From Subtercola lobariae (lineage in GTDB: Bacteria; Actinomycetota; Actinomycetes; Actinomycetales; Microbacteriaceae): a stretch of 64,000 nt of DNA. A program made the translations under genes and the position numbers. The stretch is from positions 248,001 to 312,000 of the forward strand of contig NZ_BMGP01000006.1 of assembly GCF_014640255.1 (NCBI RefSeq), in the 5' to 3' direction. The notes beneath the pieces are model-generated. The model ran no database searches, was not told where the DNA came from, and saw only the letters and a list, made by a program, of their open reading frames with translations. Shown here piece after piece: positions 1 through 64,000 of the stretch. The first letter of the stretch is position 1. Each line of letters opens with the position of its first letter.

Positions 1-2
1 TC

Positions 3-173
3 GCCGCGGTGTTCTTCGGCATTGCGTTCATCGTGTCGCTCGTGGTGACCGCCATGTTCACTCTCACCTTCAAGCCGAACCAGGCCGAGGTCGACGAGCT
101 CGCCGGCGAGAACGAAGACGGCACCCCGAAGACCCCACCGCCCTACCTCGGCCCCGGCCCGAAGGGCCACTGA
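3..173 (+). CDS. C-terminal end of a membrane protein (5' end outside window)
   Basis: An open frame enters from the left edge and ends at TGA 171-173, giving 56 residues. The first 25 or so are one hydrophobic segment (FFGIAFIVSLVVTAMF). A hydrophilic, Glu/Asp- then Pro/Gly-rich tail of about 30 residues follows and ends PGPKGH. This looks like the last transmembrane helix and cytoplasmic tail of a polytopic transporter or permease. The family cannot be named from the fragment. It converges on purB, with a small palindrome between the two stop codons. Confidence 0.6.
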   Translation, partial: AAVFFGIAFIVSLVVTAMFTLTFKPNQAEVDELAGENEDGTPKTPPPYLGPGPKGH

Positions 174-178
174 CCGCC

Positions 179-194
179 CGAGCTCGTGAGCTCG
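179..194. terminator. Short palindrome between convergent genes
   Basis: CGAGCTC-GT-GAGCTCG is a perfect 7-bp inverted repeat with a 2-base loop. It lies 5 bases after the stop of the partial membrane protein gene and 2 bases after the stop of purB on the other strand. Position suggests a shared termination signal. No T-tract follows on either strand, so this is a weak call. Confidence 0.35.
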
Positions 195-196
195 AA

Positions 197-1600
197 CTAG
201 TCGGCAGAGCCGGCCGGCGGGGTGGCGATGTAGTCGACGAGAGTGGATGCGAGGCCCGTGTAGGTGGCGGGTGTGAGGGCGACGAGACGCGCCTTCGCCG
301 CAGCTCCGATGTCGAGGCCCTCGACGAACGCGATCAGGTCGGCCTGCCCGATTTTTTTGCCGCGGGTGAGCTCTTTGAGCAGAGCATACGGATCGCTGAT
401 CGAGCTGCGGCCGGCCGTGATCTCGGCACGCACAACAGTCTGAATCGCTTCGCCGAGAATCTCCCAGTTGTCGTCGAGATCGGCGGCGAGCAGTGCGCGG
501 TTCAGTGAGATCTGGTCGAGCCCCCCGCGAATGTTGTCGAGCGCCAGCAGCGAATGCCCGAGTGCAACACCGATGTTGCGCTGCGTGCTGGAGTCGGTGA
601 GGTCGCGTTGCAGGCGAGACGTGACGAGCGTCTGAGCGAGCGAGTCGAGCAGCGCGCTCGAGAGCTCGAGGTTGGCCTCCGCGTTCTCGAACCTGATGGG
701 GTTGATCTTATGCGGCATGGTCGATGAACCCGTGGCGCCCGCCACCGGAATCTGGGTGAAATAGCCGAGCGAAATGTACGTCCAGATGTCGGTGCAGAGG
801 TTGTGCAGCACCCGGTTCGCGTGCGCGATCTGGGCGTAGAGCTCGGCCTGCCAGTCGTGCGACTCGATCTGCGTGGTGAGTGGGTTCCAGGTGAGCCCGA
901 GCGAGGTCACGAACTCTTCTGAGACGTGGGGCCAGTCGAGCGAGTCATCGGCGGCGAGGTGCGCTGCGAAAGTTCCGGTGGCGCCACTGAACTTGGCCAG
1001 ATACGAGGTTGCCGAGATCTGGGTCACGATGCGTTCGAGGCGGTAGACGAAGACCGCCAGCTCTTTGCCCATGGTGGTGGGCGTGGCGGGCTGCCCGTGG
1101 GTGCGAGCCAGCATCGGGTCGTCGCGGTAGAGCACGGCCTGCCGCCGCAGTTCTTCGATGACGAGGCGCAGGGCGGGCATCCACACACCCGTCACCGCGT
1201 CACGAATGGTGAGCGCGTACGAGAGGTTGTTGATGTCTTCGCTGGTGGCCGCGAAGTGGGTGAGTTCGGCGGTGCTCGTGAGGCCGAGCTGCTCGAGGCG
1301 GTCGCGAACGAGGTACTCGACGGCCTTCACGTCGTGCCGGGTGGTGGCTTCGAGCGCGGCGAGCTGGTCGATCTCAGGCTGCCCGAACGACGTTGCGAGG
1401 CTGAGCAGACTCTCGATCTGCGCTGGCGTGAGTCGTGCTGACCCCGCGAATTCGTGCTCAGTGAGGTAGATCAGCCATTCGATCTCAACAGTGACACGGG
1501 CGCGGTTGAGACCGGCTTCAGAGAGAAACTCGCCGAGGGCGCTCACTGCCGGGCGGTACCGGCCGTCGAGCGGGCTGAGTGGTTGGGGGGGCAGTGACAT
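197..1600 (-). CDS. purB: Adenylosuccinate lyase
   Basis: 467 residues. The enzyme cleaves adenylosuccinate to AMP plus fumarate and SAICAR to AICAR plus fumarate in cytosolic purine synthesis. The fumarase/aspartase superfamily signature GSSTMPHKINP is at about 291-301, the flexible active-site loop with the catalytic Ser. The THGQPATPTT segment near 167-176 carries the conserved His, and TSEDINN near 119-125 is another conserved region. The N-terminus (SPLDGRY) is the typical PurB start. Length fits the longer, Escherichia-type PurB. It is the last gene of a minus-strand run, four bases after the tyrosine phosphatase stop, so probably cotranscribed with it. Confidence 0.96.
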   Translation of the reverse strand: MSLPPQPLSPLDGRYRPAVSALGEFLSEAGLNRARVTVEIEWLIYLTEHEFAGSARLTPAQIESLLSLATSFGQPEIDQLAALEATTRHDVKAVEYLVRDRLEQLGLTSTAELTHFAATSEDINNLSYALTIRDAVTGVWMPALRLVIEELRRQAVLYRDDPMLARTHGQPATPTTMGKELAVFVYRLERIVTQISATSYLAKFSGATGTFAAHLAADDSLDWPHVSEEFVTSLGLTWNPLTTQIESHDWQAELYAQIAHANRVLHNLCTDIWTYISLGYFTQIPVAGATGSSTMPHKINPIRFENAEANLELSSALLDSLAQTLVTSRLQRDLTDSSTQRNIGVALGHSLLALDNIRGGLDQISLNRALLAADLDDNWEILGEAIQTVVRAEITAGRSSISDPYALLKELTRGKKIGQADLIAFVEGLDIGAAAKARLVALTPATYTGLASTLVDYIATPPAGSAD

Positions 1601-1604
1601 GGCT

Positions 1605-2225
1605 CTAGGCTCCGGTGCTGGGCTCGCCGCGGCGAGCGCTGGGGGTGGGGTCGGTCGTGGTTGCGGCGGTCGTCGGTGCAGTCGACGGGGTGTGGATGCC
1701 CGTGCCGCCCTGATGGCGAAGCGCGGGCTCGAGCTGGGCGAACAGCGCGCGGCAGCTTCTCTCGATGATGCCGAGCACCTGGTCGAACATGGCCGCGTCG
1801 GAGTAGTAGGGGTCTTGCACGTCGCTGATACCGGCCGATTCGGGGTCGAAGCTCGCCAGGAGCCTGATCTTCGAACGGTCAGCGTCGTTCTCGGCCCAGC
1901 CCCGAATCACACGCTCGTGGCTGCGATCGAGCGCGACGACCAGGTCGAGTTCATCGAACCAGGCCGGGTCGAACTGGCGGGCGCGGTGGGTCTGGCCGTT
2001 GTATCCGCGCCTGGCGAGGGCCTCGATGGTGCGCGGGTCAGCTTTTTCGCCGACGTGCCAGTCACCCGTTCCGGCCGAAGTGACGGCGATGCGGTCATCC
2101 AGCCCGGCCTTCTGCACGAGGTCACGCAGAACCACTTCGGCCATGGGCGAACGGCAGATGTTGCCTGTGCAGACCATGCTGACCCGAAAGACGCCGTCGG
2201 TTCGGGGGGCGTGGTCGTCAGGCAT
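1605..2225 (-). CDS. Low-molecular-weight protein-tyrosine phosphatase
   Basis: 206 residues. The P-loop CTGNICRS starts at Cys19, the nucleophile of the CX5R(S/T) signature, and the general-acid DPYY motif is at about 138-141, so both catalytic elements are intact. The LMW-PTP fold occupies roughly residues 12-165. A Thr/Pro/Ser-rich tail of about 40 residues is extra and looks disordered. In actinobacteria such enzymes act in cell-envelope polysaccharide control or are secreted; the target is unknown here. The ATG is preceded at six bases by GAGAAT, a weaker -10 match, so a leaderless transcript is possible. Downstream purB follows after four bases. Confidence 0.93.
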   Translation of the reverse strand: MPDDHAPRTDGVFRVSMVCTGNICRSPMAEVVLRDLVQKAGLDDRIAVTSAGTGDWHVGEKADPRTIEALARRGYNGQTHRARQFDPAWFDELDLVVALDRSHERVIRGWAENDADRSKIRLLASFDPESAGISDVQDPYYSDAAMFDQVLGIIERSCRALFAQLEPALRHQGGTGIHTPSTAPTTAATTTDPTPSARRGEPSTGA

Positions 2226-2278
2226 AGCTCTATTCTCGCCTATCGCTCATGAACAGGCCGCGGCAGAGGTCGTGCGGC

Positions 2279-2689
2279 TCAGCGCCGCCCGGAGGTGCGA
2301 CCGACGCGAAAGATCGCCTTCAGAATGGCACCGATGATGGCGCTCAGAATCGCGAGCACCAGGGCGCCGAGCACGGCAGTCCAGAACCCGTCGACCACGA
2401 GCCCGAAACCGAACCAGCTCGTCACCCAGCTCGCCAGCAGCAGCAGAATCGCGTTGACGATGAGCGAGATGAGCCCGAGGGTCAGAATGTAGAGCGGAAA
2501 CGCCACAATTCGAATCGCGGTGCCGATGATGCCGTTCACGATTCCGAAGATCAGCGCGACGAAAAGGTAGGACACCACGATGGCGAAGCTGTTGTCGGCA
2601 TAGGGCTGCAGGGTGACCCCGGTGACGATCAGCGTGGTCAGCCACAGTGCGATGGCATTGGTGACGAGGGAGACGAGAAATCGGGCCAT
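2279..2689 (-). CDS. Small membrane protein of the phage-holin-4-like family
   Basis: 136 residues from the start MARFLVSL; a longer frame begins at 2746 but its first 19 residues are not membrane-like and overlap the upstream gene. Four hydrophobic segments (about 5-25, 32-55, 57-80 and 92-115) with short loops and a basic C-terminus match the Phage_holin_4_2 family (PF04020). That family is common as a single chromosomal gene in actinobacteria and does not imply a prophage. It sits 8 bases after the glycosyltransferase stop and 53 bases before the phosphatase, all on the minus strand. Function is unknown. Confidence 0.8.
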   Translation of the reverse strand: MARFLVSLVTNAIALWLTTLIVTGVTLQPYADNSFAIVVSYLFVALIFGIVNGIIGTAIRIVAFPLYILTLGLISLIVNAILLLLASWVTSWFGFGLVVDGFWTAVLGALVLAILSAIIGAILKAIFRVGRTSGRR

Positions 2690-2696
2690 GCCCCAA

Positions 2697-4013
2697 CTAT
2701 GGCAGGTACGCGGCTTGGCCGGAAGCGCCCAAAAAGTCGCGAGCACGAGCCGGCCCCGGGGTGAGGTTCACCGTAGCGGCGAGCGCAGTGGCCAGCGCGG
2801 GAGCCAGGCCGGTCTGAATTCGCGCGATGGCCTCACGCAACTCTGAGGCGCTCGCTGTGTTCGGGGCACGTGCCTCGCCGAGCCCTGCCGCTTCGATGGC
2901 GCGCGCACCCGCGAACTGGTCGGTGGAGAACGGCAAGGCGAGCATAGGCACGCCCGTCGCGACGGCTTCAGTGACGCTGTTATTGCCTGCATGCGTCACG
3001 GCCAGGGCAGAGTGGCGCAGCAGGGTGACTTGCGGCAGATAGCTGCGCACGAACCAGTGCTGCGGTACATCGGCGAAGGCTGCGGGGTCAGACGAACCAG
3101 TCGCCAGGGCCACTCGAACGGGCAAGGGTCGCAGGGCATCCACTACCCGCAGCAGAACGTCGGTGCGCACCGAGAGAAAGCTGCCGAAGCTCACGTAGAC
3201 GAGCGGCAGGGTGCCTTGTTCGAGCCACTCGGCCACGTCGAGGTCTGGCGGGTCGTCGCGAAGGGCAGCACCGAGAAAGGCGTGCGGCGGCAGGGCTGCG
3301 GTTCGTTCTGGCTGGTGAATCAGCTCGGGGTAGTTGAAGAGCACTCGCGGCCCGTGTTCGGCAAACGCGTCTCGCGAAGGTGGGGCCGCCGGGTTCAATT
3401 CGGCGAGGGCGGCATTCCACTGCCTGGTGAATTCGTGGCTGACGCGTTCGTTGACCGCTCGCAGGCTCGCGAGCTCGGCGGTCGACGGTGTAAAGGCCTC
3501 GGGCCAGAACGGTGGCTGACCGTAAACCTCGGTGCCGACTGGCAGGGCTGATGGATGCCCGAGCACAACATCGGCATACGAAATGCCAGCCGCGTCGAGC
3601 CCTAAGCGCGCCCCGAAGGCGAGGTGGTCGACCAGAATCTGATCTGGTTTCGTCTGCTCCACCACAGCCTGCACTCGCCGCGCGTTCTGCACAGGATCGA
3701 ACAACAGGTCAGCACTTCGGGCCTCGGCCTGAAATCGTAGAGTCTCGATCATTCCCGACCGGGTGGCGTCGAAGAAGCCGCGCAACGCGTCGTCTTCGCC
3801 CGTGGGCTGGTCTTCAGCTCGAATCACGCCCGGGTTCGAGCCCCGACCCAATTGGAGGTTTACCCGTGAGTACCCGAACTCGTCGACGATCGACGCGGTG
3901 GCAGGGCCGGTGGCGACGATCACCTGCTCGCCGGCGTCTCGCCACGCGGTCGCGAGGGTCGCCAAAGGCAGCAGGTGCGAGGCGTAGTCGGGGCTGATGA
4001 CGAGCAGGGTCAC
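2697..4013 (-). CDS. GT1-type (UDP-glycosyltransferase-like) glycosyltransferase
   Basis: 438 residues from a GTG start that overlaps the stop of the upstream gene (GTGA, 4 bases), so translation is probably coupled. The N-terminal half is the acceptor Rossmann domain (LLVISPDYASHLLPLATLA). The C-terminal half has LVYVSFGSFLS and the donor-binding motif HAGNNSVTEAVATGVPMLAL near 360-380, with HAG in place of the usual HGG/HCG. This is the architecture of MGT/UGT-like enzymes that glycosylate small hydrophobic acceptors. The acceptor is unknown. The obligate neighbour is a second glycosyltransferase, so the two may act on one product. The 590-residue open frame extends upstream only because the other gene is open in this frame. 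Confidence 0.85.
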   Translation of the reverse strand: MTLLVISPDYASHLLPLATLATAWRDAGEQVIVATGPATASIVDEFGYSRVNLQLGRGSNPGVIRAEDQPTGEDDALRGFFDATRSGMIETLRFQAEARSADLLFDPVQNARRVQAVVEQTKPDQILVDHLAFGARLGLDAAGISYADVVLGHPSALPVGTEVYGQPPFWPEAFTPSTAELASLRAVNERVSHEFTRQWNAALAELNPAAPPSRDAFAEHGPRVLFNYPELIHQPERTAALPPHAFLGAALRDDPPDLDVAEWLEQGTLPLVYVSFGSFLSVRTDVLLRVVDALRPLPVRVALATGSSDPAAFADVPQHWFVRSYLPQVTLLRHSALAVTHAGNNSVTEAVATGVPMLALPFSTDQFAGARAIEAAGLGEARAPNTASASELREAIARIQTGLAPALATALAATVNLTPGPARARDFLGASGQAAYLP

Positions 4014-6526
4014 CGCCGCGCGTCTCCGGCTCGGGTGTTCGTGGTCGTCGCGGCCGTCGCGGTACGGCTCGGCGTGCCGGTGCAGGTGCCGGTGCCGGTT
4101 GCGCGGCGAGCCGTGCCGGTATCGGCGCCGATGATGGCGTGCGAGGCGTCGGCCGCGACCCGACCGTAGATCTCGGCGAGGTTCGATGCCATGGCGTCGA
4201 TGGTGAACTTCTCGCGCACGAGTTGCTGAGCCCGGTTCACCCGCGATTCTTCGGCGGCACTTTCGAGCACCGGATTGATTCGCGAAAGGGCGAACGCATC
4301 GCGCAAACCGCGTCTCATGCCGGCAGCGTTTCGCGTGTCGATCAGAAACCCGGTGATTCCGTCGGCGACGTAGGTTGCAGGCCCTCCTCCGTTCGGAGCG
4401 ATCACCACGAGCCCCGCAGCAAGTGCTTCGAGCAACGCGATGCCGAACTCTTCTTTCAGGCTGCCGCACACGTACACCCCGCGAGGGGCGATGAGCGACG
4501 GTCTGCCGTAGCGTGTCGCGGCCAGCCAGCGCGCCACAAGGTCGTTGGGCCGGTGGCCGGCGAGCAGCAGGCCCGCGCGGGCATCCGGATGCTCGGCGAG
4601 CGTTTTCTCGATGCGGTCGAGTTGCCCGCGCTCGTCGGCCGACGGGTTGGCGAGGTCACCCCCGACGATCACGAGGTTGCACCGTGCACGCAGCACCAGG
4701 TCGGCCGCCCACGCCTCGACGATGGTCGCCATTCCCTTCACGTGGTGCAGCCGGCCAACGCTGATGGCCAGTGGCAGGCCGTGGCGGTTCACCGGAAGAG
4801 AGCGGATGAGCTCGTCGAGCTGGTCGAACGCGTCGAGCCTGTCGAGTGTGTCGGGCCGGTCGAGTGCGTCGCCGTGGTCGAGTGCGTCGTCGTGGCCGGC
4901 TGCGTAGCGCCCTTCTTCGGGCGAGGCCTTTTGTGGGCCAGCCGCTGGCTGTGCGTCGGTTTGCAGCGCAGCCTGCGCCTCGCGCAGAGCGGCCTCGATG
5001 ACCGAAACGTCGATTCCCTCTGCCACGACGGTGTACCGATCTGGCTCGGCCTCGATGTCGATGCCCAGCAACTCGTGCAGGTCAGCTGCCAGTTCGGGGC
5101 GCGGAAAAAGCACGGTGTGGGCAGACTGCCCAGCGAGACGCTCGACGAGCCGGGTACGAAACCAGTAGTGCTCATGCTCGTCGACTTCTCCGAACGAAGC
5201 CCGGGTGAGGGTGCCCGCCATGTCGAGGGCGTGAATGACCGCGTGAGGATCGGGTGCGAGCGTGAAGACCACTCTGATGCCGAGTTGTTCTGCGACGGCC
5301 GCCGCGGCCATGCTGCCTACCTCTGCCATGCGCAGGTGCAGAACATCCACGGGCCCGAAGGCGAGCAGTGCGCGCCGAATACCTCGCTCGGCTGCCACCC
5401 GGCTCGGCCACGCGCTCGCGGTCGAGAGCGGCGGGGCGAGCAGCGGAATCGGCGCGAACACGTGTGCGGGTGCCACGACCGACCCGGCGCGGCTGGCGAT
5501 CTCGCCATCGGTCCACGGGTCGTCAGTTCGGCCGGCGAGCGTATTCGGGCCCGCGCCAGGCTCAGCCGCGAGCTCGCTTTCGCGACTCGGCAGCGACCGC
5601 ATGGCGTCTGCCGCCGAACCGCGCGACATGGTGATCACGCGGTCGATCGCCGGTTGCTGCACCAGCGAATCGCCCAGCCGAACGAGCAGTGTGGCGATAC
5701 CTCCGTTGTCGCCGGCACCGGCCTTGGTCAGACCGCGATCGATGTCAGCGTGCAGAAAGAGTTGCGCAACGGTGAGGCCACGCGACGGCACACTCTGCCT
5801 CGGCTCTGCTGCCGAAGGCGGGTTCAGCGCCAGGTTGATGTCGTACGCCGCCAACCGGGCGACGTCGCCCAGCTCGCCGGGTGTTGTCGCGAGGCGTTGC
5901 ACGACCTCACGCGCGGCGCGCTCGTTGCTGCGGTCGCCGAGCGACGCCATGGCCGCCACTCGAACTGCCACGGCCTCGTCTTCGTCGTCGGCGAGATAAC
6001 TCAGCGCTCGGCCAGCCACCCGGCCTGGAATGAGCCCCAGTGTCTCGGCGAGACGGGCGCGCGGCTCAGCCGCACTCTGCCCCATGAGTGCTCCCTCGAG
6101 GGCCAGTGCAACGTGATCGGGTGTCGATGCGGCCCACTGTTGCAATGTGCGCTGGGCAAGCGCTCCAGCGAAGCCGCCCGCAATGACGCTCGCAATCAAA
6201 CGCGAAACGGCATCGAGCCGGGGCAGCCGGCTCCAGAACGCCCATGCTGCGTGTTCGCGCACGAAGGCGCGACGGTCTGAGAGCAGCTCCGAGAGCGCGA
6301 ATTCGGCCTCGTCGTCGTATATGCGCGATAAGGCATGTATCGCAGCGATCGCGGTGAGGGTGTCTGAGTCATCGGCGATGAGCTGCACGAGGCGAGCGAC
6401 CGAATCATTGCCGAACCGGTCGGTCGCCTCGGCCAGCACATCGGCCGACCTCATGGCATCGAGCAGAAATGGCGTGTCTCTGAGGTCGCCCAGTGCGCCG
6501 TCGAGTGCAGAAGCGGGGTTGATCAT
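4010..6526 (-). CDS. HEAT-repeat / GT4 glycosyltransferase fusion
   Basis: 838 residues. Residues about 40-235 are helical repeats of HEAT/PBS-lyase type (for example IAAIHALSRIYDDEAEFALS and VAVRVAAMASLGDRSNERAA). Residues about 330-840 form a GT-B glycosyltransferase: an N-terminal Rossmann part (VDVLHLRMAEVGSMAAAAV), then SVGRLHHVKG and the donor-binding EEFGIALLEALAAG plus NGGGPATYV of GT4 enzymes. Two odd segments stand out: an acidic hexapeptide repeat (about 547-576) inserted between the two Rossmann halves, and a low-complexity Thr/Gly/Arg tail after the last helix. First gene of the minus-strand run and coupled to the GT1 gene. Sugar donor and acceptor are unknown. The fusion may tie glycosylation to a protein scaffold. 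Confidence 0.85.
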   Translation of the reverse strand: MINPASALDGALGDLRDTPFLLDAMRSADVLAEATDRFGNDSVARLVQLIADDSDTLTAIAAIHALSRIYDDEAEFALSELLSDRRAFVREHAAWAFWSRLPRLDAVSRLIASVIAGGFAGALAQRTLQQWAASTPDHVALALEGALMGQSAAEPRARLAETLGLIPGRVAGRALSYLADDEDEAVAVRVAAMASLGDRSNERAAREVVQRLATTPGELGDVARLAAYDINLALNPPSAAEPRQSVPSRGLTVAQLFLHADIDRGLTKAGAGDNGGIATLLVRLGDSLVQQPAIDRVITMSRGSAADAMRSLPSRESELAAEPGAGPNTLAGRTDDPWTDGEIASRAGSVVAPAHVFAPIPLLAPPLSTASAWPSRVAAERGIRRALLAFGPVDVLHLRMAEVGSMAAAAVAEQLGIRVVFTLAPDPHAVIHALDMAGTLTRASFGEVDEHEHYWFRTRLVERLAGQSAHTVLFPRPELAADLHELLGIDIEAEPDRYTVVAEGIDVSVIEAALREAQAALQTDAQPAAGPQKASPEEGRYAAGHDDALDHGDALDRPDTLDRLDAFDQLDELIRSLPVNRHGLPLAISVGRLHHVKGMATIVEAWAADLVLRARCNLVIVGGDLANPSADERGQLDRIEKTLAEHPDARAGLLLAGHRPNDLVARWLAATRYGRPSLIAPRGVYVCGSLKEEFGIALLEALAAGLVVIAPNGGGPATYVADGITGFLIDTRNAAGMRRGLRDAFALSRINPVLESAAEESRVNRAQQLVREKFTIDAMASNLAEIYGRVAADASHAIIGADTGTARRATGTGTCTGTPSRTATAATTTNTRAGDARR
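4805..4888 (-). repeat. Degenerate 18-bp tandem repeat coding acidic hexapeptides
   Basis: Inside the GT4 gene, four to five consecutive 18-bp units encode DALDHG, DALDRP, DTLDRL, DAFDQL and DELIRS. The first two units share 14 identical bases (GGTCGAGTGCGTCG on the plus strand). The block lies just before the second Rossmann half, so it is probably a surface linker that has grown by slippage. Copy number may vary between strains. Confidence 0.7.
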
Positions 6527-6779
6527 CTGTGTGGTGCCTCACATCGTCATGCAATGCGGTGCGGTGCGAGTCGCGCTCCTCGTGGAGCGAATCAGCGCAC
6601 GCGTGTACCGCGGTTTAGAGTCTCTTTCTATGTTTCGGAGCCCTATCTGCAAGCGGTAGGAGTCGGGTTACCTTTGCACGGGCTACATTCAGTGAATTGC
6701 GAGCGCGAATTCGCCGCAATGCCTTGACTTCACGGCGAAGAACCCGCCCAAAACCCAGTGACGGCCGAGCAGGGTGAAT

Positions 6780-6785
6780 TAGGAT
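6780..6785 (+). promoter_or_regulatory. -10 element of hisC, leaderless type
   Basis: TAGGAT ends six bases before the ATG at 6792, so transcription should begin at or next to the start codon. No purine-rich ribosome site is visible. A weak -35 (AGTGAC) lies 17 bases upstream. The 265-base gap 6527-6791 also serves the divergent HEAT-glycosyltransferase gene, where I see no clear promoter. Confidence 0.5.
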
Positions 6786-6791
6786 GCTCTG

Positions 6792-7898
6792 ATGAGCGTT
6801 TCTGGCACTCCCCCGGTCAAACTGCGCCCCGAGATCGTCGCGTTGCCGCCGTATCGCCAGGGCAAGGCCGTCGAGGGCGGCTTCAAACTGTCGTCGAACG
6901 AGAATCCGTTTCCGCCGCTGCCCGGTGTTCTCGCCGCGGCGAATCAGGCCGCCGAAACGTTGCATCGCTACCCGAACGGGTTCGCGCCCGAACTCTCGGC
7001 ACGGCTGGCAGCGCGCTGGGGGGTCGAACTGGAGCAGGTCATCATCGGCGCGGGCTCTGTGGCCTTGCTCGCTCAGCTCGTCATTGCCGCTGCAGGCGCC
7101 GGCGAAGAAGTGATCTATTCGTGGCGGTCGTTCGAGGCCTATCCGTTGCTGCCGCCCATGAGCGGGGCTGTGAGCATCCAGGTGCCCAACCGGGCCGACC
7201 ACGGCCACGATCTGCCGGCCATGGCCGCGGCCATCACCGACCGCACACGGCTGATCATCGTCTGCACGCCGAACAACCCCACGAGCACCATCGTCACGAA
7301 GCAGGAATTCGCCGATTTCATGGCGCTGGTTCCGAACGACCTGCTGGTTGTGCTCGACGAGGCGTATACCGAGTTCGTCACCGACCCTGAGGCAGTAAAA
7401 GGCACTGATGTACTCAGCGAGTACCCCAACCTCGTGGTGCTGCGCACCTTCTCGAAGGCGTACGGGCTCGCCGGGCTGCGCGTGGGCTACGGAGTCGGGC
7501 CCGTGAATGTGATCGATGCCGCGCGCAGTGCGAGCATTCCCCTCTCGGTCACGGCGCACGCGCAACTCGCTGCCCTCGCGTCGCTCGACGTCGAAGACGA
7601 GCTGCTCGAGCGCGTGGGGCACATTGCTCGGCTGCGCACCCACATCTGGCAGGGCCTCACGGCACAAGGGTGGTCGGTGCCCGAGCCGCAAGGCAACTTC
7701 GTGTGGCTTACCACCGGCGACTACACGAATGAGGCCGCCGCCATTCTGGCGAAGAACGGCATCATGGCGAGGCCTTTTCACCCCGACGGTATCAGAGTGT
7801 CGATCGGAGAGTCAGAATCAGTGGATAAACTCCTGGCTTCTACAGAAGAGATTGTTCATAACCTCTCAAAGACGCACACTGCCGAGCCGATACGTTAG
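6792..7898 (+). CDS. hisC: Histidinol-phosphate / aromatic aminotransferase
   Basis: 368 residues, a class I/II PLP-dependent aminotransferase. SSNENPFPPLPGV (34-46) is the typical substrate-binding start. CTPNNPT (158-164), DEAYTEF (189-195) and TFSKAYGLAGLRVGY (219-233) place the PLP-binding Lys at 222. The family converts imidazole-acetol phosphate to histidinol phosphate. Paralogues of this length in actinobacteria also act on aromatic amino acids (Pat), and no other his genes are here. It lies 34 bases before the 2-oxoacid dehydrogenase genes on the same strand, so a role in amino-acid transamination feeding that complex is possible but not proven. Confidence 0.85.
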   Translation: MSVSGTPPVKLRPEIVALPPYRQGKAVEGGFKLSSNENPFPPLPGVLAAANQAAETLHRYPNGFAPELSARLAARWGVELEQVIIGAGSVALLAQLVIAAAGAGEEVIYSWRSFEAYPLLPPMSGAVSIQVPNRADHGHDLPAMAAAITDRTRLIIVCTPNNPTSTIVTKQEFADFMALVPNDLLVVLDEAYTEFVTDPEAVKGTDVLSEYPNLVVLRTFSKAYGLAGLRVGYGVGPVNVIDAARSASIPLSVTAHAQLAALASLDVEDELLERVGHIARLRTHIWQGLTAQGWSVPEPQGNFVWLTTGDYTNEAAAILAKNGIMARPFHPDGIRVSIGESESVDKLLASTEEIVHNLSKTHTAEPIR

Positions 7899-7932
7899 AA
7901 GCTGGCCCAAACACAGAAGTATGAGGTAGCCA

Positions 7933-9054
7933 GTGGCAGAGAATTCGCCGACGGTTCAGTTTCTCTCCATTGACGGAGAATTCGCGCCGAGCGAGGCGGC
8001 AGAAGAGTATCTGCCCTACCTCAGTGACCTCAGCGACGACGACCACCGGCAGTTCTACCGCGATATGGCCATCAGCCGCCGTTTCGACGAAGAGTGCACG
8101 AACCTGCAACGACAGGGGCAGATGGGGCTGTGGCCACCGAGCCACGGGCAAGAGGCTGCGCAGGTGGGTTCTGCCCGGGCATCCAGGCCCCAAGACGTGC
8201 TTTTTCCCACCTACCGCGAGCATGCGGTGGGGTTGGTGCGCGGCATCGACATTCTCGGCATCGTCAAGGTGATGCGCGGTGCCAGCCTGGGCGGGTGGGA
8301 TGCGACAGACCCGAAGAACGGCAACTTTCGCAACTACACACTGGTGATCGGTTCGCAGACGCTGCATGCCACGGGCTACGCCATGGGTGTCGCGTTCGAC
8401 GGGCTCGTCGGTACGGGTGACCCTGAGGTCGACACGGCCGTCATGGTGTACTTCGGCGACGGATCGACCAGTCAGGGCGACGTCAGCGAGTCATTCGTCT
8501 TCGCTGCCTCGAACCAGACGCCGCAGGTGTTCTTCTTGCAGAACAACCAGTGGGCGATTTCGGTGCCGGTCTCTACTCAGTCACGCATACCGCTGTATTT
8601 ACGCGCACGAGGGTTCGGCATCCCGAGCGTGCAGATCGACGGCAACGATGTGCTCGCCAGCTACGCGGCGACCCGTAAGCACCTCGATGAAGCCCGCGCA
8701 GGTCAGGGGCCGGCCATGATCGAGGCGCTCACCTATCGCATCGGGGCGCACACGACTTCTGACGATCCCACCCGCTATCAGACGGCTGAGCAGCTCGCCT
8801 ACTGGGTAGCACGCGACCCCATCAAGCGGTTCGAGGCGTATCTGCGCACCCAGGGTGCCGATGAAGCATTCTTCGCGGCGACCATCGAAGAGGCCGACGA
8901 CTTCGCGGCAGACCTGAGGCACCGCACGCTCGCACTCACCGCCCCGCCGCTCTCGTCGATGTTCGAGAACGTCTACTCTGAGCCGCACGCGCTGGTGGCC
9001 GAACAGCATGCCTGGCTCGACGCGTACGAACTGTCATTGCGAGAAGGTGCCTGA
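7933..9054 (+). CDS. bkdA: Branched-chain 2-oxoacid dehydrogenase E1 alpha subunit
   Basis: 373 residues from GTG, with a purine-rich GAGGTAG just upstream. Thiamin-diphosphate enzyme that decarboxylates 2-oxoacids and passes the acyl group to E2. The ThDP motif GDGSTSQGD (175-183) is followed about 27 residues later by NN at 204-205, completing the GDG-X(n)-NN fold. HATGYAMGVAF and the HTTSDDPTRY loop near 276-285 are typical of BCKDH/PDH E1 alpha. The next gene starts on the last base of this stop codon. Assignment to branched-chain rather than pyruvate dehydrogenase rests on the two-subunit E1 layout of actinobacterial bkd operons. Confidence 0.9.
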   Translation: MAENSPTVQFLSIDGEFAPSEAAEEYLPYLSDLSDDDHRQFYRDMAISRRFDEECTNLQRQGQMGLWPPSHGQEAAQVGSARASRPQDVLFPTYREHAVGLVRGIDILGIVKVMRGASLGGWDATDPKNGNFRNYTLVIGSQTLHATGYAMGVAFDGLVGTGDPEVDTAVMVYFGDGSTSQGDVSESFVFAASNQTPQVFFLQNNQWAISVPVSTQSRIPLYLRARGFGIPSVQIDGNDVLASYAATRKHLDEARAGQGPAMIEALTYRIGAHTTSDDPTRYQTAEQLAYWVARDPIKRFEAYLRTQGADEAFFAATIEEADDFAADLRHRTLALTAPPLSSMFENVYSEPHALVAEQHAWLDAYELSLREGA

Positions 9055-10040
9055 TGCCCGCTTCAGTTGAGGAACTGCCTCTGGCGAAGGCTCTCACCGC
9101 AGGGCTTCGGGCCGCGATGGCGACGGATGAACGTGTCATTCTCATGGGCGAAGACATCGGCACCCTGGGTGGTGTCTTTCGCATCACCGAAGGGCTGCAG
9201 GCCGAGTTCGGCAAGAAGCGCGTGCTCGACACTCCTCTTGCAGAGTCGGGCATCATCGGCACAGCCGTGGGGCTCGCGATGCGCGGCTACCGGCCGGTCT
9301 GCGAGATTCAGTTCGACGGGTTCATCTACCCCGGGTTCGATCAGATCACGAGCCAGCTCGCCAAGATGACGAACCGAACGTCAGGCACGGTACCGATGCC
9401 CGTTGTCATTCGAGTGCCGTACGGCGGTCACATCGGTGCAGTCGAACATCACCAAGAGAGCCCGGAGGCGTATTTCGTCCACACCGCGGGCCTGCGGGTG
9501 GTGAGCCCGAGCACTCCGAACGATGCTTACTGGATGATTCAAGAGGCGATCGCCTCCGACGACCCGGTGATGTTTTTCGAACCGAAAAGCCGGTATTGGC
9601 CCAAGGGCCCGGTCGACTTCTCGGCGAGTGCGGTTCCACTGCACTCCACGCGCGTTGTGCGAACCGGCACCGATGTGACGCTCATTGCGCACGGCGCCAT
9701 GGTGTCGACCCTGCTTCAGGCAGCGCAGGTCGCCGCCGACGAGGGAGTCAGTGTCGAAGTTCTCGACCTGCGCTCGCTGAGTCCCATCGATTTCGGGCCT
9801 ATCATCTCGTCGGTCGAGAAGACCGGGCGCCTCATCGTCTGTCAAGAAGCCCCCGGCTTTGTCAGCGTGGGGTCAGAGATTGCCGCTACGGTCGCAGAAC
9901 GAGCCTTCTTCTCGCTGCAATCACCTGTGCTGCGCGTCTCAGGATTCGACACTCCGTACCCCTCGTCGAAGATCGAATCGTTCTATCTGCCAGACGCCGA
10001 CCGGGTGCTCGAGGCGATCGATCGTTCGCTGGCGTACTGA
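9054..10040 (+). CDS. bkdB: Branched-chain 2-oxoacid dehydrogenase E1 beta subunit
   Basis: 328 residues, starting with an ATG that shares one base with the E1 alpha stop (TGATG). Contains the conserved GEDIGTLGGVFRIT (about 31-44) and TPLAESGIIGTAVGLAMRGY segments, EIQFDGFIYPGFDQI, and PYGGHIGAVEHHQESPEAYF around the active site. The C-terminal transketolase-like domain ends FDTPYPSSKIESFYLPDADR. It forms the alpha2beta2 E1 heterotetramer with the upstream product. Length and motifs are complete. Confidence 0.93.
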   Translation: MPASVEELPLAKALTAGLRAAMATDERVILMGEDIGTLGGVFRITEGLQAEFGKKRVLDTPLAESGIIGTAVGLAMRGYRPVCEIQFDGFIYPGFDQITSQLAKMTNRTSGTVPMPVVIRVPYGGHIGAVEHHQESPEAYFVHTAGLRVVSPSTPNDAYWMIQEAIASDDPVMFFEPKSRYWPKGPVDFSASAVPLHSTRVVRTGTDVTLIAHGAMVSTLLQAAQVAADEGVSVEVLDLRSLSPIDFGPIISSVEKTGRLIVCQEAPGFVSVGSEIAATVAERAFFSLQSPVLRVSGFDTPYPSSKIESFYLPDADRVLEAIDRSLAY

Positions 10041-10091
10041 TGTGTACGCATGGTGATGGGTGTGCTGACGTGAATGGAGCGCAGAGCTGAT

Positions 10092-11549
10092 ATGAGTGAA
10101 TCACTGTTCTTACTGCCCGACGTCGGCGAGGGTCTGACCGAGGCAGAGATCGTGTCGTGGCGTGTCGCCGCGGGCGACACCATCACCATCAACCAGGTGA
10201 TCGTCGAGATCGAGACCGCCAAGTCGCTCGTGGAGTTGCCGTCGCCCTACGAGGGCGTGGTGCGCGAGATTCTGGTGGGCGAGGGCACCACCGTCGAGGT
10301 GGGAACGCCGATCATCCGGGTGTTCGGCGACGAGCCTGAGACGCCCATCGTTCCCGCTGTCGCGCCTGTGCTGGCCGAAGTGGCTCGGGTCATCGAAGAC
10401 GCGGCCGCAACTGTTTCACGTGAAGCGGAGCAAGGCCCTGGGGCTGTGCTCGTGGGGTACGGCAGCAAGGGCCACGTGTCGAGCCGGCGTCGCACGAGGT
10501 TGGTTCCGCCCGGTGGTCTCGCCTCAGACGGCGCGGATGCCCGTGGTGTGGCAGCCCCGCAGCGAGCGGGTTCTGGCGCGGGAGCTTCAGCGACCACTGG
10601 CTCGGGAGCTTCCGCGACCACTGGCGCGGGTGGTTCGGGCGAGCATCCATCGTTCCCCGTCGGCTCCTCCTCCCCCGCTATTACAGGCCTGCCGGTTATT
10701 GCCAAGCCGCCCATTCGCAAGCTCGCCAAAGACCTCGACGTCAGCCTCGCCGAGGTCACACCTACCGGTCCGATCGGCGACATCACTCGCGACGACGTCA
10801 TTCGGCACGCCTCGCAGGCGAAGGTCTTTCACAACATCGAGACTCCGCAGTGGGCGGATGAGCGCGAAGAGCGCATTCCGGTGAAGGGCGTGCGTAAGCA
10901 CATCGCCAAATCGATGGTGACCAGCGCTTTCACCGCTCCGCACGTGAGCCTCTTCGTTGACGTCGACGCGACCCGCACCATGGAATTCGTGAAGCGCCTG
11001 AAGAACTCGGCCGATTTCGCGGGCGTCAAGGTTTCGCCCCTGCTCATCATTGCCAAGGCCATCATCTGGGCGGTGCGCCGTAACCCGATGGTGAACTCGG
11101 CGTGGACAGACAAAGAGATCATCGTGCGCAACTACGTGAATCTCGGAGTCGCTGCCGCCACTCCCCGCGGCCTTCTGGTGCCGAACGTCAAAGAAGCGCA
11201 GGCGATGACCCTGCTCGAGTTGGCTTCTGCGCTCGAATCACTCACCCTCACGGCTCGCGAGGGTCGCACCAGCCCGGCCGACATGGCCGACGGCACCATT
11301 ACTATTACGAACATCGGTGTGTTCGGCATGGACACCGGCACTCCCATTCTCAACCCCGGTGAAGTCGCCATCATCGCGCTCGGAACGATCAAACAGCGCC
11401 CCTGGGTGGTCGACGGCGAGGTTCGGCCTCGGTTCGTGACGACCCTCGGCGCGAGCTTTGACCATCGTGTGGTCGACGGCGACGTGGCGAGCCGGTTTCT
11501 GGCAGATGTCGCGGCCATCGTCGAAGAACCGGCGCTGTTGCTCGATTGA
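10092..11549 (+). CDS. bkdC: 2-oxoacid dehydrogenase E2 (dihydrolipoamide acyltransferase)
   Basis: 485 residues from ATG 10092, chosen because the lipoyl domain begins [14 protein letters not shown] and GGAG-like bases lie upstream; an ATG at 10074 would add six unlikely residues. A single lipoyl domain carries lipoate on Lys44 (IETAKSLVE). An Ala/Gly/Thr-rich hinge spans about 115-195 and contains near-repeats of SGASATTG. A peripheral subunit-binding domain follows ([20 protein letters not shown]), then the catalytic domain with [10 protein letters not shown] near the C-terminus holding the active-site His and Asp. It transfers the acyl group from lipoamide to CoA. No E3 gene follows, so the complex must borrow lipoamide dehydrogenase from elsewhere. 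Confidence 0.94.
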
Positions 11550-11562
11550 GTAGTGTTGCCGC

Positions 11563-11590
11563 GGGTAGCGGGTAGCGGTGAGCGGTGAGC
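11563..11590 (+). repeat. Four 7-bp tandem units between bkdC and znuA
   Basis: Two copies of GGGTAGC are followed directly by two copies of GGTGAGC. They sit between the bkdC stop and the znuA promoter. Possibly slippage, possibly a spacer. No stem-loop with a T-run is formed. Confidence 0.6.
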
Positions 11591-11600
11591 GCTATCGCTT

Positions 11601-11630
11601 TTGACAATCATTATCAATAAGCCCTAACAT
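11601..11630 (+). promoter_or_regulatory. znuA promoter with Zur-type box over the -35
   Basis: TGACAAT-C-ATTATCA (11602-11616) is a 7-1-7 inverted repeat with one mismatch, close to the actinobacterial Zur box TGAAAATCATTTTCA. It overlaps a consensus -35 TTGACA (11601-11606). An 18-base spacer leads to -10 TAACAT (11625-11630), and the ATG comes exactly six bases later, so the message is probably leaderless. Zinc-loaded Zur bound here would block RNA polymerase. The zur gene itself lies 2.8 kb downstream in the same cluster. Confidence 0.8.
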
Positions 11631-11636
11631 CAGTGG

Positions 11637-12632
11637 ATGCCCCGACGCCTTCGACCCTTCACCGTGCATGCGCGCAGGTCTCTGCTCGGGGTCGCCTTAG
11701 CCGGGTTTCTCGTCGCGGCCGCCAGCGGTTGCGCGGCCGACACGGCCACGGCTGACGGAGCACAGGTCGGCTCGAGCAGTTCTCAGGGCTCCAGTGGCCA
11801 ACCCGGGGTCGCGGGAGGGTCTCTTCGCATCGTCGCTTCGACGAGTGTGTATGGCGACATCGCTGAGAGCATCGGCGGCGATCGAGTTTCGGTGACCTCG
11901 ATTATCGACAACCCGGACAAAGACCCTCACGAGTATCAAGCCACGGGTCAGAACGCCCTCGCTCTCTCGAAAGCGTCGATCGTCATCGAGAACGGTGGCG
12001 GTTACGACGATTTCATCGACTCGATGCTGTCGACCGCCAAGAAGCCCGGTGCGATTGTGGTGAACGCTGCAACCATTTCGGGCTACGACCAGCACCCCGC
12101 CGATGGCAGCTTCAACGAGCACCTCTGGTACGACTTCGCAACCGTCTCGAAAGTCGCCGACGAGCTGGCCGGTGCACTCACCACCGAAGACCCGAGGGGC
12201 GCCGCGTTCTACCAAGCGAACGCCCTCGACTTCAGTCAGAAACTCGACGCATTGACCGCTCGCGAGAAGCAACTCCAGTCTCTCTACGCCGGCACCGGAG
12301 TCGCAATCACCGAACCCGTTGCCCTCTATCTGCTCGACGCGGTCGGTCTCGTCGACAAGACTCCGGCGAAGTTCAGCGAAGCCGTTGAAAACGGAACAGA
12401 CGTGGCGCCCGACGTTCTCTCGCAGACGATTGCCCCGTTCGCCGATCACCGCGTTGCTGCGCTCGTCTACAACTCTCAAACCACCGGTGCACAGACCGAC
12501 GCGGTGCTCGGGGCGGCCCACGCTGCGTCGGTGCCCGTCGTCGCCGTGACCGAGTCGCTGCCGGCCGGCCAGAGCTACCTGGGCTGGATGACCGACAATC
12601 TCGCGGCGCTCGGCGCTGCCCTCTCACAGTGA
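11637..12632 (+). CDS. znuA: Zinc ABC transporter substrate-binding lipoprotein
   Basis: 331 residues. A basic start, hydrophobic core and SGC lipobox put the lipidated Cys at 32, so the protein is anchored outside the membrane. A Ser/Gly linker follows, then the cluster A-I metal-binding fold: IVASTSVYGDIAESIGGDRV, then DPHEYQ and NEHLWYD, which supply the metal-ligand His residues. ENGGGYDDFIDSML is typical of ZnuA/AztC-like proteins. The His-rich loop of proteobacterial ZnuA is absent. It delivers Zn(II) to the ZnuBC permease encoded next. Controlled by the Zur box immediately upstream. Confidence 0.92.
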   Translation: MPRRLRPFTVHARRSLLGVALAGFLVAAASGCAADTATADGAQVGSSSSQGSSGQPGVAGGSLRIVASTSVYGDIAESIGGDRVSVTSIIDNPDKDPHEYQATGQNALALSKASIVIENGGGYDDFIDSMLSTAKKPGAIVVNAATISGYDQHPADGSFNEHLWYDFATVSKVADELAGALTTEDPRGAAFYQANALDFSQKLDALTAREKQLQSLYAGTGVAITEPVALYLLDAVGLVDKTPAKFSEAVENGTDVAPDVLSQTIAPFADHRVAALVYNSQTTGAQTDAVLGAAHAASVPVVAVTESLPAGQSYLGWMTDNLAALGAALSQ

Positions 12633-12639
12633 GCGTGAT

Positions 12640-13524
12640 GTGATGACCACTGACAACCTGCTGGCCGGCCAACCGGTTCTGCGGCTGGCCGGCGCCTCGC
12701 TGAGCTTTGGCAATCGAACGCTCTGGAGTGGCCTCGATCTCACCGTGCAGGCTGGCGAATTCATCGCCGTCATCGGTGCCAACGGGTCGGGCAAGACGAG
12801 CCTGCTGAAGGTGATACTCGGTCAGCAGCAATTGACGAGCGGAACCATTGAGTTTCTCGGGTCGCCGGTGTTGCGCGGCAATCGCCGGATCGGCTACATT
12901 CCCCAGCAGAAGCTCGCCGACGATGGCACGCCGCTGCGGGCACGGGATCTCGTGGGGCTCGGCTTGGTGGGTCATCGGTTCGGCATACCGTGGCCCTCGA
13001 CACGGCGAAGAAAACGGGTCGACACCCTTCTCGACTCGGTAGGAGCGACCGCCTACGCCGACGTTTCGATCTCGCATCTGTCTGGCGGCGAACAGCAGCG
13101 GCTGCGCGTCGGTCAGGCGCTCGCCGGTGACCCCGCCTTGTTGTTGTGTGATGAGCCTCTTCTTTCTCTTGATTTGAACTACCAGCGTGCGGTGAGCGAG
13201 TTGATCGACCAGCAGCGGCGTGAGCGTGATTTAGGAGTGTTGTTCGTCACGCACGACATCAATCCGGTGCTGGCCATGGTCGACCGAGTGCTGTACCTGG
13301 CGGGTGGCCGCTTTCGCATCGGCACCCCCGACGAGGTTCTTCGCTCTGACGTGCTGAGCGAACTGTACGGTTCACCCGTAGACGTGATTCGGTCACAGGG
13401 CCGCGTGATCGTGGTCGGAACGCCAGACGGAGCCCACGGGCATCCTGACGGCGTCGCGGCCCACCACGACGAAGACCATGACGGGGTCACCGGTTCTGCT
13501 GGGAGCCAGGGGCTTGGCACATGA
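12640..13524 (+). CDS. znuC: Zinc ABC transporter ATP-binding protein
   Basis: 294 residues from GTG 12640; ATG 12643 is an equally good start. Walker A is GANGSGKTS (46-54), the ABC signature is LSGGEQQRLRVG near 147, Walker B is ALLLCDEP, and the switch His is in VTHD. It powers zinc import through ZnuB. The last 40 residues go beyond the ATPase fold and are rich in His and Asp (GAHGHPDG, AAHHDEDHD; five His within about 20 residues), a plausible metal-sensing or metal-buffering tail. Overlaps the znuB start by four bases (ATGA). Confidence 0.93.
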   Translation: MMTTDNLLAGQPVLRLAGASLSFGNRTLWSGLDLTVQAGEFIAVIGANGSGKTSLLKVILGQQQLTSGTIEFLGSPVLRGNRRIGYIPQQKLADDGTPLRARDLVGLGLVGHRFGIPWPSTRRRKRVDTLLDSVGATAYADVSISHLSGGEQQRLRVGQALAGDPALLLCDEPLLSLDLNYQRAVSELIDQQRRERDLGVLFVTHDINPVLAMVDRVLYLAGGRFRIGTPDEVLRSDVLSELYGSPVDVIRSQGRVIVVGTPDGAHGHPDGVAAHHDEDHDGVTGSAGSQGLGT

Positions 13525-14405
13525 GCGGTGACCTGTGGTCGCAGATCTTCAACTTCGACAACTACGGCGAACTGCTGGTGTTGCTGCAAAACTCGATCAT
13601 CGCCGGCGCGGTACTCGGCGTCGTCGGAGGCCTGATCGGCGTCTTCGTGATGTCGCGCGACATGGCGTTCGCCGTGCACGGAATCAGCGAGCTGTCGTTC
13701 GCCGGCGCCTCGGCCGGCCTGCTCTTCGGCGTGGGGGTGGTCGAGGGTTCGATCATCGGGTCGTTGGTGGCCGCCGCACTGATCGGAATCTTGGGAACTC
13801 GCGCTCGAGACCGCAACTCGATCATCGCCGTGCTCATGCCGTTCGGGCTCGGCCTCGGTATCTTGTGTCTCTCGTTGTACCCGGGTCGCTCGGCGAACAA
13901 GTTCGGGTTATTGACGGGGCAGATCGTTGCCGTCGACGACCCGAAGCTGAACTCGCTCATCGCCATCTCGATCGTTGTTGTGCTCGGCCTGGCGGTCGCG
14001 TGGAGGCCCTTGATGTTCTCGAGTGTCGACGCCGATGTGGCGGCTGCCCGTGGAGTGCCGACGCGCTTTCTCTCGCTGTACTTCATGCTCTTGCTGGGGC
14101 TGGCGGTGGCTGTGTCGGTACAGATCGTCGGTTCGCTCTTGGTGCTCTCCATTCTGGTGACACCGGCCGCGGCGGCTTTGCGGCTCTCGTCGTCGCCCGT
14201 TCTGGTGCCGCTGTTGAGCACCGTCTTCGCGGTGGTGTCTCTCGTGGGTGGCATCATGCTCGCCCTCGGCGGGGCGATACCGATCAGCCCGTATGTCACA
14301 ACGATCTCCTTCTTGATCTACGTGGTGTGTCGTGTGGTCGGTGGCGTTCGACAGCGACGGGGCAATACTGGCCGGGTCGGCGAACTCGCGGGCGCCCGGA
14401 GCTAA
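13521..14405 (+). CDS. znuB: Zinc ABC transporter permease
   Basis: 294 residues of the ABC-3 permease family with about eight transmembrane helices. SRDMAFAVHGISELSFAGAS near 50-69 is the conserved region of metal permeases that contacts the ATPase. The ATG lies within the znuC stop (ATGA), so the two are coupled. With ZnuA and ZnuC it forms a complete high-affinity zinc importer. Confidence 0.93.
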   Translation: MSGDLWSQIFNFDNYGELLVLLQNSIIAGAVLGVVGGLIGVFVMSRDMAFAVHGISELSFAGASAGLLFGVGVVEGSIIGSLVAAALIGILGTRARDRNSIIAVLMPFGLGLGILCLSLYPGRSANKFGLLTGQIVAVDDPKLNSLIAISIVVVLGLAVAWRPLMFSSVDADVAAARGVPTRFLSLYFMLLLGLAVAVSVQIVGSLLVLSILVTPAAAALRLSSSPVLVPLLSTVFAVVSLVGGIMLALGGAIPISPYVTTISFLIYVVCRVVGGVRQRRGNTGRVGELAGARS

Positions 14406-14453
14406 AGTTGTGGATAACGAAGACACGGTCACAACGGTGAAGAGGAGGTCGTG

Positions 14454-14852
14454 ATGAAAAGAAACACCTGGCAACGAGACGCCGTTCGTGCGGCCCTCGA
14501 CACGCAGCTGGGGTTCGTCAGTGCGCAGAACCTCCATTCGAGCTTGCGTACGACTGGTTCGCACATCGGGTTGGCGACCGTCTATCGCGCCCTCAGCGAT
14601 TTGGCGAGCGAGGGTGAAGCCGACTCACTGCAGTCACCCGAGGGCGAGAGCCTGTACCGCGCCTGCTCGAGCGGCCACCATCATCACCTCATCTGCCGCA
14701 GCTGCGGACTTGCCGTCGAGGTCGAAGCCGACGACGTCGAGGTGTGGGCGAAGAAGGTCGCCAGCCTGCACGGTTTCAGTCAGGCGGAGCATGTTGTCGA
14801 CGTGTTCGGGTATTGCTCGTCGTGTGTTCCGGCTGTGAAAGAATCGGCCTGA
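14454..14852 (+). CDS. zur: Zinc uptake regulator (Fur family)
   Basis: 132 residues. ATG 14454 is placed 5 bases after a strong AGGAGG; a GTG just before it is too close. The winged-helix part includes TGSHIGLATVYRALSDLAS. The dimerisation part has the HHHH cluster (SGHHHHLICRSCG) and two CxxC pairs (CRSC, CSSC) that build the structural zinc site, plus a His-containing regulatory site. Repressor of zinc uptake when zinc is plentiful; the box in front of znuA is its likely target. The gene follows znuB by about 48 bases. Confidence 0.9.
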   Translation: MKRNTWQRDAVRAALDTQLGFVSAQNLHSSLRTTGSHIGLATVYRALSDLASEGEADSLQSPEGESLYRACSSGHHHHLICRSCGLAVEVEADDVEVWAKKVASLHGFSQAEHVVDVFGYCSSCVPAVKESA

Positions 14853-14864
14853 AACCGCACCAAC

Positions 14865-14893
14865 TTGCAGATCTCCGGGCGCTCGCGTAGGCT
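14865..14893 (+). promoter_or_regulatory. Candidate promoter of the rpmB-rpmG-rpsN cluster
   Basis: TTGCAG and TAGGCT are separated by 17 bases, a good vegetative promoter just after zur. The resulting leader of about 145 bases before rpmB is long for this genome and carries AATCGGAGGAAG as ribosome site. I looked for a TGAnAATnATTnTCA Zur box here and did not find one. Confidence 0.45.
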
Positions 14894-15046
14894 TGGACGC
14901 TGGTTGAGTGGTATCTCCACTCGCATGTGCGCAAACTCTCTCTCGGCTGGTTCTTTCACAAGAGTCGGCAATTCGTTCGGAGAGTTGTGCGTGCCGACAA
15001 GAGACCTTGGGTAGGGCATCCGCTCTACGGTAATCGGAGGAAGATC

Positions 15047-15283
15047 ATGGCCGCAGTGTGCCAAGTGACTGGAGCCGTTCCCGGCTTCGGGCACAACATT
15101 TCGCACTCGCACCGTCGCACGAAGCGTCGGTTCGACCCGAATGTACAGAAGAAGACTTATTACGTTCCGTCGCTTCGGCGCAACGTCAACCTGACGCTTT
15201 CGGCTAAGGGCATCAAGGTCATCGATGCTCGTGGCATCGAAGCCGTCGTCAAAGAGATTCAGGCTCGCGGGGTGAAGCTCTAA
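15047..15283 (+). CDS. rpmB: 50S ribosomal protein L28, zinc-free form
   Basis: 78 residues from ATG 15047, which follows CGGAGGAAG; the longer frame from 14927 is not L28-like. [20 protein letters not shown] and the basic [13 protein letters not shown] segment are diagnostic. Zinc-type L28 carries two CxxC pairs; here only one Cys (position 5) remains, so this is the C-minus form. In mycobacteria and streptomycetes such paralogues replace zinc-containing ones during zinc shortage and are repressed by Zur. Next to zur, that role is plausible. Stop overlaps the L33 start (TAATG). Confidence 0.94.
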
Positions 15284-15450
15284 TGGCAAAAGCACAAGAC
15301 GTACGCCCGATCATCAAGCTGCGCTCGACGGCCGGCACCGGGTACACCTATGTGACCCGCAAGAACCGTCGTAACGACCCCGACCGCCTCGTGCTGAAGA
15401 AGTACGACCCGGTTATTCGCCAGCACGTCGACTTTAGAGAGGAGCGGTAA
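15283..15450 (+). CDS. rpmG: 50S ribosomal protein L33, zinc-free form
   Basis: 55 residues starting [20 protein letters not shown], then [20 protein letters not shown], the conserved core of L33. There is no cysteine at all, so the zinc ribbon found in C-plus L33 is missing. ATG shares its first base with the rpmB stop. Four bases separate it from rpsN. Component of the large subunit near the E site. Confidence 0.94.
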
Positions 15451-15454
15451 TCAC

Positions 15455-15760
15455 ATGGCCAAGACAAGCAAAATCGCAAAGAATGAGCAGCGTAAGGTCA
15501 TTGTGGCCCGCTGGGCAACCAAGCGCCTCGAACTGAAGAAGGCGCTCGTTGACATCAACGGCACCGACGAGTCGCGTGAAGCGGCCCGCATCGGTCTGCA
15601 GAAGCTTCCTCGCGACGCTTCACCGGTGCGCGTTCGCAACCGCGACGCAGTGGATGGTCGCCCCCGCGGCCACCTATCGAACTTCGGCATCTCGCGTGTT
15701 CGCTTTCGCGAAATGGCTCACCGTGGCGAGTTGCCGGGCATTACGAAGTCAAGCTGGTAG
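15455..15760 (+). CDS. rpsN: 30S ribosomal protein S14, long zinc-free form
   Basis: 101 residues, the long form of S14 without the CxxC-CxxC zinc knuckle (the zinc-type protein is about 61 residues). [14 protein letters not shown] at the start and [20 protein letters not shown] at the C-terminal core are diagnostic. GAGAGGAGCGG precedes the ATG. Most actinobacteria with this gene also carry the short zinc-type rpsN in the spc operon, which would lie outside this window. Third gene of the rpmB-rpmG-rpsN transcript. Confidence 0.94.
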
Positions 15761-15771
15761 GTTACCCTCGG

Positions 15772-15820
15772 TCGCTTGACTTCACCAGGCCCTCGTGGCA
15801 ATCCGCGTGAAATCAAGCGA
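15772..15820 (+). terminator. 14-bp inverted repeat after rpsN
   Basis: Arms 15772-15785 and 15807-15820 (TCGCTTGACTTCAC and GTGAAATCAAGCGA) pair over 14 bases with one mismatch around a 21-base loop. It starts 12 bases after the S14 stop. There is no T-tract, so it may stabilise the ribosomal-protein message or act as an intrinsic terminator of the T-less actinobacterial kind. Confidence 0.5.
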
Positions 15821-15917
15821 AATGTGGCCCGCTGAGGCCGCTGCCGTGCTTTACTGCTTCACTGAGAACTACAAAAATCGCTGCTCTGGCAGCAGGATGG
15901 TCCGAGGAGGACACTAA

Positions 15918-16205
15918 ATGGCTGATAAGTCACTCAACAAGACCGAGCTCGTCGCTGCCGTCGCCGCCGCATCAGGCCAGACGCAGACCGCCGTCAACGA
16001 GGTGCTCGACTCATTGTTCGCAACTCTCGCCGATTCGGTGTCGAACGGCGTGAAGGTCACCATTCCCGGGTGGATCGCTGTTGAGCGCACTTCGCGTGCC
16101 GCTCGCACCGGCCGCAACCCGCAGACCGGCGAAGCCATTCAGATCGCCGCTGGCAACTCGGTGAAGATCAGCGCCGGCAGCAAGCTCAAGGCTGCGGTCA
16201 AGTAG
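15918..16205 (+). CDS. hup: HU family DNA-binding protein
   Basis: 95 residues. LNKTELVAAVAAASGQTQ is the N-terminal helical part; VTIPGWIAVERTSRAARTGR and NPQTGEAI form the beta-arm region with the conserved NPQTG. It binds and bends DNA as a dimer. A strong site (CGAGGAGGAC) precedes ATG. It lacks the long Lys/Ala/Pro tail of mycobacterial HupB. A stable hairpin follows the stop. Confidence 0.94.
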   Translation: MADKSLNKTELVAAVAAASGQTQTAVNEVLDSLFATLADSVSNGVKVTIPGWIAVERTSRAARTGRNPQTGEAIQIAAGNSVKISAGSKLKAAVK

Positions 16206-16213
16206 TTCGCAGA

Positions 16214-16259
16214 CGAAACCTCCAAGGGGTTCTGACTTCGGTCGGAGCCCCTTGTTTCG
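16214..16259 (+). terminator. Rho-independent terminator of hup
   Basis: AAGGGG...GAC-TTCG-GTC...CCCCTT forms a 13-bp stem with two G-U pairs and a TTCG tetraloop (16224-16253). It is extended at its base by GAAAC (16215-16219) with GTTTC (16254-16258). It begins 9 bases after the HU stop. This is the clearest terminator in the window. Confidence 0.85.
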
Positions 16260-16370
16260 TTAACGAGCCGCGTGGCCCTTGATTTCAGGCGGCCTCTTCT
16301 CGGCCGTGGCTGTGGACAGCGAGTTCTGCACAGCCCGGCTGCTGCGACGGCCTTCACAGGCACGCTGACG

Positions 16371-16376
16371 TAGGGT
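16371..16376 (+). promoter_or_regulatory. -10 element of the CopD/CtaG gene, leaderless type
   Basis: TAGGGT ends six bases before the GTG start at 16383, with no ribosome site between, so a leaderless message is expected. Confidence 0.5.
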
Positions 16377-16382
16377 TGACGG

Positions 16383-18341
16383 GTGCCAAAAGTGATTCGC
16401 ATTGCAGGGCCGGCAGCGCTCGTCGCTGTCGCCTTCATCGCGCTGATTCTCGGGCTGGAGTACGGCGGCGGCGCAACTGCTCTTCTGCTTGAAGACCCGG
16501 GGCCGCTCGTTCGATTCGGGCTCCCGATTGCCACGCTGTTCGTCAACCTCAGCGCATCACTGACCCTCGGCGCCCTGCTGTTGGCATTGTTCGTGCTGCG
16601 TCGCGACAAACCGGAGTTCAACCGTGCCCTCGACGTGGCCGCTGCCGGTGCTGCACTGCTCACCGTTTCGGCGGCCATCACAGGGTTCTTGAGCTTTTTG
16701 AATGTCACGGCGTCGTCAGCCAGTCTCGATTCGAAGTTCGGTCAGATTCTCGGGCAGTTTCTGAGTTCCGTTCCACTCGGACAGGCCTGGCTCGAGACCA
16801 CTCTCGTTGCCGCCGCTGTCACCGTTCTCTGCTTCGCGGTGAGAAACCTCACAGCGCTGGTCTTCGTCGCGGTTCTGGCAACGCTGGCCCTCGTGCCCAT
16901 GGCTCAACAGGGTCACGCGGCCGGCACAGACGGCCATGACGCCGCCATCACCGCGCTTTTCTTGCACTTGCTCTTCTCCGCCGTCTGGCTCGGGGGTTTG
17001 CTCACGCTCGTTCTGCTGGTGAAGCAGCTCGACAACGCCCGACTTGTCGACGCCGTGTCTCGATACTCCACCGTGGCGCTCATCTGTTTCATCGTCGTTG
17101 CCGCGTCTGGCTACGTCAGCGCCGAGCTGCGCATCGGGTCTCTCGACCGTCTGCTGACGCCGTACGGCATTCTCGTACTGGTGAAGGTCGCCGCCCTCAT
17201 CGTGCTCGGGTTGATCGGAGCAATGTATCGGCGATTGCTCATTCGCCGGTTGAACGACGGCCAAGGGCGCGCCATGTTCTGGCGCATCGTGGTGGCGGAG
17301 TTGGTCTTCATGGGCGTCGCCTCGGGGGTAGCCGTGGCCCTCGCTCGCACCGCCACACCGATTCCCGAAGTTCTGCCGAGCAGCCCGACCCCGGCTGAAA
17401 TTCTGACCGGCTCACCGGTGCCCCCCGAGCTGACCTACGGCAACTTCTTCACGCAATGGAACTTCGACCTGCTCTGGCTTCTCATCTGCGGGTTCGGAAT
17501 CTTCTTCTACATCGCGGGGGTAGTGCGCTTGCGCAGCCGCGGTGACTCGTGGCCGATGTACCGCACGGTGCTCTGGGTTCTCGGAATGCTGTTGCTCGTC
17601 TTCGTGACCAACGGCTTCATGAACGTCTACGAAAAGTACCTCTTCAGCGTTCACATGATGGGCCACATGATTCTGGCCATGATGATTCCGATCTTGCTGG
17701 TGTCAGCGGGGCCGGTGACGCTGGCGATGCGGGCCATCAAGAAACGCACCGACGGCACACGCGGTGCTCGCGAATGGTTGCTGCTCACCGTTCACTCGAG
17801 GGTCGGCACGTTTCTCGCGAACCCGATCGTGGCGGCAGTGCTCTTCGCCACCAGCCTGCTGACCTTCTACTACACTCCGCTGTTCCGCTGGTCGACAACA
17901 GATCACATCGGTCACGAGTGGATGATCTTTCACTTCTTGATCGTGGGCTATCTGTTCGCGCAGGCCCTCATCGGAATCGACCCGGTGCCGCACAAACTGC
18001 CATACCCGTTCAAGCTGCTTCTGCTGCTGGCCACCATGGCTTTTCATGCCTTCTTCGGCCTCACGCTGATGACCGGGTCTGGGCTGCTTCTCGCCGACTG
18101 GTATGGCTCGATGGGCCGGGCCTGGGGGGCGAGCGCCATCGCCGACCAACAAGCCGGTGGCGGCATTGCGTGGAGCATCGGGGAGATTCCAACCGTTATT
18201 CTGGCTATCGTGGTGGCCATTCAATGGGGTAGAAGCGACGCCAAAGAATCGAAGCGTCTCGATCGCAACGCAGACCGAACGAACGACGCCGAGCTGAACG
18301 AATACAACGCGATGCTGCAACGACTCGACAAGACGCGATGA
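16383..18341 (+). CDS. CopD / CtaG fusion: copper handling, cytochrome oxidase assembly
   Basis: 652 residues from GTG. The N-terminal part (about 1-320) has eight to nine helices of the CopD copper-resistance family, with HAAGTDGHDAAITALFLHLL holding conserved His residues. The C-terminal part (about 350-620) is a CtaG_Caa3-like domain of about seven helices, with HMMGHMILAMMIPILL and DHIGHEWMIFHFL, where His pairs could bind copper. The fusion is common in actinobacteria and is annotated as cytochrome c oxidase assembly protein. It likely moves or chaperones copper for heme-copper oxidase maturation. Eight bases after it begins the helicase gene. Confidence 0.87.
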   Translation: MPKVIRIAGPAALVAVAFIALILGLEYGGGATALLLEDPGPLVRFGLPIATLFVNLSASLTLGALLLALFVLRRDKPEFNRALDVAAAGAALLTVSAAITGFLSFLNVTASSASLDSKFGQILGQFLSSVPLGQAWLETTLVAAAVTVLCFAVRNLTALVFVAVLATLALVPMAQQGHAAGTDGHDAAITALFLHLLFSAVWLGGLLTLVLLVKQLDNARLVDAVSRYSTVALICFIVVAASGYVSAELRIGSLDRLLTPYGILVLVKVAALIVLGLIGAMYRRLLIRRLNDGQGRAMFWRIVVAELVFMGVASGVAVALARTATPIPEVLPSSPTPAEILTGSPVPPELTYGNFFTQWNFDLLWLLICGFGIFFYIAGVVRLRSRGDSWPMYRTVLWVLGMLLLVFVTNGFMNVYEKYLFSVHMMGHMILAMMIPILLVSAGPVTLAMRAIKKRTDGTRGAREWLLLTVHSRVGTFLANPIVAAVLFATSLLTFYYTPLFRWSTTDHIGHEWMIFHFLIVGYLFAQALIGIDPVPHKLPYPFKLLLLLATMAFHAFFGLTLMTGSGLLLADWYGSMGRAWGASAIADQQAGGGIAWSIGEIPTVILAIVVAIQWGRSDAKESKRLDRNADRTNDAELNEYNAMLQRLDKTR

Positions 18342-18348
18342 GTCACGC

Positions 18349-19644
18349 GTGGTGACCGTAAGCGGCCCCGCGCTCTCGCCCGAGCAGCAGCGTGTGTTCG
18401 AGCTCATCGAGGGCACGAAGAATCACGTGTTCGTGACGGGGCGGGCGGGAACCGGCAAGTCGACGCTACTGAATCACCTTGCTTGGAACACCGAGAAGCA
18501 GGTGGTGATCTCAGCCCCGACCGGGGTCGCTGCGCTCAATGTGGGTGGCCAGACCATCCATTCGCTCTTTCGACTGCCCATCGGCGTGATCGCAGACCAC
18601 GACATCGAACAGGGCGGCGACGTACGCAAGGTTCTCAACACCATCGACACTCTGGTCATCGACGAGGTGTCGATGGTGAACGCAGACCTGATGGATGCCA
18701 TCGATCGGAGCCTCAGGCAGGCGAGGCAGCGCCCACTCGAGGCTTTCGGCGGCGTGCAGATCGTTCTGTTCGGCGATCCGTATCAGCTCGCCCCGGTGCC
18801 GGGCGGTTCAGACGAACGCGCGTATTTCACCGACCATTACTCGTCGATGTGGTTCTTCGACGCAAAGGTGTGGCGCGAGGCCGTTCTGAACATCGTGGAG
18901 CTCACCGAGATTCACCGGCAGCACGATGACGAGTTCAAGTTCATGCTCAATGCCGTTCGTCACGGCATGGTGACCAAAGAGATAGCGGATGCTCTGAACG
19001 GCGCCGGGGCGAGAACGCCGCCCACCGACGGCACCATCACCCTCGCCACCCGCAACGACTCGGTGAATCGCATCAACGCCGAAGCGCTGAAGCGGCTGAA
19101 GGGTGCTGTGAAGACGGCCAAGGCCGAGATTTCTGGCGATTTCGGTAGCCGTGCCTATCCGGCCGAAGAGAGCCTCGAATTGAAGGCCGGTGCGCGAGTC
19201 ATGTTCTTGCGCAACGACTCAGATCAGCGTTGGGTGAATGGCACCGTGGGAACGGTGACCAAGATCTCGGGGTCAGTCTGGGTCGAGGTCGACGGTGAGG
19301 TTCACGAAGTAGAGCCGGTGAGCTGGGAGAAGTACAAGTACTCCTATTCGCAGACGAGCAAACTGCTCACCAAAGACGTCGTGGGCGAGTTCACCCAGTT
19401 TCCCCTTCGCCTGGCCTGGGCCGTGACGATTCATAAATCGCAGGGCAAGACCTATGACAAGGCTGTCGTCGACTTGGGTTCGCGGGTCTTCAGTTCGGGC
19501 CAGACGTACGTGGCGCTCAGCCGACTCACCTCGCTCGAGGGGCTTTACCTGACTCGGCCGCTCAGGCCGAACGACATCATCGTCGACACTGACGTGCAGC
19601 GATTCATGCGGCGGCAGCCGCCTTCGCCTCAGCCAGGTCGATGA
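18349..19644 (+). CDS. Pif1/RecD2-like superfamily 1 DNA helicase
   Basis: 431 residues from GTG 18349 (a second GTG follows at 18352). SF1B motifs in order: Walker A GRAGTGKST (31-39), APTGVAALNVGGQTIHSLF (motif Ia), IDEVSMV (motif II), FGDPYQLAPV (motif III), then a UvrD_C_2-type end with RLAWAVTIHKSQGKT (motif V) and TYVALSRLTSLEGLYL (motif VI). This is the pattern of Pif1 5'-3' helicases, which clear G-quadruplexes and R-loops; such structures should be frequent in a high-GC genome. The last 41 bases overlap the heme oxygenase gene on the opposite strand. Confidence 0.88.
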   Translation: MVTVSGPALSPEQQRVFELIEGTKNHVFVTGRAGTGKSTLLNHLAWNTEKQVVISAPTGVAALNVGGQTIHSLFRLPIGVIADHDIEQGGDVRKVLNTIDTLVIDEVSMVNADLMDAIDRSLRQARQRPLEAFGGVQIVLFGDPYQLAPVPGGSDERAYFTDHYSSMWFFDAKVWREAVLNIVELTEIHRQHDDEFKFMLNAVRHGMVTKEIADALNGAGARTPPTDGTITLATRNDSVNRINAEALKRLKGAVKTAKAEISGDFGSRAYPAEESLELKAGARVMFLRNDSDQRWVNGTVGTVTKISGSVWVEVDGEVHEVEPVSWEKYKYSYSQTSKLLTKDVVGEFTQFPLRLAWAVTIHKSQGKTYDKAVVDLGSRVFSSGQTYVALSRLTSLEGLYLTRPLRPNDIIVDTDVQRFMRRQPPSPQPGR

Positions 19645-20257
19645 ACAGCTCGGTGTTGAACCGGTAGGCCACGATGACCTCGTCGATGACTCGCTCTCGC
19701 TCGTCGGCACTCCAGTCGACCGCGTCGAGTTGGGCTCGATAGGTCTCTTTGAACTCGCGCGGTTTGGCGATGTCGGCGAAGAGGTAGAAGCCCACACCGT
19801 TCGTTTCGAACCCGAACTGGCGTTGCATCAGGGTGCGGATGACCTGCCCACCCGAAAGGTCACCCAGGTATCGCGTGTAGTGGTGCGCGATGAAACCACC
19901 GCTCCAGGTCGCACCGACCTCACTGATTCTCTTGACGTAACGTGCAGTGGTGGGCAGCGGCTCGATCTGCTCGAGCCACTCGTCGCCTAGGAGAAACCTC
20001 AGGTCTTCACGAATGGCCGGCAGCCGGGTGAGCTTCGAGGAGATGAACGGCGCCGCAGTCTGGTCGTTCTTCATGCGTTCGGCCGCCGACTCGATGGCCT
20101 CGTAGATGAAGTAATGCTGGGCCACGAGCGAGATGTAGTCGTCTCTGCTGCCCTTGCCGTTCATGAGGTCGGTCATGAAACCAGCCCCTTCGCTTTCGCC
20201 GTGACCAGACCAGGTGCGCTCGCGAAGAGCCTGCGAGAAGGGGATGACGTTCGACAC
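19604..20257 (-). CDS. hmuO: Heme oxygenase
   Basis: 217 residues from GTG 20257, preceded by CTAGGAG. The start VSNVIPFSQALRERTWSGHG places the proximal heme ligand at about His19. YTRYLGDLSGGQVIRTLMQR contains the Gly-rich distal helix (GDLSGG) diagnostic of bacterial HmuO-type enzymes. It opens heme to biliverdin, CO and iron, freeing iron from host or environmental heme. Encoded downstream of a DUF2470 protein on the same strand. A DtxR-type box lies just before it, so low-iron induction is likely. The poly-Ala C-terminus is read in the overlap with the helicase gene. Confidence 0.93.
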   Translation of the reverse strand: MSNVIPFSQALRERTWSGHGESEGAGFMTDLMNGKGSRDDYISLVAQHYFIYEAIESAAERMKNDQTAAPFISSKLTRLPAIREDLRFLLGDEWLEQIEPLPTTARYVKRISEVGATWSGGFIAHHYTRYLGDLSGGQVIRTLMQRQFGFETNGVGFYLFADIAKPREFKETYRAQLDAVDWSADERERVIDEVIVAYRFNTELFIDLAEAKAAAAA

Positions 20258-20270
20258 GGCGACTCCTAGG

Positions 20271-20289
20271 TAAGTGGACCCTAACCTTA
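20271..20289 (-). promoter_or_regulatory. DtxR/IdeR-like iron box in front of heme oxygenase
   Basis: Against the 19-bp consensus TWAGGTTAGSCTAACCTWA, bases 20280-20289 (C plus CTAACCTTA) match fully and the other half (20271-20279) matches five of nine. On the minus strand it covers TAGGGT, a candidate -10 about 20 bases before the GTG. It overlaps the stop codon of the DUF2470 gene, so it could control the heme oxygenase separately from its upstream neighbour. Confidence 0.6.
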
Positions 20290-20598
20290 CTCGACGCCAT
20301 GGCGAGGCGGAAGCCCGAGGGCCGCTGCCGCCGATTCGTAGAGCGCGACGATCTGCTGGCGAATTTCGGCACGTGTCTCGATGGTTCCAGCGGGCCACGG
20401 AATGACGACCTGACGCGTCTCGTCGTCGGGCACGAGCCACGCGCTCCAGGAGCCGCCAACGGTGTCGAGGTCGATCATCTCGGCGCGTTCTGCGTCTGCA
20501 GCGCCGAACGCCCGAACGATGACGAGGTTGTCTTCGGGGTGATCGTTGTTCATGTGATTGAGAATTGCGCCGACGACGTCGGGCGAAAAACTGCTCAT
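20287..20598 (-). CDS. DUF2470 domain protein (heme-associated)
   Basis: 103 residues. The stretch AILNHMNNDHPEDNLVIVRA holds the HMNxDH motif of DUF2470 (PF10615), the domain found at the end of HugZ-type heme-utilisation and pyridoxamine-oxidase-like proteins. It is probably a heme- or flavin-pathway accessory. It is 29 bases upstream of the heme oxygenase, on the same strand. The candidate -10 TACCGT ends seven bases before ATG. No other domain is present. Confidence 0.85.
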   Translation of the reverse strand: MSSFSPDVVGAILNHMNNDHPEDNLVIVRAFGAADAERAEMIDLDTVGGSWSAWLVPDDETRQVVIPWPAGTIETRAEIRQQIVALYESAAAALGLPPRHGVE

Positions 20599-20677
20599 GG
20601 CCCCTACGGTAGCCGCGCTGGCAGCAATCTGCGCCTCGCTGGCGAAATTTCGTGGCGACGCCCAGCCGTGCTCTGCT

Positions 20678-20683
20678 TAGGCT
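20678..20683 (+). promoter_or_regulatory. -10 element of the DinB gene, leaderless type
   Basis: TAGGCT lies exactly six bases before ATG 20690, which argues for that start over the GTG at 20684. Confidence 0.5.
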
Positions 20684-20689
20684 GTGGGC

Positions 20690-21208
20690 ATGCCTATCGT
20701 TGCTGACACCAAGAACTGGACGTGGGTGCTCGAACGCGAGTGCCCAGAATGCGGTTTCGACTCGTCGTCGACCGCCGCCGTAGACGTGCCCCGGCTCACT
20801 CGCGAGAATGCGGCGGCCTGGCCGGCGGTGCTGGCCCGACCGAATGTCTCCGAACGACCAGACGCCGAAACGTGGTCAGCCCTCGAGTACTCGGCTCACG
20901 TGCGCGACGTGTTTCGAATCTTTCGCACCCGTCTCGCCCTGATGCTCGACGAAGACGACCCAGAATTCGCGAACTGGGATCAGGATGCCACGGCCATCGA
21001 CGAACGCTACAACGAGCAAGACCCGGCCATCGTGTCAGCTGGGCTGCTCGAGGCCGGTGAGGCTTTCGCCGTGCTGCTCGAGCACGTTCGCGATGACCAA
21101 TGGCAGCGTACGGGGCGCCGCAGTGATGGGTCGGTGTTCACGGTCGACACTCTCGCGCGCTACTTCATACACGACCCCGTGCATCACCTGTTCGACGTGC
21201 ACCGCTAG
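20690..21208 (+). CDS. DinB family protein
   Basis: 172 residues. DinB/DUF664 proteins are four-helix bundles that often use three His to bind a metal and include mycothiol- and bacillithiol-dependent transferases. Visible: ALEYSAHVRDVFRIFRTRLA (first conserved His) and FIHDPVHHLFDVHR at the end (further His). An unusual CPECGF pair near the N-terminus precedes the DinB fold and may bind zinc. In actinobacteria a mycothiol-linked transferase or detoxification role is a reasonable guess. Substrate is unknown. Confidence 0.8.
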   Translation: MPIVADTKNWTWVLERECPECGFDSSSTAAVDVPRLTRENAAAWPAVLARPNVSERPDAETWSALEYSAHVRDVFRIFRTRLALMLDEDDPEFANWDQDATAIDERYNEQDPAIVSAGLLEAGEAFAVLLEHVRDDQWQRTGRRSDGSVFTVDTLARYFIHDPVHHLFDVHR

Positions 21209-21220
21209 CCGAGCATCCAC

Positions 21221-21904
21221 TCAGCCCTCTAGCTGCTCTTGCAGAAAGTACGTCGAGCGGGCGAACGCGAGAGCGGCGGCATTCTTGTCGAGCCTGTCGA
21301 GCAGGGTCGCGTTCGCGAAAAAGCTGGTGGTGCCTGTGTATGCGTGCCGGTTGACGGGCGTGCCCATCTCTTTCAGGCGGCTCACGAACGAATCGGCCTC
21401 GAACCCGGCGCCCCATTCGCCGGTGTCGCAGAAGTTCACGAGCACCGGGCACGGCACGATTCCTGGCTCGTCGTCGTGCAGTCCGGCGGCGTAGGCGACG
21501 ACCGCGTCGACTGAGCCGGCTTGAGCAAGCCGCAAGGCGAGCCACCCGCCGACTTCAAAGCCCAAGACGCCGACCTTGGTGCTGTGCGCGCGGATGCTCG
21601 CGTCAGGTGCACCGTCGAAGCCGTGACCTCGGCCGAGCTCAACGGCGTCTTCAAGGGTGGCGAGCGCGAAGCCGATGTCGATGTCGCCGCGCAATTCGTC
21701 TGCACCTTCAGCTTCGATGGTGGCCAGGCCGTTGAAGAGGTCGGGAACGACCACGTAGAAATTGCGATTGGCGAGCGCCTGGGCGTACGACTCGAGGTAC
21801 GGCAAGCGGCCGAAGCTGTCGTGCACGACGACGACCGACGGATTTCCTGGCGTTCCGAAGGTGAGGGGCCAGCTCGGCGACGGAATGTCGATGAATTCAG
21901 GCAC
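21221..21904 (-). CDS. Dienelactone-hydrolase-like protein, nucleophile replaced
   Basis: 227 residues with the alpha/beta-hydrolase core of the dienelactone hydrolase family (VVVVHDSFGRLPYLESYAQA, VVVPDLFNG, then the nucleophile elbow). In active members the elbow reads GxCxGG; here it is GFEVGGW with Glu117 where Cys is expected. Asp160 (FCDTGEWG) and His187 (RHAYTG) stand near the usual Asp and His positions. Thus the fold is kept but the cysteine chemistry is not. It may be a non-hydrolytic or altered enzyme. Overlaps the upstream SRPBCC gene by 8 bases, so they are cotranscribed. Confidence 0.82.
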   Translation of the reverse strand: MPEFIDIPSPSWPLTFGTPGNPSVVVVHDSFGRLPYLESYAQALANRNFYVVVPDLFNGLATIEAEGADELRGDIDIGFALATLEDAVELGRGHGFDGAPDASIRAHSTKVGVLGFEVGGWLALRLAQAGSVDAVVAYAAGLHDDEPGIVPCPVLVNFCDTGEWGAGFEADSFVSRLKEMGTPVNRHAYTGTTSFFANATLLDRLDKNAAALAFARSTYFLQEQLEG

Positions 21905-22541
21905 TCCGACCGCCCGCCGGCGGTGATGTCGGCTGCGACGCAGGCTGCCGCCCGACGACGATGGCGGCGAGCGCGTTGCCCATCGACCGGCGCATGTAGC
22001 GCATCCAGAGCGGCCCGATGATGTGGCGAACGAGAAAAGTGCGGCCGGGCAATGGGCGGTATCCGTACGTCCACGTGATGCGGGTGCGCCCCGGTGTGCC
22101 GGGAGCGTAGGTCCAGCGAGCGGTGGCGTCAGAGACGATGCGGCCGAGGATGCCCGTGAACTGGGTCACGTCGTAGTCGAAGTGGCCCGTCGCGGCCGGT
22201 GTTTGGGTCACTGCGCCGGTTGCCATCAGGTCGGCGATGGTTGCGCTGCCTTTGGCGGGGTCGTTCGCGGTGGCGAAGGGCTGAGCATCCGGAGCCGCGG
22301 GCCGGGCGTAACGAACGATTTCTTCGCGAAACGTTCCGCCGTCTGAGAGGTGCACTGTGCGCGAGTCGCCGACGCGATCGTACGTCTCATCGTGATTGTT
22401 CGCCCCCGTCACACCGGGCAATACGCCGAGATACCCGGTGAAGAGGGTGCTGTCGTCGCGTGGCACCACCACATCGAACGCGACGCGAGGCTCAGAGAAG
22501 CTCACGCCGACGACGGTGAACAGAACCAGCTTCGGTTGCAT
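21897..22541 (-). CDS. SRPBCC (START-like) domain protein
   Basis: 214 residues. Pattern of a helix-grip hydrophobic-ligand protein: an N-terminal beta region, HFDYDVTQFTGILGRIVSDA, then RTRITWTYGYRPLPGRTF and a C-terminal amphipathic helix (WMRYMRRSMGNALAAIV). Related to polyketide cyclase/dehydrase-like SRPBCC families. The tail is Pro/Ser-rich. Cotranscribed with the dienelactone-hydrolase-like gene (8-base overlap). The pair may deal with one lipophilic compound, which cannot be named. Confidence 0.7.
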   Translation of the reverse strand: MQPKLVLFTVVGVSFSEPRVAFDVVVPRDDSTLFTGYLGVLPGVTGANNHDETYDRVGDSRTVHLSDGGTFREEIVRYARPAAPDAQPFATANDPAKGSATIADLMATGAVTQTPAATGHFDYDVTQFTGILGRIVSDATARWTYAPGTPGRTRITWTYGYRPLPGRTFLVRHIIGPLWMRYMRRSMGNALAAIVVGRQPASQPTSPPAGGRSA

Positions 22542-22710
22542 ACGCGCTCTCGCAGACGACTAGAAACACTTGACCCCCACCCTACTTTGTTGCGCGGTCA
22601 GGGGCGCGGAGTGACGGGCTTCGCAGAATCTCATAAGCTGAGACCTGTCGCATCTCGAGCCGCCGGCAGGCCTTCTTGCCTTCGGGAGCCGGCCAGTAAG
22701 GGTGTGAAGC

Positions 22711-23976
22711 GTGACGACTGCGCGCATTCGCTTCGTGGGTTCGTACACCGACATTCTGCGGCTACCCGGCGCTCGCAGCTTCGTGGTGGCGGGGTGGCTC
22801 GGCCGCATTCTTCGCTCGACATCGGGAATCGCGACGATTCTGCTGGTGGCAGGCCAGACGGGCAGTTTCGCGCTCGCGGGCGCCGTTTCGGGCGCCATCG
22901 TGCTCGGCATCGCTGCCGGTGGGCCAGTGTGGTCGCGGGCAGTGGATGCCCGTGGTCAGCGACTCGTCGTTCCGTTCAGTCTTGGCGCCACCGTTCTTGC
23001 CGCCGCAGCGCTCGTCGGTGTGGTTGTGGGCGGCGCACACACCCCGACGTGGTTCGTCGCGGCGTTCGCGCTTGGTGCCGCGTCGATCGACATGGGCTCG
23101 CTCGTTCGGGCACGCTGGCGAAGCATGCTTTCGTCGCCCACCTCGCGCCACACGTCGTTGTCGCTCGAGGCGGTCAGCGATGAGCTGGTGTTCGTGGTGG
23201 GGCCGCCGGTGGTGACGGTGATCGCGGCCTCGGTGGGAACGGTGGCAGGGTTCGCCACGGGAGTGGTGGTGGCCACCGTGGGCGGTGCGTGGTTGTGGAG
23301 CCAGCGGGCGACCACTCCCCCGGTGGTCGCATTGTTGCCAGCCTCGGCTGGTGGCCCAGCGAGGCGCAGACGGTTTCGGCTGCCCGCCGGCGTGGCCGGG
23401 CTCTTGCCCGTTTACGTTGGGGTGGGCGTGGTGTTCGCGTCGATCGACGTTGCGGCGGTCGGTGTGGCGCGCGGTGCAGGCCAGACCTGGCTCGCGGGAG
23501 TCATTCTCGCCGTGTTTGCGGTGGGCAGCGTGGTCGCCGGTTTCGCGTTCGGCCCGCTGAGTGCGAGGTGGGCCGCGTCGCGAAGAGTACTGGTGAGCAC
23601 GATCGCCTACGCGGTGGTGGTTCCGAGCCTCCTGCTGTTTCAGAGCCCAGCGGTGCTCGCCAGCATGATCTTCGTTGCGGGGCTCGTCACCGCGCCGGTT
23701 CTCATCTCCGGAACCTCGCTGATCGCATCACGGGTCGACGGCAGTCGTCTCACTGAGGCGCTGACCTGGCCGTCGATCGGGCTGTCGATCGGCGTCACCC
23801 TCGGTGGGGCGTTGACCGGCATCGCCATCGATGACGGCACGGCTTTCAGCGCTTTCATCGTATCGGCGTGCGCCGCGGTTGCGGTTGGCGTGTTCGGGGT
23901 GACGAGATCGGTTCTCGATCGGCGCGCCGAGCATCCACAGCCCTCGGCGCCCGTCACGGCCACGTCATCGCCGTGA
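22711..23976 (+). CDS. MFS transporter
   Basis: 421 residues from GTG, about twelve hydrophobic segments in two halves separated by a loop near 210-235 (PASAGGPARRRRFRLP). Loops between helices are short, and VDARGQRLVVPFS resembles the A-like loop of the superfamily. No family-specific signature lets me name a substrate; exporter is likely. The gene stands alone. The 169-base gap before it has inverted repeats (for example CTCA-TAAGC-TGAG near 22632) but no clear promoter. Confidence 0.8.
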   Translation: MTTARIRFVGSYTDILRLPGARSFVVAGWLGRILRSTSGIATILLVAGQTGSFALAGAVSGAIVLGIAAGGPVWSRAVDARGQRLVVPFSLGATVLAAAALVGVVVGGAHTPTWFVAAFALGAASIDMGSLVRARWRSMLSSPTSRHTSLSLEAVSDELVFVVGPPVVTVIAASVGTVAGFATGVVVATVGGAWLWSQRATTPPVVALLPASAGGPARRRRFRLPAGVAGLLPVYVGVGVVFASIDVAAVGVARGAGQTWLAGVILAVFAVGSVVAGFAFGPLSARWAASRRVLVSTIAYAVVVPSLLLFQSPAVLASMIFVAGLVTAPVLISGTSLIASRVDGSRLTEALTWPSIGLSIGVTLGGALTGIAIDDGTAFSAFIVSACAAVAVGVFGVTRSVLDRRAEHPQPSAPVTATSSP

Positions 23977-23995
23977 CGCGGTAGTCGCCGTGACG

Positions 23996-24026
23996 GGGCG
24001 TCGCGGTGATAGGGCGTCGCGGTGAT
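23996..24026 (+). repeat. 15-bp direct repeat between MFS and phosphoketolase genes
   Basis: GGGCGTCGCGGTGAT occurs at 23996-24010 and 24012-24026. Related units (GTCGCCGTGACG) lie just upstream from 23970. Short slippage-type repeat in a gap between convergent genes. Confidence 0.6.
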
Positions 24027-24056
24027 GCGGTCGCGCCAGAGACGTGTTGTCGCCCG

Positions 24057-26612
24057 CTAGGAGTTGTCGCCACCCGTGTCATCTGCCGTCGAGCTCTCTT
24101 GAGAGACCCCAACCCCGTTGCTGCGTGACCAGCTCCAGTTCGCGACCACGGGAATGTCTTCGCCGCGCTCTCGGGTATATGCCCGTGCGCGCATACGTGC
24201 GTCTTGCATTTCTTGACGCAGGCCCGCAGCGACGATGGCAAGACCCGGAACGCGGTCGATTACGTCCATGACCAAGTGGTAGCGGTCGAGGTCATTCAGC
24301 ATGACCATGTCGAACGGCGTAGTGGTGGTGCCCTCTTCCTTATAGCCGCGTACGTGCAGGTTGTTGTGACCCGTGCGCCGGTAGGTCAGGCGATGAATCA
24401 ATGAGGGGTAGCCGTGGTAGGCGAAGACCACTGGTTTCGTAGTGGTGAAGATGGTGTCGAACTCGTCGTCTGCCAGACCGTGCGGATGCTCGGTCGCCGA
24501 CTCCAGGCGCATCAAGTCGATCACGTTGACAACTCGCACCTTGAGGTTCGGCAGGTGTTCGCGCAGCAGCGCTGCCGCCGCGAGGGTTTCGAGCGCCGGC
24601 ACATCGCCCGCGCAGGCGAGCACGACGTCAGGTTCTTCGCCTTGCACCTCGGTGCCGGCCCACGGCCAGATGCCGAGCCCTCGAGTGCAATGCGCCACGG
24701 CCTCCTGCATCGTGAGCCAGTTGGGGGCGGGCTGCTTGCCGGCCACCACCACGTTGATGTAGTCGACGGAACGCAGACAGTGGTCGTAGGTGCTGAGCAG
24801 GGTATTGGCGTCCACTGGCAGGTAAACGCGCACAACGTCTGCCTTCTTGTTCACCATGTGGTCGATGAACCCGGGGTCTTGGTGGCTGAAACCGTTGTGG
24901 TCTTGACGCCAGACGTGAGACGAGAGCAGGTAGTTCAGCGACGAGATGGAGCGCCGCCAGGGAATCGTTCGCGACACCTTGAGCCACTTGGCATGCTGAT
25001 TGGCCATGGAGTCGATGATGTGAATGAACGCTTCGTAGCAGTTGAAGATGCCGTGCCTGCCGGTGAGTAGGTAGCCCTCGAGCCAGCCTTCGCACTGGTG
25101 CTCGCTCAGCACCTCCATGACGCGGCCTGCCCTCGCAAGATGTTCGTCAATGGGCCAGATTGCAGAGTTCCACTGCTTCTCGGTGCTCTTGTAGACGCCC
25201 TGCAAGCGGTTCGAGGCTGTCTCGTCGGGCCCGAAAATACGAAAGTTGTCGGGGTTCTGAGTTATGACGTCGGCGAGCCAGTCGCCGAGCACTTTCGTGG
25301 CCGAATCGTCGCTGGCCCCGGGGCTCGCGACCTCGACGCCGTAGTCGCGAAAGTCGGGCAGATCGAGTTCGCGGCGCAGGAGGCCGCCATTCGCGAACGG
25401 AGTGGCACTCATGCGCAGTTCGCCGCGTGGCGCAAGCTGAGTGATGAATTCGATCGGTGCACCGTTCTCGTCGAAGAGCTCTTCTGGCTTGTACTTCTTC
25501 AGCCAGTCTTCGAGAATTCGCGTGTGCGCTTCGGTGTCACGGGCGTTGGCCAGCGGAACCTGGTGGGCGCGCCAGGTGTTCTCTACCGGGAGGCCGTCGA
25601 TCTCTTTCGGGCATGTCCACCCCTTGGGGGTGCGCAGAATGATCATGGGCCAGCGTGCGGTGCCCTCGAGAGTGCCTGCTGCGGCCTGGCGTTTGATCTC
25701 AGCGATCTCGTTCAGTACTTCGTCGAGTGTCTCGGCCATGCGCTGGTGAACGAGCAGCGGGTCTTCGTCGTCGAAACCGCCAGAGACGATGTGCGGGTTG
25801 TGACCGTAGCCGCGCATGAGGTCGAGAAGTTCGTCTTCGGGGATGCGTGCCAGAACGGTGGGGTTCGCGATCTTGTACCCATTGAGATGCAAGATGGGCA
25901 AAACGACGCCGTCTTGTGCGGCGTCGAGAAACTTATTGGAGTGCCAGCTCGTCGCGAGCGGGCCGGTTTCGGCTTCGCCGTCGCCGATGACGCACGCCAC
26001 CAGCAGATTCGGGTTGTCGAAGGCCGCGCCGTAGGCGTGGCTCAGCGAGTAGCCGAGCTCGCCACCCTCGTGAATGGAGCCGGGGGTTTCGGGCGAATCG
26101 TGGCTCGGAATGCCACCCGGAAAGGAAAACTGCCGAAACAGCCGCTTCATGCCCTCTTCGTTCTGGCCGATGGGCGAATAGACCTCGGAGTAGGTGCCAT
26201 CGAGGTAGGCGTTCGCCACCATTCCTGGGCCGCCGTGGCCCGGGCCGGTGACGTAGAGCGTGGCCTGCTCGCGCTGCTGGATGATGCGGTTGAGGTGTGC
26301 GTAGATGAAGTTCAACCCCGGGGTCGTGCCCCAGTGGCCGAGCAGTCGGGGCTTGATGTCGTTGCGACTGAGCGGCTCTTTCAGAAGCGGGTTGTCGAGC
26401 AGATAGATCTGGCCGATGGAGAGATAGTTCGCGGCGCGCCACCAGGCGTTGACGCGCTGCAGCTCTTCGCCCTCGAGCGGCTCAGGCGCGCGGGTCGGCC
26501 ACGGGGTGGGGTTCCAGGCGCCGGCGAGGGCTTCAGCCGCCAATGTTTCACCCGCGATAATGGGCGCGGCAGCGGCCGGTGTCTCGGCAGTGGGCGTGGC
26601 TTGATCTGTCAT
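24057..26612 (-). CDS. xfp: Xylulose-5-phosphate / fructose-6-phosphate phosphoketolase
   Basis: 851 residues, a thiamin-diphosphate enzyme that splits xylulose 5-phosphate or fructose 6-phosphate with phosphate to acetyl phosphate plus the shorter sugar phosphate. [18 protein letters not shown] (about 91-108), [20 protein letters not shown], ThDP motif [27 protein letters not shown] and [20 protein letters not shown] are signature regions. Length is slightly above the usual 790-830 because of an Ala/Pro-rich start and a short tail. AGGAGAGG precedes ATG. No ack or pta is adjacent, so acetyl phosphate must be used by enzymes encoded elsewhere. Confidence 0.96.
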
Positions 26613-26860
26613 GACTGAACCTCTCCTGAGCGGTAGCGAATACTCACCGGCTCGTGGCCCAGCCTAGGCACGCCGAGCGGTGCGCCACCAGTGGGTGACC
26701 GCAACCGGTGGGAGAACTCTCGCTGAACTCGTTCTGTGGAGGAGTGGAGGGGGAACGGGCATCCTGCAGCTCGAAGCCCCCACCGGTCAGAGGCGGCGGA
26801 GGTAGCGGCCCGCGTCGAGAAAGCGGCGGTGCGCCACTGTCGAGGCGCGGTGGCGACGCG

Positions 26861-27718
26861 TCACGCGAAGTCAGCCGAGTGATCGGTGGCCCACTCGTCG
26901 AAGGTGAGCGCGGGGCGGCCGAGGATGCGCGAGGTCGCGTCTGTGGCAGGCGAGTTGCCTGCGGCCGCGTCATCGAGAAACTGGAGAACGGCTTCGGCTT
27001 CTGGCGCGGGCATGAAGCGTGAAAACTGCTCGGCAGCCGCATCGCGCGAGAGTTCTTCGATGGCGATGGGGCGGCCGATGGCGCGCGCGATCGCAGCGAC
27101 TTGCTCACGCTGAGTCAGCATGGCCGGGCCGGTGAGCATGGCGCTGACGTCGGCACTCGGGCCACGGGTGAGTGCGGCGACTGCCACGGCAGCAATGTCG
27201 CGCTCGTGAATGGGCGCTGTGGCCGCATCGGGCTGATAGAGCGCGAGCGCACGGCCTGCCCTGATCGGATACGCCCAGCTCAGAGCGTTATTTGCCAAGA
27301 CCAGCGGGCGAAGGGGAACGACGGCGATGTCAGCCGCGGCCGCGAAGGCGTCTTCGACCTGGCGGTGCTCTTCGGTGATGGCATTGCCGGCCGATGTTGT
27401 GTGGATGATGCTGCCCGACGACATCACGACGATTCGTTCGAGCGCTGCCGCACGCGCGGCGGTGATCACCGTGTCGACGCCGTGCGGGTTGGCGTAAAGA
27501 AACACCTGGCGAGCGCCGTCGAAGGCCCGTATCAGGGAGTCTGCGTCGGTGAGATCGGCGGCGAATACGTCGACGTCGGCGGGAAATCGGCCGGGTTCAG
27601 GGTGCCGTGATGAGGCGCGAACGGGAACACCGAGTTGCCTGAGCTCTGCGAGCACGAGCGCGCCCACGCTGCCGGTTGCTCCCACGACGAGGGTGGGTCT
27701 GTTGTCGAGAATGGCCAT
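26861..27718 (-). CDS. NAD(P)-binding NmrA-type oxidoreductase
   Basis: 285 residues from ATG 27718, preceded by TTGGAG; the longer open frame to 27877 is not protein-like. TLVVGATGSVGALVLAEL is the GxxGxxG nucleotide-binding start. VFAADLTDADSLIRAFDGA and IVVMSSGSI are typical of atypical short-chain dehydrogenases (NmrA/TMR). No YxxxK catalytic pair is evident, as in many redox-sensing members. An imperfect hairpin GCGTA-N5-TACGC (27734-27748) upstream could be an operator. Monocistronic. Confidence 0.83.
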   Translation of the reverse strand: MAILDNRPTLVVGATGSVGALVLAELRQLGVPVRASSRHPEPGRFPADVDVFAADLTDADSLIRAFDGARQVFLYANPHGVDTVITAARAAALERIVVMSSGSIIHTTSAGNAITEEHRQVEDAFAAAADIAVVPLRPLVLANNALSWAYPIRAGRALALYQPDAATAPIHERDIAAVAVAALTRGPSADVSAMLTGPAMLTQREQVAAIARAIGRPIAIEELSRDAAAEQFSRFMPAPEAEAVLQFLDDAAAGNSPATDATSRILGRPALTFDEWATDHSADFA

Positions 27719-27924
27719 AACGGTCTCCAATATGCGTAGTGAATACGCCATGGAAAACCGAGCCGGCGAATCGCCGAGCTGGCATCGAGACGTTCCGACG
27801 CCGCATCTCGATACCGTAAGCCTATTCGATCGACGCGAGAGGGCGCGCCCCCAAAACAGGTTGATGCGTCTCGTCACTGAGTAGTGCCGCGGGGCGGCGT
27901 GACGCTGATGTGGCGTGTGACGGC

Positions 27925-28572
27925 CTACTTGGCGTAGGGGTCGGGGTCGCCGTGGTTGACGAAGGTGACGGAGCCTTCGTCGCGCGAGCCATCGGCGCCG
28001 ACGGCGGCGAAGCTGTAGGTGTGCGGGCCGTAGCAGCTGAAGGGCACGGTGACCGAGCCGACTGCGGGCAGGGGCCCGTCAAATGGGTTGGCGACGGCGT
28101 CGTCGGTGTCGACTCCGATGTACACGGCTGTGGTGTCGCGCGCTGAATAGTCGAAGGTGAGGTCGAAATTCAGTTGGGCGGGCACCGCGTCGGTGCCGGT
28201 GACACAGACGACTTGCACTCCGTGGGTGTTGAACACCTGCATCAAGGGTTTCTTCGCTGCGGTCGGGGTGGTGGGGGTCGGGGTCGGTTTGCTCTGGGTG
28301 CCCGTGCCGGCAGCCGCACCGTTCGACGCTGCGGCCGAAGACGTTGCGCCGGGTGTCGTCGACGAGTTCGGGGCTGACGTCACTGTGCTCGTCGGCGATG
28401 CCGTCACCGGGGCTCCCGTGGTGACCGTGGTCGGGCTGAACAGAATGAAGGCGAGCAGCACTATCACCGCCAGGAGCAGAACGCCGATCACCCCGAGAAT
28501 CACCAGCAACGGCACGTTTCGTGGGCGGGGCGAGGGCACAGGCTGTGGCTCTGGTGAAACGGGCGTGCTCAC
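27925..28572 (-). CDS. Membrane-anchored protein with Ser/Thr-rich stalk
   Basis: 215 residues from GTG 28572 after AAGGAGAAG. Order: Pro-rich cytoplasmic start, one transmembrane helix (about 20-45, VPLLVILGVIGVLLLAVIVL), a Thr/Ser/Ala/Pro stalk (about 50-105), then an external beta-rich domain with Cys residues in VVCVTG and VPFSCYG that could form a disulfide, ending VTFVNHGDPDPYAK. The stalk is likely disordered and perhaps glycosylated. Family is not recognised; function is unknown. Confidence 0.7.
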   Translation of the reverse strand: MSTPVSPEPQPVPSPRPRNVPLLVILGVIGVLLLAVIVLLAFILFSPTTVTTGAPVTASPTSTVTSAPNSSTTPGATSSAAASNGAAAGTGTQSKPTPTPTTPTAAKKPLMQVFNTHGVQVVCVTGTDAVPAQLNFDLTFDYSARDTTAVYIGVDTDDAVANPFDGPLPAVGSVTVPFSCYGPHTYSFAAVGADGSRDEGSVTFVNHGDPDPYAK

Positions 28573-28711
28573 ACGCTTCTCCTTACGCAGGTCACGGCCG
28601 GAATCGGCCGTGGTTCGACGACGGACCGAACGGTGTGGGTGCCCCGGCCACATCAGCTACAACGCTTTTCTGCTTCGCAGGTTATCAGTTGGCATGGGTT
28701 GCCGAAAAGAA

Positions 28712-28740
28712 TAGAACATATGTTCGAATGTGTGTAGCGT
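28712..28740 (+). promoter_or_regulatory. SOS (LexA) box and leaderless promoter of alkB
   Basis: GAAC-ATAT-GTTC at 28714-28725 is an exact GAAC-N4-GTTC operator of the Gram-positive LexA kind, extended on the right by GA (GTTCGA). It fills the -35 to -20 region. The -10 TAGCGT (28735-28740) ends six bases before ATG 28747. LexA bound here would shut the promoter until DNA damage. Confidence 0.82.
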
Positions 28741-28746
28741 GGAGGC

Positions 28747-29388
28747 ATGGATGTTGCTTACCAGAAGTCGTTGTTCGATGAGCCAGGGGCCGAGCCTGAA
28801 CTCGAGCCGCTGGGGGGTGCTGTCGATCGCGTCGAGCTCGGGCAGGGCGCCTGGCTCGACGTGCGGCCGGGATGGGTGACCAACTCCGACGAGCTGTTCG
28901 AGCGACTCGCACAGCGCGTGCCGTGGAAGGCCGACTCGCGAGAGATGTACGACCGCGTTGTAGCCGTGCCGAGACTGGTTTCGTGGTTCGGGCCAGAGAG
29001 CGCGCTGCCCGACGCTGTGCTCGAGCGCGCCCAGCTCGACCTCAACGAGCATTACGGCCGGCCGAAAGGCCAGGTGTTCGAGACCGCGGGGCTCTGCTTT
29101 TATCGAACCGGTGAAGACAGCGTTGCCTGGCACGGCGATCGGGTGGGTCGGCTGATTAACCGCGACACAATGGTGGCGATAGTGTCGGTCGGCGCAGAAC
29201 GCACACTGTCGGTGCGGCCGAAGGGCGGCGGTGAGGTTCGCCGGTTCGCCGTTGGTCACGGCGACCTGGTGGTGATGGGTGGTAGCTGCCAGCGCACCCA
29301 CGAGCACGCCATTCTGAAGACGAAACAGGCGGTCGGCCCGCGCATCAGTGTTCAGTTCAGGCCGTATTGGAAGCGCTTGGGAGCCTGA
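28747..29388 (+). CDS. alkB: AlkB-like 2-oxoglutarate/Fe(II) dioxygenase
   Basis: 213 residues. FYRTGEDSVAWHGDRVGRL supplies the iron ligands His129 and Asp131; the distal His is in THEHA (185 or 187), and PRISVQFRPYW gives the 2-oxoglutarate-binding Arg (199/205). It repairs N-alkylated bases by oxidative dealkylation. The N-terminal WVTNSDELFERL and WFGPESALPDAV resemble the base-recognition lid of actinobacterial AlkB homologues. An SOS box controls the gene. Its last 32 bases overlap the next gene on the minus strand, tail to tail. Confidence 0.9.
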   Translation: MDVAYQKSLFDEPGAEPELEPLGGAVDRVELGQGAWLDVRPGWVTNSDELFERLAQRVPWKADSREMYDRVVAVPRLVSWFGPESALPDAVLERAQLDLNEHYGRPKGQVFETAGLCFYRTGEDSVAWHGDRVGRLINRDTMVAIVSVGAERTLSVRPKGGGEVRRFAVGHGDLVVMGGSCQRTHEHAILKTKQAVGPRISVQFRPYWKRLGA

Positions 29389-30019
29389 CTCCAGCCCCTG
29401 CCCCAACCCTAGGGTCGGTCGCCTTCGGGTCGGCCGACGCCAGGTCGGTCGAGTTTGGGCCGGCAGGCTTCGAGTCTGTAGTCTCCTGGTCGGCCGGTTG
29501 CGAATCGCTCGACGCCAAGTCGGCCGGCCCCAGAAGGCAGACGCCTCGCGAGTGGCTGAGGAGTTGGGCTCGAAGGGGGATGCCGCGCCTCTCGCAAGAG
29601 TGGGCAATCAGCTGAGCCCACCGTGCGTCTGCGGGGCTGAGCGCGCCGCGACCCGGGCGCTCCCAGACAGCGATGAGTTGAGTCGCGCCACGGTCAGCCA
29701 TGAGTCCCGCGATGAAAGCCAAGAGTACGTTAGCTTGCTTTTTGTCAGGCTCGACCGAGAAGTCGTCGCACGGAAATGCAAGGGGCACCTGCAGGTCGGC
29801 CGACGTGAGCATGAGGAGCCAGAGCTGATGGCGGCAGGCGGTGCCGATGGTGCTCATGACGCGCTCTTCGATGTGTGCGTCTGTACGCAGCGGCTGGTCG
29901 AGCAGCAGGTGACGCCGAGGCGACTCCGGCGGGTCGAACTGCCGCGGCTCACCCTGCGGAGGGGTGAGGGTGTGTGTCTCGTCGAGCTGGGGCGGGTGTT
30001 CTGCGGTGAGGGTTGTCAT
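29357..30019 (-). CDS. Conserved-looking hypothetical protein with degenerate repeat tail
   Basis: 220 residues from ATG 30019 (GAGG lies close upstream). The core, about 40-165, includes RTDAHIEERVMSTIGTACRH, QLWLLMLTSADLQVPLAFP and TQLIAVWERPGRGALSP, with mixed alpha/beta character. After the core a tail of about 45 residues repeats Ser/Thr-Asp-Pro/Ala units (ADLASSDSQPADQETTDS, then similar). No catalytic motif recognised. It overlaps the 3' end of alkB on the other strand, so the tail is constrained by both genes or is recently extended. Function is unknown. Confidence 0.65.
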   Translation of the reverse strand: MTTLTAEHPPQLDETHTLTPPQGEPRQFDPPESPRRHLLLDQPLRTDAHIEERVMSTIGTACRHQLWLLMLTSADLQVPLAFPCDDFSVEPDKKQANVLLAFIAGLMADRGATQLIAVWERPGRGALSPADARWAQLIAHSCERRGIPLRAQLLSHSRGVCLLGPADLASSDSQPADQETTDSKPAGPNSTDLASADPKATDPRVGAGAGVRLPSASNTA

Positions 30020-30129
30020 GCCTCGATGCTCGCCCCGGGCATCCACGTGAAACCGCCCCGGCACAGAAAATGTGCACGGGGCGGCTCGAAGCGTGGTTGT
30101 GAAGGAGGAGACGCGAAAGGCGAGAAGGC

Positions 30130-30699
30130 CTAGGCGGCGGCCTTCTGCTCTGACGCGGCTGCGGCGATGGCGCTGACGACCTCGGTGAGCTGAGCCGACA
30201 CCTCGGCGTCGTCTTTCGGGTGCAGTTCGGCGAAACGAACCAGCGAGCCGGGAACCGAGAGCTTGATCTCTTCGAGCACCGAAGCGCCAGCGACACCGAA
30301 CGACTTGCGGGCCTCATCGTGTGCCCAAACTCCGCCGAACTGGCCGAATGCGCTGCCGATGGTGGCCACGGGCTTGCCCGAGATGGGGCTCGAGCCGTAG
30401 GGGCGCGAAGCCCAGTCGATGGCGTTTTTCAGCACGGCGGGAATGGTTCCGTTGTGCTCGGGTGTGATCACGAGCACGGCGTCGGCGGCGGCAACTGCAG
30501 CGCGGTAGGCGGTGGCGGCGGCGGGAACTGAGCCTTCAACGTCGATGTCTTCGTTGTAGAACGGTAGGTCGGCGAGACCTTCGAAGATGGTGAGGCTGAC
30601 GCCCTCGGGGGCGACCCCTGCGGCGGCTTCGGCGAGCTGGCGGTTGGTGGAGCCGGCGCGCAGGCTGCCGACGAGAACGAGAATCGAGGTTTCAGACAT
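30130..30699 (-). CDS. NADPH-dependent FMN reductase family protein
   Basis: 189 residues from ATG 30699 after TAGGAGC. Flavodoxin-like fold: VLVGSLRAGSTNRQLAEA binds the FMN phosphate, ITPEHNGTIPAVLKNAIDWA is the family motif (PEYNxSxPAxLKNAID in most members), and PVATIGSAFGQFGG follows. Probably reduces quinones, azo compounds or chromate with NAD(P)H. The divergent TetR gene and a perfect palindrome between the two suggest inducible control by that regulator. Confidence 0.9.
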   Translation of the reverse strand: MSETSILVLVGSLRAGSTNRQLAEAAAGVAPEGVSLTIFEGLADLPFYNEDIDVEGSVPAAATAYRAAVAAADAVLVITPEHNGTIPAVLKNAIDWASRPYGSSPISGKPVATIGSAFGQFGGVWAHDEARKSFGVAGASVLEEIKLSVPGSLVRFAELHPKDDAEVSAQLTEVVSAIAAAASEQKAAA

Positions 30700-30775
30700 G
30701 TGTGCTCCTAGGCGTAAAAGGTTTCGGTCGAACCGGCGCACGACGCCGGAATAACCCGTTGATGCTCGGTACAAC

Positions 30776-30789
30776 CGGACCATGGTCCG
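30776..30789. promoter_or_regulatory. TetR operator candidate: perfect 14-bp palindrome
   Basis: CGGACC-ATGGTCCG reads identically on both strands (30776-30789) and extends with one mismatch to 20 bp (AACCGGACC...GGTCCGTTT). It overlaps the expected -35 of the tetR promoter, whose -10 TACATT is at 30807-30812, and lies 77 bases upstream of the FMN reductase start. Typical of a divergent, self-regulated TetR pair. Confidence 0.7.
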
Positions 30790-30806
30790 TTTATTCCCGC
30801 TCGTGC

Positions 30807-30812
30807 TACATT
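30807..30812 (+). promoter_or_regulatory. -10 element of tetR-family gene, leaderless type
   Basis: TACATT ends six bases before ATG 30819. No ribosome site lies between. Confidence 0.5.
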
Positions 30813-30818
30813 TCGTGA

Positions 30819-31424
30819 ATGGATGCCCGGCAGTTGCCTCTGGCTCAGCCCACTCAACCCGAGCGAGCAGACGCCACCCGCAACCGCGCCCTCTTACTCA
30901 GCACGGCCCGCGCCCTGCTCGAGCAGAACGGGGTAGACAATCTCACGATGGACGGGCTCGCCCGCGCCGCCGGCCTCGGCAAGGGCACCGTGTTTCGTCG
31001 TTTCGGTTCACGCACGGGTTTGCTGCTCGAGCTGATCAACGAGATCGAAACCGAGTTTCAGCGGCGGTTTCTCAGCGGTCCGCCGCCGCTCGGCCCCGGC
31101 GCGGCTCCGATCGAACGTCTCGTGGCGTTCGGCCGCGAACGCATTGCGATTCTCGCGGTGCAGGGTGACTTATTGCGCGCAGCCGACGAGGGGCCCGACG
31201 CCCGTTTCGTTTCGCCTCCTCGGGCGGCTGGGCAACTGCACATCTCCATTCTGTTGCGGCAGGCGGGCTTCGATGGCGACGTCGATGTTCAGTCGTTCAA
31301 CCTCATTGCGACGCTCGATGCGGCGCTCGTGCTCTATGAGAACCGGGGCGAGCAGATCGAGATGCGGCGGGTCGCCGACGGCTGGGAAGACCTGGTGCGC
31401 CGGGTCGCTCGGCCTCGATCCTGA
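30819..31424 (+). CDS. TetR family transcriptional regulator
   Basis: 201 residues. Residues about 18-65 form the TetR helix-turn-helix: ALLEQNGVDNLTMDGLARAA then GLGKGTVFRRFGSRTGLLLE. The rest is a ligand-binding helical domain of no recognised subclass. Divergent from the FMN reductase gene. It probably represses both by binding the palindrome at 30776-30789 and responds to an electrophile or quinone-like compound (inference from the partner enzyme). Confidence 0.9.
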   Translation: MDARQLPLAQPTQPERADATRNRALLLSTARALLEQNGVDNLTMDGLARAAGLGKGTVFRRFGSRTGLLLELINEIETEFQRRFLSGPPPLGPGAAPIERLVAFGRERIAILAVQGDLLRAADEGPDARFVSPPRAAGQLHISILLRQAGFDGDVDVQSFNLIATLDAALVLYENRGEQIEMRRVADGWEDLVRRVARPRS

Positions 31425-31460
31425 AGCGATCCCGAAGCCAATCTGACGCGAACGTAAGGC

Positions 31461-31970
31461 TCAGAGCGCCTTGCGCATCTCGAGTTCGCGCTGGTGCGGG
31501 TTGAGAATGTAAGGGAAGAGCCGCCCGGTGGCCACATATCCGCGATGCTCGTACGCCGTGATCGCGCGAGAGTTCTCAGAGTGCACGTGGAGGGTCAGAG
31601 CATCCGCTTCGGTGCGAGCCCAGTCTTCGATGCCCGTCATCAGGGCATCCGTGACCCCGCGCGTCACGCCGCGGTAGGCGGGCGAAACGTAGACGCCCAC
31701 GAGCATGGGGCCGACGGTTCGGTCGATGTAGCCGCCCATGGTGCCCACCCAGCGCTCGGTGGTTTCATCGATGGCGGCGAGATTGGCGCCGGAGCCGGCC
31801 GTTCCGCGTCGACCGCGTTCGCGCCAGAAGCCCTCGCCGAGCTGCCGCGCCGACTCGAGGGTGTCGCCGAACGCTATGGGGGTATCGGCGAGCATTTCGA
31901 GGCGCAATGCGCGCACGTCGAGCCAGTCTTCTTCGGTGGTGGGGCGAATGATGACGCCTGACAGACTCAC
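31461..31970 (-). CDS. GNAT family N-acetyltransferase
   Basis: 169 residues from GTG 31970. VIIRPTTEEDWLDVRALRLE is the N-terminal strand-helix; PMLVGVYVSPAYRGVTRGVT gives the acetyl-CoA loop (the usual RxxGxG/A becomes RGVTRGV), and LTLHVHSENSRAITAYEHRGY is motif B with the conserved Asn and Tyr. Substrate is unknown. Tail to tail with the TetR gene. Confidence 0.87.
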   Translation of the reverse strand: MSLSGVIIRPTTEEDWLDVRALRLEMLADTPIAFGDTLESARQLGEGFWRERGRRGTAGSGANLAAIDETTERWVGTMGGYIDRTVGPMLVGVYVSPAYRGVTRGVTDALMTGIEDWARTEADALTLHVHSENSRAITAYEHRGYVATGRLFPYILNPHQRELEMRKAL

Positions 31971-31976
31971 CCTTCG

Positions 31977-31982
31977 AGCCTA
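31977..31982 (-). promoter_or_regulatory. -10 element of the GNAT gene, leaderless type
   Basis: On the minus strand TAGGCT is followed by six bases (CGAAGG) and the GTG start. The AAGG could also act as a very close ribosome site. Confidence 0.45.
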
Positions 31983-32127
31983 CGACGTGCGCAGCCCGAA
32001 GAAGAGCGCGACGGGGGTGGCGAGCGTCGCGCGGTGTGGCGCCGGCCAGCCACGGGGGCGGGCTTTGAGCACGCGCAGGCTCGCCCACGAGCATCCGGTG
32101 ACCGGCGGGTGCGGCACAATTGAGGGT

Positions 32128-32583
32128 GTGAGCATTTCGATCGAACGCGCCGACTGGCACCACGCAGACGGCGACCGCTTGCGCCAGGCCCAGCGGTTCG
32201 AGCTCGACAACCGCTACGGCGCCGACACCGAACCTGGAACCAAGCCGACAGCCGACAATGTCGAGGTGTTTCTCATCGCCCGTTCGGCAGACGGCGAAGC
32301 GGTCGGTTGCGGAGCTCTTCGCCTGCTCGGTGCCGGTGCAGCCGAGATCAAGCGGATGTTCGTTACCCCCGCCGCGCGCGGCACCGGCGTTTCGACGCGC
32401 ATCTTGCACGCCCTCGAAGCTGAAGCTCGTGAGCGCGGTCTCACCGTTCTGAAACTCGAGACGGGGCCCGCACAACCTGACGCGGTGCGTTTCTATGAGC
32501 GGGAGCAGTACCTGCCCATTCCGTGTTTCGGGTACTACGCCGAGTCGCCGCAGTCGCTCTGCTACGAACGCGTTCTCGACTAG
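32128..32583 (+). CDS. GNAT family N-acetyltransferase
   Basis: 151 residues from GTG 32128 (VSISIERADW); a CACAAT -10 ends seven bases before it. EIKRMFVTPAARGTGVSTRI contains the acetyl-CoA pyrophosphate loop RGTGVS, and LKLETGPAQPDAVRFYEREQ then YLPIPCFGYYAESPQSLCYE is the C-terminal motif of PhnO/YjaB-like small acetyltransferases. The longer upstream frame has no acetyltransferase features. Divergent from the other GNAT gene but the two are not close paralogues. Confidence 0.87.
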   Translation: MSISIERADWHHADGDRLRQAQRFELDNRYGADTEPGTKPTADNVEVFLIARSADGEAVGCGALRLLGAGAAEIKRMFVTPAARGTGVSTRILHALEAEARERGLTVLKLETGPAQPDAVRFYEREQYLPIPCFGYYAESPQSLCYERVLD

Positions 32584-32819
32584 CGTCGTGCGGCCCGTTC
32601 GCGTAATGTGAACGGTGTACACAAAGCGCTTCGGGGGAGGCGCTAGCGGAGCAGAATGCTCGCGCTGGTCGTTGTCGGTGGCCTCGGTTAGCGTGAAAAC
32701 GCACGAAGAATTCACCGTCACACCGGAATATTGACCGAGGCGCACGGCTTTTACCGTGAACCCACAGCTTTCTCAGATTTTTCACACCTCCCTACTGCTT
32801 GCAACGACAGGAGCCCCCG

Positions 32820-34388
32820 GTGCCAGACAATTCGAGCCCCGACGTACAAATCGCCAGCGAGGCGCCCACCGAAGTCTTCATCGAGAACAACAGCGCCCGT
32901 GCCGCCGAGAGCAGCGCCCGCGCCGCCGAGAGCGAAACGAGCGCCTCTGAAGCCGAAGAACGGCGCCTCGATGCTCGCAACAGACTGGTTATCGGCATTC
33001 TGCTGGTCAGCACGTTCATCGTCATTCTGAACGAAACCATCATGAGTGTGGCGCTGCCCAAACTCATGGTCAGCCTCTCCATTCCGGCCGAGCAGGCGCA
33101 ATGGGTGACCACTGCATTCATGCTCACCATGGCCGTCGTGATTCCCATCACGGGTTACCTGCTCCAGCGTTTCAATACCAAACCCGTCTACATCGCCGCA
33201 ATGTCGTTTTTCAGCATCGGCACACTGCTTGCCGCCAGCGCACCCGGGTTCGACATGCTCATCGTGGGTCGCGTCATTCAGGCCTGCGGCACGGCCATCA
33301 TGTTTCCGTTGCTCATCACCACAGTCATGACGCTGGTTCCGCCGGCGTCACGCGGCCGCACCATGGGCAATATCTCGATTGTCATCTCGGTCGCGCCGGC
33401 CATCGGCCCCACTATCTCGGGCCTCATTCTGAGCGTGCTCGACTGGCGGTGGATGTTCTGGCTCGTTCTGCCCATCGCCGTGGTTGCGCTCGTGCTTGGG
33501 GCGATGCGTATTCCCAACGTGACCACGCCGCGCAAGGCGCCGTTCGACGTGCTCTCGGTCATTCTCTCGGCCTTCGGATTCGGCGGCCTGGTCTACGGCC
33601 TCACCACCGTCGGTGGCGGGGGTGCGCCGGTGGGGTGGATGCCCAGCTGGGCTCCGCTCGTCATCGGTGGCATAGCGCTTGCGCTCTTCATTCTCCGCCA
33701 GCTTCAGCTGCAGCGGGGTGACAAGGCGCTGCTCGACCTCCGCACCTTCTTGTCGAAGAACTTCACGCTCTCTATCGTGATGTTCGCCATCAGCATGATG
33801 GCCCTCTTCGGCACGCTCATTCTGTTGCCCATCTACTTGCAGAATGTGCTCGGGCTCACCACGCTGTCGACGGGCCTGCTTCTGCTGCCCGGCGGCCTGG
33901 TGATGGGCGCGCTGGCGCCTCTGGTCGGGCGAATCTACGACAAACGCGGCACGGGTGTCTTGCTCATTCCGGGCTCCATCATCGTGAGCGCCGCTCTCTG
34001 GTCGTTGACCATGGTCACCGAGACCACGCCGGTGTGGATGGTCTTGATCGTGCACATCGTGCTGAGTGTCGGTTTGGCGCTGCTGTTCACCCCGCTCTTC
34101 AGTGCGAGCCTCGGTTCGGTGAAGCCATCGCTCTATTCGCATGGTTCAGCGGTTGTGGGCACGATTCAGCAGGTGGCCGGAGCGGCCGGAACGGCGCTGT
34201 TCGTGACCATCATGTCGACACGGGCAACGAATCTCGTCATTGCGGGCGACAACCCCGTTCTGGCGCAAGTCGACGGTATTCGGGCGGCCTTCTTGGTGGG
34301 AGCGATCATCTCCATCGGCGCGATCGTGGTGGCGTTCTTCGTACGCAAGCCGGCTGATTCGCTGGAGGGCGTGCCCGCCGGTCACTGA
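32820..34388 (+). CDS. DHA2-type MFS multidrug exporter
   Basis: 522 residues from GTG, chosen because CAGGAG lies seven bases upstream. Fourteen hydrophobic segments follow a charged Ala/Ser/Glu-rich N-terminus that contains two near copies of ARAAES. ISVAPAIGPTISGLILSVLD is the antiporter motif C of drug:H+ antiporters, and LNETIMSVALPKLM is the first-helix motif of EmrB/QacA-like pumps. Likely exports lipophilic toxic compounds. Its stop lies inside the end of the next, minus-strand gene (7-base overlap). The 236-base gap before it shows no gene. Confidence 0.9.
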   Translation: MPDNSSPDVQIASEAPTEVFIENNSARAAESSARAAESETSASEAEERRLDARNRLVIGILLVSTFIVILNETIMSVALPKLMVSLSIPAEQAQWVTTAFMLTMAVVIPITGYLLQRFNTKPVYIAAMSFFSIGTLLAASAPGFDMLIVGRVIQACGTAIMFPLLITTVMTLVPPASRGRTMGNISIVISVAPAIGPTISGLILSVLDWRWMFWLVLPIAVVALVLGAMRIPNVTTPRKAPFDVLSVILSAFGFGGLVYGLTTVGGGGAPVGWMPSWAPLVIGGIALALFILRQLQLQRGDKALLDLRTFLSKNFTLSIVMFAISMMALFGTLILLPIYLQNVLGLTTLSTGLLLLPGGLVMGALAPLVGRIYDKRGTGVLLIPGSIIVSAALWSLTMVTETTPVWMVLIVHIVLSVGLALLFTPLFSASLGSVKPSLYSHGSAVVGTIQQVAGAAGTALFVTIMSTRATNLVIAGDNPVLAQVDGIRAAFLVGAIISIGAIVVAFFVRKPADSLEGVPAGH

Positions 34389-34771
34389 TGCGCCGAGAAA
34401 CTCCGACCGCGGTCGGGGCGAAAGGTGACGAAGCGTCTGAGGGTACTGATGGGGTCGTCGGTGCGCGCCGCAGCACGCATGATGAGGCCTGCTTCGTCAT
34501 CGTCGAGCTGATCGCTCAGCACTGGCCCGGCCACCTGCTCACCGGAGTCGGTGAGAACGGTCAGAATGACGAGTCGCAACTTGGTTTCATGTGCGGCGCG
34601 GGCGAGGTAGCCGATCAGAGTGCCGGAGCCGAGCATCGACGCGACAAGCACCGTGCCGACGGCCGCTACCGGCCAGCCCGGCGCTACGGAGATGCCGACC
34701 CGCTGCCCGTGCCGGTTGTGAAAGCCGAAAACACGCGAATCGGTGTCGTAACTGACGTCGATCGCTTTCAT
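34382..34771 (-). CDS. Hypothetical protein with central hydrophobic segment
   Basis: 129 residues from ATG 34771 (AAGGGG seven bases upstream). Order: short N-terminal beta part (DTDSRVFGFHNRHGQRVG), a hydrophobic stretch of about 20 residues (WPVAAVGTVLVASMLGSG), then a polar C-terminal half (ETKLRLVILTVLTDSGEQV). No motif recognised. Codon choice with high third-position G+C supports coding. Tail-to-tail overlap of 7 bases with the exporter gene. Confidence 0.55.
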   Translation of the reverse strand: MKAIDVSYDTDSRVFGFHNRHGQRVGISVAPGWPVAAVGTVLVASMLGSGTLIGYLARAAHETKLRLVILTVLTDSGEQVAGPVLSDQLDDDEAGLIMRAAARTDDPISTLRRFVTFRPDRGRSFSAHQ

Positions 34772-34826
34772 GATCACCCCTTTTCAAAATACCCCCCAAA
34801 TGGGAGACACGAGAAAGGGCGATTCA

Positions 34827-35522
34827 TTACGCCGAATGAGTAAATTCGTCGATGAGGGTGGCCAGAGCATCCGGTGCGCTCAGTGCAGAAAGGTGCCCGG
34901 CGTCGATGACGACCGGCTCGATGCCGAGGCGATCGCGACTGATCTTCTGCATGAAATCGAGTGGAAAGAGGCGGTCGTTTCGGCCGGCGATGACCCGTAC
35001 CTCGGCGGCTGGCCACCGCGTAGCCTGCCACCGGGAGGAGAAAATGCCCTCGCTCTGGGGCGTCTCGCCGCGAGCAAAGGTGGCCGCCTTGACGTCGGCC
35101 GCGACGTCGTGAAAGAAGATCTCGTCGACATCGAAGGGCGCCGATGGGTCTCGACCCCCGCTGACTGCGTAGCGTGCGGTGGCTTCGCCCTGGCCGGTGC
35201 TCGACCACCACTCACCCGCCGATTCGCCGAAGGCGGGAATCATCGCAGACACGAAAATGAGCATCCGAACGGGGAGGCGCTCGCTCACCATCACACCGGT
35301 GAACCCGCCGAGCGATTGGGCGACCACTACGAGGTCATCGTCGCGCCGCGAACCGATGGCGCTCACCACCGCGTCGGCATAGTCGTCGAACGTCGCCGAC
35401 TCGTCGGCGGCAGGCAGATCGGGTGCGATAACGTCGAAACCGCGAGCCTCGAGCAGCGGAATGACCCAGTGCCAGTACCAGCTATCGCCGCCGGCACCGG
35501 GAATCAGCACGATGGTAGTCAT
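34827..35522 (-). CDS. Alpha/beta hydrolase (EstC/PytH-like)
   Basis: 231 residues from ATG 35522. VLIPGAGGDSWYWHWVIPLL carries the oxyanion-hole region; VVVAQSLGGFTGVMVSERLP has the nucleophile elbow with Gln-Ser-Leu-Gly-Gly, so the Ser is nucleophile; Asp in VIAGRNDRLFPLDF and His in IDAGHLSALSAPDAL complete the triad. This fits the salicylate-esterase/pyrethroid-hydrolase-like group of small hydrolases. Substrate is unknown. Confidence 0.88.
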   Translation of the reverse strand: MTTIVLIPGAGGDSWYWHWVIPLLEARGFDVIAPDLPAADESATFDDYADAVVSAIGSRRDDDLVVVAQSLGGFTGVMVSERLPVRMLIFVSAMIPAFGESAGEWWSSTGQGEATARYAVSGGRDPSAPFDVDEIFFHDVAADVKAATFARGETPQSEGIFSSRWQATRWPAAEVRVIAGRNDRLFPLDFMQKISRDRLGIEPVVIDAGHLSALSAPDALATLIDEFTHSA

Positions 35523-35528
35523 ATCCAC

Positions 35529-35534
35529 ACGGTA
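35529..35534 (-). promoter_or_regulatory. -10 element of the hydrolase gene, leaderless type
   Basis: On the minus strand TACCGT is followed by six bases (GTGGAT) and ATG 35522. This spacing also fixes the start, against the longer frame from 35564. Confidence 0.5.
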
Positions 35535-35596
35535 CTGCGGCGCCCAATCGGGCGCGAGGCCCACAACCTCACAGCCGAGAAGCCCGGGAAGAAGCT

Positions 35597-35974
35597 CTAC
35601 GCGAAGATACGAAAGTTCGCCGAGATTCGGTTGACCGGCATGAACAGCGCCATCAGCGGAACGAGAATGCGCAGCGTGTAGGTGAGAACGAGAATCTGCC
35701 CGAAGTCACCGATCGCGAACAGCACCAGCGCAATGAGCCCGAACAGCAGCCCGCGAACCGCCGTGCGCGCGAAGTCGATGAACAGCATGCTGAAGCCCAC
35801 CGAGAGCAGAACCAGGCCGGTGTCGACGACGAACGCGCCGGCGTGCGGGTCGGTCACCAGGTGGGCGATGCTGAACAGCACAATAGCGACGGCCCACATG
35901 AGCACGAACGTCAGGCCGGCGAGCGGCCTCGGCAGCGGCTTGCCAGGCGCCTTGTCGACAATGTTGTCAACCAT
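35597..35974 (-). CDS. Small four-helix membrane protein, unknown
   Basis: 125 residues with hydrophobic segments at about 20-42, 48-68, 74-92 and 94-113, and GAGGAG nine bases before the ATG. The N-terminus is polar (MVDNIVDKAPGKPLPRP). No conserved family recognised. It is followed by the hydrolase gene on the same strand after 75 bases, but the latter has its own promoter. Confidence 0.65.
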   Translation of the reverse strand: MVDNIVDKAPGKPLPRPLAGLTFVLMWAVAIVLFSIAHLVTDPHAGAFVVDTGLVLLSVGFSMLFIDFARTAVRGLLFGLIALVLFAIGDFGQILVLTYTLRILVPLMALFMPVNRISANFRIFA

Positions 35975-36096
35975 CGCTTCGACTCCTCAAGATGTCAGTT
36001 CTGGTGAGATACCCCTCAAGCCTAGAGCCTGACGGGTTCGTCGTGGCACACCCCCGGGCATCCTGCAACCCCTGAAGCAGATCAGCGATGCGTCGT

Positions 36097-36102
36097 TACG
36101 CT
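36097..36102 (+). promoter_or_regulatory. -10 element of the DUF1206 gene, leaderless type
   Basis: TACGCT is followed by GAGGGG and ATG 36109. The spacing fits a leaderless start, though GAGGGG could also be read as a close ribosome site. Confidence 0.45.
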
Positions 36103-36108
36103 GAGGGG

Positions 36109-36960
36109 ATGACCGGCTCCTCTGCGACGAAGGCCGCCGATACGGCCAAGAACAGCACCGTACTGCAACTGCTCGCCCGCCTCGGGTACGCAGTGAATGG
36201 GCTGCTGCACGTGCTGATCGGCATTATTGCGATCTCGATCGCCGTCTCTGGCGCGTCGAGCGGTGGTGCGAACGGATCGGCGTCGGGTGGCTCAGGTGGT
36301 ACCGAAGCCGACCAGTCGGGCGCGCTCGCCCAGCTCGCGTCGAACCCCGCGGGCGAGGTGCTGCTCTGGGTCATCGTGGTCGGGCTCTTCGCCCTCGGCC
36401 TGTGGCAGATCATCTCCGGGTTTCTGGTGCGCGAGAGCGACGCGAAGAAGCGCTGGGGCAAGCGGGTGTCTGAGTTCGGCAAGGCGGTGGCGTATATCGC
36501 GATAGGTGTCACCGCGCTCACCTTCGCGCTCGGCGGTTCGAAGAGTTCGGCGAGCAGCAGTCAGAGCGCGAGTGCGAAGCTGATCGCGACGCCCGGCGGG
36601 GTCATTCTGCTGGTCATCATCGGGTTGGTCGTGTTCGGCATCGGCGTGTTCTTCGTGGTGCGGGGTATCACCAAGAAGTTCACGAAAGACCTGAGCGTGC
36701 CCGCAGGCACCACGGGTCGCGCGGTGGTGGGCCTCGGCATCGTCGGCTACATCGCGAAGGGCGTGGCGCTCGCCGTCGTGGGCATTCTGTTCGTGGTTGC
36801 CGCCTTCACGCTCGACCCGTCGAAGGCGAGCGGTATGGATGGCGCACTGACCTCTCTCGCGGCGTTGCCGTTCGGCGTGGTCATCTTGATCGTCGTGGGC
36901 GCGGGGCTCATCGCCTACGGCCTGTACCTCGGGGCACGGGCGCGCTGGGGGAACCTCTAG
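36109..36960 (+). CDS. DUF1206 membrane protein
   Basis: 283 residues, three copies of a two-helix unit: YAVNGLLHVLIGIIAISIAV, YIAIGVTALTFALGG and YIAKGVALAVVGILFVVAAF are the equivalent first helices, each starting with an aromatic-x-x-x-G pattern typical of DUF1206 (PF06724). Loops carry Ser/Gly-rich stretches (SSGGANGSASGGSGG). The family is widespread in actinobacteria with no known function. Start at 36109 rests on the promoter spacing. Confidence 0.85.
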   Translation: MTGSSATKAADTAKNSTVLQLLARLGYAVNGLLHVLIGIIAISIAVSGASSGGANGSASGGSGGTEADQSGALAQLASNPAGEVLLWVIVVGLFALGLWQIISGFLVRESDAKKRWGKRVSEFGKAVAYIAIGVTALTFALGGSKSSASSSQSASAKLIATPGGVILLVIIGLVVFGIGVFFVVRGITKKFTKDLSVPAGTTGRAVVGLGIVGYIAKGVALAVVGILFVVAAFTLDPSKASGMDGALTSLAALPFGVVILIVVGAGLIAYGLYLGARARWGNL

Positions 36961-36974
36961 TCTCTCGACCCAGA

Positions 36975-37002
36975 GATAGCTTTCCACTGAGTGGAAGCTA
37001 TC
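36975..37002. promoter_or_regulatory. 28-bp palindrome before the first amidohydrolase gene
   Basis: GATAGC-T-TTCCACT-G-AGTGGAA-GCTATC pairs over 13 bases with a one-base bulge; its core TTCCACTGAGTGGAA is a perfect 15-bp palindrome. It could end DUF1206 transcription. The word TGAGTGGAA recurs in the iclR promoter at 38838-38846, which favours an IclR operator. Confidence 0.5.
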
Positions 37003-37072
37003 TGCCAGCTTTTCGCGCCGAAACGTAGGTTTACTTCCGACACGGTAATCGTAGCGAAAGGCGAAGAAGCAT

Positions 37073-38011
37073 ATGGCGCGAACATCACAACGCATCGACG
37101 TTCATCAGCATTTCATGCCCCCGCAGTGGATCGATGCGGCGATGAAAATCGAGGGCGCACTGCCAAGCGTTCCTCACTGGTCTGAAGACGAGGCGTTGCG
37201 CATGATGGATGCCGTCGGCATTCAGACCGCTGTGCTCTCGCTCACGACCCCGGGCGCTCACCTCGGCAGCGATGCTGCGGCTCGCCAGCTTACCCGCGGT
37301 GTCAATGAGTTCGGAGCCGAGCTTGTGCAACGTCGGCCTGGCCGCTTCGGGCTCTTTGCGGGCATTCCGCTGCCCGATGTCGAAGGCGCCGTGGCAGAAG
37401 CCGTGTACGCGCTCGACGAATTGCACGCCGACGGGGTCGGGCTGATGAGCAATGCCGGCGGCCTCTACCTCGGCGACGCATCGTTTCGGCCGTTGTGGCA
37501 GGCGCTCGACGATCGCTCGGCCGTCGTGGTGATTCACCCCACGCCCACCCCGGGCCTGACAGATCTTCCCGGGGCGATGGGCTGGGTCGATTGGCCGTTC
37601 GACACCACGCGAACCGCCGTGCATATGGTCATCAACGGTGTGTTGCGCGATTTCCCCTCGGTTAAAGTGGTTCTCGCTCACGCGGGCGGGTTCGTGCCGT
37701 ATCAGTCGGGTCGGTTCGAGGCGCTCGCGGCAATCACACCGGGCCAGTCCGCACAGAACGTGCATGACGACCTGCGTAAGTTCTACTTCGATACAGCGCT
37801 CTCGAGCAGCCCGGCCACACTCGCCGCGCTCATCGAGTTCGCCGGCGCAGACCACGTCATGTTCGGCACCGACTGGCCGGCCGCGCCGCTGCACCCGTTC
37901 GTCACCGACTTCACCGCCGGCCTCGATGCGTACTTCGACATCAACCCCGGTGTAGAGACGCAAATCAACCACCTGACAGCCAAATCGGTTTTCGGCCGCG
38001 TTTTCTCCTGA
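37073..38011 (+). CDS. Amidohydrolase-2 family (ACMSD-like) metal-dependent hydrolase
   Basis: 312 residues. RIDVHQHFMPPQWIDA holds the HxH metal ligands (His11 and His13), VVIHPTPTPG the third His, VVLAHAGGFVPY the fourth, and MFGTDWPAAPL the Asp, i.e. the full set of the aminocarboxymuconate-semialdehyde-decarboxylase group. Members decarboxylate or hydrolyse aromatic and related acids (gamma-resorcylate, isoorotate, uracil-5-carboxylate types). Located next to an iclR gene and a second amidohydrolase, so part of a small catabolic set. Confidence 0.88.
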   Translation: MARTSQRIDVHQHFMPPQWIDAAMKIEGALPSVPHWSEDEALRMMDAVGIQTAVLSLTTPGAHLGSDAAARQLTRGVNEFGAELVQRRPGRFGLFAGIPLPDVEGAVAEAVYALDELHADGVGLMSNAGGLYLGDASFRPLWQALDDRSAVVVIHPTPTPGLTDLPGAMGWVDWPFDTTRTAVHMVINGVLRDFPSVKVVLAHAGGFVPYQSGRFEALAAITPGQSAQNVHDDLRKFYFDTALSSSPATLAALIEFAGADHVMFGTDWPAAPLHPFVTDFTAGLDAYFDINPGVETQINHLTAKSVFGRVFS

Positions 38012-38027
38012 GAGAAATCATGCCTAT

Positions 38028-38822
38028 TCAGAGCAGGCCAGGCGAAACGCGCCGAGAGATGGCCCGCGCAGTGGTGACCACGGCCGGAACGAGGGCGTTC
38101 GCTTCGGCGTTGTCGAGTCTGTCTGTTCTGAGTTCGACCGACAGCGCAGCGATGACCGCGCCCGAGTCGTCGCGAATGGGCGCGGCGACCGCGGCACAGA
38201 ACCAGGGCGATGATCGCCGTGCGGCTACGAAACCGTCTTGTCTGATGGCGGCAAGACTTCGGCGTAGGTCGTCGCCACTCTGAACGGCTTCGTAGCCGGG
38301 TAGAGGGGTGAAGCTTCGGCAGACCTCCTCTTGAATGTCGTTCGGCGCGTACGCCAACAGAATGAGGCCGCCGCCGGTGGAGTCGAGCGGCAGGCGCCCT
38401 CCGATGCGAAACGACAGCGGCTCTGACCCGTGCGGCGACAGTCGCTCAATCAGCACCGCCTCGGCCCCCTCGCGAATCTTCAGCAGAATGTGGTGGCCTG
38501 TCACTCGGCCGAGGTCTTCCATGAATGGCATTGCAAGTCTTCTGAGCCCGTGGCCGCGAGGGGCGAGAGCAGCGATTTCGAAGAGGCCGACGCCGATGAC
38601 ATACCGGCCCTCGGCGTCGTGTTCGAGCGCGCCCAATTCGACGAGCGTGCGGGCTAGGCGCAGTGTCGTGTTGGCCGGCAGACCGCTGCGCCTCGCGAGG
38701 GTGCGCAGCGGCAAGGCGACGTGGCTCTCGTCATACGCGCTCAGCAGCGCGAAGGCGCGTTGCACCACGCCAGATCGCTTGTCGATGGGCTGAGCATCTA
38801 CGGGTAGCGGCATCGTTGCCAT
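38028..38822 (-). CDS. IclR family transcriptional regulator
   Basis: 264 residues from ATG 38822 (a GTG directly before is also possible). GVVQRAFALLSAYDESHVAL, LRTLARRSGLPANTTLRLAR is the winged helix-turn-helix. The C-terminal effector domain has the usual TGHHILLKIREGAEAVLIER, DSTGGGLILLAY and GFVAARRSSPWFCAAVAAPI regions. Probably controls the two flanking amidohydrolase genes in response to an aromatic or nucleobase-like effector; the effector is a guess. Convergent with the first amidohydrolase gene and divergent from the second. Confidence 0.92.
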   Translation of the reverse strand: MATMPLPVDAQPIDKRSGVVQRAFALLSAYDESHVALPLRTLARRSGLPANTTLRLARTLVELGALEHDAEGRYVIGVGLFEIAALAPRGHGLRRLAMPFMEDLGRVTGHHILLKIREGAEAVLIERLSPHGSEPLSFRIGGRLPLDSTGGGLILLAYAPNDIQEEVCRSFTPLPGYEAVQSGDDLRRSLAAIRQDGFVAARRSSPWFCAAVAAPIRDDSGAVIAALSVELRTDRLDNAEANALVPAVVTTARAISRRVSPGLL

Positions 38823-38837
38823 CACTCTCTGTTCCGG

Positions 38838-38906
38838 TGAGTGGAAAATTTACTCGCTCTCGGGGCGTCGCGGCTAGCGTTTTATCGAAAACACAGGTGA
38901 TTTTCG
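38838..38906. promoter_or_regulatory. Divergent iclR / amidohydrolase control region
   Basis: Holds TGAGTGGAA (38838-38846), shared with the palindrome at 36975-37002, inside GAGT-GGAAAATTT-ACTC. On the amidohydrolase side TAGCGT (38875-38880) looks like a -10 and is followed directly by an inverted repeat CGAAAA-N9-TTTTCG (38886-38906), well placed for a repressor. The stretch is strikingly AT-rich against its surroundings. Confidence 0.55.
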
Positions 38907-38919
38907 TAAAGGAGCGAAC

Positions 38920-40320
38920 ATGACTGATTCTGAATTCTCCGGCGACAACGGTGGTACGGATGCCCGGACCCTGGTATTTCGCCACGCCACGGTCGTTTCG
39001 GTCGACCCCGCTGTGGGAACCGTGCGCGATACCGATGTGCTGGTGGTGGGCGACTCGATCGCTGCCATCGGTGTAGGGCTAGCGGTGCCTGAGGGCACCC
39101 GCGAGATCGACGCGTCGGGCGGCATACTGATGCCGGGCATGATCGACACGCACCGCCACATGTATCAGACCGCGTTGCGCGGCTTCGGTGCCGATTGGAC
39201 TCTGACCGACTACTTCTACTTCTACTACATCAACCACGGCCACCACTTTCGGCCGCAAGACGTCTATGCAGGTAACCTCTTGGCCGCAGTGGAGTCACTC
39301 GATTCGGGAGTGACCACCACGCTCGACTGGTCGCACGGGTTGCGCACCGTCGAGTATGGCGAGGCCGCCGTCGCCGCGTTGCAGGCGGTGCCGGGCCGTT
39401 TCGTGTTCGCCTACGGTAATTTCTCGGGGAGCCCAGCCGACTGGGCGACCACCCCCGAGTTTCGCGCCTTCGCACGGCAGCGAGCCGAGCAGCAGACCGA
39501 CATGCTGAGCTTCGCGCTGGCCTTCGACGTTCAAGGTGACCCGTCGTTTCCTGAACGAGCGGGGTTCGAGGCTGCCCGTGAGTTGGATGTGCCGGTGACG
39601 ACGCACAGTGGCGTGTGGGGTGCAACCAGTGACGCCGGCATCGATCTCATTGCTGAGAACGGGTTTCTGACTGACCGGGTGACGCACGTGCATGCAGGTA
39701 CTCTGTCGCCTGAGTCGTACCGCAAGATCGCCGCCGCCGGTGGTTCGGTGTCGTTGTCGGCAGAATCTGAGGCGAGCGCCGGACAGGGCTACCTGCCGGG
39801 CTTTCGTGCCCGAAACTACGGAATAAACGTTTCGTTGTCGGTTGACACCTCGTCGTGGTGGAGCGCTGACATGTTCTCCGCGATGCGGGCCACAGCCAAT
39901 GCCGATCGCGGAACCGAGCACGCAGAGGCGCACGCCGCAGGCGAGACGGTGACGAGTCTCTCGACGCGAGTGACCGATCTGGTCGAGTTCGCAACTATAG
40001 GTGGAGCCGCCGCCATCGGCCGAACCGACCTGGTCGGCAGCATCACGGTGGGCAAGAAGGCCGACCTGGTGCTGGTGAAGAATGATGCGTCACCGACGCT
40101 GTTTCCGATTCTGAACCCCGAAGGTCACCTGGTGTTTCAAGCCGGTCGGGGCGATGTGCACACCGTTCTGGTGAACGGTCGTGTGGTGAAACACGAGGGC
40201 AAGCTGTTGCTCGACGCGCAGCTCGCCGAAGCGCGCAGTGCGGTCGCCGAGACGGTCGACTACTTGCAATCGGTGATCGGCGACGAGGCGTGGAACGTTT
40301 CGGAGCGGCCTGCGCGGTAG
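38920..40320 (+). CDS. TRZ/ATZ-type amidohydrolase (deaminase-like)
   Basis: 466 residues after AAAGGAG. GGILMPGMIDTHRHMYQTAL has the HxH metal pair, VTTHSGVWG the third His, VTHVHAGTLSPES the fourth, and SLSVDTSSWWSADMF the Asp. This is the cytosine-deaminase/S-adenosylhomocysteine-deaminase/atrazine-chlorohydrolase superfamily. Such enzymes deaminate or hydrolyse heterocycles such as guanine, hydroxyatrazine or 8-oxoguanine. IGGAAAIGRTDLVGSITVGK is the usual C-terminal motif. Likely partner of the upstream amidohydrolase under IclR control. Confidence 0.9.
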   Translation: MTDSEFSGDNGGTDARTLVFRHATVVSVDPAVGTVRDTDVLVVGDSIAAIGVGLAVPEGTREIDASGGILMPGMIDTHRHMYQTALRGFGADWTLTDYFYFYYINHGHHFRPQDVYAGNLLAAVESLDSGVTTTLDWSHGLRTVEYGEAAVAALQAVPGRFVFAYGNFSGSPADWATTPEFRAFARQRAEQQTDMLSFALAFDVQGDPSFPERAGFEAARELDVPVTTHSGVWGATSDAGIDLIAENGFLTDRVTHVHAGTLSPESYRKIAAAGGSVSLSAESEASAGQGYLPGFRARNYGINVSLSVDTSSWWSADMFSAMRATANADRGTEHAEAHAAGETVTSLSTRVTDLVEFATIGGAAAIGRTDLVGSITVGKKADLVLVKNDASPTLFPILNPEGHLVFQAGRGDVHTVLVNGRVVKHEGKLLLDAQLAEARSAVAETVDYLQSVIGDEAWNVSERPAR

Positions 40321-40464
40321 TCGGGCGCGGGCATCCGGAGGCTTCACGCCGCTGTTGCCGGTGCTGCTGTCGTCGAGTGCGCAGTCCGGGCCCCTGAACG
40401 GTGCCGTGCGGTGATGTGAGCTCTGCCGTGCGGTACCGTTCAGAGGGCGGAAAGGCGGCAGATC

Positions 40465-41484
40465 GTGCGGATTCTGGTGGTGGGCGCAGGCGGCGTGGGC
40501 GGGTTCTTCGGAGCGAAGCTCGCTGCGGCCGGCCGAGACGTGACGTACCTGGTGCGGCCAGCGCGGGCAGCGACGTTGGCGGCCGACGGGCTTCGCATCC
40601 GGCCGTTTCGAGCCGACGAATTCGTGGTCGATGTGAAGACGGTGACGGCCGAACAGCTTGCCGCTGCTGGCCCAGCCGCGGGCTCGGGTGCGGCTTCGAT
40701 CGGGGCCCCCGCCGAGGAGGCGAGCGGGGCCAGTGCCACCACTGCCGCCGGTGCCGGCGCGGGCTTTGACCTTGTTCTGCTGTCGGTCAAGGCGTACACC
40801 CTCGACCAGGCGCTCGATGACCTGGCGCCCGCCATCAGGCCGAACACGCTCATTCTGCCGTTGCTGAACGGAATTCGGCACATCGACGTGCTGCGCGAGC
40901 GGTTCGGCGCCGAGCACGTCATCGGTGGGCTCTGCCGCATCTCGGTACAACTCGACGATGACGGAGCCATTCGCCAGGTCGGCCCCGGCGCGGCCATGGC
41001 CTATGGCGAGTTCGACGGCTCTCTGAGCGAGCGGATGCACGAGGTCGACGCATCTCTGGCCGGCGCCGACTTCTCCACCACCCTCTCCACCCGCGTCGAG
41101 CACGACCTCTGGGAGAAGTGGATGATGCTCGCATCAGGCGGGGCACTCACCACCCTGTTGCGGGCTCCCATCGGCGAGATCGTCGCGGTCCCCGGAGGCG
41201 CCCACGCGGCCGAGAGCATTCTCGGTGAGGCGTTCGCCGTGGCGACCGCGGCAGGTTTCGCTCCGAGCGAGGGTGCACGCGAGCGTCTCACGGGCATCCT
41301 CACCGAGCCTGGCTCGCTATTCGCAACCTCGATGTATCGCGATCTCACGCAGGGCCGCGCGGTTGAGGCCGAGCAGATCGTGGGCGATCTCGCGCGCCGC
41401 GGCCGGGCGTCGGGCGTAGACGTGACGTGGCTCGAGCTCGCGTACACCGGGCTCTGCGTGTACCAGAACTCGCTCGGTGCCTGA
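40465..41484 (+). CDS. panE: 2-dehydropantoate 2-reductase (ketopantoate reductase family)
   Basis: 339 residues from GTG with AAAGGCGG upstream. ILVVGAGGVGGFFGAKLAAAG is the NADPH-binding GxGGxG start. VLLSVKAYTLDQALDDLAP contains the conserved Lys, and LWEKWMMLASGGALTTLLRA the catalytic Lys. A 30-residue Ala/Gly/Ser insertion near 75-100 is unusual. The classic reaction reduces ketopantoate for CoA synthesis, but many paralogues act on other 2-oxoacids. Its 3' end overlaps a TDT transporter gene by 8 bases, unlike a pan operon. Confidence 0.85.
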   Translation: MRILVVGAGGVGGFFGAKLAAAGRDVTYLVRPARAATLAADGLRIRPFRADEFVVDVKTVTAEQLAAAGPAAGSGAASIGAPAEEASGASATTAAGAGAGFDLVLLSVKAYTLDQALDDLAPAIRPNTLILPLLNGIRHIDVLRERFGAEHVIGGLCRISVQLDDDGAIRQVGPGAAMAYGEFDGSLSERMHEVDASLAGADFSTTLSTRVEHDLWEKWMMLASGGALTTLLRAPIGEIVAVPGGAHAAESILGEAFAVATAAGFAPSEGARERLTGILTEPGSLFATSMYRDLTQGRAVEAEQIVGDLARRGRASGVDVTWLELAYTGLCVYQNSLGA

Positions 41485-42457
41485 CGCGGTGGGTGGGCGC
41501 ATCGCTCGCGTCGGGCGCCGGGTTCCGCGGGGGCTCGGGCTCAACCTCTTCGCCATTCCGCTCGGGCTCAGCGGGCTCGGCGCAGCCTGGGCCGCGGCCG
41601 GCACCCTGCTCGGCGCCCCCGATTGGCCCGCGCAGGTGCTTTTTGCCGTCGCGACGGTCATCTGGGCCGTGTTCAGCGTCATCTACATCACGCTCGGCGC
41701 GTTCTCGCGCGGCACATTTCGCGCCGACCTGACGCACCCCGGCAGCGGCCCGTTCGCTTCGTACATTCCCGTGGTCGGCATCGTTCTGGCCACGCACTAC
41801 GGCCAGTACATTCCTGCTGCCGCGCCCTCCATCATGGCCGCCTTCGTTGCCGCCCTCGGCATTGTCGCGGCGCAGCTCTTCGCGCACTGGATCATCGGCG
41901 ACCTGCACATCGACTCGCTACACCCGGGCTATTTTCTGCCGGTGGTGGCCGGAGCTTTCATCGCGAGCATCGGCCTCTCGAGTGTCGGCGCGCACGAGGC
42001 CGCCATCGCCGCGTTCGGGGTCGGCGTGTTCTTCTGGCTCGTCGTGGGCACCATCGTGACGGGTCGCCTGATGACGCGTAGTCAGCTGCCGGATGCCGTC
42101 AAACCAACCCTTGCCGTATTACTGGCACCCCCAGCCACCGGAGGCATCGCCTGGTTCGCGGCGACGGGCAGCCAAGCTGGCGCGGTCGAGTACGCGTTCG
42201 CCGGAGTCGTGGTCATCATGCTGCTCGTGCAATTCATTCTGGTGCCCGAGTACAGCCGCATTCCGTTCAGTCTCGCCTTCTGGGCCTTCACCTTTCCCAT
42301 CGCCTCGGCCACGAACTTCGCCATCAGGTTCTTCGCCGCGTCGTCGTTCGACGGGTGGATGGCCGTGTCGTGGGTGGTGCTGGGTCTGGCCTCGGCCGTG
42401 ATCGTGGCCATCGCCGCGGCTTCCATTCGTTTCGTGGTCAGGCAGCGCCGCGCCTGA
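41477..42457 (+). CDS. TDT / SLAC1-type transporter
   Basis: 326 residues from GTG, ten predicted helices. LNLFAIPLGLSGLGAAWAAA (helix 1) is typical of the tellurite-resistance/dicarboxylate transporter family (TehA, SLAC1, Mae1), and HPGYFLPVVAGAFIASIGLS fits the family's gating-helix region. Anion or organic-acid channel. The translational coupling to the ketopantoate-reductase-like gene suggests that the reductase works on an acid carried by this protein. Confidence 0.85.
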   Translation: MPDAVGGRIARVGRRVPRGLGLNLFAIPLGLSGLGAAWAAAGTLLGAPDWPAQVLFAVATVIWAVFSVIYITLGAFSRGTFRADLTHPGSGPFASYIPVVGIVLATHYGQYIPAAAPSIMAAFVAALGIVAAQLFAHWIIGDLHIDSLHPGYFLPVVAGAFIASIGLSSVGAHEAAIAAFGVGVFFWLVVGTIVTGRLMTRSQLPDAVKPTLAVLLAPPATGGIAWFAATGSQAGAVEYAFAGVVVIMLLVQFILVPEYSRIPFSLAFWAFTFPIASATNFAIRFFAASSFDGWMAVSWVVLGLASAVIVAIAAASIRFVVRQRRA

Positions 42458-42558
42458 GGTGCGCCGCGTTGTCGCCGTGTAGCTCGGCAAGGTTCTGCCG
42501 GGCATCCACTCGCGGCGAATCGCTACACTGGGGCTGACGCGCCGCCCGTGCGCAGAAA

Positions 42559-42765
42559 GTGGTGCTTCCGCCCGTGGATCCGATTACCGCCTCCGTTTTC
42601 AGCATCATCTTCTTCATCATTTTCATCGCCACCATCGTCTCGATCGCGCGAAACCCGAATCACGGCTTCTTCGGCAAGCTGCTCTGGATGCTCGTGGCCT
42701 TCTTCTTGAGCCTGCTCGGCACCATTCTCTGGCTCATCTTCGGCCGAGGTCGCGTCAACCGCTAA
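42559..42765 (+). CDS. Small membrane protein, phospholipase-D-nuclease-N-like
   Basis: 68 residues from GTG 42559 (GTG 42562 and 42574 are also possible). Two hydrophobic helices (about 9-28 and 42-60) joined by SIARNPNHGFFGKLLW, with the second ending WLIFGRGRVNR, the pattern of the PLDc_N family of two-helix proteins. TACACT at 42524-42529 is a probable -10. Function is unknown. Confidence 0.65.
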   Translation: MVLPPVDPITASVFSIIFFIIFIATIVSIARNPNHGFFGKLLWMLVAFFLSLLGTILWLIFGRGRVNR

Positions 42766-42791
42766 CATGCAGATGAGTAATTCTCGTGCTA

Positions 42792-42816
42792 TTCTGGCTA
42801 GATAACCTGGCCAGAA
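42792..42816. promoter_or_regulatory. Operator of the toxin-antitoxin operon
   Basis: TTCTGGC at 42792-42798 and GCCAGAA at 42810-42816 are perfect 7-bp arms around an 11-base centre that contains TAGATA, a likely -10. Ends 9 bases before the antitoxin ATG; AAAGGAA is the ribosome site. Fits self-repression by the antitoxin or the complex. Confidence 0.75.
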
Positions 42817-42825
42817 AGGAACGGT

Positions 42826-43083
42826 ATGCGGTCGGTCAACGTGCTAGACGCACGCAACAGTCTCTCGAAGCTCGTGAGCGCCGCGAGCGGAGGTGAGGAG
42901 ATCGTCATCTCGAAGCGAGGGCGGCCAGTGGTGAGACTTGTGCCCGTGCTCGATGAATCTGCCCGGTTTACCGGCGGTCGTGCTGCCGCGTGGCTGACTA
43001 CCCACCCAGCCCCTAGCTATTCGGCGAGATCGATTGGCGAACTCGACGAGCAGATCGCGAGTGAGCGAGACGCATGGGAGTGA
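42826..43083 (+). CDS. vapB: Phd/YefM-type antitoxin (VapB)
   Basis: 85 residues. VNVLDARNSLSKLVSAASGG, EEIVISKRGRPVVRLVPV is the Phd/YefM DNA-binding domain (PF02604). The C-terminal part (about 45-85) would wrap the toxin. Overlaps the toxin gene by 10 bases. Antitoxin neutralises the PIN nuclease and binds the operator just upstream. Confidence 0.92.
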   Translation: MRSVNVLDARNSLSKLVSAASGGEEIVISKRGRPVVRLVPVLDESARFTGGRAAAWLTTHPAPSYSARSIGELDEQIASERDAWE

Positions 43084-43475
43084 CGTATCTCGATTCGTGC
43101 GTGCTCATCTACGCCGTTGAAGACGACGGCCCGCGAGGTGCGCATGTTCGTCAGCGCTTGGCAGATGCGAGCGAACAGACGTTCGTCATCAGTCCGCTCG
43201 TCAAAATGGAATGCCTGGTTGGTCCGTTGAGAAACGATGACCTCGCTCTCCATGATCATTACCTTGAGGCGTTCGCGCAGTTCGGGTCGGTCGATATCGC
43301 GGCCGGTCAGTATCTGCGGGCGGCCGAGCTGCGGGCGCGGCATCGACTTTCCGCGCCTGACGCGCTTCATCTCGCGACTGCTCAGGCTAACCATTGTGAT
43401 GAGTTGTGGACCAATGATGCACGACTGCAGACCGTCTCGCGGGGCCTGGCCGTCGACGTGATGTCAGATCCCTGA
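43074..43475 (+). CDS. vapC: VapC-type PIN-domain toxin
   Basis: 133 residues. The four acidic residues that hold Mg2+ in PIN ribonucleases are present: Asp7 (YLDSCVLIY), Glu46 (KMECLVG), Asp96 (SAPDALHLATA) and Asp115 (WTNDARL). So the nuclease should be active. Most VapC toxins cut tRNA or the sarcin-ricin loop of 23S rRNA; the target here is unknown. The last codons are part of a 16-bp direct repeat that runs into the flank. Confidence 0.93.
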   Translation: MGVTYLDSCVLIYAVEDDGPRGAHVRQRLADASEQTFVISPLVKMECLVGPLRNDDLALHDHYLEAFAQFGSVDIAAGQYLRAAELRARHRLSAPDALHLATAQANHCDELWTNDARLQTVSRGLAVDVMSDP

Positions 43476-43495
43476 CTCAATGTCAGATCCCTGAC
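43461..43495 (+). repeat. 16-bp direct repeat at the 3' end of vapC
   Basis: ATGTCAGATCCCTGAC occurs at 43461-43476, encoding the last four residues MSDP and the stop of VapC, and again at 43480-43495, three bases later. It looks like a recent short duplication at the downstream edge of the toxin-antitoxin cassette, or an insertion-type footprint. Confidence 0.8.
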
Positions 43496-43520
43496 GCGTT
43501 GGCAGAATGCCGGCTCAACG

Positions 43521-43742
43521 TTAACGGGGCGTTGGCGGTGGGGAAGTGCGGCGGGCTAGCATGCGCGGGGCTATCCAGACGAGGGCGATCGTGCCCACGA
43601 TTGCGCGAACTGCCGCGAAGACGAGAACCCACCAGCCAACGGAGCGGCCGCCGGCCAGCAGGGCGACGGCGATGAGCGCCAGCGCCACGTCTGCGGCGTA
43701 AGGCACCTTCAGCCAGAACATCAGCCGTTTGGTGGGGTTCAT
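43521..43742 (-). CDS. Small two-helix membrane protein, unknown
   Basis: 73 residues from ATG 43742 (MNPTKRLMFWLKVPYAADVA). Hydrophobic segments at about 12-34 and 38-58, then a basic Arg/Pro tail. The ribosome site is weak. The rest of the longer frame upstream is not convincing. Function is unknown. It runs divergent to the DUF2510 gene. Confidence 0.5.
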   Translation of the reverse strand: MNPTKRLMFWLKVPYAADVALALIAVALLAGGRSVGWWVLVFAAVRAIVGTIALVWIAPRMLARRTSPPPTPR

Positions 43743-43945
43743 GGGTCCATCTTCGTCGTGGTCGCTGTGAGGTGCGACAGGGCGGGGCGGATTTGTACTC
43801 GCATTCGCTGGAGGTAAAGTCAGCGACAGGGCGCCGGCCGACCCAGCCGAGGGGAGCACGAACAGGGTGCGAGCTTGTTGGTGAGGCCCGTGAACAGAGT
43901 GCGCGAACGAGGTGCGCGAACAGTGCGAAGACAGAAGGAGAAGAT

Positions 43946-44596
43946 GTGAGCAACGAGATACCCCCTGCAGGTGGCGCGGCGCCGGCGGGATGGTACCCCG
44001 ATGGGTCGGGCGCGAGCATCCAGCGGTGGTGGAACGGCTCGGCCTGGACAGACCACGTGTACGACACGGCCGCGTCGGTCTACACCGCCCCCGAGGCGAG
44101 CGGCGGAGTGCGTCTGGGCGAAACGGTGCCGGCGAACACGCCGTACAACGCTTTCATCTGGGTTGTCGCGCTGCTCCCCGTGCTGTCGATCATCGGCGTG
44201 CTGAGTTGGAACATGACGCCGTTCTTCACGGCGATCTTCGCGGCCTCGAGCACCAGGCTCGGCAACGCGGCCGTCTATTCGAGCCTCGGCGCCGGGTATT
44301 ACGCGCTCGTCGCCATCGGCTGGGTCACGTACATCGGCACGGTCGTCTTCGCGTACCTCGACTATCGGCGGCTGGGGCGACAAGGTCTCGCTCGCCGCTT
44401 TCACTGGGCGTGGAGTTTTCTGTACGGAATCACGTACATGATCGGCCGCACGGTGGTGGTGCGTTCGCAGCTGCGCGCGGGCATGCGTGTTCTGTGGGTC
44501 TACGTGGGTCTGCTCGTGGTGAGTGGCATCGTGGGCATCGTCAAGGTGAGCATTGCGCTCGCGGCGGTGGGCCCGTTGATCAGTCACTACTGGTAA
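43946..44596 (+). CDS. DUF2510 membrane protein
   Basis: 216 residues from GTG with AAGGAGAA upstream. PAGWYPDGSGASIQRWWNGS then AWTDHVY is the DUF2510 motif (WYPDP...RWWDG..WT), a small actinobacterial domain. Four hydrophobic helices follow (about 73-93, 117-137, 160-178 and 185-210). Typical of membrane proteins of unknown role in actinobacteria. It stands alone between the small membrane protein and the sigma factor. Confidence 0.82.
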   Translation: MSNEIPPAGGAAPAGWYPDGSGASIQRWWNGSAWTDHVYDTAASVYTAPEASGGVRLGETVPANTPYNAFIWVVALLPVLSIIGVLSWNMTPFFTAIFAASSTRLGNAAVYSSLGAGYYALVAIGWVTYIGTVVFAYLDYRRLGRQGLARRFHWAWSFLYGITYMIGRTVVVRSQLRAGMRVLWVYVGLLVVSGIVGIVKVSIALAAVGPLISHYW

Positions 44597-44683
44597 CCCG
44601 CTTCGCCCCCGCGATTGCTCACGCCGGTGGGTCAAAGCGAGGGTAGCGCCTGTGCTTGGGGCCCTCGGTAGCAGTACTCCCGT

Positions 44684-45964
44684 TTACTCGCCCGCGCCGA
44701 GGCCGAGCCGCGCGGCACGCAGCGCGAGATACCGCTGCTCGGCCGTACTCGCCGTGGCCGCGATGGCCCGGCGGTAGCATCCGCGGGCGCCCTCGGCGTC
44801 ACCGGCGAGTTCGAGCAGGTGCCCGCGCACCACGTCGAATCGGTGGGTCTGGCGCATCGCCGGGTCATCGGCGATGGTTGCGAGTTCTGCCAGCCCGGCA
44901 CGCGGGCCGTGCACCATGGCCACCGCGACCGACTTATTCAGCGTCACGACGGCTCCCGGCGAGATGCGCTCGAGAGTGCCGTAGAGGGCGAGAATCTGCG
45001 CCCAGTCGGTGGAGCGGGCATCCGGAGCCTCATCGTGCACCGCAGCAATGGCGGCCTGCAGCTGGTAGGGGCCCAGCGTGGCTGCGCCGAGGGTGCGCGT
45101 CAGAAGTGCTGTGCCTTCGGCGACGAAGTCGCGCCTCCAGAGGGAGCGGTCTTGGTCGGCGAGGGCCACGAGCATGCCGTCGGCGTCTTGGCTGGCCGGG
45201 CGTCTCGCGTCGGTGAGCAGCATGAGTGCAAGCAATCCGCTGGCTTCGCCGTTTTCGGGCAGGGCGTGATGCACGAGCCGGGCGAGACGGATGGCCTCAG
45301 TTGTGAGGTCTGCCCCGCTTTCAGCTGCCGATCGGTCGCCGTGGGTGCCGCGCGGGCGTGATCCGGGGGTGTAGCCCTCGTTGAAGATCAGGTAGAGCAC
45401 CTGCAGCACCACCGCGAGACGCGCGGCGCGTTCGGCCTCGGGAGGAAGGCTGAAGAGCGGCCCGGGCTCGCCGCGCAGGGCCCTGAGCTGTGCCTTCGCG
45501 CGGCTGATGCGTTGCGCCATGGTCGATTCGGGCACCAGAAACGCGCGTGCGATCTCGGCGGTAGTGAGGCCTCCGACGGCACGCAGCGTGAGAGCGAGCT
45601 GCGACGGGGTAGAGAGGGCGGGGTGGCAGCACAGAAAGAGCAGGGTGAGCGAGTCGTCTTCTGCAGACTCGCCGCCGGATGCGATCTCTTCGGGGTCGAA
45701 CTCGCCCACCGCTGCCTCGCGCTCGCGGCGCGCGCCGTCGCTCCTGAACTCGTCGACCAGCCGCCTCGTTGCCACCGTGACCAACCAGGCCTTCGGATGC
45801 TCGGGCACCCCACCCTCGCCCCACTGTGTAGAGGCGGCGATCAGCGCCTCCTGAGTGGCGTCTTCGGCTGACGCCCAATTGCCGTACCGACGGGTCAGCA
45901 GACCGATGACCTGCGGCGCCAACTCACGCAGCAGGTCGACGGTTGCAGCACCCACTTGCCGCAT
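44684..45964 (-). CDS. ECF sigma factor of the ECF42 type
   Basis: 426 residues from ATG 45964. Sigma-2 (about 5-70, GNWASAEDATQEALIAASTQ), sigma-4 (about 115-165, LTTAEIARAFLVPESTMAQR), then a C-terminal extension of about 240 residues made of tetratricopeptide-like helices (VVLQVLYLIFNEGYTPGS, the DUF6596 part). ECF42 factors have this TPR end in place of an anti-sigma factor and are encoded beside a DGPF/YCII protein, as here. The extension likely gates activity. Start overlaps the upstream stop (TGATG). Confidence 0.92.
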   Translation of the reverse strand: MRQVGAATVDLLRELAPQVIGLLTRRYGNWASAEDATQEALIAASTQWGEGGVPEHPKAWLVTVATRRLVDEFRSDGARREREAAVGEFDPEEIASGGESAEDDSLTLLFLCCHPALSTPSQLALTLRAVGGLTTAEIARAFLVPESTMAQRISRAKAQLRALRGEPGPLFSLPPEAERAARLAVVLQVLYLIFNEGYTPGSRPRGTHGDRSAAESGADLTTEAIRLARLVHHALPENGEASGLLALMLLTDARRPASQDADGMLVALADQDRSLWRRDFVAEGTALLTRTLGAATLGPYQLQAAIAAVHDEAPDARSTDWAQILALYGTLERISPGAVVTLNKSVAVAMVHGPRAGLAELATIADDPAMRQTHRFDVVRGHLLELAGDAEGARGCYRRAIAATASTAEQRYLALRAARLGLGAGE

Positions 45965-46323
45965 CACACCTCGGGCGGACCGGCCGCAATCGCGCGCAAC
46001 TCCACCACGCCCGAGTAGGCCGCGATCTGCCCGCAGATCTCGACGGCTCGTGCCTCACTTTCGACGTCGACGATCCAGAAGCCGATAAGCGACTCTTTAG
46101 CCTCGGCGAACGGCCCGTCGGTTGCCACCGGCTGCCCGTTCTCGAGCCGAATGGTTTTCGCCAGCTCGCCGTCGGTCAGCCCCTCGGCGAGCACGAGCTC
46201 GCCCGACTCGCGCAGTTTCTCATCGAGGCCGACCATGAACTGGATCATCTCGGTGATCCATTCGGGCGACTGCACCTCGGTCATCTCGCCGGCGCTGCCG
46301 AACATTGCGATCATGTATTTCAT
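45964..46323 (-). CDS. DGPF / YCII-related protein, partner of the ECF42 sigma factor
   Basis: 119 residues from ATG 46323, AAGGAG upstream (a GTG at 46326 is less well spaced). YMIAMFGSAGEMTEVQSPEW is the domain start; QPVATDGPFAEAKESLIGFW has the DGPF motif that names the family. Small alpha/beta-barrel fold, almost always cotranscribed with ECF42 sigma genes; function in signalling is not known. Translationally coupled to the sigma gene by a one-base overlap. Confidence 0.92.
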   Translation of the reverse strand: MKYMIAMFGSAGEMTEVQSPEWITEMIQFMVGLDEKLRESGELVLAEGLTDGELAKTIRLENGQPVATDGPFAEAKESLIGFWIVDVESEARAVEICGQIAAYSGVVELRAIAAGPPEV

Positions 46324-46450
46324 CACTCACTCCTTCACGTATTTCTTCTTGGTGTTTCGCTGGTGAGTCGGAGCGGCCGCCCGGTTCTCGACATCGGCGC
46401 GCGAATGTCTCTAATGTCAGTGGTACGTTCTGCACGCTTCGGAGGTTTTG

Positions 46451-47107
46451 GTGACAAGAGTACGGGTACACAACTTCGGGGTGTCGCTCGACGGGTACGG
46501 CGCGGGCGCGGGGCAGAGCCTCGAAGCCCCGTTCGGGCACGCCGACGGCCGCCTCATGCAGTGGTTCATGGGCACGAGCACGTTTCGCGCGATGCAGGGT
46601 GCACCCGGCGGCAGCGCGGGCGTCGACGAAGCGTTCGCCAGTACCTGGGCCACCGGCATCGGCGCCGAGATCATGGGCCGCAACAAGTTCGGCCCCGAAC
46701 GCGGCCCCTGGTCAGACACCGAATGGCGCGGCTGGTGGGGCGAGAACCCGCCCTTTCACACGCCCGTCTTCGTGCTCACCCACTACCCCCGGCCGCCGTT
46801 CGAGATGGAGGGCGGCACCACCTTCCACTTCATCGATGCGACCCCGGCCGAAGCGCTGGCGCTCGCGAGTGAGGCGGCGGGCGATTTGGATGTTCGCATC
46901 GGGGGCGGCGTCGCCACCGTGCGGCAGTTTCTCGCTGCCGACCTCATAGACCACCTTCACCTCGTCGTATCCCCGATCATCCTGGGCCGCGGCGAGAACC
47001 TCTGGCAGGGCCTCGAGGGCATCGAGTCGCGTTACGACATCGAGGCGGTGAGTTCGCCCTCGGGTGTGACGCACCTCACCTTCACCCGCAAACCTCTCTC
47101 GCCCTAA
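46451..47107 (+). CDS. RibD-C / dihydrofolate-reductase-like protein
   Basis: 218 residues from GTG 46451 (GGAGG five bases before). VRVHNFGVSLDGYGAGAGQS and EIMGRNKFGP are typical of the RibD C-terminal (DHFR-like) fold; DLDVRIGGGVATVRQFLAAD is the nucleotide-binding GGG loop, and HLHLVVSPIILGRGENLW closes the fold. Probably an NADPH-dependent reductase of unknown substrate. Many actinobacterial copies sit near ECF/YCII genes, as here. No operon partners. Confidence 0.87.
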   Translation: MTRVRVHNFGVSLDGYGAGAGQSLEAPFGHADGRLMQWFMGTSTFRAMQGAPGGSAGVDEAFASTWATGIGAEIMGRNKFGPERGPWSDTEWRGWWGENPPFHTPVFVLTHYPRPPFEMEGGTTFHFIDATPAEALALASEAAGDLDVRIGGGVATVRQFLAADLIDHLHLVVSPIILGRGENLWQGLEGIESRYDIEAVSSPSGVTHLTFTRKPLSP

Positions 47108-47113
47108 CGACAC

Positions 47114-47227
47114 GCGCCGAGTGAGGTCATTGCGACGCTGGGGCGGTTGTCGCACCGACCTCAGTTGGGGCGCAGGTGGCTCACTTGGCGTGAGCCTCGG
47201 AGCGGGAGCGCGAGCGGGAGCGGGAGC
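47114..47227. terminator. Stacked hairpins and hexamer repeat between convergent genes
   Basis: Three nested stems occur at 47114-47173: GCGCC with GGCGC, TGAGGTC with GACCTCA, and TGCGAC with GTCGCA. A separate perfect 7-bp hairpin GGCTCAC-TTGGC-GTGAGCC follows at 47178-47196. Five GGGAGC-like hexamers run from 47198 to 47227. The region lies between the reductase stop (plus) and the deaminase stop (minus), so a bidirectional terminator is likely. T-tracts are absent. Confidence 0.55.
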
Positions 47228-47276
47228 GGGTGCCGCGTGGGAGGGGAGCCGGGGCGTGGAAGAGCGGCGGGGGTGG

Positions 47277-47762
47277 TTAGCCCCAGAAGCCGGCGTGAGC
47301 TGCGATGGCCTCGGCCGAGATAGCGGGGCCGAGCACGGTGATGGCGCGCTGGCCGCCGTTGAGAACGACGCGGCTGTCGAGCGACATGGTGGGGTTTTCG
47401 GGGTTGTCGCCGGTGAGGGAATTGAGTTCGGCCTCTGACATGGCGAAGACCACGCGGTTGATGCCCGACCAGTAGATGGCTCCGCAGCACATGGCACAGG
47501 GCTCGCAGCTCGTGTAGAGCGAGTAGTCGCCGAGGCGTTCGGGGCCGATTTCCCGCCAGGCGAGGCGAACGAGGTTGGTTTCGGCGTGGCCAGTGCAGTC
47601 GTTTGCGGTGTTGACGGTGTTCTCGGCCGACAAGACGATGGCGCCTGAGGGGTCGGTCAGCACGGCGCCGAAGGGGTGGTTTCCGGCGGCGACGGCATTC
47701 TTCGAGACGGCGATCGCTTCGCGCAGCAGGGTGATGTCAGATTCGGCGAGATCAGTGGTCAT
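47277..47762 (-). CDS. Nucleoside / guanine deaminase family protein
   Basis: 161 residues from ATG 47762; TACCAT lies seven bases upstream, so leaderless. Zinc-binding CDA fold: HAE at 59-61 (His ligand and catalytic Glu, in DCTGHAETNLV) and PCAMCCG at 88-94 (Cys89 and Cys92 ligands). NHPFGAVLTDPSGAIVLSAE at the start and MSEAELNSLTGDNPENP toward the C-terminus fit the guanine-deaminase/tRNA-adenosine-deaminase-like clade. Cytosolic purine salvage is the best guess. Confidence 0.88.
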   Translation of the reverse strand: MTTDLAESDITLLREAIAVSKNAVAAGNHPFGAVLTDPSGAIVLSAENTVNTANDCTGHAETNLVRLAWREIGPERLGDYSLYTSCEPCAMCCGAIYWSGINRVVFAMSEAELNSLTGDNPENPTMSLDSRVVLNGGQRAITVLGPAISAEAIAAHAGFWG

Positions 47763-47905
47763 GTACGAAATGGTACGGGGTTGCGTGGGGCGTTTTCGGG
47801 CGGGTGCGCGGGGGTACGGATGCTCGGGAAGGGCTGACGTCAAGGGCTGGGCGTATGCGCGCGGGGGAGTGCCGGGCATCCACTCGCCTGGGTAGCATGA
47901 GCTAC

Positions 47906-48475
47906 GTGTCTGAAACCAGCGCCACGACCAGCCCGACCGCTGCCGCGCCCGCCGCGCCGCCAGAGCACGGGCCAGCGAAAGCCGCCTCGTTGCCGTTGCG
48001 GCAGCGCCCGTTCGACATCGTGTTCGTGGTGTTCTTCTCGATTTTCTTTGTGACGTGCCTGATCAGCGACCTGATTCCCACGGTCGGTATTGCGCAGACG
48101 CCCGACTCGTCGTTTCTGCCGGCGCAGTGGAATTACGCGTACTCATCGATGAACGACCCGCTCTTTCTGCACCCGCCCTTCTGGATGCGCATCGTCACGG
48201 GGCTTTCGGCGTTCGTGTACATGCCGTTCTACGTGCTGCTCGTTCTGGCGTTCATTCGCCGGTGGAACTGGATTCAGCTGCCCGCCGTGATCTACGCCAC
48301 CATGATCGTCGCGCTGACCGGCATCGTGGTGTTCGGTGTCGAGTTCTTCGGCGAAGTGGAGTGGCGCACGCCGCATCCGGGGGTGTTTTTGCTCTACAAC
48401 GGGCCGTACGTGCTGATTCCGTTGCTGCTGCTTATTCGCATGCGTAAGCCGCTGCCGTTCGCGAGAAGGTTCTGA
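47906..48475 (+). CDS. EXPERA-like four-helix membrane protein
   Basis: 189 residues from GTG 47906, because TAGCAT (47893-47898) lies seven bases before it; ATG 47897 would overlap that element. Four hydrophobic helices, RPFDIVFVVFFSIFFVTCLI, then NDPLFLHPPFWMRIVTGLSA, YVLLVLAFIRRWNWIQLP, and a last one after GEVEWRTPHPGVF. Pattern of charged and aromatic residues resembles the EXPERA (TMEM97/emopamil-binding) family, whose members bind sterol-like or cationic amphiphilic ligands. Coupled to the MmpL gene (TGATG). Confidence 0.68.
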   Translation: MSETSATTSPTAAAPAAPPEHGPAKAASLPLRQRPFDIVFVVFFSIFFVTCLISDLIPTVGIAQTPDSSFLPAQWNYAYSSMNDPLFLHPPFWMRIVTGLSAFVYMPFYVLLVLAFIRRWNWIQLPAVIYATMIVALTGIVVFGVEFFGEVEWRTPHPGVFLLYNGPYVLIPLLLLIRMRKPLPFARRF

Positions 48476-50853
48476 TGCCCAAGCTGAGGGCGATTCCGCC
48501 GCGCTGGCTACGCATTCTGCTGCCGCTCGTCGTCGTGGGCATCTGGATTTTCATTTCGTCACAGGGCGGCCCGACGTTCGGCACCATCAGCGAGGTCACG
48601 AACAACGACCAGAGTTCGTACCTGCCGGCCAGTGCCGAGTCGACGAAGGTGCAGTCGCTCGAGACGCAGTTCTTCGGCTCCGATACGGTGCCGGCGATCG
48701 TGCTGTACACGAGCGATGCGGCGATCACGCCGGCCGAGCAGGCAGCGGTGGCTGCAGACCTGAAAGACATCGCCGCGATCGACGGCGTACAGAGCGTCTC
48801 GCCCGCTGTCCCGTCGACCGACGGGCACGCGCTGCAGTCGTTCGTGGCGGTGGCGTCGAGTGCAGACGGCACGACCGTGGTCGCCGATATGCGTAGCGTG
48901 CTGACGACCGATCCGGCGCCGGGGCTCACCTCGTACGTCACCGGTCCGGCCGCCCTCGGAGCCGACTTCGGTGCCGGGTTCGCGGGCATCGACGGCATTC
49001 TGCTGCTCGTGGCGCTCGCCGCGGTGTTCGTGATTCTGCTGATCGTGTACCGCTCGCTGCTGCTGCCCGTGATTGTGTTGCTGACCTCGGCGTTTGCGCT
49101 GACGGGCAGCATTCTGCTGGTGTACGCGGTGGCGAAGGCCGGCTGGGTGACGGTGACGGGGCAGAGCCGTGGCATTCTCGCGATTCTGGCGATCGGCGCG
49201 GCTACCGACTATTCGCTGCTGATCGTTTCGCGTTACCGGGAGGCGCTGCGGTTCGAACCGAGCGCGTGGGCCGCGATGGTGGTTGCGTTGCGGCGCGCTG
49301 CTGAGCCGGTTGCGGCGTCGGCGGCCACGGTCATCCTCGCCGTCTTGTGTCTACTCTTCTCCGACCTCAATTCGAACAAGGGGCTCGGGCCGGTGGCGGC
49401 CATCGCCATCGCGTTCTCGTTCTTAGCGGCGATGACGGCGCTGCCCGCCATGCTGCTGCTGGCCGGGCGCGCGGCGTTCTGGCCGTTCATGCCGAAGCTC
49501 GACGCGCAGCCCGCTGCGGGTGCGGTTGCGCATTCGACGGGCGGCGCGGATGCTGCGACCACCGGTAGCGCGACCACCGGAGTCTCGGCAGCTGCGACCG
49601 CGAGTGCCGGGGCCGCTGCCTCTGGCGGGCCGCTCGCCGAGCAGGCGCGCATCCCGGGCCTGTGGGGTGCGGTGGGGCGGATGATCGCCCGGCGCCCGCG
49701 CGTCGTCTGGATCGTGACCGTGTTGCTGCTCGGCTTTTTCAGCCTCGGTCTGTTGCAATTGAGCGCCAGCGGGGTGCCGCAAACCGATCTGCTGCTCTCG
49801 CAATCGCAGTCGGTCGACGGGCAGAAGGCGCTCGCCCAGCACTATGACGCCGGCAGCGGTAGCCCGGTGGTCGTCATCGCGCCGCAGGGTGAGGCCGATG
49901 CCGCTCTGAGTGCGGTGAGCGGCACGGCGGGGCTGACGAATGCGTTCGTCTACACCGGCTCGCAGGGCGGAGCCCCGGCGCAACCGGGGGCAACCACGCC
50001 TCCGCCCGTCGTGGTGAACGATCAGGTGCTCATCGAGGCGACCTTGACCGACGCGGCCGATTCGGATGCGGCCCAGCAGGTAGTCATCGGCCTCAGAGAC
50101 CAGCTCGCCACGTCGGCGCCCGGCTCTCTGGTGGGCGGTGTCACTGCGCTCGCGCTCGACACCAATACGACGGCGTTGCGCGACCTGGCCACGATCATCC
50201 CGATCGTCTTGCTGGTGATTCTGGTGGTGCTGATGCTGTTGCTTCGGGCCATTGTGGCGCCGCTGCTGCTCATCGGCACGGTGGTGTTGTCGTATTCGGC
50301 GACGCTCGGCATTTCGGCGGTGGTGTTCAACCACGTGTTCGACTTTCCGGGGGCAGACCCCTCGGTGCCGTTGTTCGGGTTCGTGTTCTTAGTGGCTCTC
50401 GGGGTCGACTACAACATCTTCTTGATGACGCGGGTGCGCGAGGAGTCTCTGGTGCACGGCACGAGACCGGGCATTCTGCGCGGGCTCGCGGCCACCGGCG
50501 GGGTTATCACGTCGGCCGGAATCGTTCTGGCGGCGACCTTCGCGGCGCTCGGCGTGGTGCCGATTCTGTTCTTGGTGCAGATCGCGTTCATCGTGGCGTT
50601 CGGGGTGCTGCTCGATACGTTCTTGGTGCGATCGTTGGTGGTGCCGGCGCTGTCGTACGACATCGGGGCGCGCATCTGGTGGCCGTCGAAGCTGGCGAAG
50701 TCGTCGGGGTCGCGGCATCTCGTGCACGCCGGAGTGGGTGCTCATGCCGCCGTCGCGACGGTGGCCGCGCCTGCGTCGCCTGCCGCGCCTGCGCCACCCG
50801 CGGCGCCCGAAAGCCACGAGCCAGAAGCTCGCGATACGGAGGAGACGCCGTGA
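48475..50853 (+). CDS. MmpL family RND transporter
   Basis: 792 residues, eleven to twelve helices with two large external loops (about 35-165 and 440-555), the RND/MmpL plan. Helix 4 motif GAATDYSLLIVSRYREAL (about 240) and helix 10 motif LGVDYNIFLMTRVREES near 645 carry the conserved Asp-Tyr pair for proton translocation. A 60-residue Ala/Thr/Gly linker joins the halves and an Ala/Pro tail ends the protein. Likely exports a lipid or hydrophobic compound. Overlaps the hydrolase gene by four bases (GTGA). Confidence 0.92.
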   Translation: MPKLRAIPPRWLRILLPLVVVGIWIFISSQGGPTFGTISEVTNNDQSSYLPASAESTKVQSLETQFFGSDTVPAIVLYTSDAAITPAEQAAVAADLKDIAAIDGVQSVSPAVPSTDGHALQSFVAVASSADGTTVVADMRSVLTTDPAPGLTSYVTGPAALGADFGAGFAGIDGILLLVALAAVFVILLIVYRSLLLPVIVLLTSAFALTGSILLVYAVAKAGWVTVTGQSRGILAILAIGAATDYSLLIVSRYREALRFEPSAWAAMVVALRRAAEPVAASAATVILAVLCLLFSDLNSNKGLGPVAAIAIAFSFLAAMTALPAMLLLAGRAAFWPFMPKLDAQPAAGAVAHSTGGADAATTGSATTGVSAAATASAGAAASGGPLAEQARIPGLWGAVGRMIARRPRVVWIVTVLLLGFFSLGLLQLSASGVPQTDLLLSQSQSVDGQKALAQHYDAGSGSPVVVIAPQGEADAALSAVSGTAGLTNAFVYTGSQGGAPAQPGATTPPPVVVNDQVLIEATLTDAADSDAAQQVVIGLRDQLATSAPGSLVGGVTALALDTNTTALRDLATIIPIVLLVILVVLMLLLRAIVAPLLLIGTVVLSYSATLGISAVVFNHVFDFPGADPSVPLFGFVFLVALGVDYNIFLMTRVREESLVHGTRPGILRGLAATGGVITSAGIVLAATFAALGVVPILFLVQIAFIVAFGVLLDTFLVRSLVVPALSYDIGARIWWPSKLAKSSGSRHLVHAGVGAHAAVATVAAPASPAAPAPPAAPESHEPEARDTEETP

Positions 50854-51671
50854 GCATTACACCCACGTCAAAAGTGCTCGACATCAGAGGTGCGCAGCTC
50901 GGAGTCACCGACTCCGGCGCTGACGACCTACCCGTGGCGATCAGCGCGCACGGGCTATCGCAAAGCAGGGCGGCGACCATCCGTTCGGGCATCGGCGACT
51001 ACCGTCTCGTCGGCTCGCCCGAGGCGCCCGGCGGCCATCGCCGGCTGATCAGCTACGACGCGCGCGGGCACGGTGAGTCGAGCGGATCGACCAACCCGGC
51101 CGACTACACCTGGCCGAATCTCGCGCTCGACCTGCTCGCGCTCGCCGACTACTACTCGCCGTCGGCTCCCGTTTCGGGCATCGGTCTGTCGATGGGAACG
51201 GGCACGCTGCTGCACGCCGTGACCCACCTGCCGAATCGCTTCGACCGGCTCGTGCTGAGCGCGCCGTCGACGGCCTGGCAGACCCGGGCAACTCAGGTGC
51301 GTATGTACGCAGCGATGGCCGACCTGTTCGAGCATGGCACGCCCGACGAGCTGGCCGCAGCCATGAAAGACGCGCCGCTTCCCGCGGTGTTCGCCGACGT
51401 GCCGGGCTACGGGCTGCAACCCGATGTCGATCTGAGCCTGCTGCCCGCTGTTTTTCGGGGTGCGGGTCAGACCGATCTGCCTCCGCACGAGGTGATCGCG
51501 GGCATCACCCAGCCGACACTGATTATGGCGTGGGCGACCGACCCCGGGCATCCGGTGTCGACGGCTGAGAAGCTGCACGAACTCATCGCAGGCTCAGAGC
51601 TCGTCATTTCAGAGTCGAGTGCGGATGTTCGCACCTGGCCGCGCCGTGCCGCAGCCTTTCTGGCGCGATAG
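50850..51671 (+). CDS. Alpha/beta hydrolase
   Basis: 273 residues from GTG (GGAGGAG upstream). VAISAHGLSQSRAATIRSGI carries the oxyanion-hole region; GIGLSMGTGTLLHAVTHL has the nucleophile elbow G-L-S-M-G. WATDPGHPVSTAEKLH has an Asp-x-x-His segment near the acid position, but no clear final His triad is seen, since the C-terminus ends DVRTWPRRAAAFLAR. Coupled to the MmpL gene; may act on the same lipid-like substrate. Function is unknown. Confidence 0.8.
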   Translation: MSITPTSKVLDIRGAQLGVTDSGADDLPVAISAHGLSQSRAATIRSGIGDYRLVGSPEAPGGHRRLISYDARGHGESSGSTNPADYTWPNLALDLLALADYYSPSAPVSGIGLSMGTGTLLHAVTHLPNRFDRLVLSAPSTAWQTRATQVRMYAAMADLFEHGTPDELAAAMKDAPLPAVFADVPGYGLQPDVDLSLLPAVFRGAGQTDLPPHEVIAGITQPTLIMAWATDPGHPVSTAEKLHELIAGSELVISESSADVRTWPRRAAAFLAR

Positions 51672-51712
51672 CAGCGCCCGCACCCTTGCCGCCGGGTCGG
51701 TGCGCGCCGAGG

Positions 51713-52348
51713 CTACGCCCAGCGCAGCACTTCGGAGTGCTCGAGGCGCGGCTGGCGGTCGCGGTAGGCGTCTTCGGCGGGGTGGCCGATGTTCACCACG
51801 AGAACCGAGCGCCAGCTGGTGCCTTCGAAGAACTCGTTGTCGACGGCCGTCTTGTCGAAACCGCCCATGGGGCCGGCCGCGAGCCCGAGCGCACGCACCG
51901 CGAGAATGAAGTAGCCGGCCTGCAGCGCGGAGTTGAACTCGGCTGAGCCCTGGCGTAGCTCTTCGTTGGCCTCGAGAACGTCGACGAATGCGGCGCGGTT
52001 CGGTGAAATAACGGGCAGGTGAGTGTGAAAGCGCGAATCGAGCGCGAGCACGGCGACGGCCGGCGCGGCTGCGGTCTTGGCCTTGTTGCCGTCGTTCATG
52101 TGGTCGACGAGCTTGGCGCGACCCTCTGAGGTTTGCACGTAGAGCACCCGAAGCGGCTGAAAGTTGGCTGCGGTGGGCGCCCAGCGAGCGAGCTCCCAGA
52201 TCTTCTCGAGCTCAGCATCGGTTACAGGGGCGTCGGTGAACGCATTGGCGGTGCGCCCCTCGGTGAAGATGGCGGCCAGCACGGTGTCATCAACCGGGTT
52301 CAGGATGCCCGGCTCATCGAGCTCAGAAGACGGAGCGAATTCGGTCAT
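51713..52348 (-). CDS. Nitroreductase family protein (RutE-like)
   Basis: 211 residues. Start RTANAFTDAPVTDAELEKIW, WELARWAPTAANFQPLRVLY is the FMN-binding motif of the malonic-semialdehyde reductase group (RutE/HadB); GPMGGFDKTAVDNEFFEGTS is the second conserved piece. Reduces malonic semialdehyde, nitro compounds or quinones with NAD(P)H. Diverges from the HxlR regulator gene (promoter region 52349-52436), which probably controls it. Confidence 0.9.
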   Translation of the reverse strand: MTEFAPSSELDEPGILNPVDDTVLAAIFTEGRTANAFTDAPVTDAELEKIWELARWAPTAANFQPLRVLYVQTSEGRAKLVDHMNDGNKAKTAAAPAVAVLALDSRFHTHLPVISPNRAAFVDVLEANEELRQGSAEFNSALQAGYFILAVRALGLAAGPMGGFDKTAVDNEFFEGTSWRSVLVVNIGHPAEDAYRDRQPRLEHSEVLRWA

Positions 52349-52424
52349 GGTGACTCCTCAAGAATGTGTCGCTAGTAAAAACGAAGTAACTCATGTCAAC
52401 CTAGCACGGGTCGGCGAATGTTGG

Positions 52425-52430
52425 TAGAGT
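52425..52430 (+). promoter_or_regulatory. -10 element of the HxlR gene, leaderless type
   Basis: TAGAGT ends six bases before ATG 52437. The 88-base divergent gap holds GTAAAAACGAAGTAAC (from about 52375), a possible imperfect HxlR operator. Confidence 0.45.
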
Positions 52431-52436
52431 CTGTGT

Positions 52437-52835
52437 ATGTCCGAAGCTCACAATGTCAGTGACGCTCCCGCGGGGGCCGCGAGCGGCTCTGCGCACGAGC
52501 CGCGAGCGTGTGACGGCGCCCTGGTTCGAGCATTCGGCTTTCTCGGCAAACGCTGGAACGGCGTCATCATCGGCACCCTGTCTGATGGGCCCGCGAGCTT
52601 CAGCGAACTGCGCCGCGCGGTGCACGGTATCAGCGACTCCGTGCTCTCAGAGCGGCTCAGCGAACTGGCGAAAGCCGGGCTCATTCAGCGCGCGGTCGAG
52701 GCGGGGCCGCCGGTGACGGTGGAGTATCGCCTCGCGCCATCAGGTGAGGCGCTCGAGCCGGCCCTTCGCGCGCTCACCACGTGGGCTGCTGCGAACCTGC
52801 CGCGCAGTGTCGAAGAGGTGTCGGCGAGCCACTAG
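52437..52835 (+). CDS. HxlR family transcriptional regulator
   Basis: 132 residues. FLGKRWNGVIIGTLSDGPAS, FSELRRAVHGISDSVLSERL and ELAKAGLIQRAV are the winged helix-turn-helix of HxlR/YtfH. The start is Ala/Gly-rich. EYRLAPSGEALEPALRALTT is the dimer helix. Probably represses the divergent nitroreductase gene and responds to reactive electrophiles (a Cys is at about 24 in RACDGA, the usual redox-sensing place). Confidence 0.92.
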   Translation: MSEAHNVSDAPAGAASGSAHEPRACDGALVRAFGFLGKRWNGVIIGTLSDGPASFSELRRAVHGISDSVLSERLSELAKAGLIQRAVEAGPPVTVEYRLAPSGEALEPALRALTTWAAANLPRSVEEVSASH

Positions 52836-52959
52836 CGCTCTGGGGCGCTCGCGGCTGTCGTGGCTGTCTCTCTAGGGTGATCGCGGCTGTCGAGGCACCG
52901 AAGCGGGCGCGGCACCGGATGCGCCCGGCGGATTCCGTGGCCCCGTGCCGTACCGCGAA

Positions 52960-52965
52960 TACACT
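52960..52965 (+). promoter_or_regulatory. -10 element of the MarR gene, leaderless type
   Basis: TACACT is followed by TGGTTG and ATG 52972. This places the start inside the longer frame that opens at 52945. Confidence 0.5.
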
Positions 52966-52971
52966 TGGTTG

Positions 52972-53490
52972 ATGGTGCCAGCGGGGGAGAACGAAGCGCG
53001 ATCGGGCGTTGCGAGCCAGCGCTGGCTGACGCCCGCTGAGCTCAGCGCGTGGACGAAGTTCATCGCTGTGGTGGAGTTGCTGCCGGGTGTTCTCGATTCG
53101 CAACTTCAGCGGGACTCCGAGCTCACGCACTTCGAGTACTTCACGCTGGCGATGCTCTCGGAGACTCCACACCGCACGTTGCGAATGTCAGAACTGGCCG
53201 TACGTACCAATTCGACTCTGCCCCGGCTGTCGCACGTCGCCAGCCGACTCGAAGCGCGGGGTTACCTCGAACGCCGCCCCTCCGATGACGATCGGCGCGC
53301 CATCAACGTCTCCCTCACAGCTGAGGGTTGGCAGAAAGTTCGCACAGCCGCCCCTGGGCATGTCGACACCGTTCTGGCCACCGTCATCACCCCGCTCACC
53401 CCCGCAGACATCACTGATCTCGACAGAATCATGGGCCGGATGCTCGGCCGACTCGACCCCGAGAACACGTTTTGGGCCCACGACGAATAA
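52972..53490 (+). CDS. MarR family transcriptional regulator
   Basis: 172 residues from ATG 52972. LTHFEYFTLAMLSETPHRTL, RMSELAVRTNSTLPRLSHVA, RLEARGYLERRPSDDDRRAI is the winged helix-turn-helix with the conserved DDRR wing. VDTVLATVITPLTPADITDL is the dimer region. Probably regulates the downstream aldo/keto reductase gene, 56 bases away on the same strand. Confidence 0.92.
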   Translation: MVPAGENEARSGVASQRWLTPAELSAWTKFIAVVELLPGVLDSQLQRDSELTHFEYFTLAMLSETPHRTLRMSELAVRTNSTLPRLSHVASRLEARGYLERRPSDDDRRAINVSLTAEGWQKVRTAAPGHVDTVLATVITPLTPADITDLDRIMGRMLGRLDPENTFWAHDE

Positions 53491-53546
53491 ACCCGAACGG
53501 CGTAGCGTTGCAGGGCAGATAACCGAACACGAAAGAAGAAGACGTT

Positions 53547-54419
53547 ATGAGTTCGACAACCACTCTGCCCGCTGCTGCAGCAGGAACCTTCGACATCGGC
53601 GGCGACCTCAGGGTCAACCGCCTCGGCTACGGAACGATGCAGCTCACTGGGCACGGAGTCTGGGGTGAGCCAGACGATCACGACGGCGCGGTAGCGGTGC
53701 TTCGACGCGCGGTGGAGCTCGGCGTGAACCTCATCGACACCGCCGACGCCTACGGGCCCTTTGTGACCGACGCGCTGATTCGAGAGGCGCTGTACCCGTA
53801 CGCGTCTGGCGTTGCCATCGCCACCAAGGTGGGTTTCACGCGCCAAGGCCCGAACGAGTGGACTCCCGTCGGCCGCCCCGAATACCTTCGTCAGCAGACC
53901 GAACTGAACCTCCGCAACCTCGGGATCGACCGCATCGATCTGCTGCAATTGCACCGCATCGACTCCACGGTGCCCCTCGAAGACCAGATCGGCGAGATCA
54001 AGAAGCTGCAAGACGAAGGCAAGGTTCGGCACATCGGGCTGTCTGAGGTGACAGTCGATCAGATCGAAGCGGCCAGGGCCGTCGCCGAGATCGCCTCGGT
54101 GCAGAACATGTTCAACCTCACCAACCGCAAGGCCGAAGAGGTGCTGAACTATGCCGAGGCGAACGGCATCGCGTTCATCCCGTGGTTTCCGCTGGCCACC
54201 GGCAAGTTGGCGGGCGACGGTTCGCCGCTTGCGAAGATCTCAGCCGAGCACGGCAGCACACCGAGTCAGCTCGCGCTGGCCTGGCTGCTGCGCCGTTCAC
54301 CGGTGATACTTCCGATTCCCGGCACGTCGTCTGTCGCGCACGTCGAAGACAACATCGCGGCTGCCGCCATTGAGCTGAGCGACGACGAGTACGCCACGCT
54401 CGACGAGGTGGGCAAGTAG
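53547..54419 (+). CDS. Aldo/keto reductase
   Basis: 290 residues. NLIDTADAYGPF supplies Asp and Tyr, AIATKVGF the Lys, and LLQLHRIDSTVPLEDQ the His of the catalytic tetrad. IPIPGTSSVAHVEDNIAAAA is the NADPH-binding part. Reduces carbonyl compounds, likely aldehydes. Downstream of the MarR gene, which may control it. AGAAGAAG precedes ATG. Confidence 0.93.
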   Translation: MSSTTTLPAAAAGTFDIGGDLRVNRLGYGTMQLTGHGVWGEPDDHDGAVAVLRRAVELGVNLIDTADAYGPFVTDALIREALYPYASGVAIATKVGFTRQGPNEWTPVGRPEYLRQQTELNLRNLGIDRIDLLQLHRIDSTVPLEDQIGEIKKLQDEGKVRHIGLSEVTVDQIEAARAVAEIASVQNMFNLTNRKAEEVLNYAEANGIAFIPWFPLATGKLAGDGSPLAKISAEHGSTPSQLALAWLLRRSPVILPIPGTSSVAHVEDNIAAAAIELSDDEYATLDEVGK

Positions 54420-54516
54420 CGACGGGTTGGTGTCGCCTGACGCAGAGCGTCAAGGGGGTTTTGGTCGACGCCCCCAAAGCACAGTATTGAATCAACACAT
54501 TTGATGGGAGATTTTC

Positions 54517-54768
54517 ATGCGCGGTAAAGTCACGTTCGTTTTCATTGTCATCATCGCCTTCTTGGCCTACGTTCTGGGCGCCAAGGCGGGCAAGGCGCGT
54601 TACAAAGAGATCTCGTCTGCTGTCAACAGCTTCTGGAACGATCCTCAGGTGAAGAAGGCCCGCGTTCGCGCCGTGAAGGGCGCGAAGCGGGCAACTGCAG
54701 ACGCCACGAAGGCTGCCGAAAAGGCAGCGAAGAAGGCCGGCAAAAAGGCGCAGAAGCATTTCAGCTGA
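54517..54768 (+). CDS. Small membrane protein with Lys/Ala-rich tail
   Basis: 83 residues. One N-terminal helix (VTFVFIVIIAFLAYVLGAKA, followed by GKARYKE) and a basic, Ala/Lys-rich C-terminal half (RVRAVKGAKRATADATKAAE, then KAAKKAGKKAQKHFS) that could form a long amphipathic helix. Resembles YtxH-like or histone-H1-like actinobacterial small proteins. Possibly a membrane-tethered DNA- or lipid-binding protein. Function is unknown. Confidence 0.7.
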   Translation: MRGKVTFVFIVIIAFLAYVLGAKAGKARYKEISSAVNSFWNDPQVKKARVRAVKGAKRATADATKAAEKAAKKAGKKAQKHFS

Positions 54769-54831
54769 CGCACCCGTAGCTCGGGCAGGTGAGTGGCCCG
54801 CTAGCGGCGGCCGGCTCGGTTCGGTCGCCGT

Positions 54832-55614
54832 TCAGGCGCGGCGAGCCAGCGTGACCCGGGTCTGATACGGCATGACGTATGTGTCGTGCCCGGCGAGCTG
54901 TGGATGCTCGTCGAGCAGGCGCCAGACCCGCACGAGCAGTTCGGCACGCGCCTCGGGCTCGAGGGCGATGATGTAGCTGCGTGACGTGATCATGGCGAGC
55001 AACTGGTCGCGGCTCATCGGGTTGTCCCAGAAGAACTGGCCGTGCTCCACGGTTTCGAGTGCGTCGCCGACCGGAGGCGTGAGGCTGTCGTAGTCTTCAG
55101 CGGCCGACGAGCCCATGATCTCGCCGAGCCGGGCGACCCAGTCGACACTCTGGTCGCGAATGTTCCAGATCAGAGCGAGTCGGCCCGAGGGCTTCAGTAC
55201 CCGGGCGACCTCTGCCGATGCCTCAGGCACATCAACCCAGTGCCAGGCCTGGGCAAACGTCACGAGGTCGGCGCTGGCATCGGGCAGCGGCATCGATTCA
55301 CCCGTGCCCTGCAGCGCAGTGACGGTGGGGTAGGAGCGAATCAGGCTCGCGCGCATCACCGAGTCGGGTTCGACCGCGGTCACCTCGAGCCCGCGGGCGA
55401 CGAGCGAGGAGGTGAACTTGCCGGTTCCTGCGCCGACGTCGACCACCGCCAGCTGCGCTGCGCCGGAGGTCGGTTCGGTGTCAGAGGGGGAGTTGCCGGG
55501 CTGGCTCTGGGCGAGCATCCACTCAACCGCTGCATCGGGGTAGCCGGGGCGGCCTCGTTCATAGTCGCCGACGTTCTGGCCGAAAGAGAGTGCATGGGTG
55601 GTGTCGCGTGCCAT
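54832..55614 (-). CDS. Class I SAM-dependent methyltransferase
   Basis: 260 residues. VVDVGAGTGKFTSSLVARGL is motif I, TAVEPDSVMRASLI motif post-I, GTGESMPLPDASADLVTFAQ motif II, followed by AWHWVDVPEASAEVARVLKP (motif III). Methyltransf_11 fold. An unusual linker of about 20 residues (QPGNSPSDTEPTSGAAQ) precedes motif I. TAGGGT lies seven bases before ATG, so leaderless. Substrate is unknown. Confidence 0.9.
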   Translation of the reverse strand: MARDTTHALSFGQNVGDYERGRPGYPDAAVEWMLAQSQPGNSPSDTEPTSGAAQLAVVDVGAGTGKFTSSLVARGLEVTAVEPDSVMRASLIRSYPTVTALQGTGESMPLPDASADLVTFAQAWHWVDVPEASAEVARVLKPSGRLALIWNIRDQSVDWVARLGEIMGSSAAEDYDSLTPPVGDALETVEHGQFFWDNPMSRDQLLAMITSRSYIIALEPEARAELLVRVWRLLDEHPQLAGHDTYVMPYQTRVTLARRA

Positions 55615-55652
55615 GATTTCGACCCTAGTCGGTGTCGGTCGAGGCGCGCAGA

Positions 55653-55793
55653 ATGAGTGTTATGGAAAGTGCAGCTGCTTCGCGTCACATCAGCGTGTGC
55701 CCGGCACCGGGCGTCACGGCAGAGGCGTTCGACGCCGACTCGGCCACGGTCGCCTCCGACTTGGCGACACTGAAGTCGCTGCTCGAAGGCTGA
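55653..55793 (+). CDS. Possible small protein of 46 residues
   Basis: ATG at 55653 (alternative ATG 55662), stop 55791-55793. The product has Ala/Ser/Val-rich composition with one Cys (HISVCPAPGVTAEAFDADSA). CAGAAT lies seven bases upstream of the second ATG. It fills the gap between the methyltransferase and NmrA-type genes, and no other feature explains the gap. Evidence is weak: no homologue is recognised. Confidence 0.3.
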   Translation: MSVMESAAASRHISVCPAPGVTAEAFDADSATVASDLATLKSLLEG

Positions 55794-55819
55794 CCGCGGC
55801 GGCTGCTCGCGCCTGCGCC

Positions 55820-56689
55820 TTAGACGAAGGTGCGCAGGGTGTCGGCCAGCGGTGTGGTGGGCCGGCCGAGGAGACGTGAGAGATCGTTGCCCGACGAGTC
55901 GAGCAGACCGTCGCCGATGTTCGCGTCGATCCCGGTGAGAAAACCGATGGTTCCCGCGTCGAGACCGGCGGCGCTGAGGGCCGCAACGTGGTCTTCGGTC
56001 GAGACCGATTCGTAGTGAACGTCGCGGCCGAGAACGTCGGTGAGCGTGTTCGCGAAATCGCTTCCGGTCCAGGCGACGTCGCCGTTCAGCTCGTAGACGA
56101 CGCCGGCGGTCTCGGGCGAAGTCAGCACAACGGCGATCGCTTCTGCGTAGTCGAGGCGTGAGGCGCTGGCGACACGGCCGTCGCCCGTGCTCGCGAGGTA
56201 GACGCCGGTGGCCGCGATCTGCGGCAGCGCGCGTTCGTAGTTCTCGTTGTACCAGTTGTTGCGCAGAATAGTGTTCGTGACTCCGGATGCCTGCAGGTAT
56301 TCTTCAGTCGCCTTGTGCTCCGGCGCCAAGATGAGCGCGCTCGAGTCGGCGTGGGGGGCGCTGGTGTAGACGATGTGGGTGACGCCCGCTGCCTTCGCGG
56401 CGTCGATGGCGTTGATGTGCTGCTGCACCCGCTGCCCCGGTTCGCTCGCCGAAACGAGCACGAGGGTGTCGGCGCCTTCGAAGGCGGCGGCGAGTGAGGC
56501 GGGGTCGGTGAAGTCGATGACCGCGGTGCGAACGCCGAGGGGCTGCAGGGCATCCACTTTCGATGGGTTGCGGCCGGCAGCCACGATGCTGGCCGGGTCG
56601 ACGCCGCGGGCGAGCAGGGCGTCGACGGCGCCTCGGCCGAGGCCGCCGGTTGCTCCGGTGACGACGATGGTGGGGGTTGAATCTGTCAT
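55820..56689 (-). CDS. QorB/YtfG-like NAD(P)H-binding quinone reductase
   Basis: 289 residues. IVVTGATGGLGRGAVDALLA is the GxxGxxG start; AVIDFTDPASLAAAFEGADT, THIVYTSAPHADSS and TILRNNWYNENYERALPQ are characteristic of the NmrA-like QorB/TMR-SDR3 group. Reduces quinones with NADPH. Divergent from an HxlR regulator gene, exactly as ytfG-ytfH in Escherichia, which supports the call. Confidence 0.88.
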   Translation of the reverse strand: MTDSTPTIVVTGATGGLGRGAVDALLARGVDPASIVAAGRNPSKVDALQPLGVRTAVIDFTDPASLAAAFEGADTLVLVSASEPGQRVQQHINAIDAAKAAGVTHIVYTSAPHADSSALILAPEHKATEEYLQASGVTNTILRNNWYNENYERALPQIAATGVYLASTGDGRVASASRLDYAEAIAVVLTSPETAGVVYELNGDVAWTGSDFANTLTDVLGRDVHYESVSTEDHVAALSAAGLDAGTIGFLTGIDANIGDGLLDSSGNDLSRLLGRPTTPLADTLRTFV

Positions 56690-56786
56690 GTCTTGTCTCT
56701 TTCGTCTGGCGCGCGGGGCGCGGGGTTCAATGAAGTGAACCGCGGTGCTGCCAGCGTACTTCCCAACGGAGGGTACCCACTATTTG

Positions 56787-56799
56787 GTAAGTTACTTAC
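56787..56799. promoter_or_regulatory. HxlR/YtfH operator: perfect 13-bp palindrome
   Basis: GTAAGT-T-ACTTAC between the divergent quinone-reductase and HxlR genes. It ends one base before the GTG of the regulator, so binding would block its promoter or start. Similar half-sites (GTAAxxxxACTTAC) are known for HxlR-family repressors. Confidence 0.75.
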
Positions 56800-56800
56800 T

Positions 56801-57247
56801 GTGACGACTATGGCGGAGACTCTGACCGGTTCGACGACTTCGACGGTGCCTGCGATGGCGGCGCGCGAGCGAGTCGCTGGTGTGCTGGGCCCGGAGTGGC
56901 CGGCCGATTTGGAGATGAACGTGTTCTCGGCGGTCTGCCCGAGTCGCGCGGTGCTCGATCACATCACAAGCAAATGGGGCGTGCTGATCATCGTTGCGCT
57001 GTCAGATGACAGCCTGCGCTGGGGAGAACTGCGCCGAACCATCGACGGAATCAGCGAAAAGATGCTCGCCCAGACGCTCCGCGTGCTCGAGGGTGACGGG
57101 TTGGTGCTGCGCACTGTGCAGGGCACGATTCCGCCGCGCGTCGACTACCAGCTCACCGAGCTCGGGCGTGACCTGTGTGAGCGACTCATTCCGTTGCTGA
57201 CGTGGGTGACGCAGAACGCGGCGCAGATCGTGTCGCGCGATCGCTAA
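56801..57247 (+). CDS. HxlR family regulator, YtfH-like
   Basis: 148 residues from GTG 56801 (ATG 56810 also possible; TACTGT is seven bases before it). VFSAVCPSRAVLDHITSKWG has the conserved Cys of redox-sensing HxlR proteins (Cys in the VCPSR segment), then WGVLIIVALSDDSLRWGELR and TIDGISEKMLAQTLRVLEGD form the winged helix. Divergent from the quinone reductase gene with a palindromic operator between. Quinone or electrophile response is likely. The last four bases overlap the stop of the next, minus-strand gene. Confidence 0.92.
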   Translation: MTTMAETLTGSTTSTVPAMAARERVAGVLGPEWPADLEMNVFSAVCPSRAVLDHITSKWGVLIIVALSDDSLRWGELRRTIDGISEKMLAQTLRVLEGDGLVLRTVQGTIPPRVDYQLTELGRDLCERLIPLLTWVTQNAAQIVSRDR

Positions 57248-57765
57248 GGCGCCTGCTCGTCGGGGTGTCGTGACTCGGGTGCGAGGGCTTCGGGCTGCTG
57301 AGCCGATTTCGCAGCCGCCGCCTGCCGCGATTTCTCGAGGTACGCAGTGGCGTCGGCGAGACGAAAGCGCCGGTGAGTGCCGCGATACTCCACCGCAATG
57401 ACCCCGTTGTTCGCGAGCCGCAGCAGGTAGGTGGCCGAAATGCCGATGAGCTCGGCGGCTTGCGAGGTGGTGAGCAGGCTGTCGGTCGAGGCCACCACGA
57501 CGGCGTGCCCGTCGGCGAGGCGCTGCAGCAGGTCGAGCACCGCCGCGCCGGCCTCGCCGCCCAGTGACACGCGCGTGCCGCCCACCGTCAGCGCAAAGCC
57601 GGCGTCGGGTGGTGAGGCGGGCTCCGCCCCGCCCGACGATGCGACCGCGGCACCGGCACTGCCCGCGGCATTCGATGGCTGCCGGATGCTCTGCAGCGCC
57701 ACCCCGAGCCGAGCCGCTTCGGTCGCCCCGAGCGCCTCGGTAGCGCGTTCGTTCAATGCGGGCAT
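57244..57765 (-). CDS. Excisionase-type helix-turn-helix protein (antitoxin-like)
   Basis: 173 residues. LLTTSQAAELIGISATYLLR and GVIAVEYRGTHRRFRLADAT is a MerR/excisionase-like (HTH_17) domain at about 95-150, followed by a basic Ala-rich tail. The N-terminal part (about 1-90) is Ala/Gly/Pro-rich. In many actinobacteria this family precedes a PIN-domain toxin gene; none is found here, so it is a lone copy or has another job. Tail to tail with the HxlR gene. Confidence 0.72.
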   Translation of the reverse strand: MPALNERATEALGATEAARLGVALQSIRQPSNAAGSAGAAVASSGGAEPASPPDAGFALTVGGTRVSLGGEAGAAVLDLLQRLADGHAVVVASTDSLLTTSQAAELIGISATYLLRLANNGVIAVEYRGTHRRFRLADATAYLEKSRQAAAAKSAQQPEALAPESRHPDEQAP

Positions 57766-57771
57766 GGTCTC

Positions 57772-57777
57772 ACGATA
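57772..57777 (-). promoter_or_regulatory. -10 element of the excisionase-type gene, leaderless type
   Basis: On the minus strand TATCGT is followed by GAGACC and ATG 57765. Confidence 0.45.
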
Positions 57778-57794
57778 GCGCCGAAAAACGGCGC
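57778..57794 (-). terminator. Hairpin after lldD
   Basis: GCGCCG-AAAAA-CGGCGC is a 6-bp perfect stem starting 4 bases beyond the lldD stop. The loop is T-rich on the minus strand (TTTTT) but no T-run follows. Weak terminator candidate; it also touches the next gene's -10. Confidence 0.4.
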
Positions 57795-57798
57795 GGGG

Positions 57799-59061
57799 TC
57801 AGACCGCTGCGCGCTCCGCGGCTGCCGCCCGCGCCCGCGGAACGAGTCGCTCGAGCTGCGTCACGTGCTCGGGCGTGAGCTCTTCGAGCGAGTTCACGCC
57901 GAGCAAGCGCATCGTGCGAACGATCTGCTCGCCGAGAATCTGAATCATGCGGTCGACCCCCCCGCGCCCGCCGGCCATCAGGCCGTAGAGGTACGCACGG
58001 CCGACGAGCGTGAACCGCGCGCCGAGCGCGACGGCCGCCACGATGTCAGCACCCGACATGATGCCCGTGTCGAGGTGCACTTCATACTCAGATCCGACCT
58101 CGCGAACCACGTCGGGCAGCAGGTGGAAGGGAATGGGCGCACGATCGAGCTGGCGCCCTCCGTGGTTCGAGAGCACGATGCCGTCGACTCCGAGATCGGC
58201 GAGTTTTCGGGCATCCTGAACATTCTGCACACCCTTCACCACCACCTTGCCGGGCCATTGAGCCTTGATCCAGGCCAGGTCGTCGAAGGTCACCGTGGGG
58301 TCGAACATCGAGTCGAGCAGCTCGCCGACCGTGCCCGACCAGCGGTCGAGCGAGGCGAAGGCGAGGGGCTCGGTGGTGAGAAAATTGACCCACCACTCGG
58401 GCCGCGGTAGGGCGTTCACGACGGTGCCGAGAGTGAGCTGCGGCGGAATCGAGAATCCGTTGCGCTTGTCACGCAGGCGCGCACCGGCCACCGGAACATC
58501 GACCGTCACGAGCAGGGTGTCGAAACCAGCCGCCGCTGCCCTGTCGACCAGAGCCATTGAGCGGTCGCGGTCTTTCCACATGTACAGCTGAAACCAGTTT
58601 CGGCCGTTCGGGTTGGCCGCCTTCACGTCTTCGATGGCCGTGGTACCCATGGTCGACAGCGAGAACGGGATGCCCGCCGCACCGGCTGCGCCCGCGCCCG
58701 CGATTTCACCCTCGGTCTGCATCATGCGCGTGAACCCCGTGGGAGCGATGCCGAACGGCATTGAAACGGGGGCGCCGAGCACGTTCCAGCCCGTGCTGAC
58801 CTTCGAGACGTCGCGCAGAATGGCGGGGTTGAACTGAATGTCTTCGAACGCCTGACGTGCCCGTGCCATGCTGATTTCGCCCTCGGCGGCACCCTCGGTG
58901 TAGTCGAAGGCCGCCTTCGGGGTGCGACGCATGGCGATTTTGCGCAGGTCGGCGATGGTGAGTGCCGATTCGAGGCGGCGCCTTTTCGCGTTCAGGTCGG
59001 GCGCCTTGAACTGCATCAGCGGGGCGAGGTCTCGAACTTTCGGAATTCTGCGGTCAACCAT
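57799..59061 (-). CDS. lldD: FMN-dependent L-lactate dehydrogenase / 2-hydroxyacid oxidase
   Basis: 420 residues. [20 protein letters not shown] and [20 protein letters not shown] are FMN-binding; [20 protein letters not shown] holds the active-site His and Arg ([19 protein letters not shown]_hydroxy_acid), then [20 protein letters not shown] and GRAYLYGL are the phosphate-binding end. Oxidises L-lactate to pyruvate at the membrane or in the cytosol. Its start overlaps the stop of the GntR regulator gene by 8 bases. No lactate permease gene is adjacent. Confidence 0.93.
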
Positions 59062-59830
59062 GGTGGGGGCCTTTCGGGGTGAATGGATGTTCGGGCCGGC
59101 CGAATCCGGCCTCGGCGTAGTACTGGGTGATGTGGCCCTCGACGCTCGCTCGGGCGGCGCCGGGATCGCCCGACTCGATCGCAGCGATGATGGCGCGGTG
59201 CTCGCCCATCAGGCGTGCCGAGGTAGCGGCCCATGACTCGAGATTCGCAACGCCGGCGGTGGAGTAGCTCTCGATGGAGCTGCGCAGGCCGCTCATGGTG
59301 GCGGCGATGACTTCGTTGCCGGTGGCCATGGCGAGCGAGAAATGAAACTGCGCGTCGAGAGCGAGAAACTCCGTCGGGGTGGGGGGCTCGGCGGGCTGCG
59401 GGGCTACCTCCATCGCGTCGAGTATTTCGAGCGCGGGCAGGAGGTCGGGCATCCGGTCGCCTGCCACAGCTTCGGCGAGCTGACCGGCGACCGCGGTCTC
59501 GAGAATAAGACGCGTACTCACCACATCTTCGACGCGAAAGCCCTGAGCCGCGACCTGGAGGCGCATCAGAGATGACATTCCGCCGGAGGGGCGCGCAATG
59601 ATGATGGCTCCAGACTCGGGGCCCGAACCCGTGTGAGTACGCAGCAGCCCGAGTACCTCGAGAACGCGCAGGGCTTCGCGCACCGACGAGCGGCCCACGC
59701 CGAGATCTGCCGCGAGCGTGCGCTCTGACGGCAAGTGATCGCCGGGCAGCAAGCTGCCGTCGAGGAGGCGCTGCTCGATGTGGGCGAGCACGTCTTGCCA
59801 CGCGCGAGTGTGGGGTGCCGTGGTGGTCAC
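59054..59830 (-). CDS. lldR: FadR-subfamily GntR regulator of the lactate gene
   Basis: 258 residues from GTG 59830. [40 protein letters not shown] is the GntR winged helix; the all-helical FCD domain (about 95-245) has [20 protein letters not shown] and [20 protein letters not shown] with the usual metal-binding His/Asp positions. Self-regulated: a palindromic site lies directly upstream. The lldD gene is in the same transcript, so lactate relief would raise both. Confidence 0.9.
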
Positions 59831-59846
59831 GAGCGAGCATCCAATC

Positions 59847-59876
59847 CTGTGGTCAGACCATGTGGTATGACCACAG
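59847..59876. promoter_or_regulatory. LldR operator: 30-bp near-perfect palindrome
   Basis: Two copies of TGGTNNNACCA (59850-59860 and 59863-59873) sit inside a larger palindrome CTGTGGTCA...TGACCACAG from 59847 to 59876, with one mismatched inner pair plus a T/G pair at the centre. TGGT-N3-ACCA is the FadR/GntR half-site pattern, and two boxes three bases apart suggest cooperative dimers. It lies 17 bases before the lldR GTG and 118 bases before the GT2 gene. Confidence 0.85.
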
Positions 59877-59994
59877 GTTACCTCACTGCCGACACGATGA
59901 CAATGTCACCGCCGCACCGTGGCCGCGCAAATGTCATAGCAGGCTCATAGGCAAACAAAAGAGCGCGCGGAGGCAAGCCAGCGAGAGTATCTTC

Positions 59995-61263
59995 ATGAAC
60001 CCGCAACAGAGCTCTCTCGCCCTCGACGTGGTGGTGCCTGTGTACAACGAGCAGGTCGCTCTCGAGTCGAGCATCCGCCGACTGACCGCCTACCTCGCCG
60101 AAGCGATGTCGGTGCCGTGGCAGGTCACCATCGCTGACAACGCCAGCACCGATCGCACGCCCGAGATCGCGGATGCTCTGGCCACCGAATTCGCTGAGGT
60201 TCGCGTCATTCACACTCTTCGCAAGGGCCGCGGCCACGCACTCAAACTCGCCTGGGGCTCGTCTAAGGCCCAGGTGCTCGCCTATGTCGATGTCGACCTG
60301 TCGACTGATCTCGCCGCGCTGCCACCGCTTGTCGCTCCGCTGCTCTCGGGGCACTCAGACATTGCAATCGGCACGAGGCTTTCTCGCTCGTCACGGGTCG
60401 TGCGCGGCGGCAAACGCGAATTCATCTCGCGCTCGTACAACGTGCTGCTGCACGGGATGCTCGGGGTCAGCTTCTCAGACGCACAGTGTGGCTTCAAGGC
60501 GATTCGCTCTGACGTCGCGGCGGTGCTTGTGCCGCTCGTTCACGACGACGCCTGGTTCTTCGACACCGAGTTGCTCGTCATCGCGCAGCGCTCGGGGCTG
60601 CGCATCCACGAGGTTCCCGTCGACTGGATCGACGACCTCGACTCCCGCGTCGACATCGTACCTACGATCAAGCAAGACCTGCGCGGGGTGTTTCGGGTGG
60701 CGCGCGACCTTGCTCGGGGCGTCATTCCGGTGCAGTCGGTGTACGCCGAGCTGGGGCGCTCGCCGATCGGGCGGGTGGCGAGGCCGTCATTCTTGGGGCA
60801 GGTCGTGCGATTCTGTATCGTCGGCGGGCTGTCGACCGTGGTTTACGCACTGCTCTATCTGGCGTTTCAGGGTCTTCTCGGGGCCCAGGGCGGCAATTTC
60901 GCCGCGCTTCTGCTCACCACCATCGCGAACACCTGGGCGAATCGCCGCTTTACATTCGCTATTCGAGGGCCCGAACGCGCAGCGCTTCAGCAGTTTCAGG
61001 GCCTGATTGTCTTTGCGATCGCCTGGGCGATCACCTCGGGCTCATTGGTAGCGCTGAACGCGTTCGCGCCGAACGCCGGCACCGTCATCGAGCTCGTCGT
61101 GTTGACCGTGGCGAACCTCGTTGCCACCGTTCTGCGGTTCGTGATGTTGCGGCGCTGGGTATTTCGGTCACCCAAACCCGTGACGCCAGTGGTCTCGAAC
61201 CTCTCCCTCACATCGGGTCAAGAGCCCCAGAATTCTTCGAACCAGAAAGCGAGCGCCGCCTGA
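59995..61263 (+). CDS. GT2 glycosyltransferase fused to a GtrA-type membrane domain
   Basis: 422 residues from ATG 59995. Residues about 10-240 form a GT2 domain: DVVVPVYNEQVALESSIRRL, ADNASTDRTPEIADALAT, YVDVDLSTDLAALPPLV (the DXD-like metal site) and DAQCGFKAIRSDVAAVLVPL, like dolichyl/undecaprenyl-phosphate mannose or glucose transferases. Residues about 270-395 form a four-helix GtrA domain (VVRFCIVGGLSTVVYALLYL, ANTWANRRFTFAI). Probably makes a polyprenyl-phosphate sugar and helps flip it across the membrane. Its stop overlaps the GT39 gene (TGATG). Confidence 0.92.
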   Translation: MNPQQSSLALDVVVPVYNEQVALESSIRRLTAYLAEAMSVPWQVTIADNASTDRTPEIADALATEFAEVRVIHTLRKGRGHALKLAWGSSKAQVLAYVDVDLSTDLAALPPLVAPLLSGHSDIAIGTRLSRSSRVVRGGKREFISRSYNVLLHGMLGVSFSDAQCGFKAIRSDVAAVLVPLVHDDAWFFDTELLVIAQRSGLRIHEVPVDWIDDLDSRVDIVPTIKQDLRGVFRVARDLARGVIPVQSVYAELGRSPIGRVARPSFLGQVVRFCIVGGLSTVVYALLYLAFQGLLGAQGGNFAALLLTTIANTWANRRFTFAIRGPERAALQQFQGLIVFAIAWAITSGSLVALNAFAPNAGTVIELVVLTVANLVATVLRFVMLRRWVFRSPKPVTPVVSNLSLTSGQEPQNSSNQKASAA

Positions 61264-63449
61264 TGACCAGCAGCACTCTTGCGCGACCCGCTGCGGCCGG
61301 TCGGCCCGCGGCAGATGGTGGGCGCATCCGGAGCCTCGGCCGTTCGCTGATTCGCGGCAAGGCCACGAACCGCGTGCGGGAGCGCCCGGCGATGCTCGGG
61401 CTACTCGTGGTGACGGCCGTTGCCTACCTCTGGAACCTCTCGGTGAGCGGCTACGCCAACGAGTTCTATTCGGCGGCTGTACAGGCCGGTTCGCAGAACT
61501 GGGAGGCGTTCTTATACGGTTCGTCTGACGCCGGTAACTCCATCACGGTCGACAAACCGCCCGCGAGCCTCTGGATCATGGCGCTCTCGGTACGCCTTTT
61601 CGGCCTCAGTTCGTGGTCGATTCTGCTGCCAGAGGCGCTGATGGGCGTGCTCACCGTGGCTCTCGTATACGTGATCGTACGGCGGCATTTCTCGCCGGGT
61701 GCGGCGTTGCTCGCCGGTGGGGTGCTCGCCAGCACTCCGGTTGCGGCCCTGATGTTCCGGTTCAACAACCCCGATGCTCTGCTCGTGCTGCTGCTCACGG
61801 CCTCGGTGTATTTCACTCTGCGTGCCATCGAAAGCGGAAAGCTGAAATGGTTGCTGCTCGCCGGGGCCATGGTGGGCTTCGGCTTTCTCACCAAGCAACT
61901 GCAGGCTTTCGTGATTCTGCCGCCACTTGCCGTCGCCTATGCCTGGGCGTCGCCCGTGAAGTTCGGCAAGCGGTTGCTGCATCTGCTGGGCGCGCTGGCC
62001 GCCGTCATCGTTTCGGCCGGCTGGTGGGTGGCGCTCGTCGAACTCGTGCCCGCCTCGATGCGGCCGTACGTGGGCGGTTCGCAGAACAACGACTTTCTCG
62101 AGCTGACCTTCGGCTACAACGGATTCGGCCGGCTCACCGGCGCCGAAACCGGCAGCGTAACCGGCGGCGGCACAGCACTGGGCGGCGGCCAGTGGGGCGC
62201 TACCGGAATCACGCGCCTGCTCGACGGCGAATTCGGCGGCCAGATCGCCTGGCTCATTCCCGCCGCACTTGTGCTCATGCTCGTGTCGTTCGTTCTGCTG
62301 CGCAGGCAGAGGCGAACGGATGCTCGGCGAGCCCTCTTCATCATGTTCGGTGGTTGGCTGGTTCTCACCGGGTTGCTGTTCAGTTTCATGGCGGGCATCT
62401 TTCACGCGTACTACACCGTGGCTCTCGCACCGGCTGTCGCGGGCCTCGTGGGCGCCGGCGCCATCATGCTCTGGAACACCAGACGGTATCTCTGGGCGCG
62501 CCTGCTCTCTGCCGCCCTGATACTGACGACGGGAATCTGGGCGTTCGCACTGCTGACCCGAGCCACCGACTGGCTGCCGTGGCTGAAGTTCGTTGTGCTG
62601 GTGCTGTCGATCGTGGCGGCCGGGCTGCTGGTGATGCGGTGGAGGCTGCCGTCGCTGCGCATCACGACGGTGGTGGTCACGCTCGTTGCGGCACTGCTCG
62701 CGCCGACCGCCTACACGCTGCAGACCATCTCGACTGGGCACACCGGGTCGATCGTGACCGCAGGGCCCGCGGTGGCATCGTCGACGGGCTTCGGCGGCGG
62801 CGGCGGTTTCGGCCGCGGAGGTGGCGGAACGGGCATCCGGCAGGGCGGCGGGGCTGCAACGCGCGGCGGAACTCCGCCCGCGGGCCTCGGCCAGCCGGCC
62901 GCGGGTGGTCAGGGCGCGGGTGGTACCGGTACCGGTACGGGTACGACGGGCGGAGCGAACGGCGTGGCTGGCGCCGGCACGACGGGCGGCACAGGAACGA
63001 CGGGTGGCTTGGGCACCGGATCGACCGGCGGCGCAGGTACTCGCGGCGGCTTCGGTGGTGGTGGCGGTGGCGGCCTGCTCGGCGGCGCAACCGTCAGTTC
63101 GCAGGTCAGCGCGCTCCTCGCCGCAGACGCCGCGAGCTACACCTGGGCGGCGGCCGCTGTCGGCTCGCAGAACGCCGCGAGCTACCAGCTGGCCAGCCAG
63201 GCCGCGGTCATGCCCATCGGCGGGTTCAACGGAAGCGACCCCTCACCCACTCTCGAGCAGTTCGAGCTTTACGTGGCGCAGGGCAAGATTCACTATTTCA
63301 TCTCGTCGGGTTCCATCGGCACACCCAACGGCGGCAGTTCGGTCTCGTCGGAGATCAGCAGCTGGGTCACTTCCCACTTCACCGCCCAAACCGTCGACGG
63401 CACCACCCTCTACGACCTGACGTCTCCCACCGCGGCCGCCACAAGCTGA
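61263..63449 (+). CDS. GT39/GT83-type membrane glycosyltransferase with Gly-rich loop
   Basis: 728 residues. About eleven helices in the first 490 residues, with external motifs YANEFYSAAVQAGSQNWEA and ITVDKPPASLWIMAL (Asp near the Lys-Pro-Pro loop, typical of ArnT/PMT-like transferases). A Gly/Thr-rich low-complexity stretch follows at about 508-608 and then a C-terminal external domain (VMPIGGFNGSDPSPTLEQFE). It uses a polyprenyl-phosphate sugar, likely made by the upstream GT2, to glycosylate envelope proteins or glycans. The Gly-rich part is unlike its neighbours in composition. Confidence 0.9.
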   Translation: MTSSTLARPAAAGRPAADGGRIRSLGRSLIRGKATNRVRERPAMLGLLVVTAVAYLWNLSVSGYANEFYSAAVQAGSQNWEAFLYGSSDAGNSITVDKPPASLWIMALSVRLFGLSSWSILLPEALMGVLTVALVYVIVRRHFSPGAALLAGGVLASTPVAALMFRFNNPDALLVLLLTASVYFTLRAIESGKLKWLLLAGAMVGFGFLTKQLQAFVILPPLAVAYAWASPVKFGKRLLHLLGALAAVIVSAGWWVALVELVPASMRPYVGGSQNNDFLELTFGYNGFGRLTGAETGSVTGGGTALGGGQWGATGITRLLDGEFGGQIAWLIPAALVLMLVSFVLLRRQRRTDARRALFIMFGGWLVLTGLLFSFMAGIFHAYYTVALAPAVAGLVGAGAIMLWNTRRYLWARLLSAALILTTGIWAFALLTRATDWLPWLKFVVLVLSIVAAGLLVMRWRLPSLRITTVVVTLVAALLAPTAYTLQTISTGHTGSIVTAGPAVASSTGFGGGGGFGRGGGGTGIRQGGGAATRGGTPPAGLGQPAAGGQGAGGTGTGTGTTGGANGVAGAGTTGGTGTTGGLGTGSTGGAGTRGGFGGGGGGGLLGGATVSSQVSALLAADAASYTWAAAAVGSQNAASYQLASQAAVMPIGGFNGSDPSPTLEQFELYVAQGKIHYFISSGSIGTPNGGSSVSSEISSWVTSHFTAQTVDGTTLYDLTSPTAAATS

Positions 63450-63487
63450 CGCCTTTCGGGTTTTCGCCCGCGCCACGAACCGTCGAT

Positions 63488-63535
63488 TTTACGCAAAAGC
63501 ACTCAATGTGAGCCTTTAAGGTGTTTTTTCGTAAA
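63488..63535. promoter_or_regulatory. AT-rich inverted-repeat region before the ribokinase gene
   Basis: TTTACGCAAAA (63488-63498) faces TTTTTTCGTAAA (63524-63535), with CTCA-ATG-TGAG in between. The word TTTTCGTAAAG at 63526-63536 also occurs at 38901-38911 before the second amidohydrolase gene. Shared operator of a sugar- or nucleoside-response regulator is possible. A -10 TAGGCT follows at 63628-63633. Confidence 0.5.
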
Positions 63536-63661
63536 GTGGACGGGTGCCGATCGAGGCGCAGGAGCGGCGAGTCCGGAGCGGGCAGGCACGGGAGCGTGGG
63601 CGCGTGCGAGCAGCGCGCGGGCGCGGGTAGGCTGGCGGCGTCGTGACGAAAGGGGCCGCTG

Positions 63662-64000
63662 GTGGGCCGGGTGTTTGTGGTGGGGTCGCTGAACGTCGAC
63701 TCCGTGGTGCGGGTGCAACGGCATCCACTGCCCGGCGAAACGGTTCGCGGGGGAGACTTGCACACGTTCTGGGGCGGCAAAGGCGCCAATCAGGCGGTTG
63801 CCGCCGCCGAAGCCGGAGCCGAGGTGGTGTTCGTCGGGCGGGTCGGTGACGATGCCGACGGGGCGAGCTACCGGGCACGGCTCGCCTCGCGCTCGATCGA
63901 CGTGCGATCCCTCACCGTGACGAGGAGTGTCAGCACCGGGCACGCGCTGATCGCCGTCGACGACGGCGGCGAGAACACCATCATCGTGTCGCCGGGAGCG
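63662..64000 (+). CDS. rbsK: Ribokinase (5' part, runs off the window)
   Basis: 113 residues from GTG 63662, with AAAGGGG seven bases upstream; the frame continues past the edge. VFVVGSLNVDSVVRVQRHPL and PGETVRGGDLHTFWGGKGAN, then QAVAAAEAGAEVVFVGRVGD is the first PfkB signature with substrate-binding Asn/Asp and GGKGAN. Phosphorylates D-ribose with ATP to ribose 5-phosphate. The C-terminal catalytic Asp is not in the window, so activity cannot be judged. Confidence 0.9.
   Translation, partial: MGRVFVVGSLNVDSVVRVQRHPLPGETVRGGDLHTFWGGKGANQAVAAAEAGAEVVFVGRVGDDADGASYRARLASRSIDVRSLTVTRSVSTGHALIAVDDGGENTIIVSPGA

Follow-up and report, generated by a model that had tools for sequence, protein, structure and literature searches.

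Does an alkylation-repair gene of an actinomycete answer to the SOS repressor LexA? The question is raised by alkB of a Subtercola strain, which lies in the 64-kb stretch of DNA analyzed here (the window; host genome 4.09 Mb) directly behind a palindrome of the LexA-operator type. Comparison with the remainder of the genome and with orthologous loci indicated that this alkB belongs to the LexA regulon with a probability of about 0.93. The features of the locus and the related sites elsewhere in the genome are compiled in Table 1.

Table 1. Features at the alkB locus (window positions) and related features elsewhere in the genome
Feature	Position	Strand	Description
LexA operator (SOS box), candidate	28712-28727	+	TAGAACATATGTTCGA; 16-mer upstream of alkB
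Operator core	28714-28725	+	GAACATATGTTC; exact GAAC-N4-GTTC type
-10-like element	28735-28740	+	TAGCGT (TANNNT), predicted
alkB	28747-29388	+	213-aa Fe(II)/2-oxoglutarate dioxygenase, AlkB family (ALKBH3-like)
Clamp-binding-like motif	28762-28779	+	QKSLFD, codons 6-11 of alkB; QxS[LM][FL]D
LexA-like site, ≤2 mismatches	~285-300 bases upstream of recA		recA
LexA-like site, ≤2 mismatches			ImuA' (NF058630) of the imuA'-imuB-dnaE2 cassette
LexA-like site, ≤2 mismatches			Rv2578c-family radical SAM gene (NF038135)
LexA-like box, one mismatch	G000:C1 840663-840678 (L072/L087)		flanked by an AHSA1-domain gene and a 92-aa frame
Ada-AlkA fusion, 557 aa	L188, G000:C5 near 86255-86449		on a contig other than that of alkB

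The gene encodes a dioxygenase of the AlkB family with its catalytic residues kept. Enzymes of this family are recognized by an HxD...H iron site and an RxxxxxR 2-oxoglutarate site. The corresponding residues H129, D131, H187, R199, and R205 were invariant in an alignment of 69 AlkB proteins, which comprised the protein of the window and those 68 of 80 loci from named genomes that had a Met-initial match. A profile search matched the protein to Pfam PF13532 (E 7.5e-14) and gave zero matches to NCBIfam. Its nearest solved relatives in sequence were human ALKBH3 (phmmer E 1.2e-14) and then ALKBH2. The same order was obtained with the single-chain AlphaFold model (mean pLDDT 86.7, pTM 0.86): among the matches listed, ALKBH3 was nearest with a TM of up to 0.73, followed by ALKBH2 with 0.63-0.71, and bacterial AlkB structures gave 0.49-0.59 among the 50 matches listed. 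Site residues, family profile, and fold are thus all those of an AlkB. Seven Streptomyces orthologues showed 57-61% identity to the protein across the aligned part. Its substrate in Subtercola is presumably damage of the N1-methyladenine/N3-methylcytosine type.

The preliminary description had placed an exact GAAC-N4-GTTC operator over positions -35 to -20 of a leaderless alkB promoter. The exact operator is present and the placement was confirmed, the core being located at -33 to -22 relative to the alkB ATG, close to the span stated. The 16-mer is followed by ATGTGTG, TAGCGT, six bases, and the ATG, so that TAGCGT would place the transcript start at or adjoining the ATG. A leaderless promoter is predicted from TAGCGT close to the ATG and from the conserved geometry of box, -10 element, and ATG. 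A generic sigma-70 scan of positions 28500-29600 found zero promoters. In a terminator scan of the same region, the minus strand gave a single weak site resembling a terminator.

The number of cores in the window is at chance level. GAACNNNNGTTC occurs twice, the mean of shuffled sequences is 1.41, and 38 of 100 shuffles reached two. Significance of GAACNNNNGTTC from the single window was therefore rejected, about one occurrence being expected by chance, and proof of an operator has to be comparative. The second exact GAAC-N4-GTTC of the window, GAACAGACGTTC at 43173-43184, lies where no frame of at least 150 aa spans it.

The genome has one match to LexA and one to RecA. It was searched with CGAACNNNNGTTCG (CGAAC-N4-GTTCG) and with GAACATNNGTTC, after which the AT-centered 16-mer TCGAACATATGTTCGA was adopted. 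The search with GAACATNNGTTC gave 11 matches, among them the alkB site and a ruvA site. Only five sites of the genome fit the 16-bp palindrome TCGAACATATGTTCGA with ≤2 mismatches, including that of alkB, which agrees with the consensus at 15/16 positions; the other four are given in Table 1. The cassette with the ImuA' site encodes IMS and DNA polymerase III alpha domains. The alkB and recA sites also share their downstream arrangement, in which a 7-base spacer starting with ATGT connects the 16-mer to TANNNT. The box beside the AHSA1-domain gene is a possible further SOS target, judged by its sequence; the adjoining 92-aa frame was without a Pfam match.

With ≤3 mismatches, TCGAACATATGTTCGA was found at 27 sites genome-wide as compared to 4 for the pattern read backward. 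Six of the 22 three-mismatch sites were placed: two at lexA, one at ruvA, and three inside long frames. Codon usage may account for many of the 22 as background, given that the genome is already rich in CGAAC-N4-GTTCG with one mismatch (560 sites per strand as compared to 133 for the control).

Conservation of the box was then analyzed at orthologous loci of Actinomycetes. A total of 143 loci were pooled, of which 34 came from genus and family, 29 from the class, and 80, the best among 584, from named genomes; 135 with distinct upstream DNA were kept, and the remaining eight had the same 100 upstream bases as another locus. The scoring matrix was built from seven sites of the Subtercola genome with alkB excluded, and dinucleotide shuffles served as background. 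The box score exceeded the 95th, 99th, and 99.9th shuffle percentile in 131, 119, and 100 of the 135 loci, respectively, whereas the control stretch from -160 to -81 did so in 3, 0, and 0. In 124/135 loci the best-scoring 16-mer started at -39 to -35. A TANNNT sought at -18 to -8 was present in 134/135 loci, always starting at -14 to -12; each of nine equally wide control stretches had one in 0-3 of the 135 loci. These 135 rows are related, non-independent sequences gathered by similarity to the AlkB of the window, and the control provides a contrast with adjacent DNA. Eight further members of the family, fetched separately, all had the box, which matched at 11 or all 12 of its 12 positions. 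Exceptions were L164 and L176, which are without a proper box, and L225, in which the box is degenerate; L221 was mis-anchored and scored as a miss in the 135-locus count, although a box-like TCGAATGTGTGTTTGA is found where this gene really starts.

The gene itself is accessory in genus and family, because 3/12 genus genomes and 259/299 family genomes were without a match. It was found in 9/12 genus genomes, in 40/299 family genomes (two of them with weak partial matches only), and in 224/394 class genomes, representing 68/138 genera. One Subtercola bin (G009) contained two alkB copies (L002 and L010; 92% and 85% identical to the alkB of the window), both with boxes. This bin may be mixed, since it is 86% complete with 4% contamination.

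Direct control of alkB by LexA is strongly supported by the sequence comparison: a promoter box close to TCGAAC-N4-GTTCGA, the same box at other SOS genes, its conservation at orthologues, and a genome encoding both LexA and RecA. The control by LexA proposed in the preliminary description thereby gained comparative support from the SOS sites of the genome and from the orthologues. From these data we infer LexA binding, repression, inducibility, and the transcript start at alkB in Subtercola. LexA dimers would occupy the box over -35 to -20 of the leaderless promoter and block RNA polymerase. Upon stalling of replication, RecA filaments would form and LexA would cleave itself, which would open the alkB promoter; the AlkB then made would remove the methylated bases.

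LexA control of an AlkB is already known, and Subtercola represents a new member of this group; the novelty implied by the preliminary description was not borne out, as the link has been published for Streptomyces venezuelae (PMC9380542) and Mycobacterium tuberculosis (PMC8151990). In S. venezuelae, alkB (vnz_32390) is a LexA ChIP-seq target that was induced 11.02-fold by mitomycin C and is counted in the core LexA set; the LexA targets include recA, lexA, dnaE2, ruvA, a radical SAM gene, and alkB (PMC9380542). An actinomycete AlkB is thus a LexA target there as it is predicted to be in Subtercola. In M. tuberculosis, the putative AlkB Rv1000c is among the SOS-box genes, induction of alkB by mitomycin C is RecA-dependent, and imuA', imuB, dnaE2, lexA, and alkB are jointly RecA-dependent (PMC8151990). 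M. tuberculosis resembles what is predicted for Subtercola in having a putative AlkB with RecA-dependent induction.

Regarding the box of S. venezuelae alkB, we propose a correction. It is printed as GGTTACGCTGGATC at -20 (PMC9380542, Table 1), and this sequence is similar to the -10 region found in Streptomyces orthologues such as L168, in which a GAAC-type box, GGGAACACATTTTCGA, is located about 20 bases further upstream than the -10-like region. Against this correction, the table marks GGTTACGCTGGATC as validated; the SPR text of the same paper names only lexA, recA, dnaE2, and uvrA. The comparison was made with Streptomyces orthologues, as S. venezuelae alkB had no exact match among the 235 loci.

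The preliminary description had also stated that AlkB homologues are generally under Ada or constitutive. This applies to Escherichia coli, where the Ada regulon consists of ada, alkA, alkB, and aidB, and to Pseudomonas putida with its constitutive alkB (PMC3788762), but not to the Actinomycetes considered here. AlkB of E. coli and, by inference, that of Subtercola are both inducible alkylation-repair enzymes. They differ in that Ada is the inducer in E. coli, whereas alkB of Subtercola has a LexA box and its genome encodes Ada as an Ada-AlkA fusion on another contig. A regulon prediction has placed alkB and ada of E. coli under LexA as well, via intragenic sites (PMC4576408).

LexA might be one input only, with alkB also answering to Ada or to some other regulator of the damage response. 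This is conceivable because, in an M. tuberculosis strain with recA deleted and pafBC turned down, alkB was present at wild-type level and still responded to mitomycin C, and AlkB protein was detected (PMC8151990). Furthermore, Ada is encoded in the Subtercola genome; the fusion consists of Ada metal-binding, helix-turn-helix, and AlkA N-terminal domains, and its gene is adjoined by a divergent helicase-like frame. However, the single recA mutant of M. tuberculosis showed RecA-dependence of alkB, and for related genes a fall in LexA was put forward as a plausible explanation (PMC8151990). A second input is possible but rather unlikely. That the palindrome arose by chance before a truly constitutive or Ada-controlled alkB promoter is very improbable: a single GAACNNNNGTTC is indeed expected about once per window and the Ada-AlkA fusion could act as regulator, but the position of the box is conserved class-wide and its sequence matches the other SOS promoters of the genome.

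SOS control as the preferred reading of the locus indicates that Actinomycetes in which this AlkB is kept commonly couple the direct reversal of alkylation damage to their SOS system. Ada can persist as a separate Ada-AlkA regulator beside an alkB wired in this manner.

Additionally, the N-terminus of AlkB drew attention, as a conserved island in its otherwise variable tail could dock the enzyme on the sliding clamp. Q6 and S8 of the motif were invariant in the 69 aligned proteins, and neighboring positions varied. Q-x-S-[LMI]-[FL] was found by script in 133/135 loci and on inspection in the other two; L141 was mis-started and L221 mis-anchored by the script, and both have the N-terminal motif. 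Of the shuffled actinobacterial tails, 0.4% contained QxS[LM][FLW] and 4.6% contained Qxx[LM][FLW], a less strict form. For binding to the beta clamp, the motif Q-phi-x-[LM]-[FL] has been published (PMC11139829), with phi being L, I, V or A (PMC13254535). A strict fit to it was obtained for 54 of the 133 loci, and the rest deviated mainly at position 2. As candidate clamp motifs, HQPSLWAD (QPSLW) in the strain's own DinB and QVLVAW in its ImuB were picked by eye.

Judged by these sequences, bacterial AlkBs may carry an N-terminal beta-clamp motif by which the SOS-induced enzyme would ride DnaN and clean the template at stalled forks, a tentative proposal to which we assign a little less than an even chance. 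AlkB would then sit on DnaN alongside clamp-bound translesion factors released by the same LexA switch. If this is true, bacteria would have their own equivalent of the human ALKBH2-PCNA pair. ALKBH2 binds PCNA via an APIM motif (PMC11139829, PMC7261172); the systems would be alike in tethering an AlkB dealkylase to a sliding clamp, provided that the N-terminal motif binds DnaN, and they differ in both motif and clamp. No interaction of a bacterial AlkB with the clamp was found in the literature searched, to which van den Born 2009, a classification of bacterial AlkBs, did not belong.

The odds are about even that QxSLFD does not bind the clamp but is packed against the AlkB fold or serves to recruit a different partner. 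In favor of this, the model does not show the tail as disordered (mean pLDDT 72 for residues 1-10 and 89 for residues 11-20), but it is without secondary structure up to residue 17, and the motif forms a conserved island between variable positions, both of which argue against packing or another partner. In one genus of Microbacteriaceae, T replaces Q in all five genomes seen (L091, L092, and L094-L096), and the LexA boxes of this genus are perfect or nearly so; this replacement counts against docking on the clamp, as does the low share of strict motif matches. A different partner is suggested by a review that lists E. coli AlkB among those of SSB, which would offer another route to the fork (PMC11253446). 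Applied to DnaE1 as positive control, the script gave QADLL at residue 729 as its sole match, and this was not taken as a clamp motif; the lack of a clear motif in this control weakens docking on the clamp.

Distant AlkBs gave evidence in both directions. In a plasmid set of 23 proteins, hand-chosen among 50 listed out of 84 matched records, 19 were from outside Actinomycetes. Nine of these had a Q-type motif (QLSLF twice, QLNLF, QLSLW, QLNIW, QLSLNL twice, QQELF, and QNDLF). Some carry the canonical QLSLF or QLNLF near the N-terminus, which speaks for the clamp as partner; examples from the plasmids are MDQLSLFD in Vibrio tritonius, LIKQLSLFD in Synechocystis, and MQQLNLFP in Nostoc sp. HK-01. 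The other 10/19 were without the Q form, eight showing DLF without Q and two neither, which counts against it. Several of the plasmid frames are unannotated, and in L178 the motif precedes the annotated start. The alkB gene of Caballeronia insecticola (L177) looks frame-broken, its matching frame ending early and the annotated CDS starting later.
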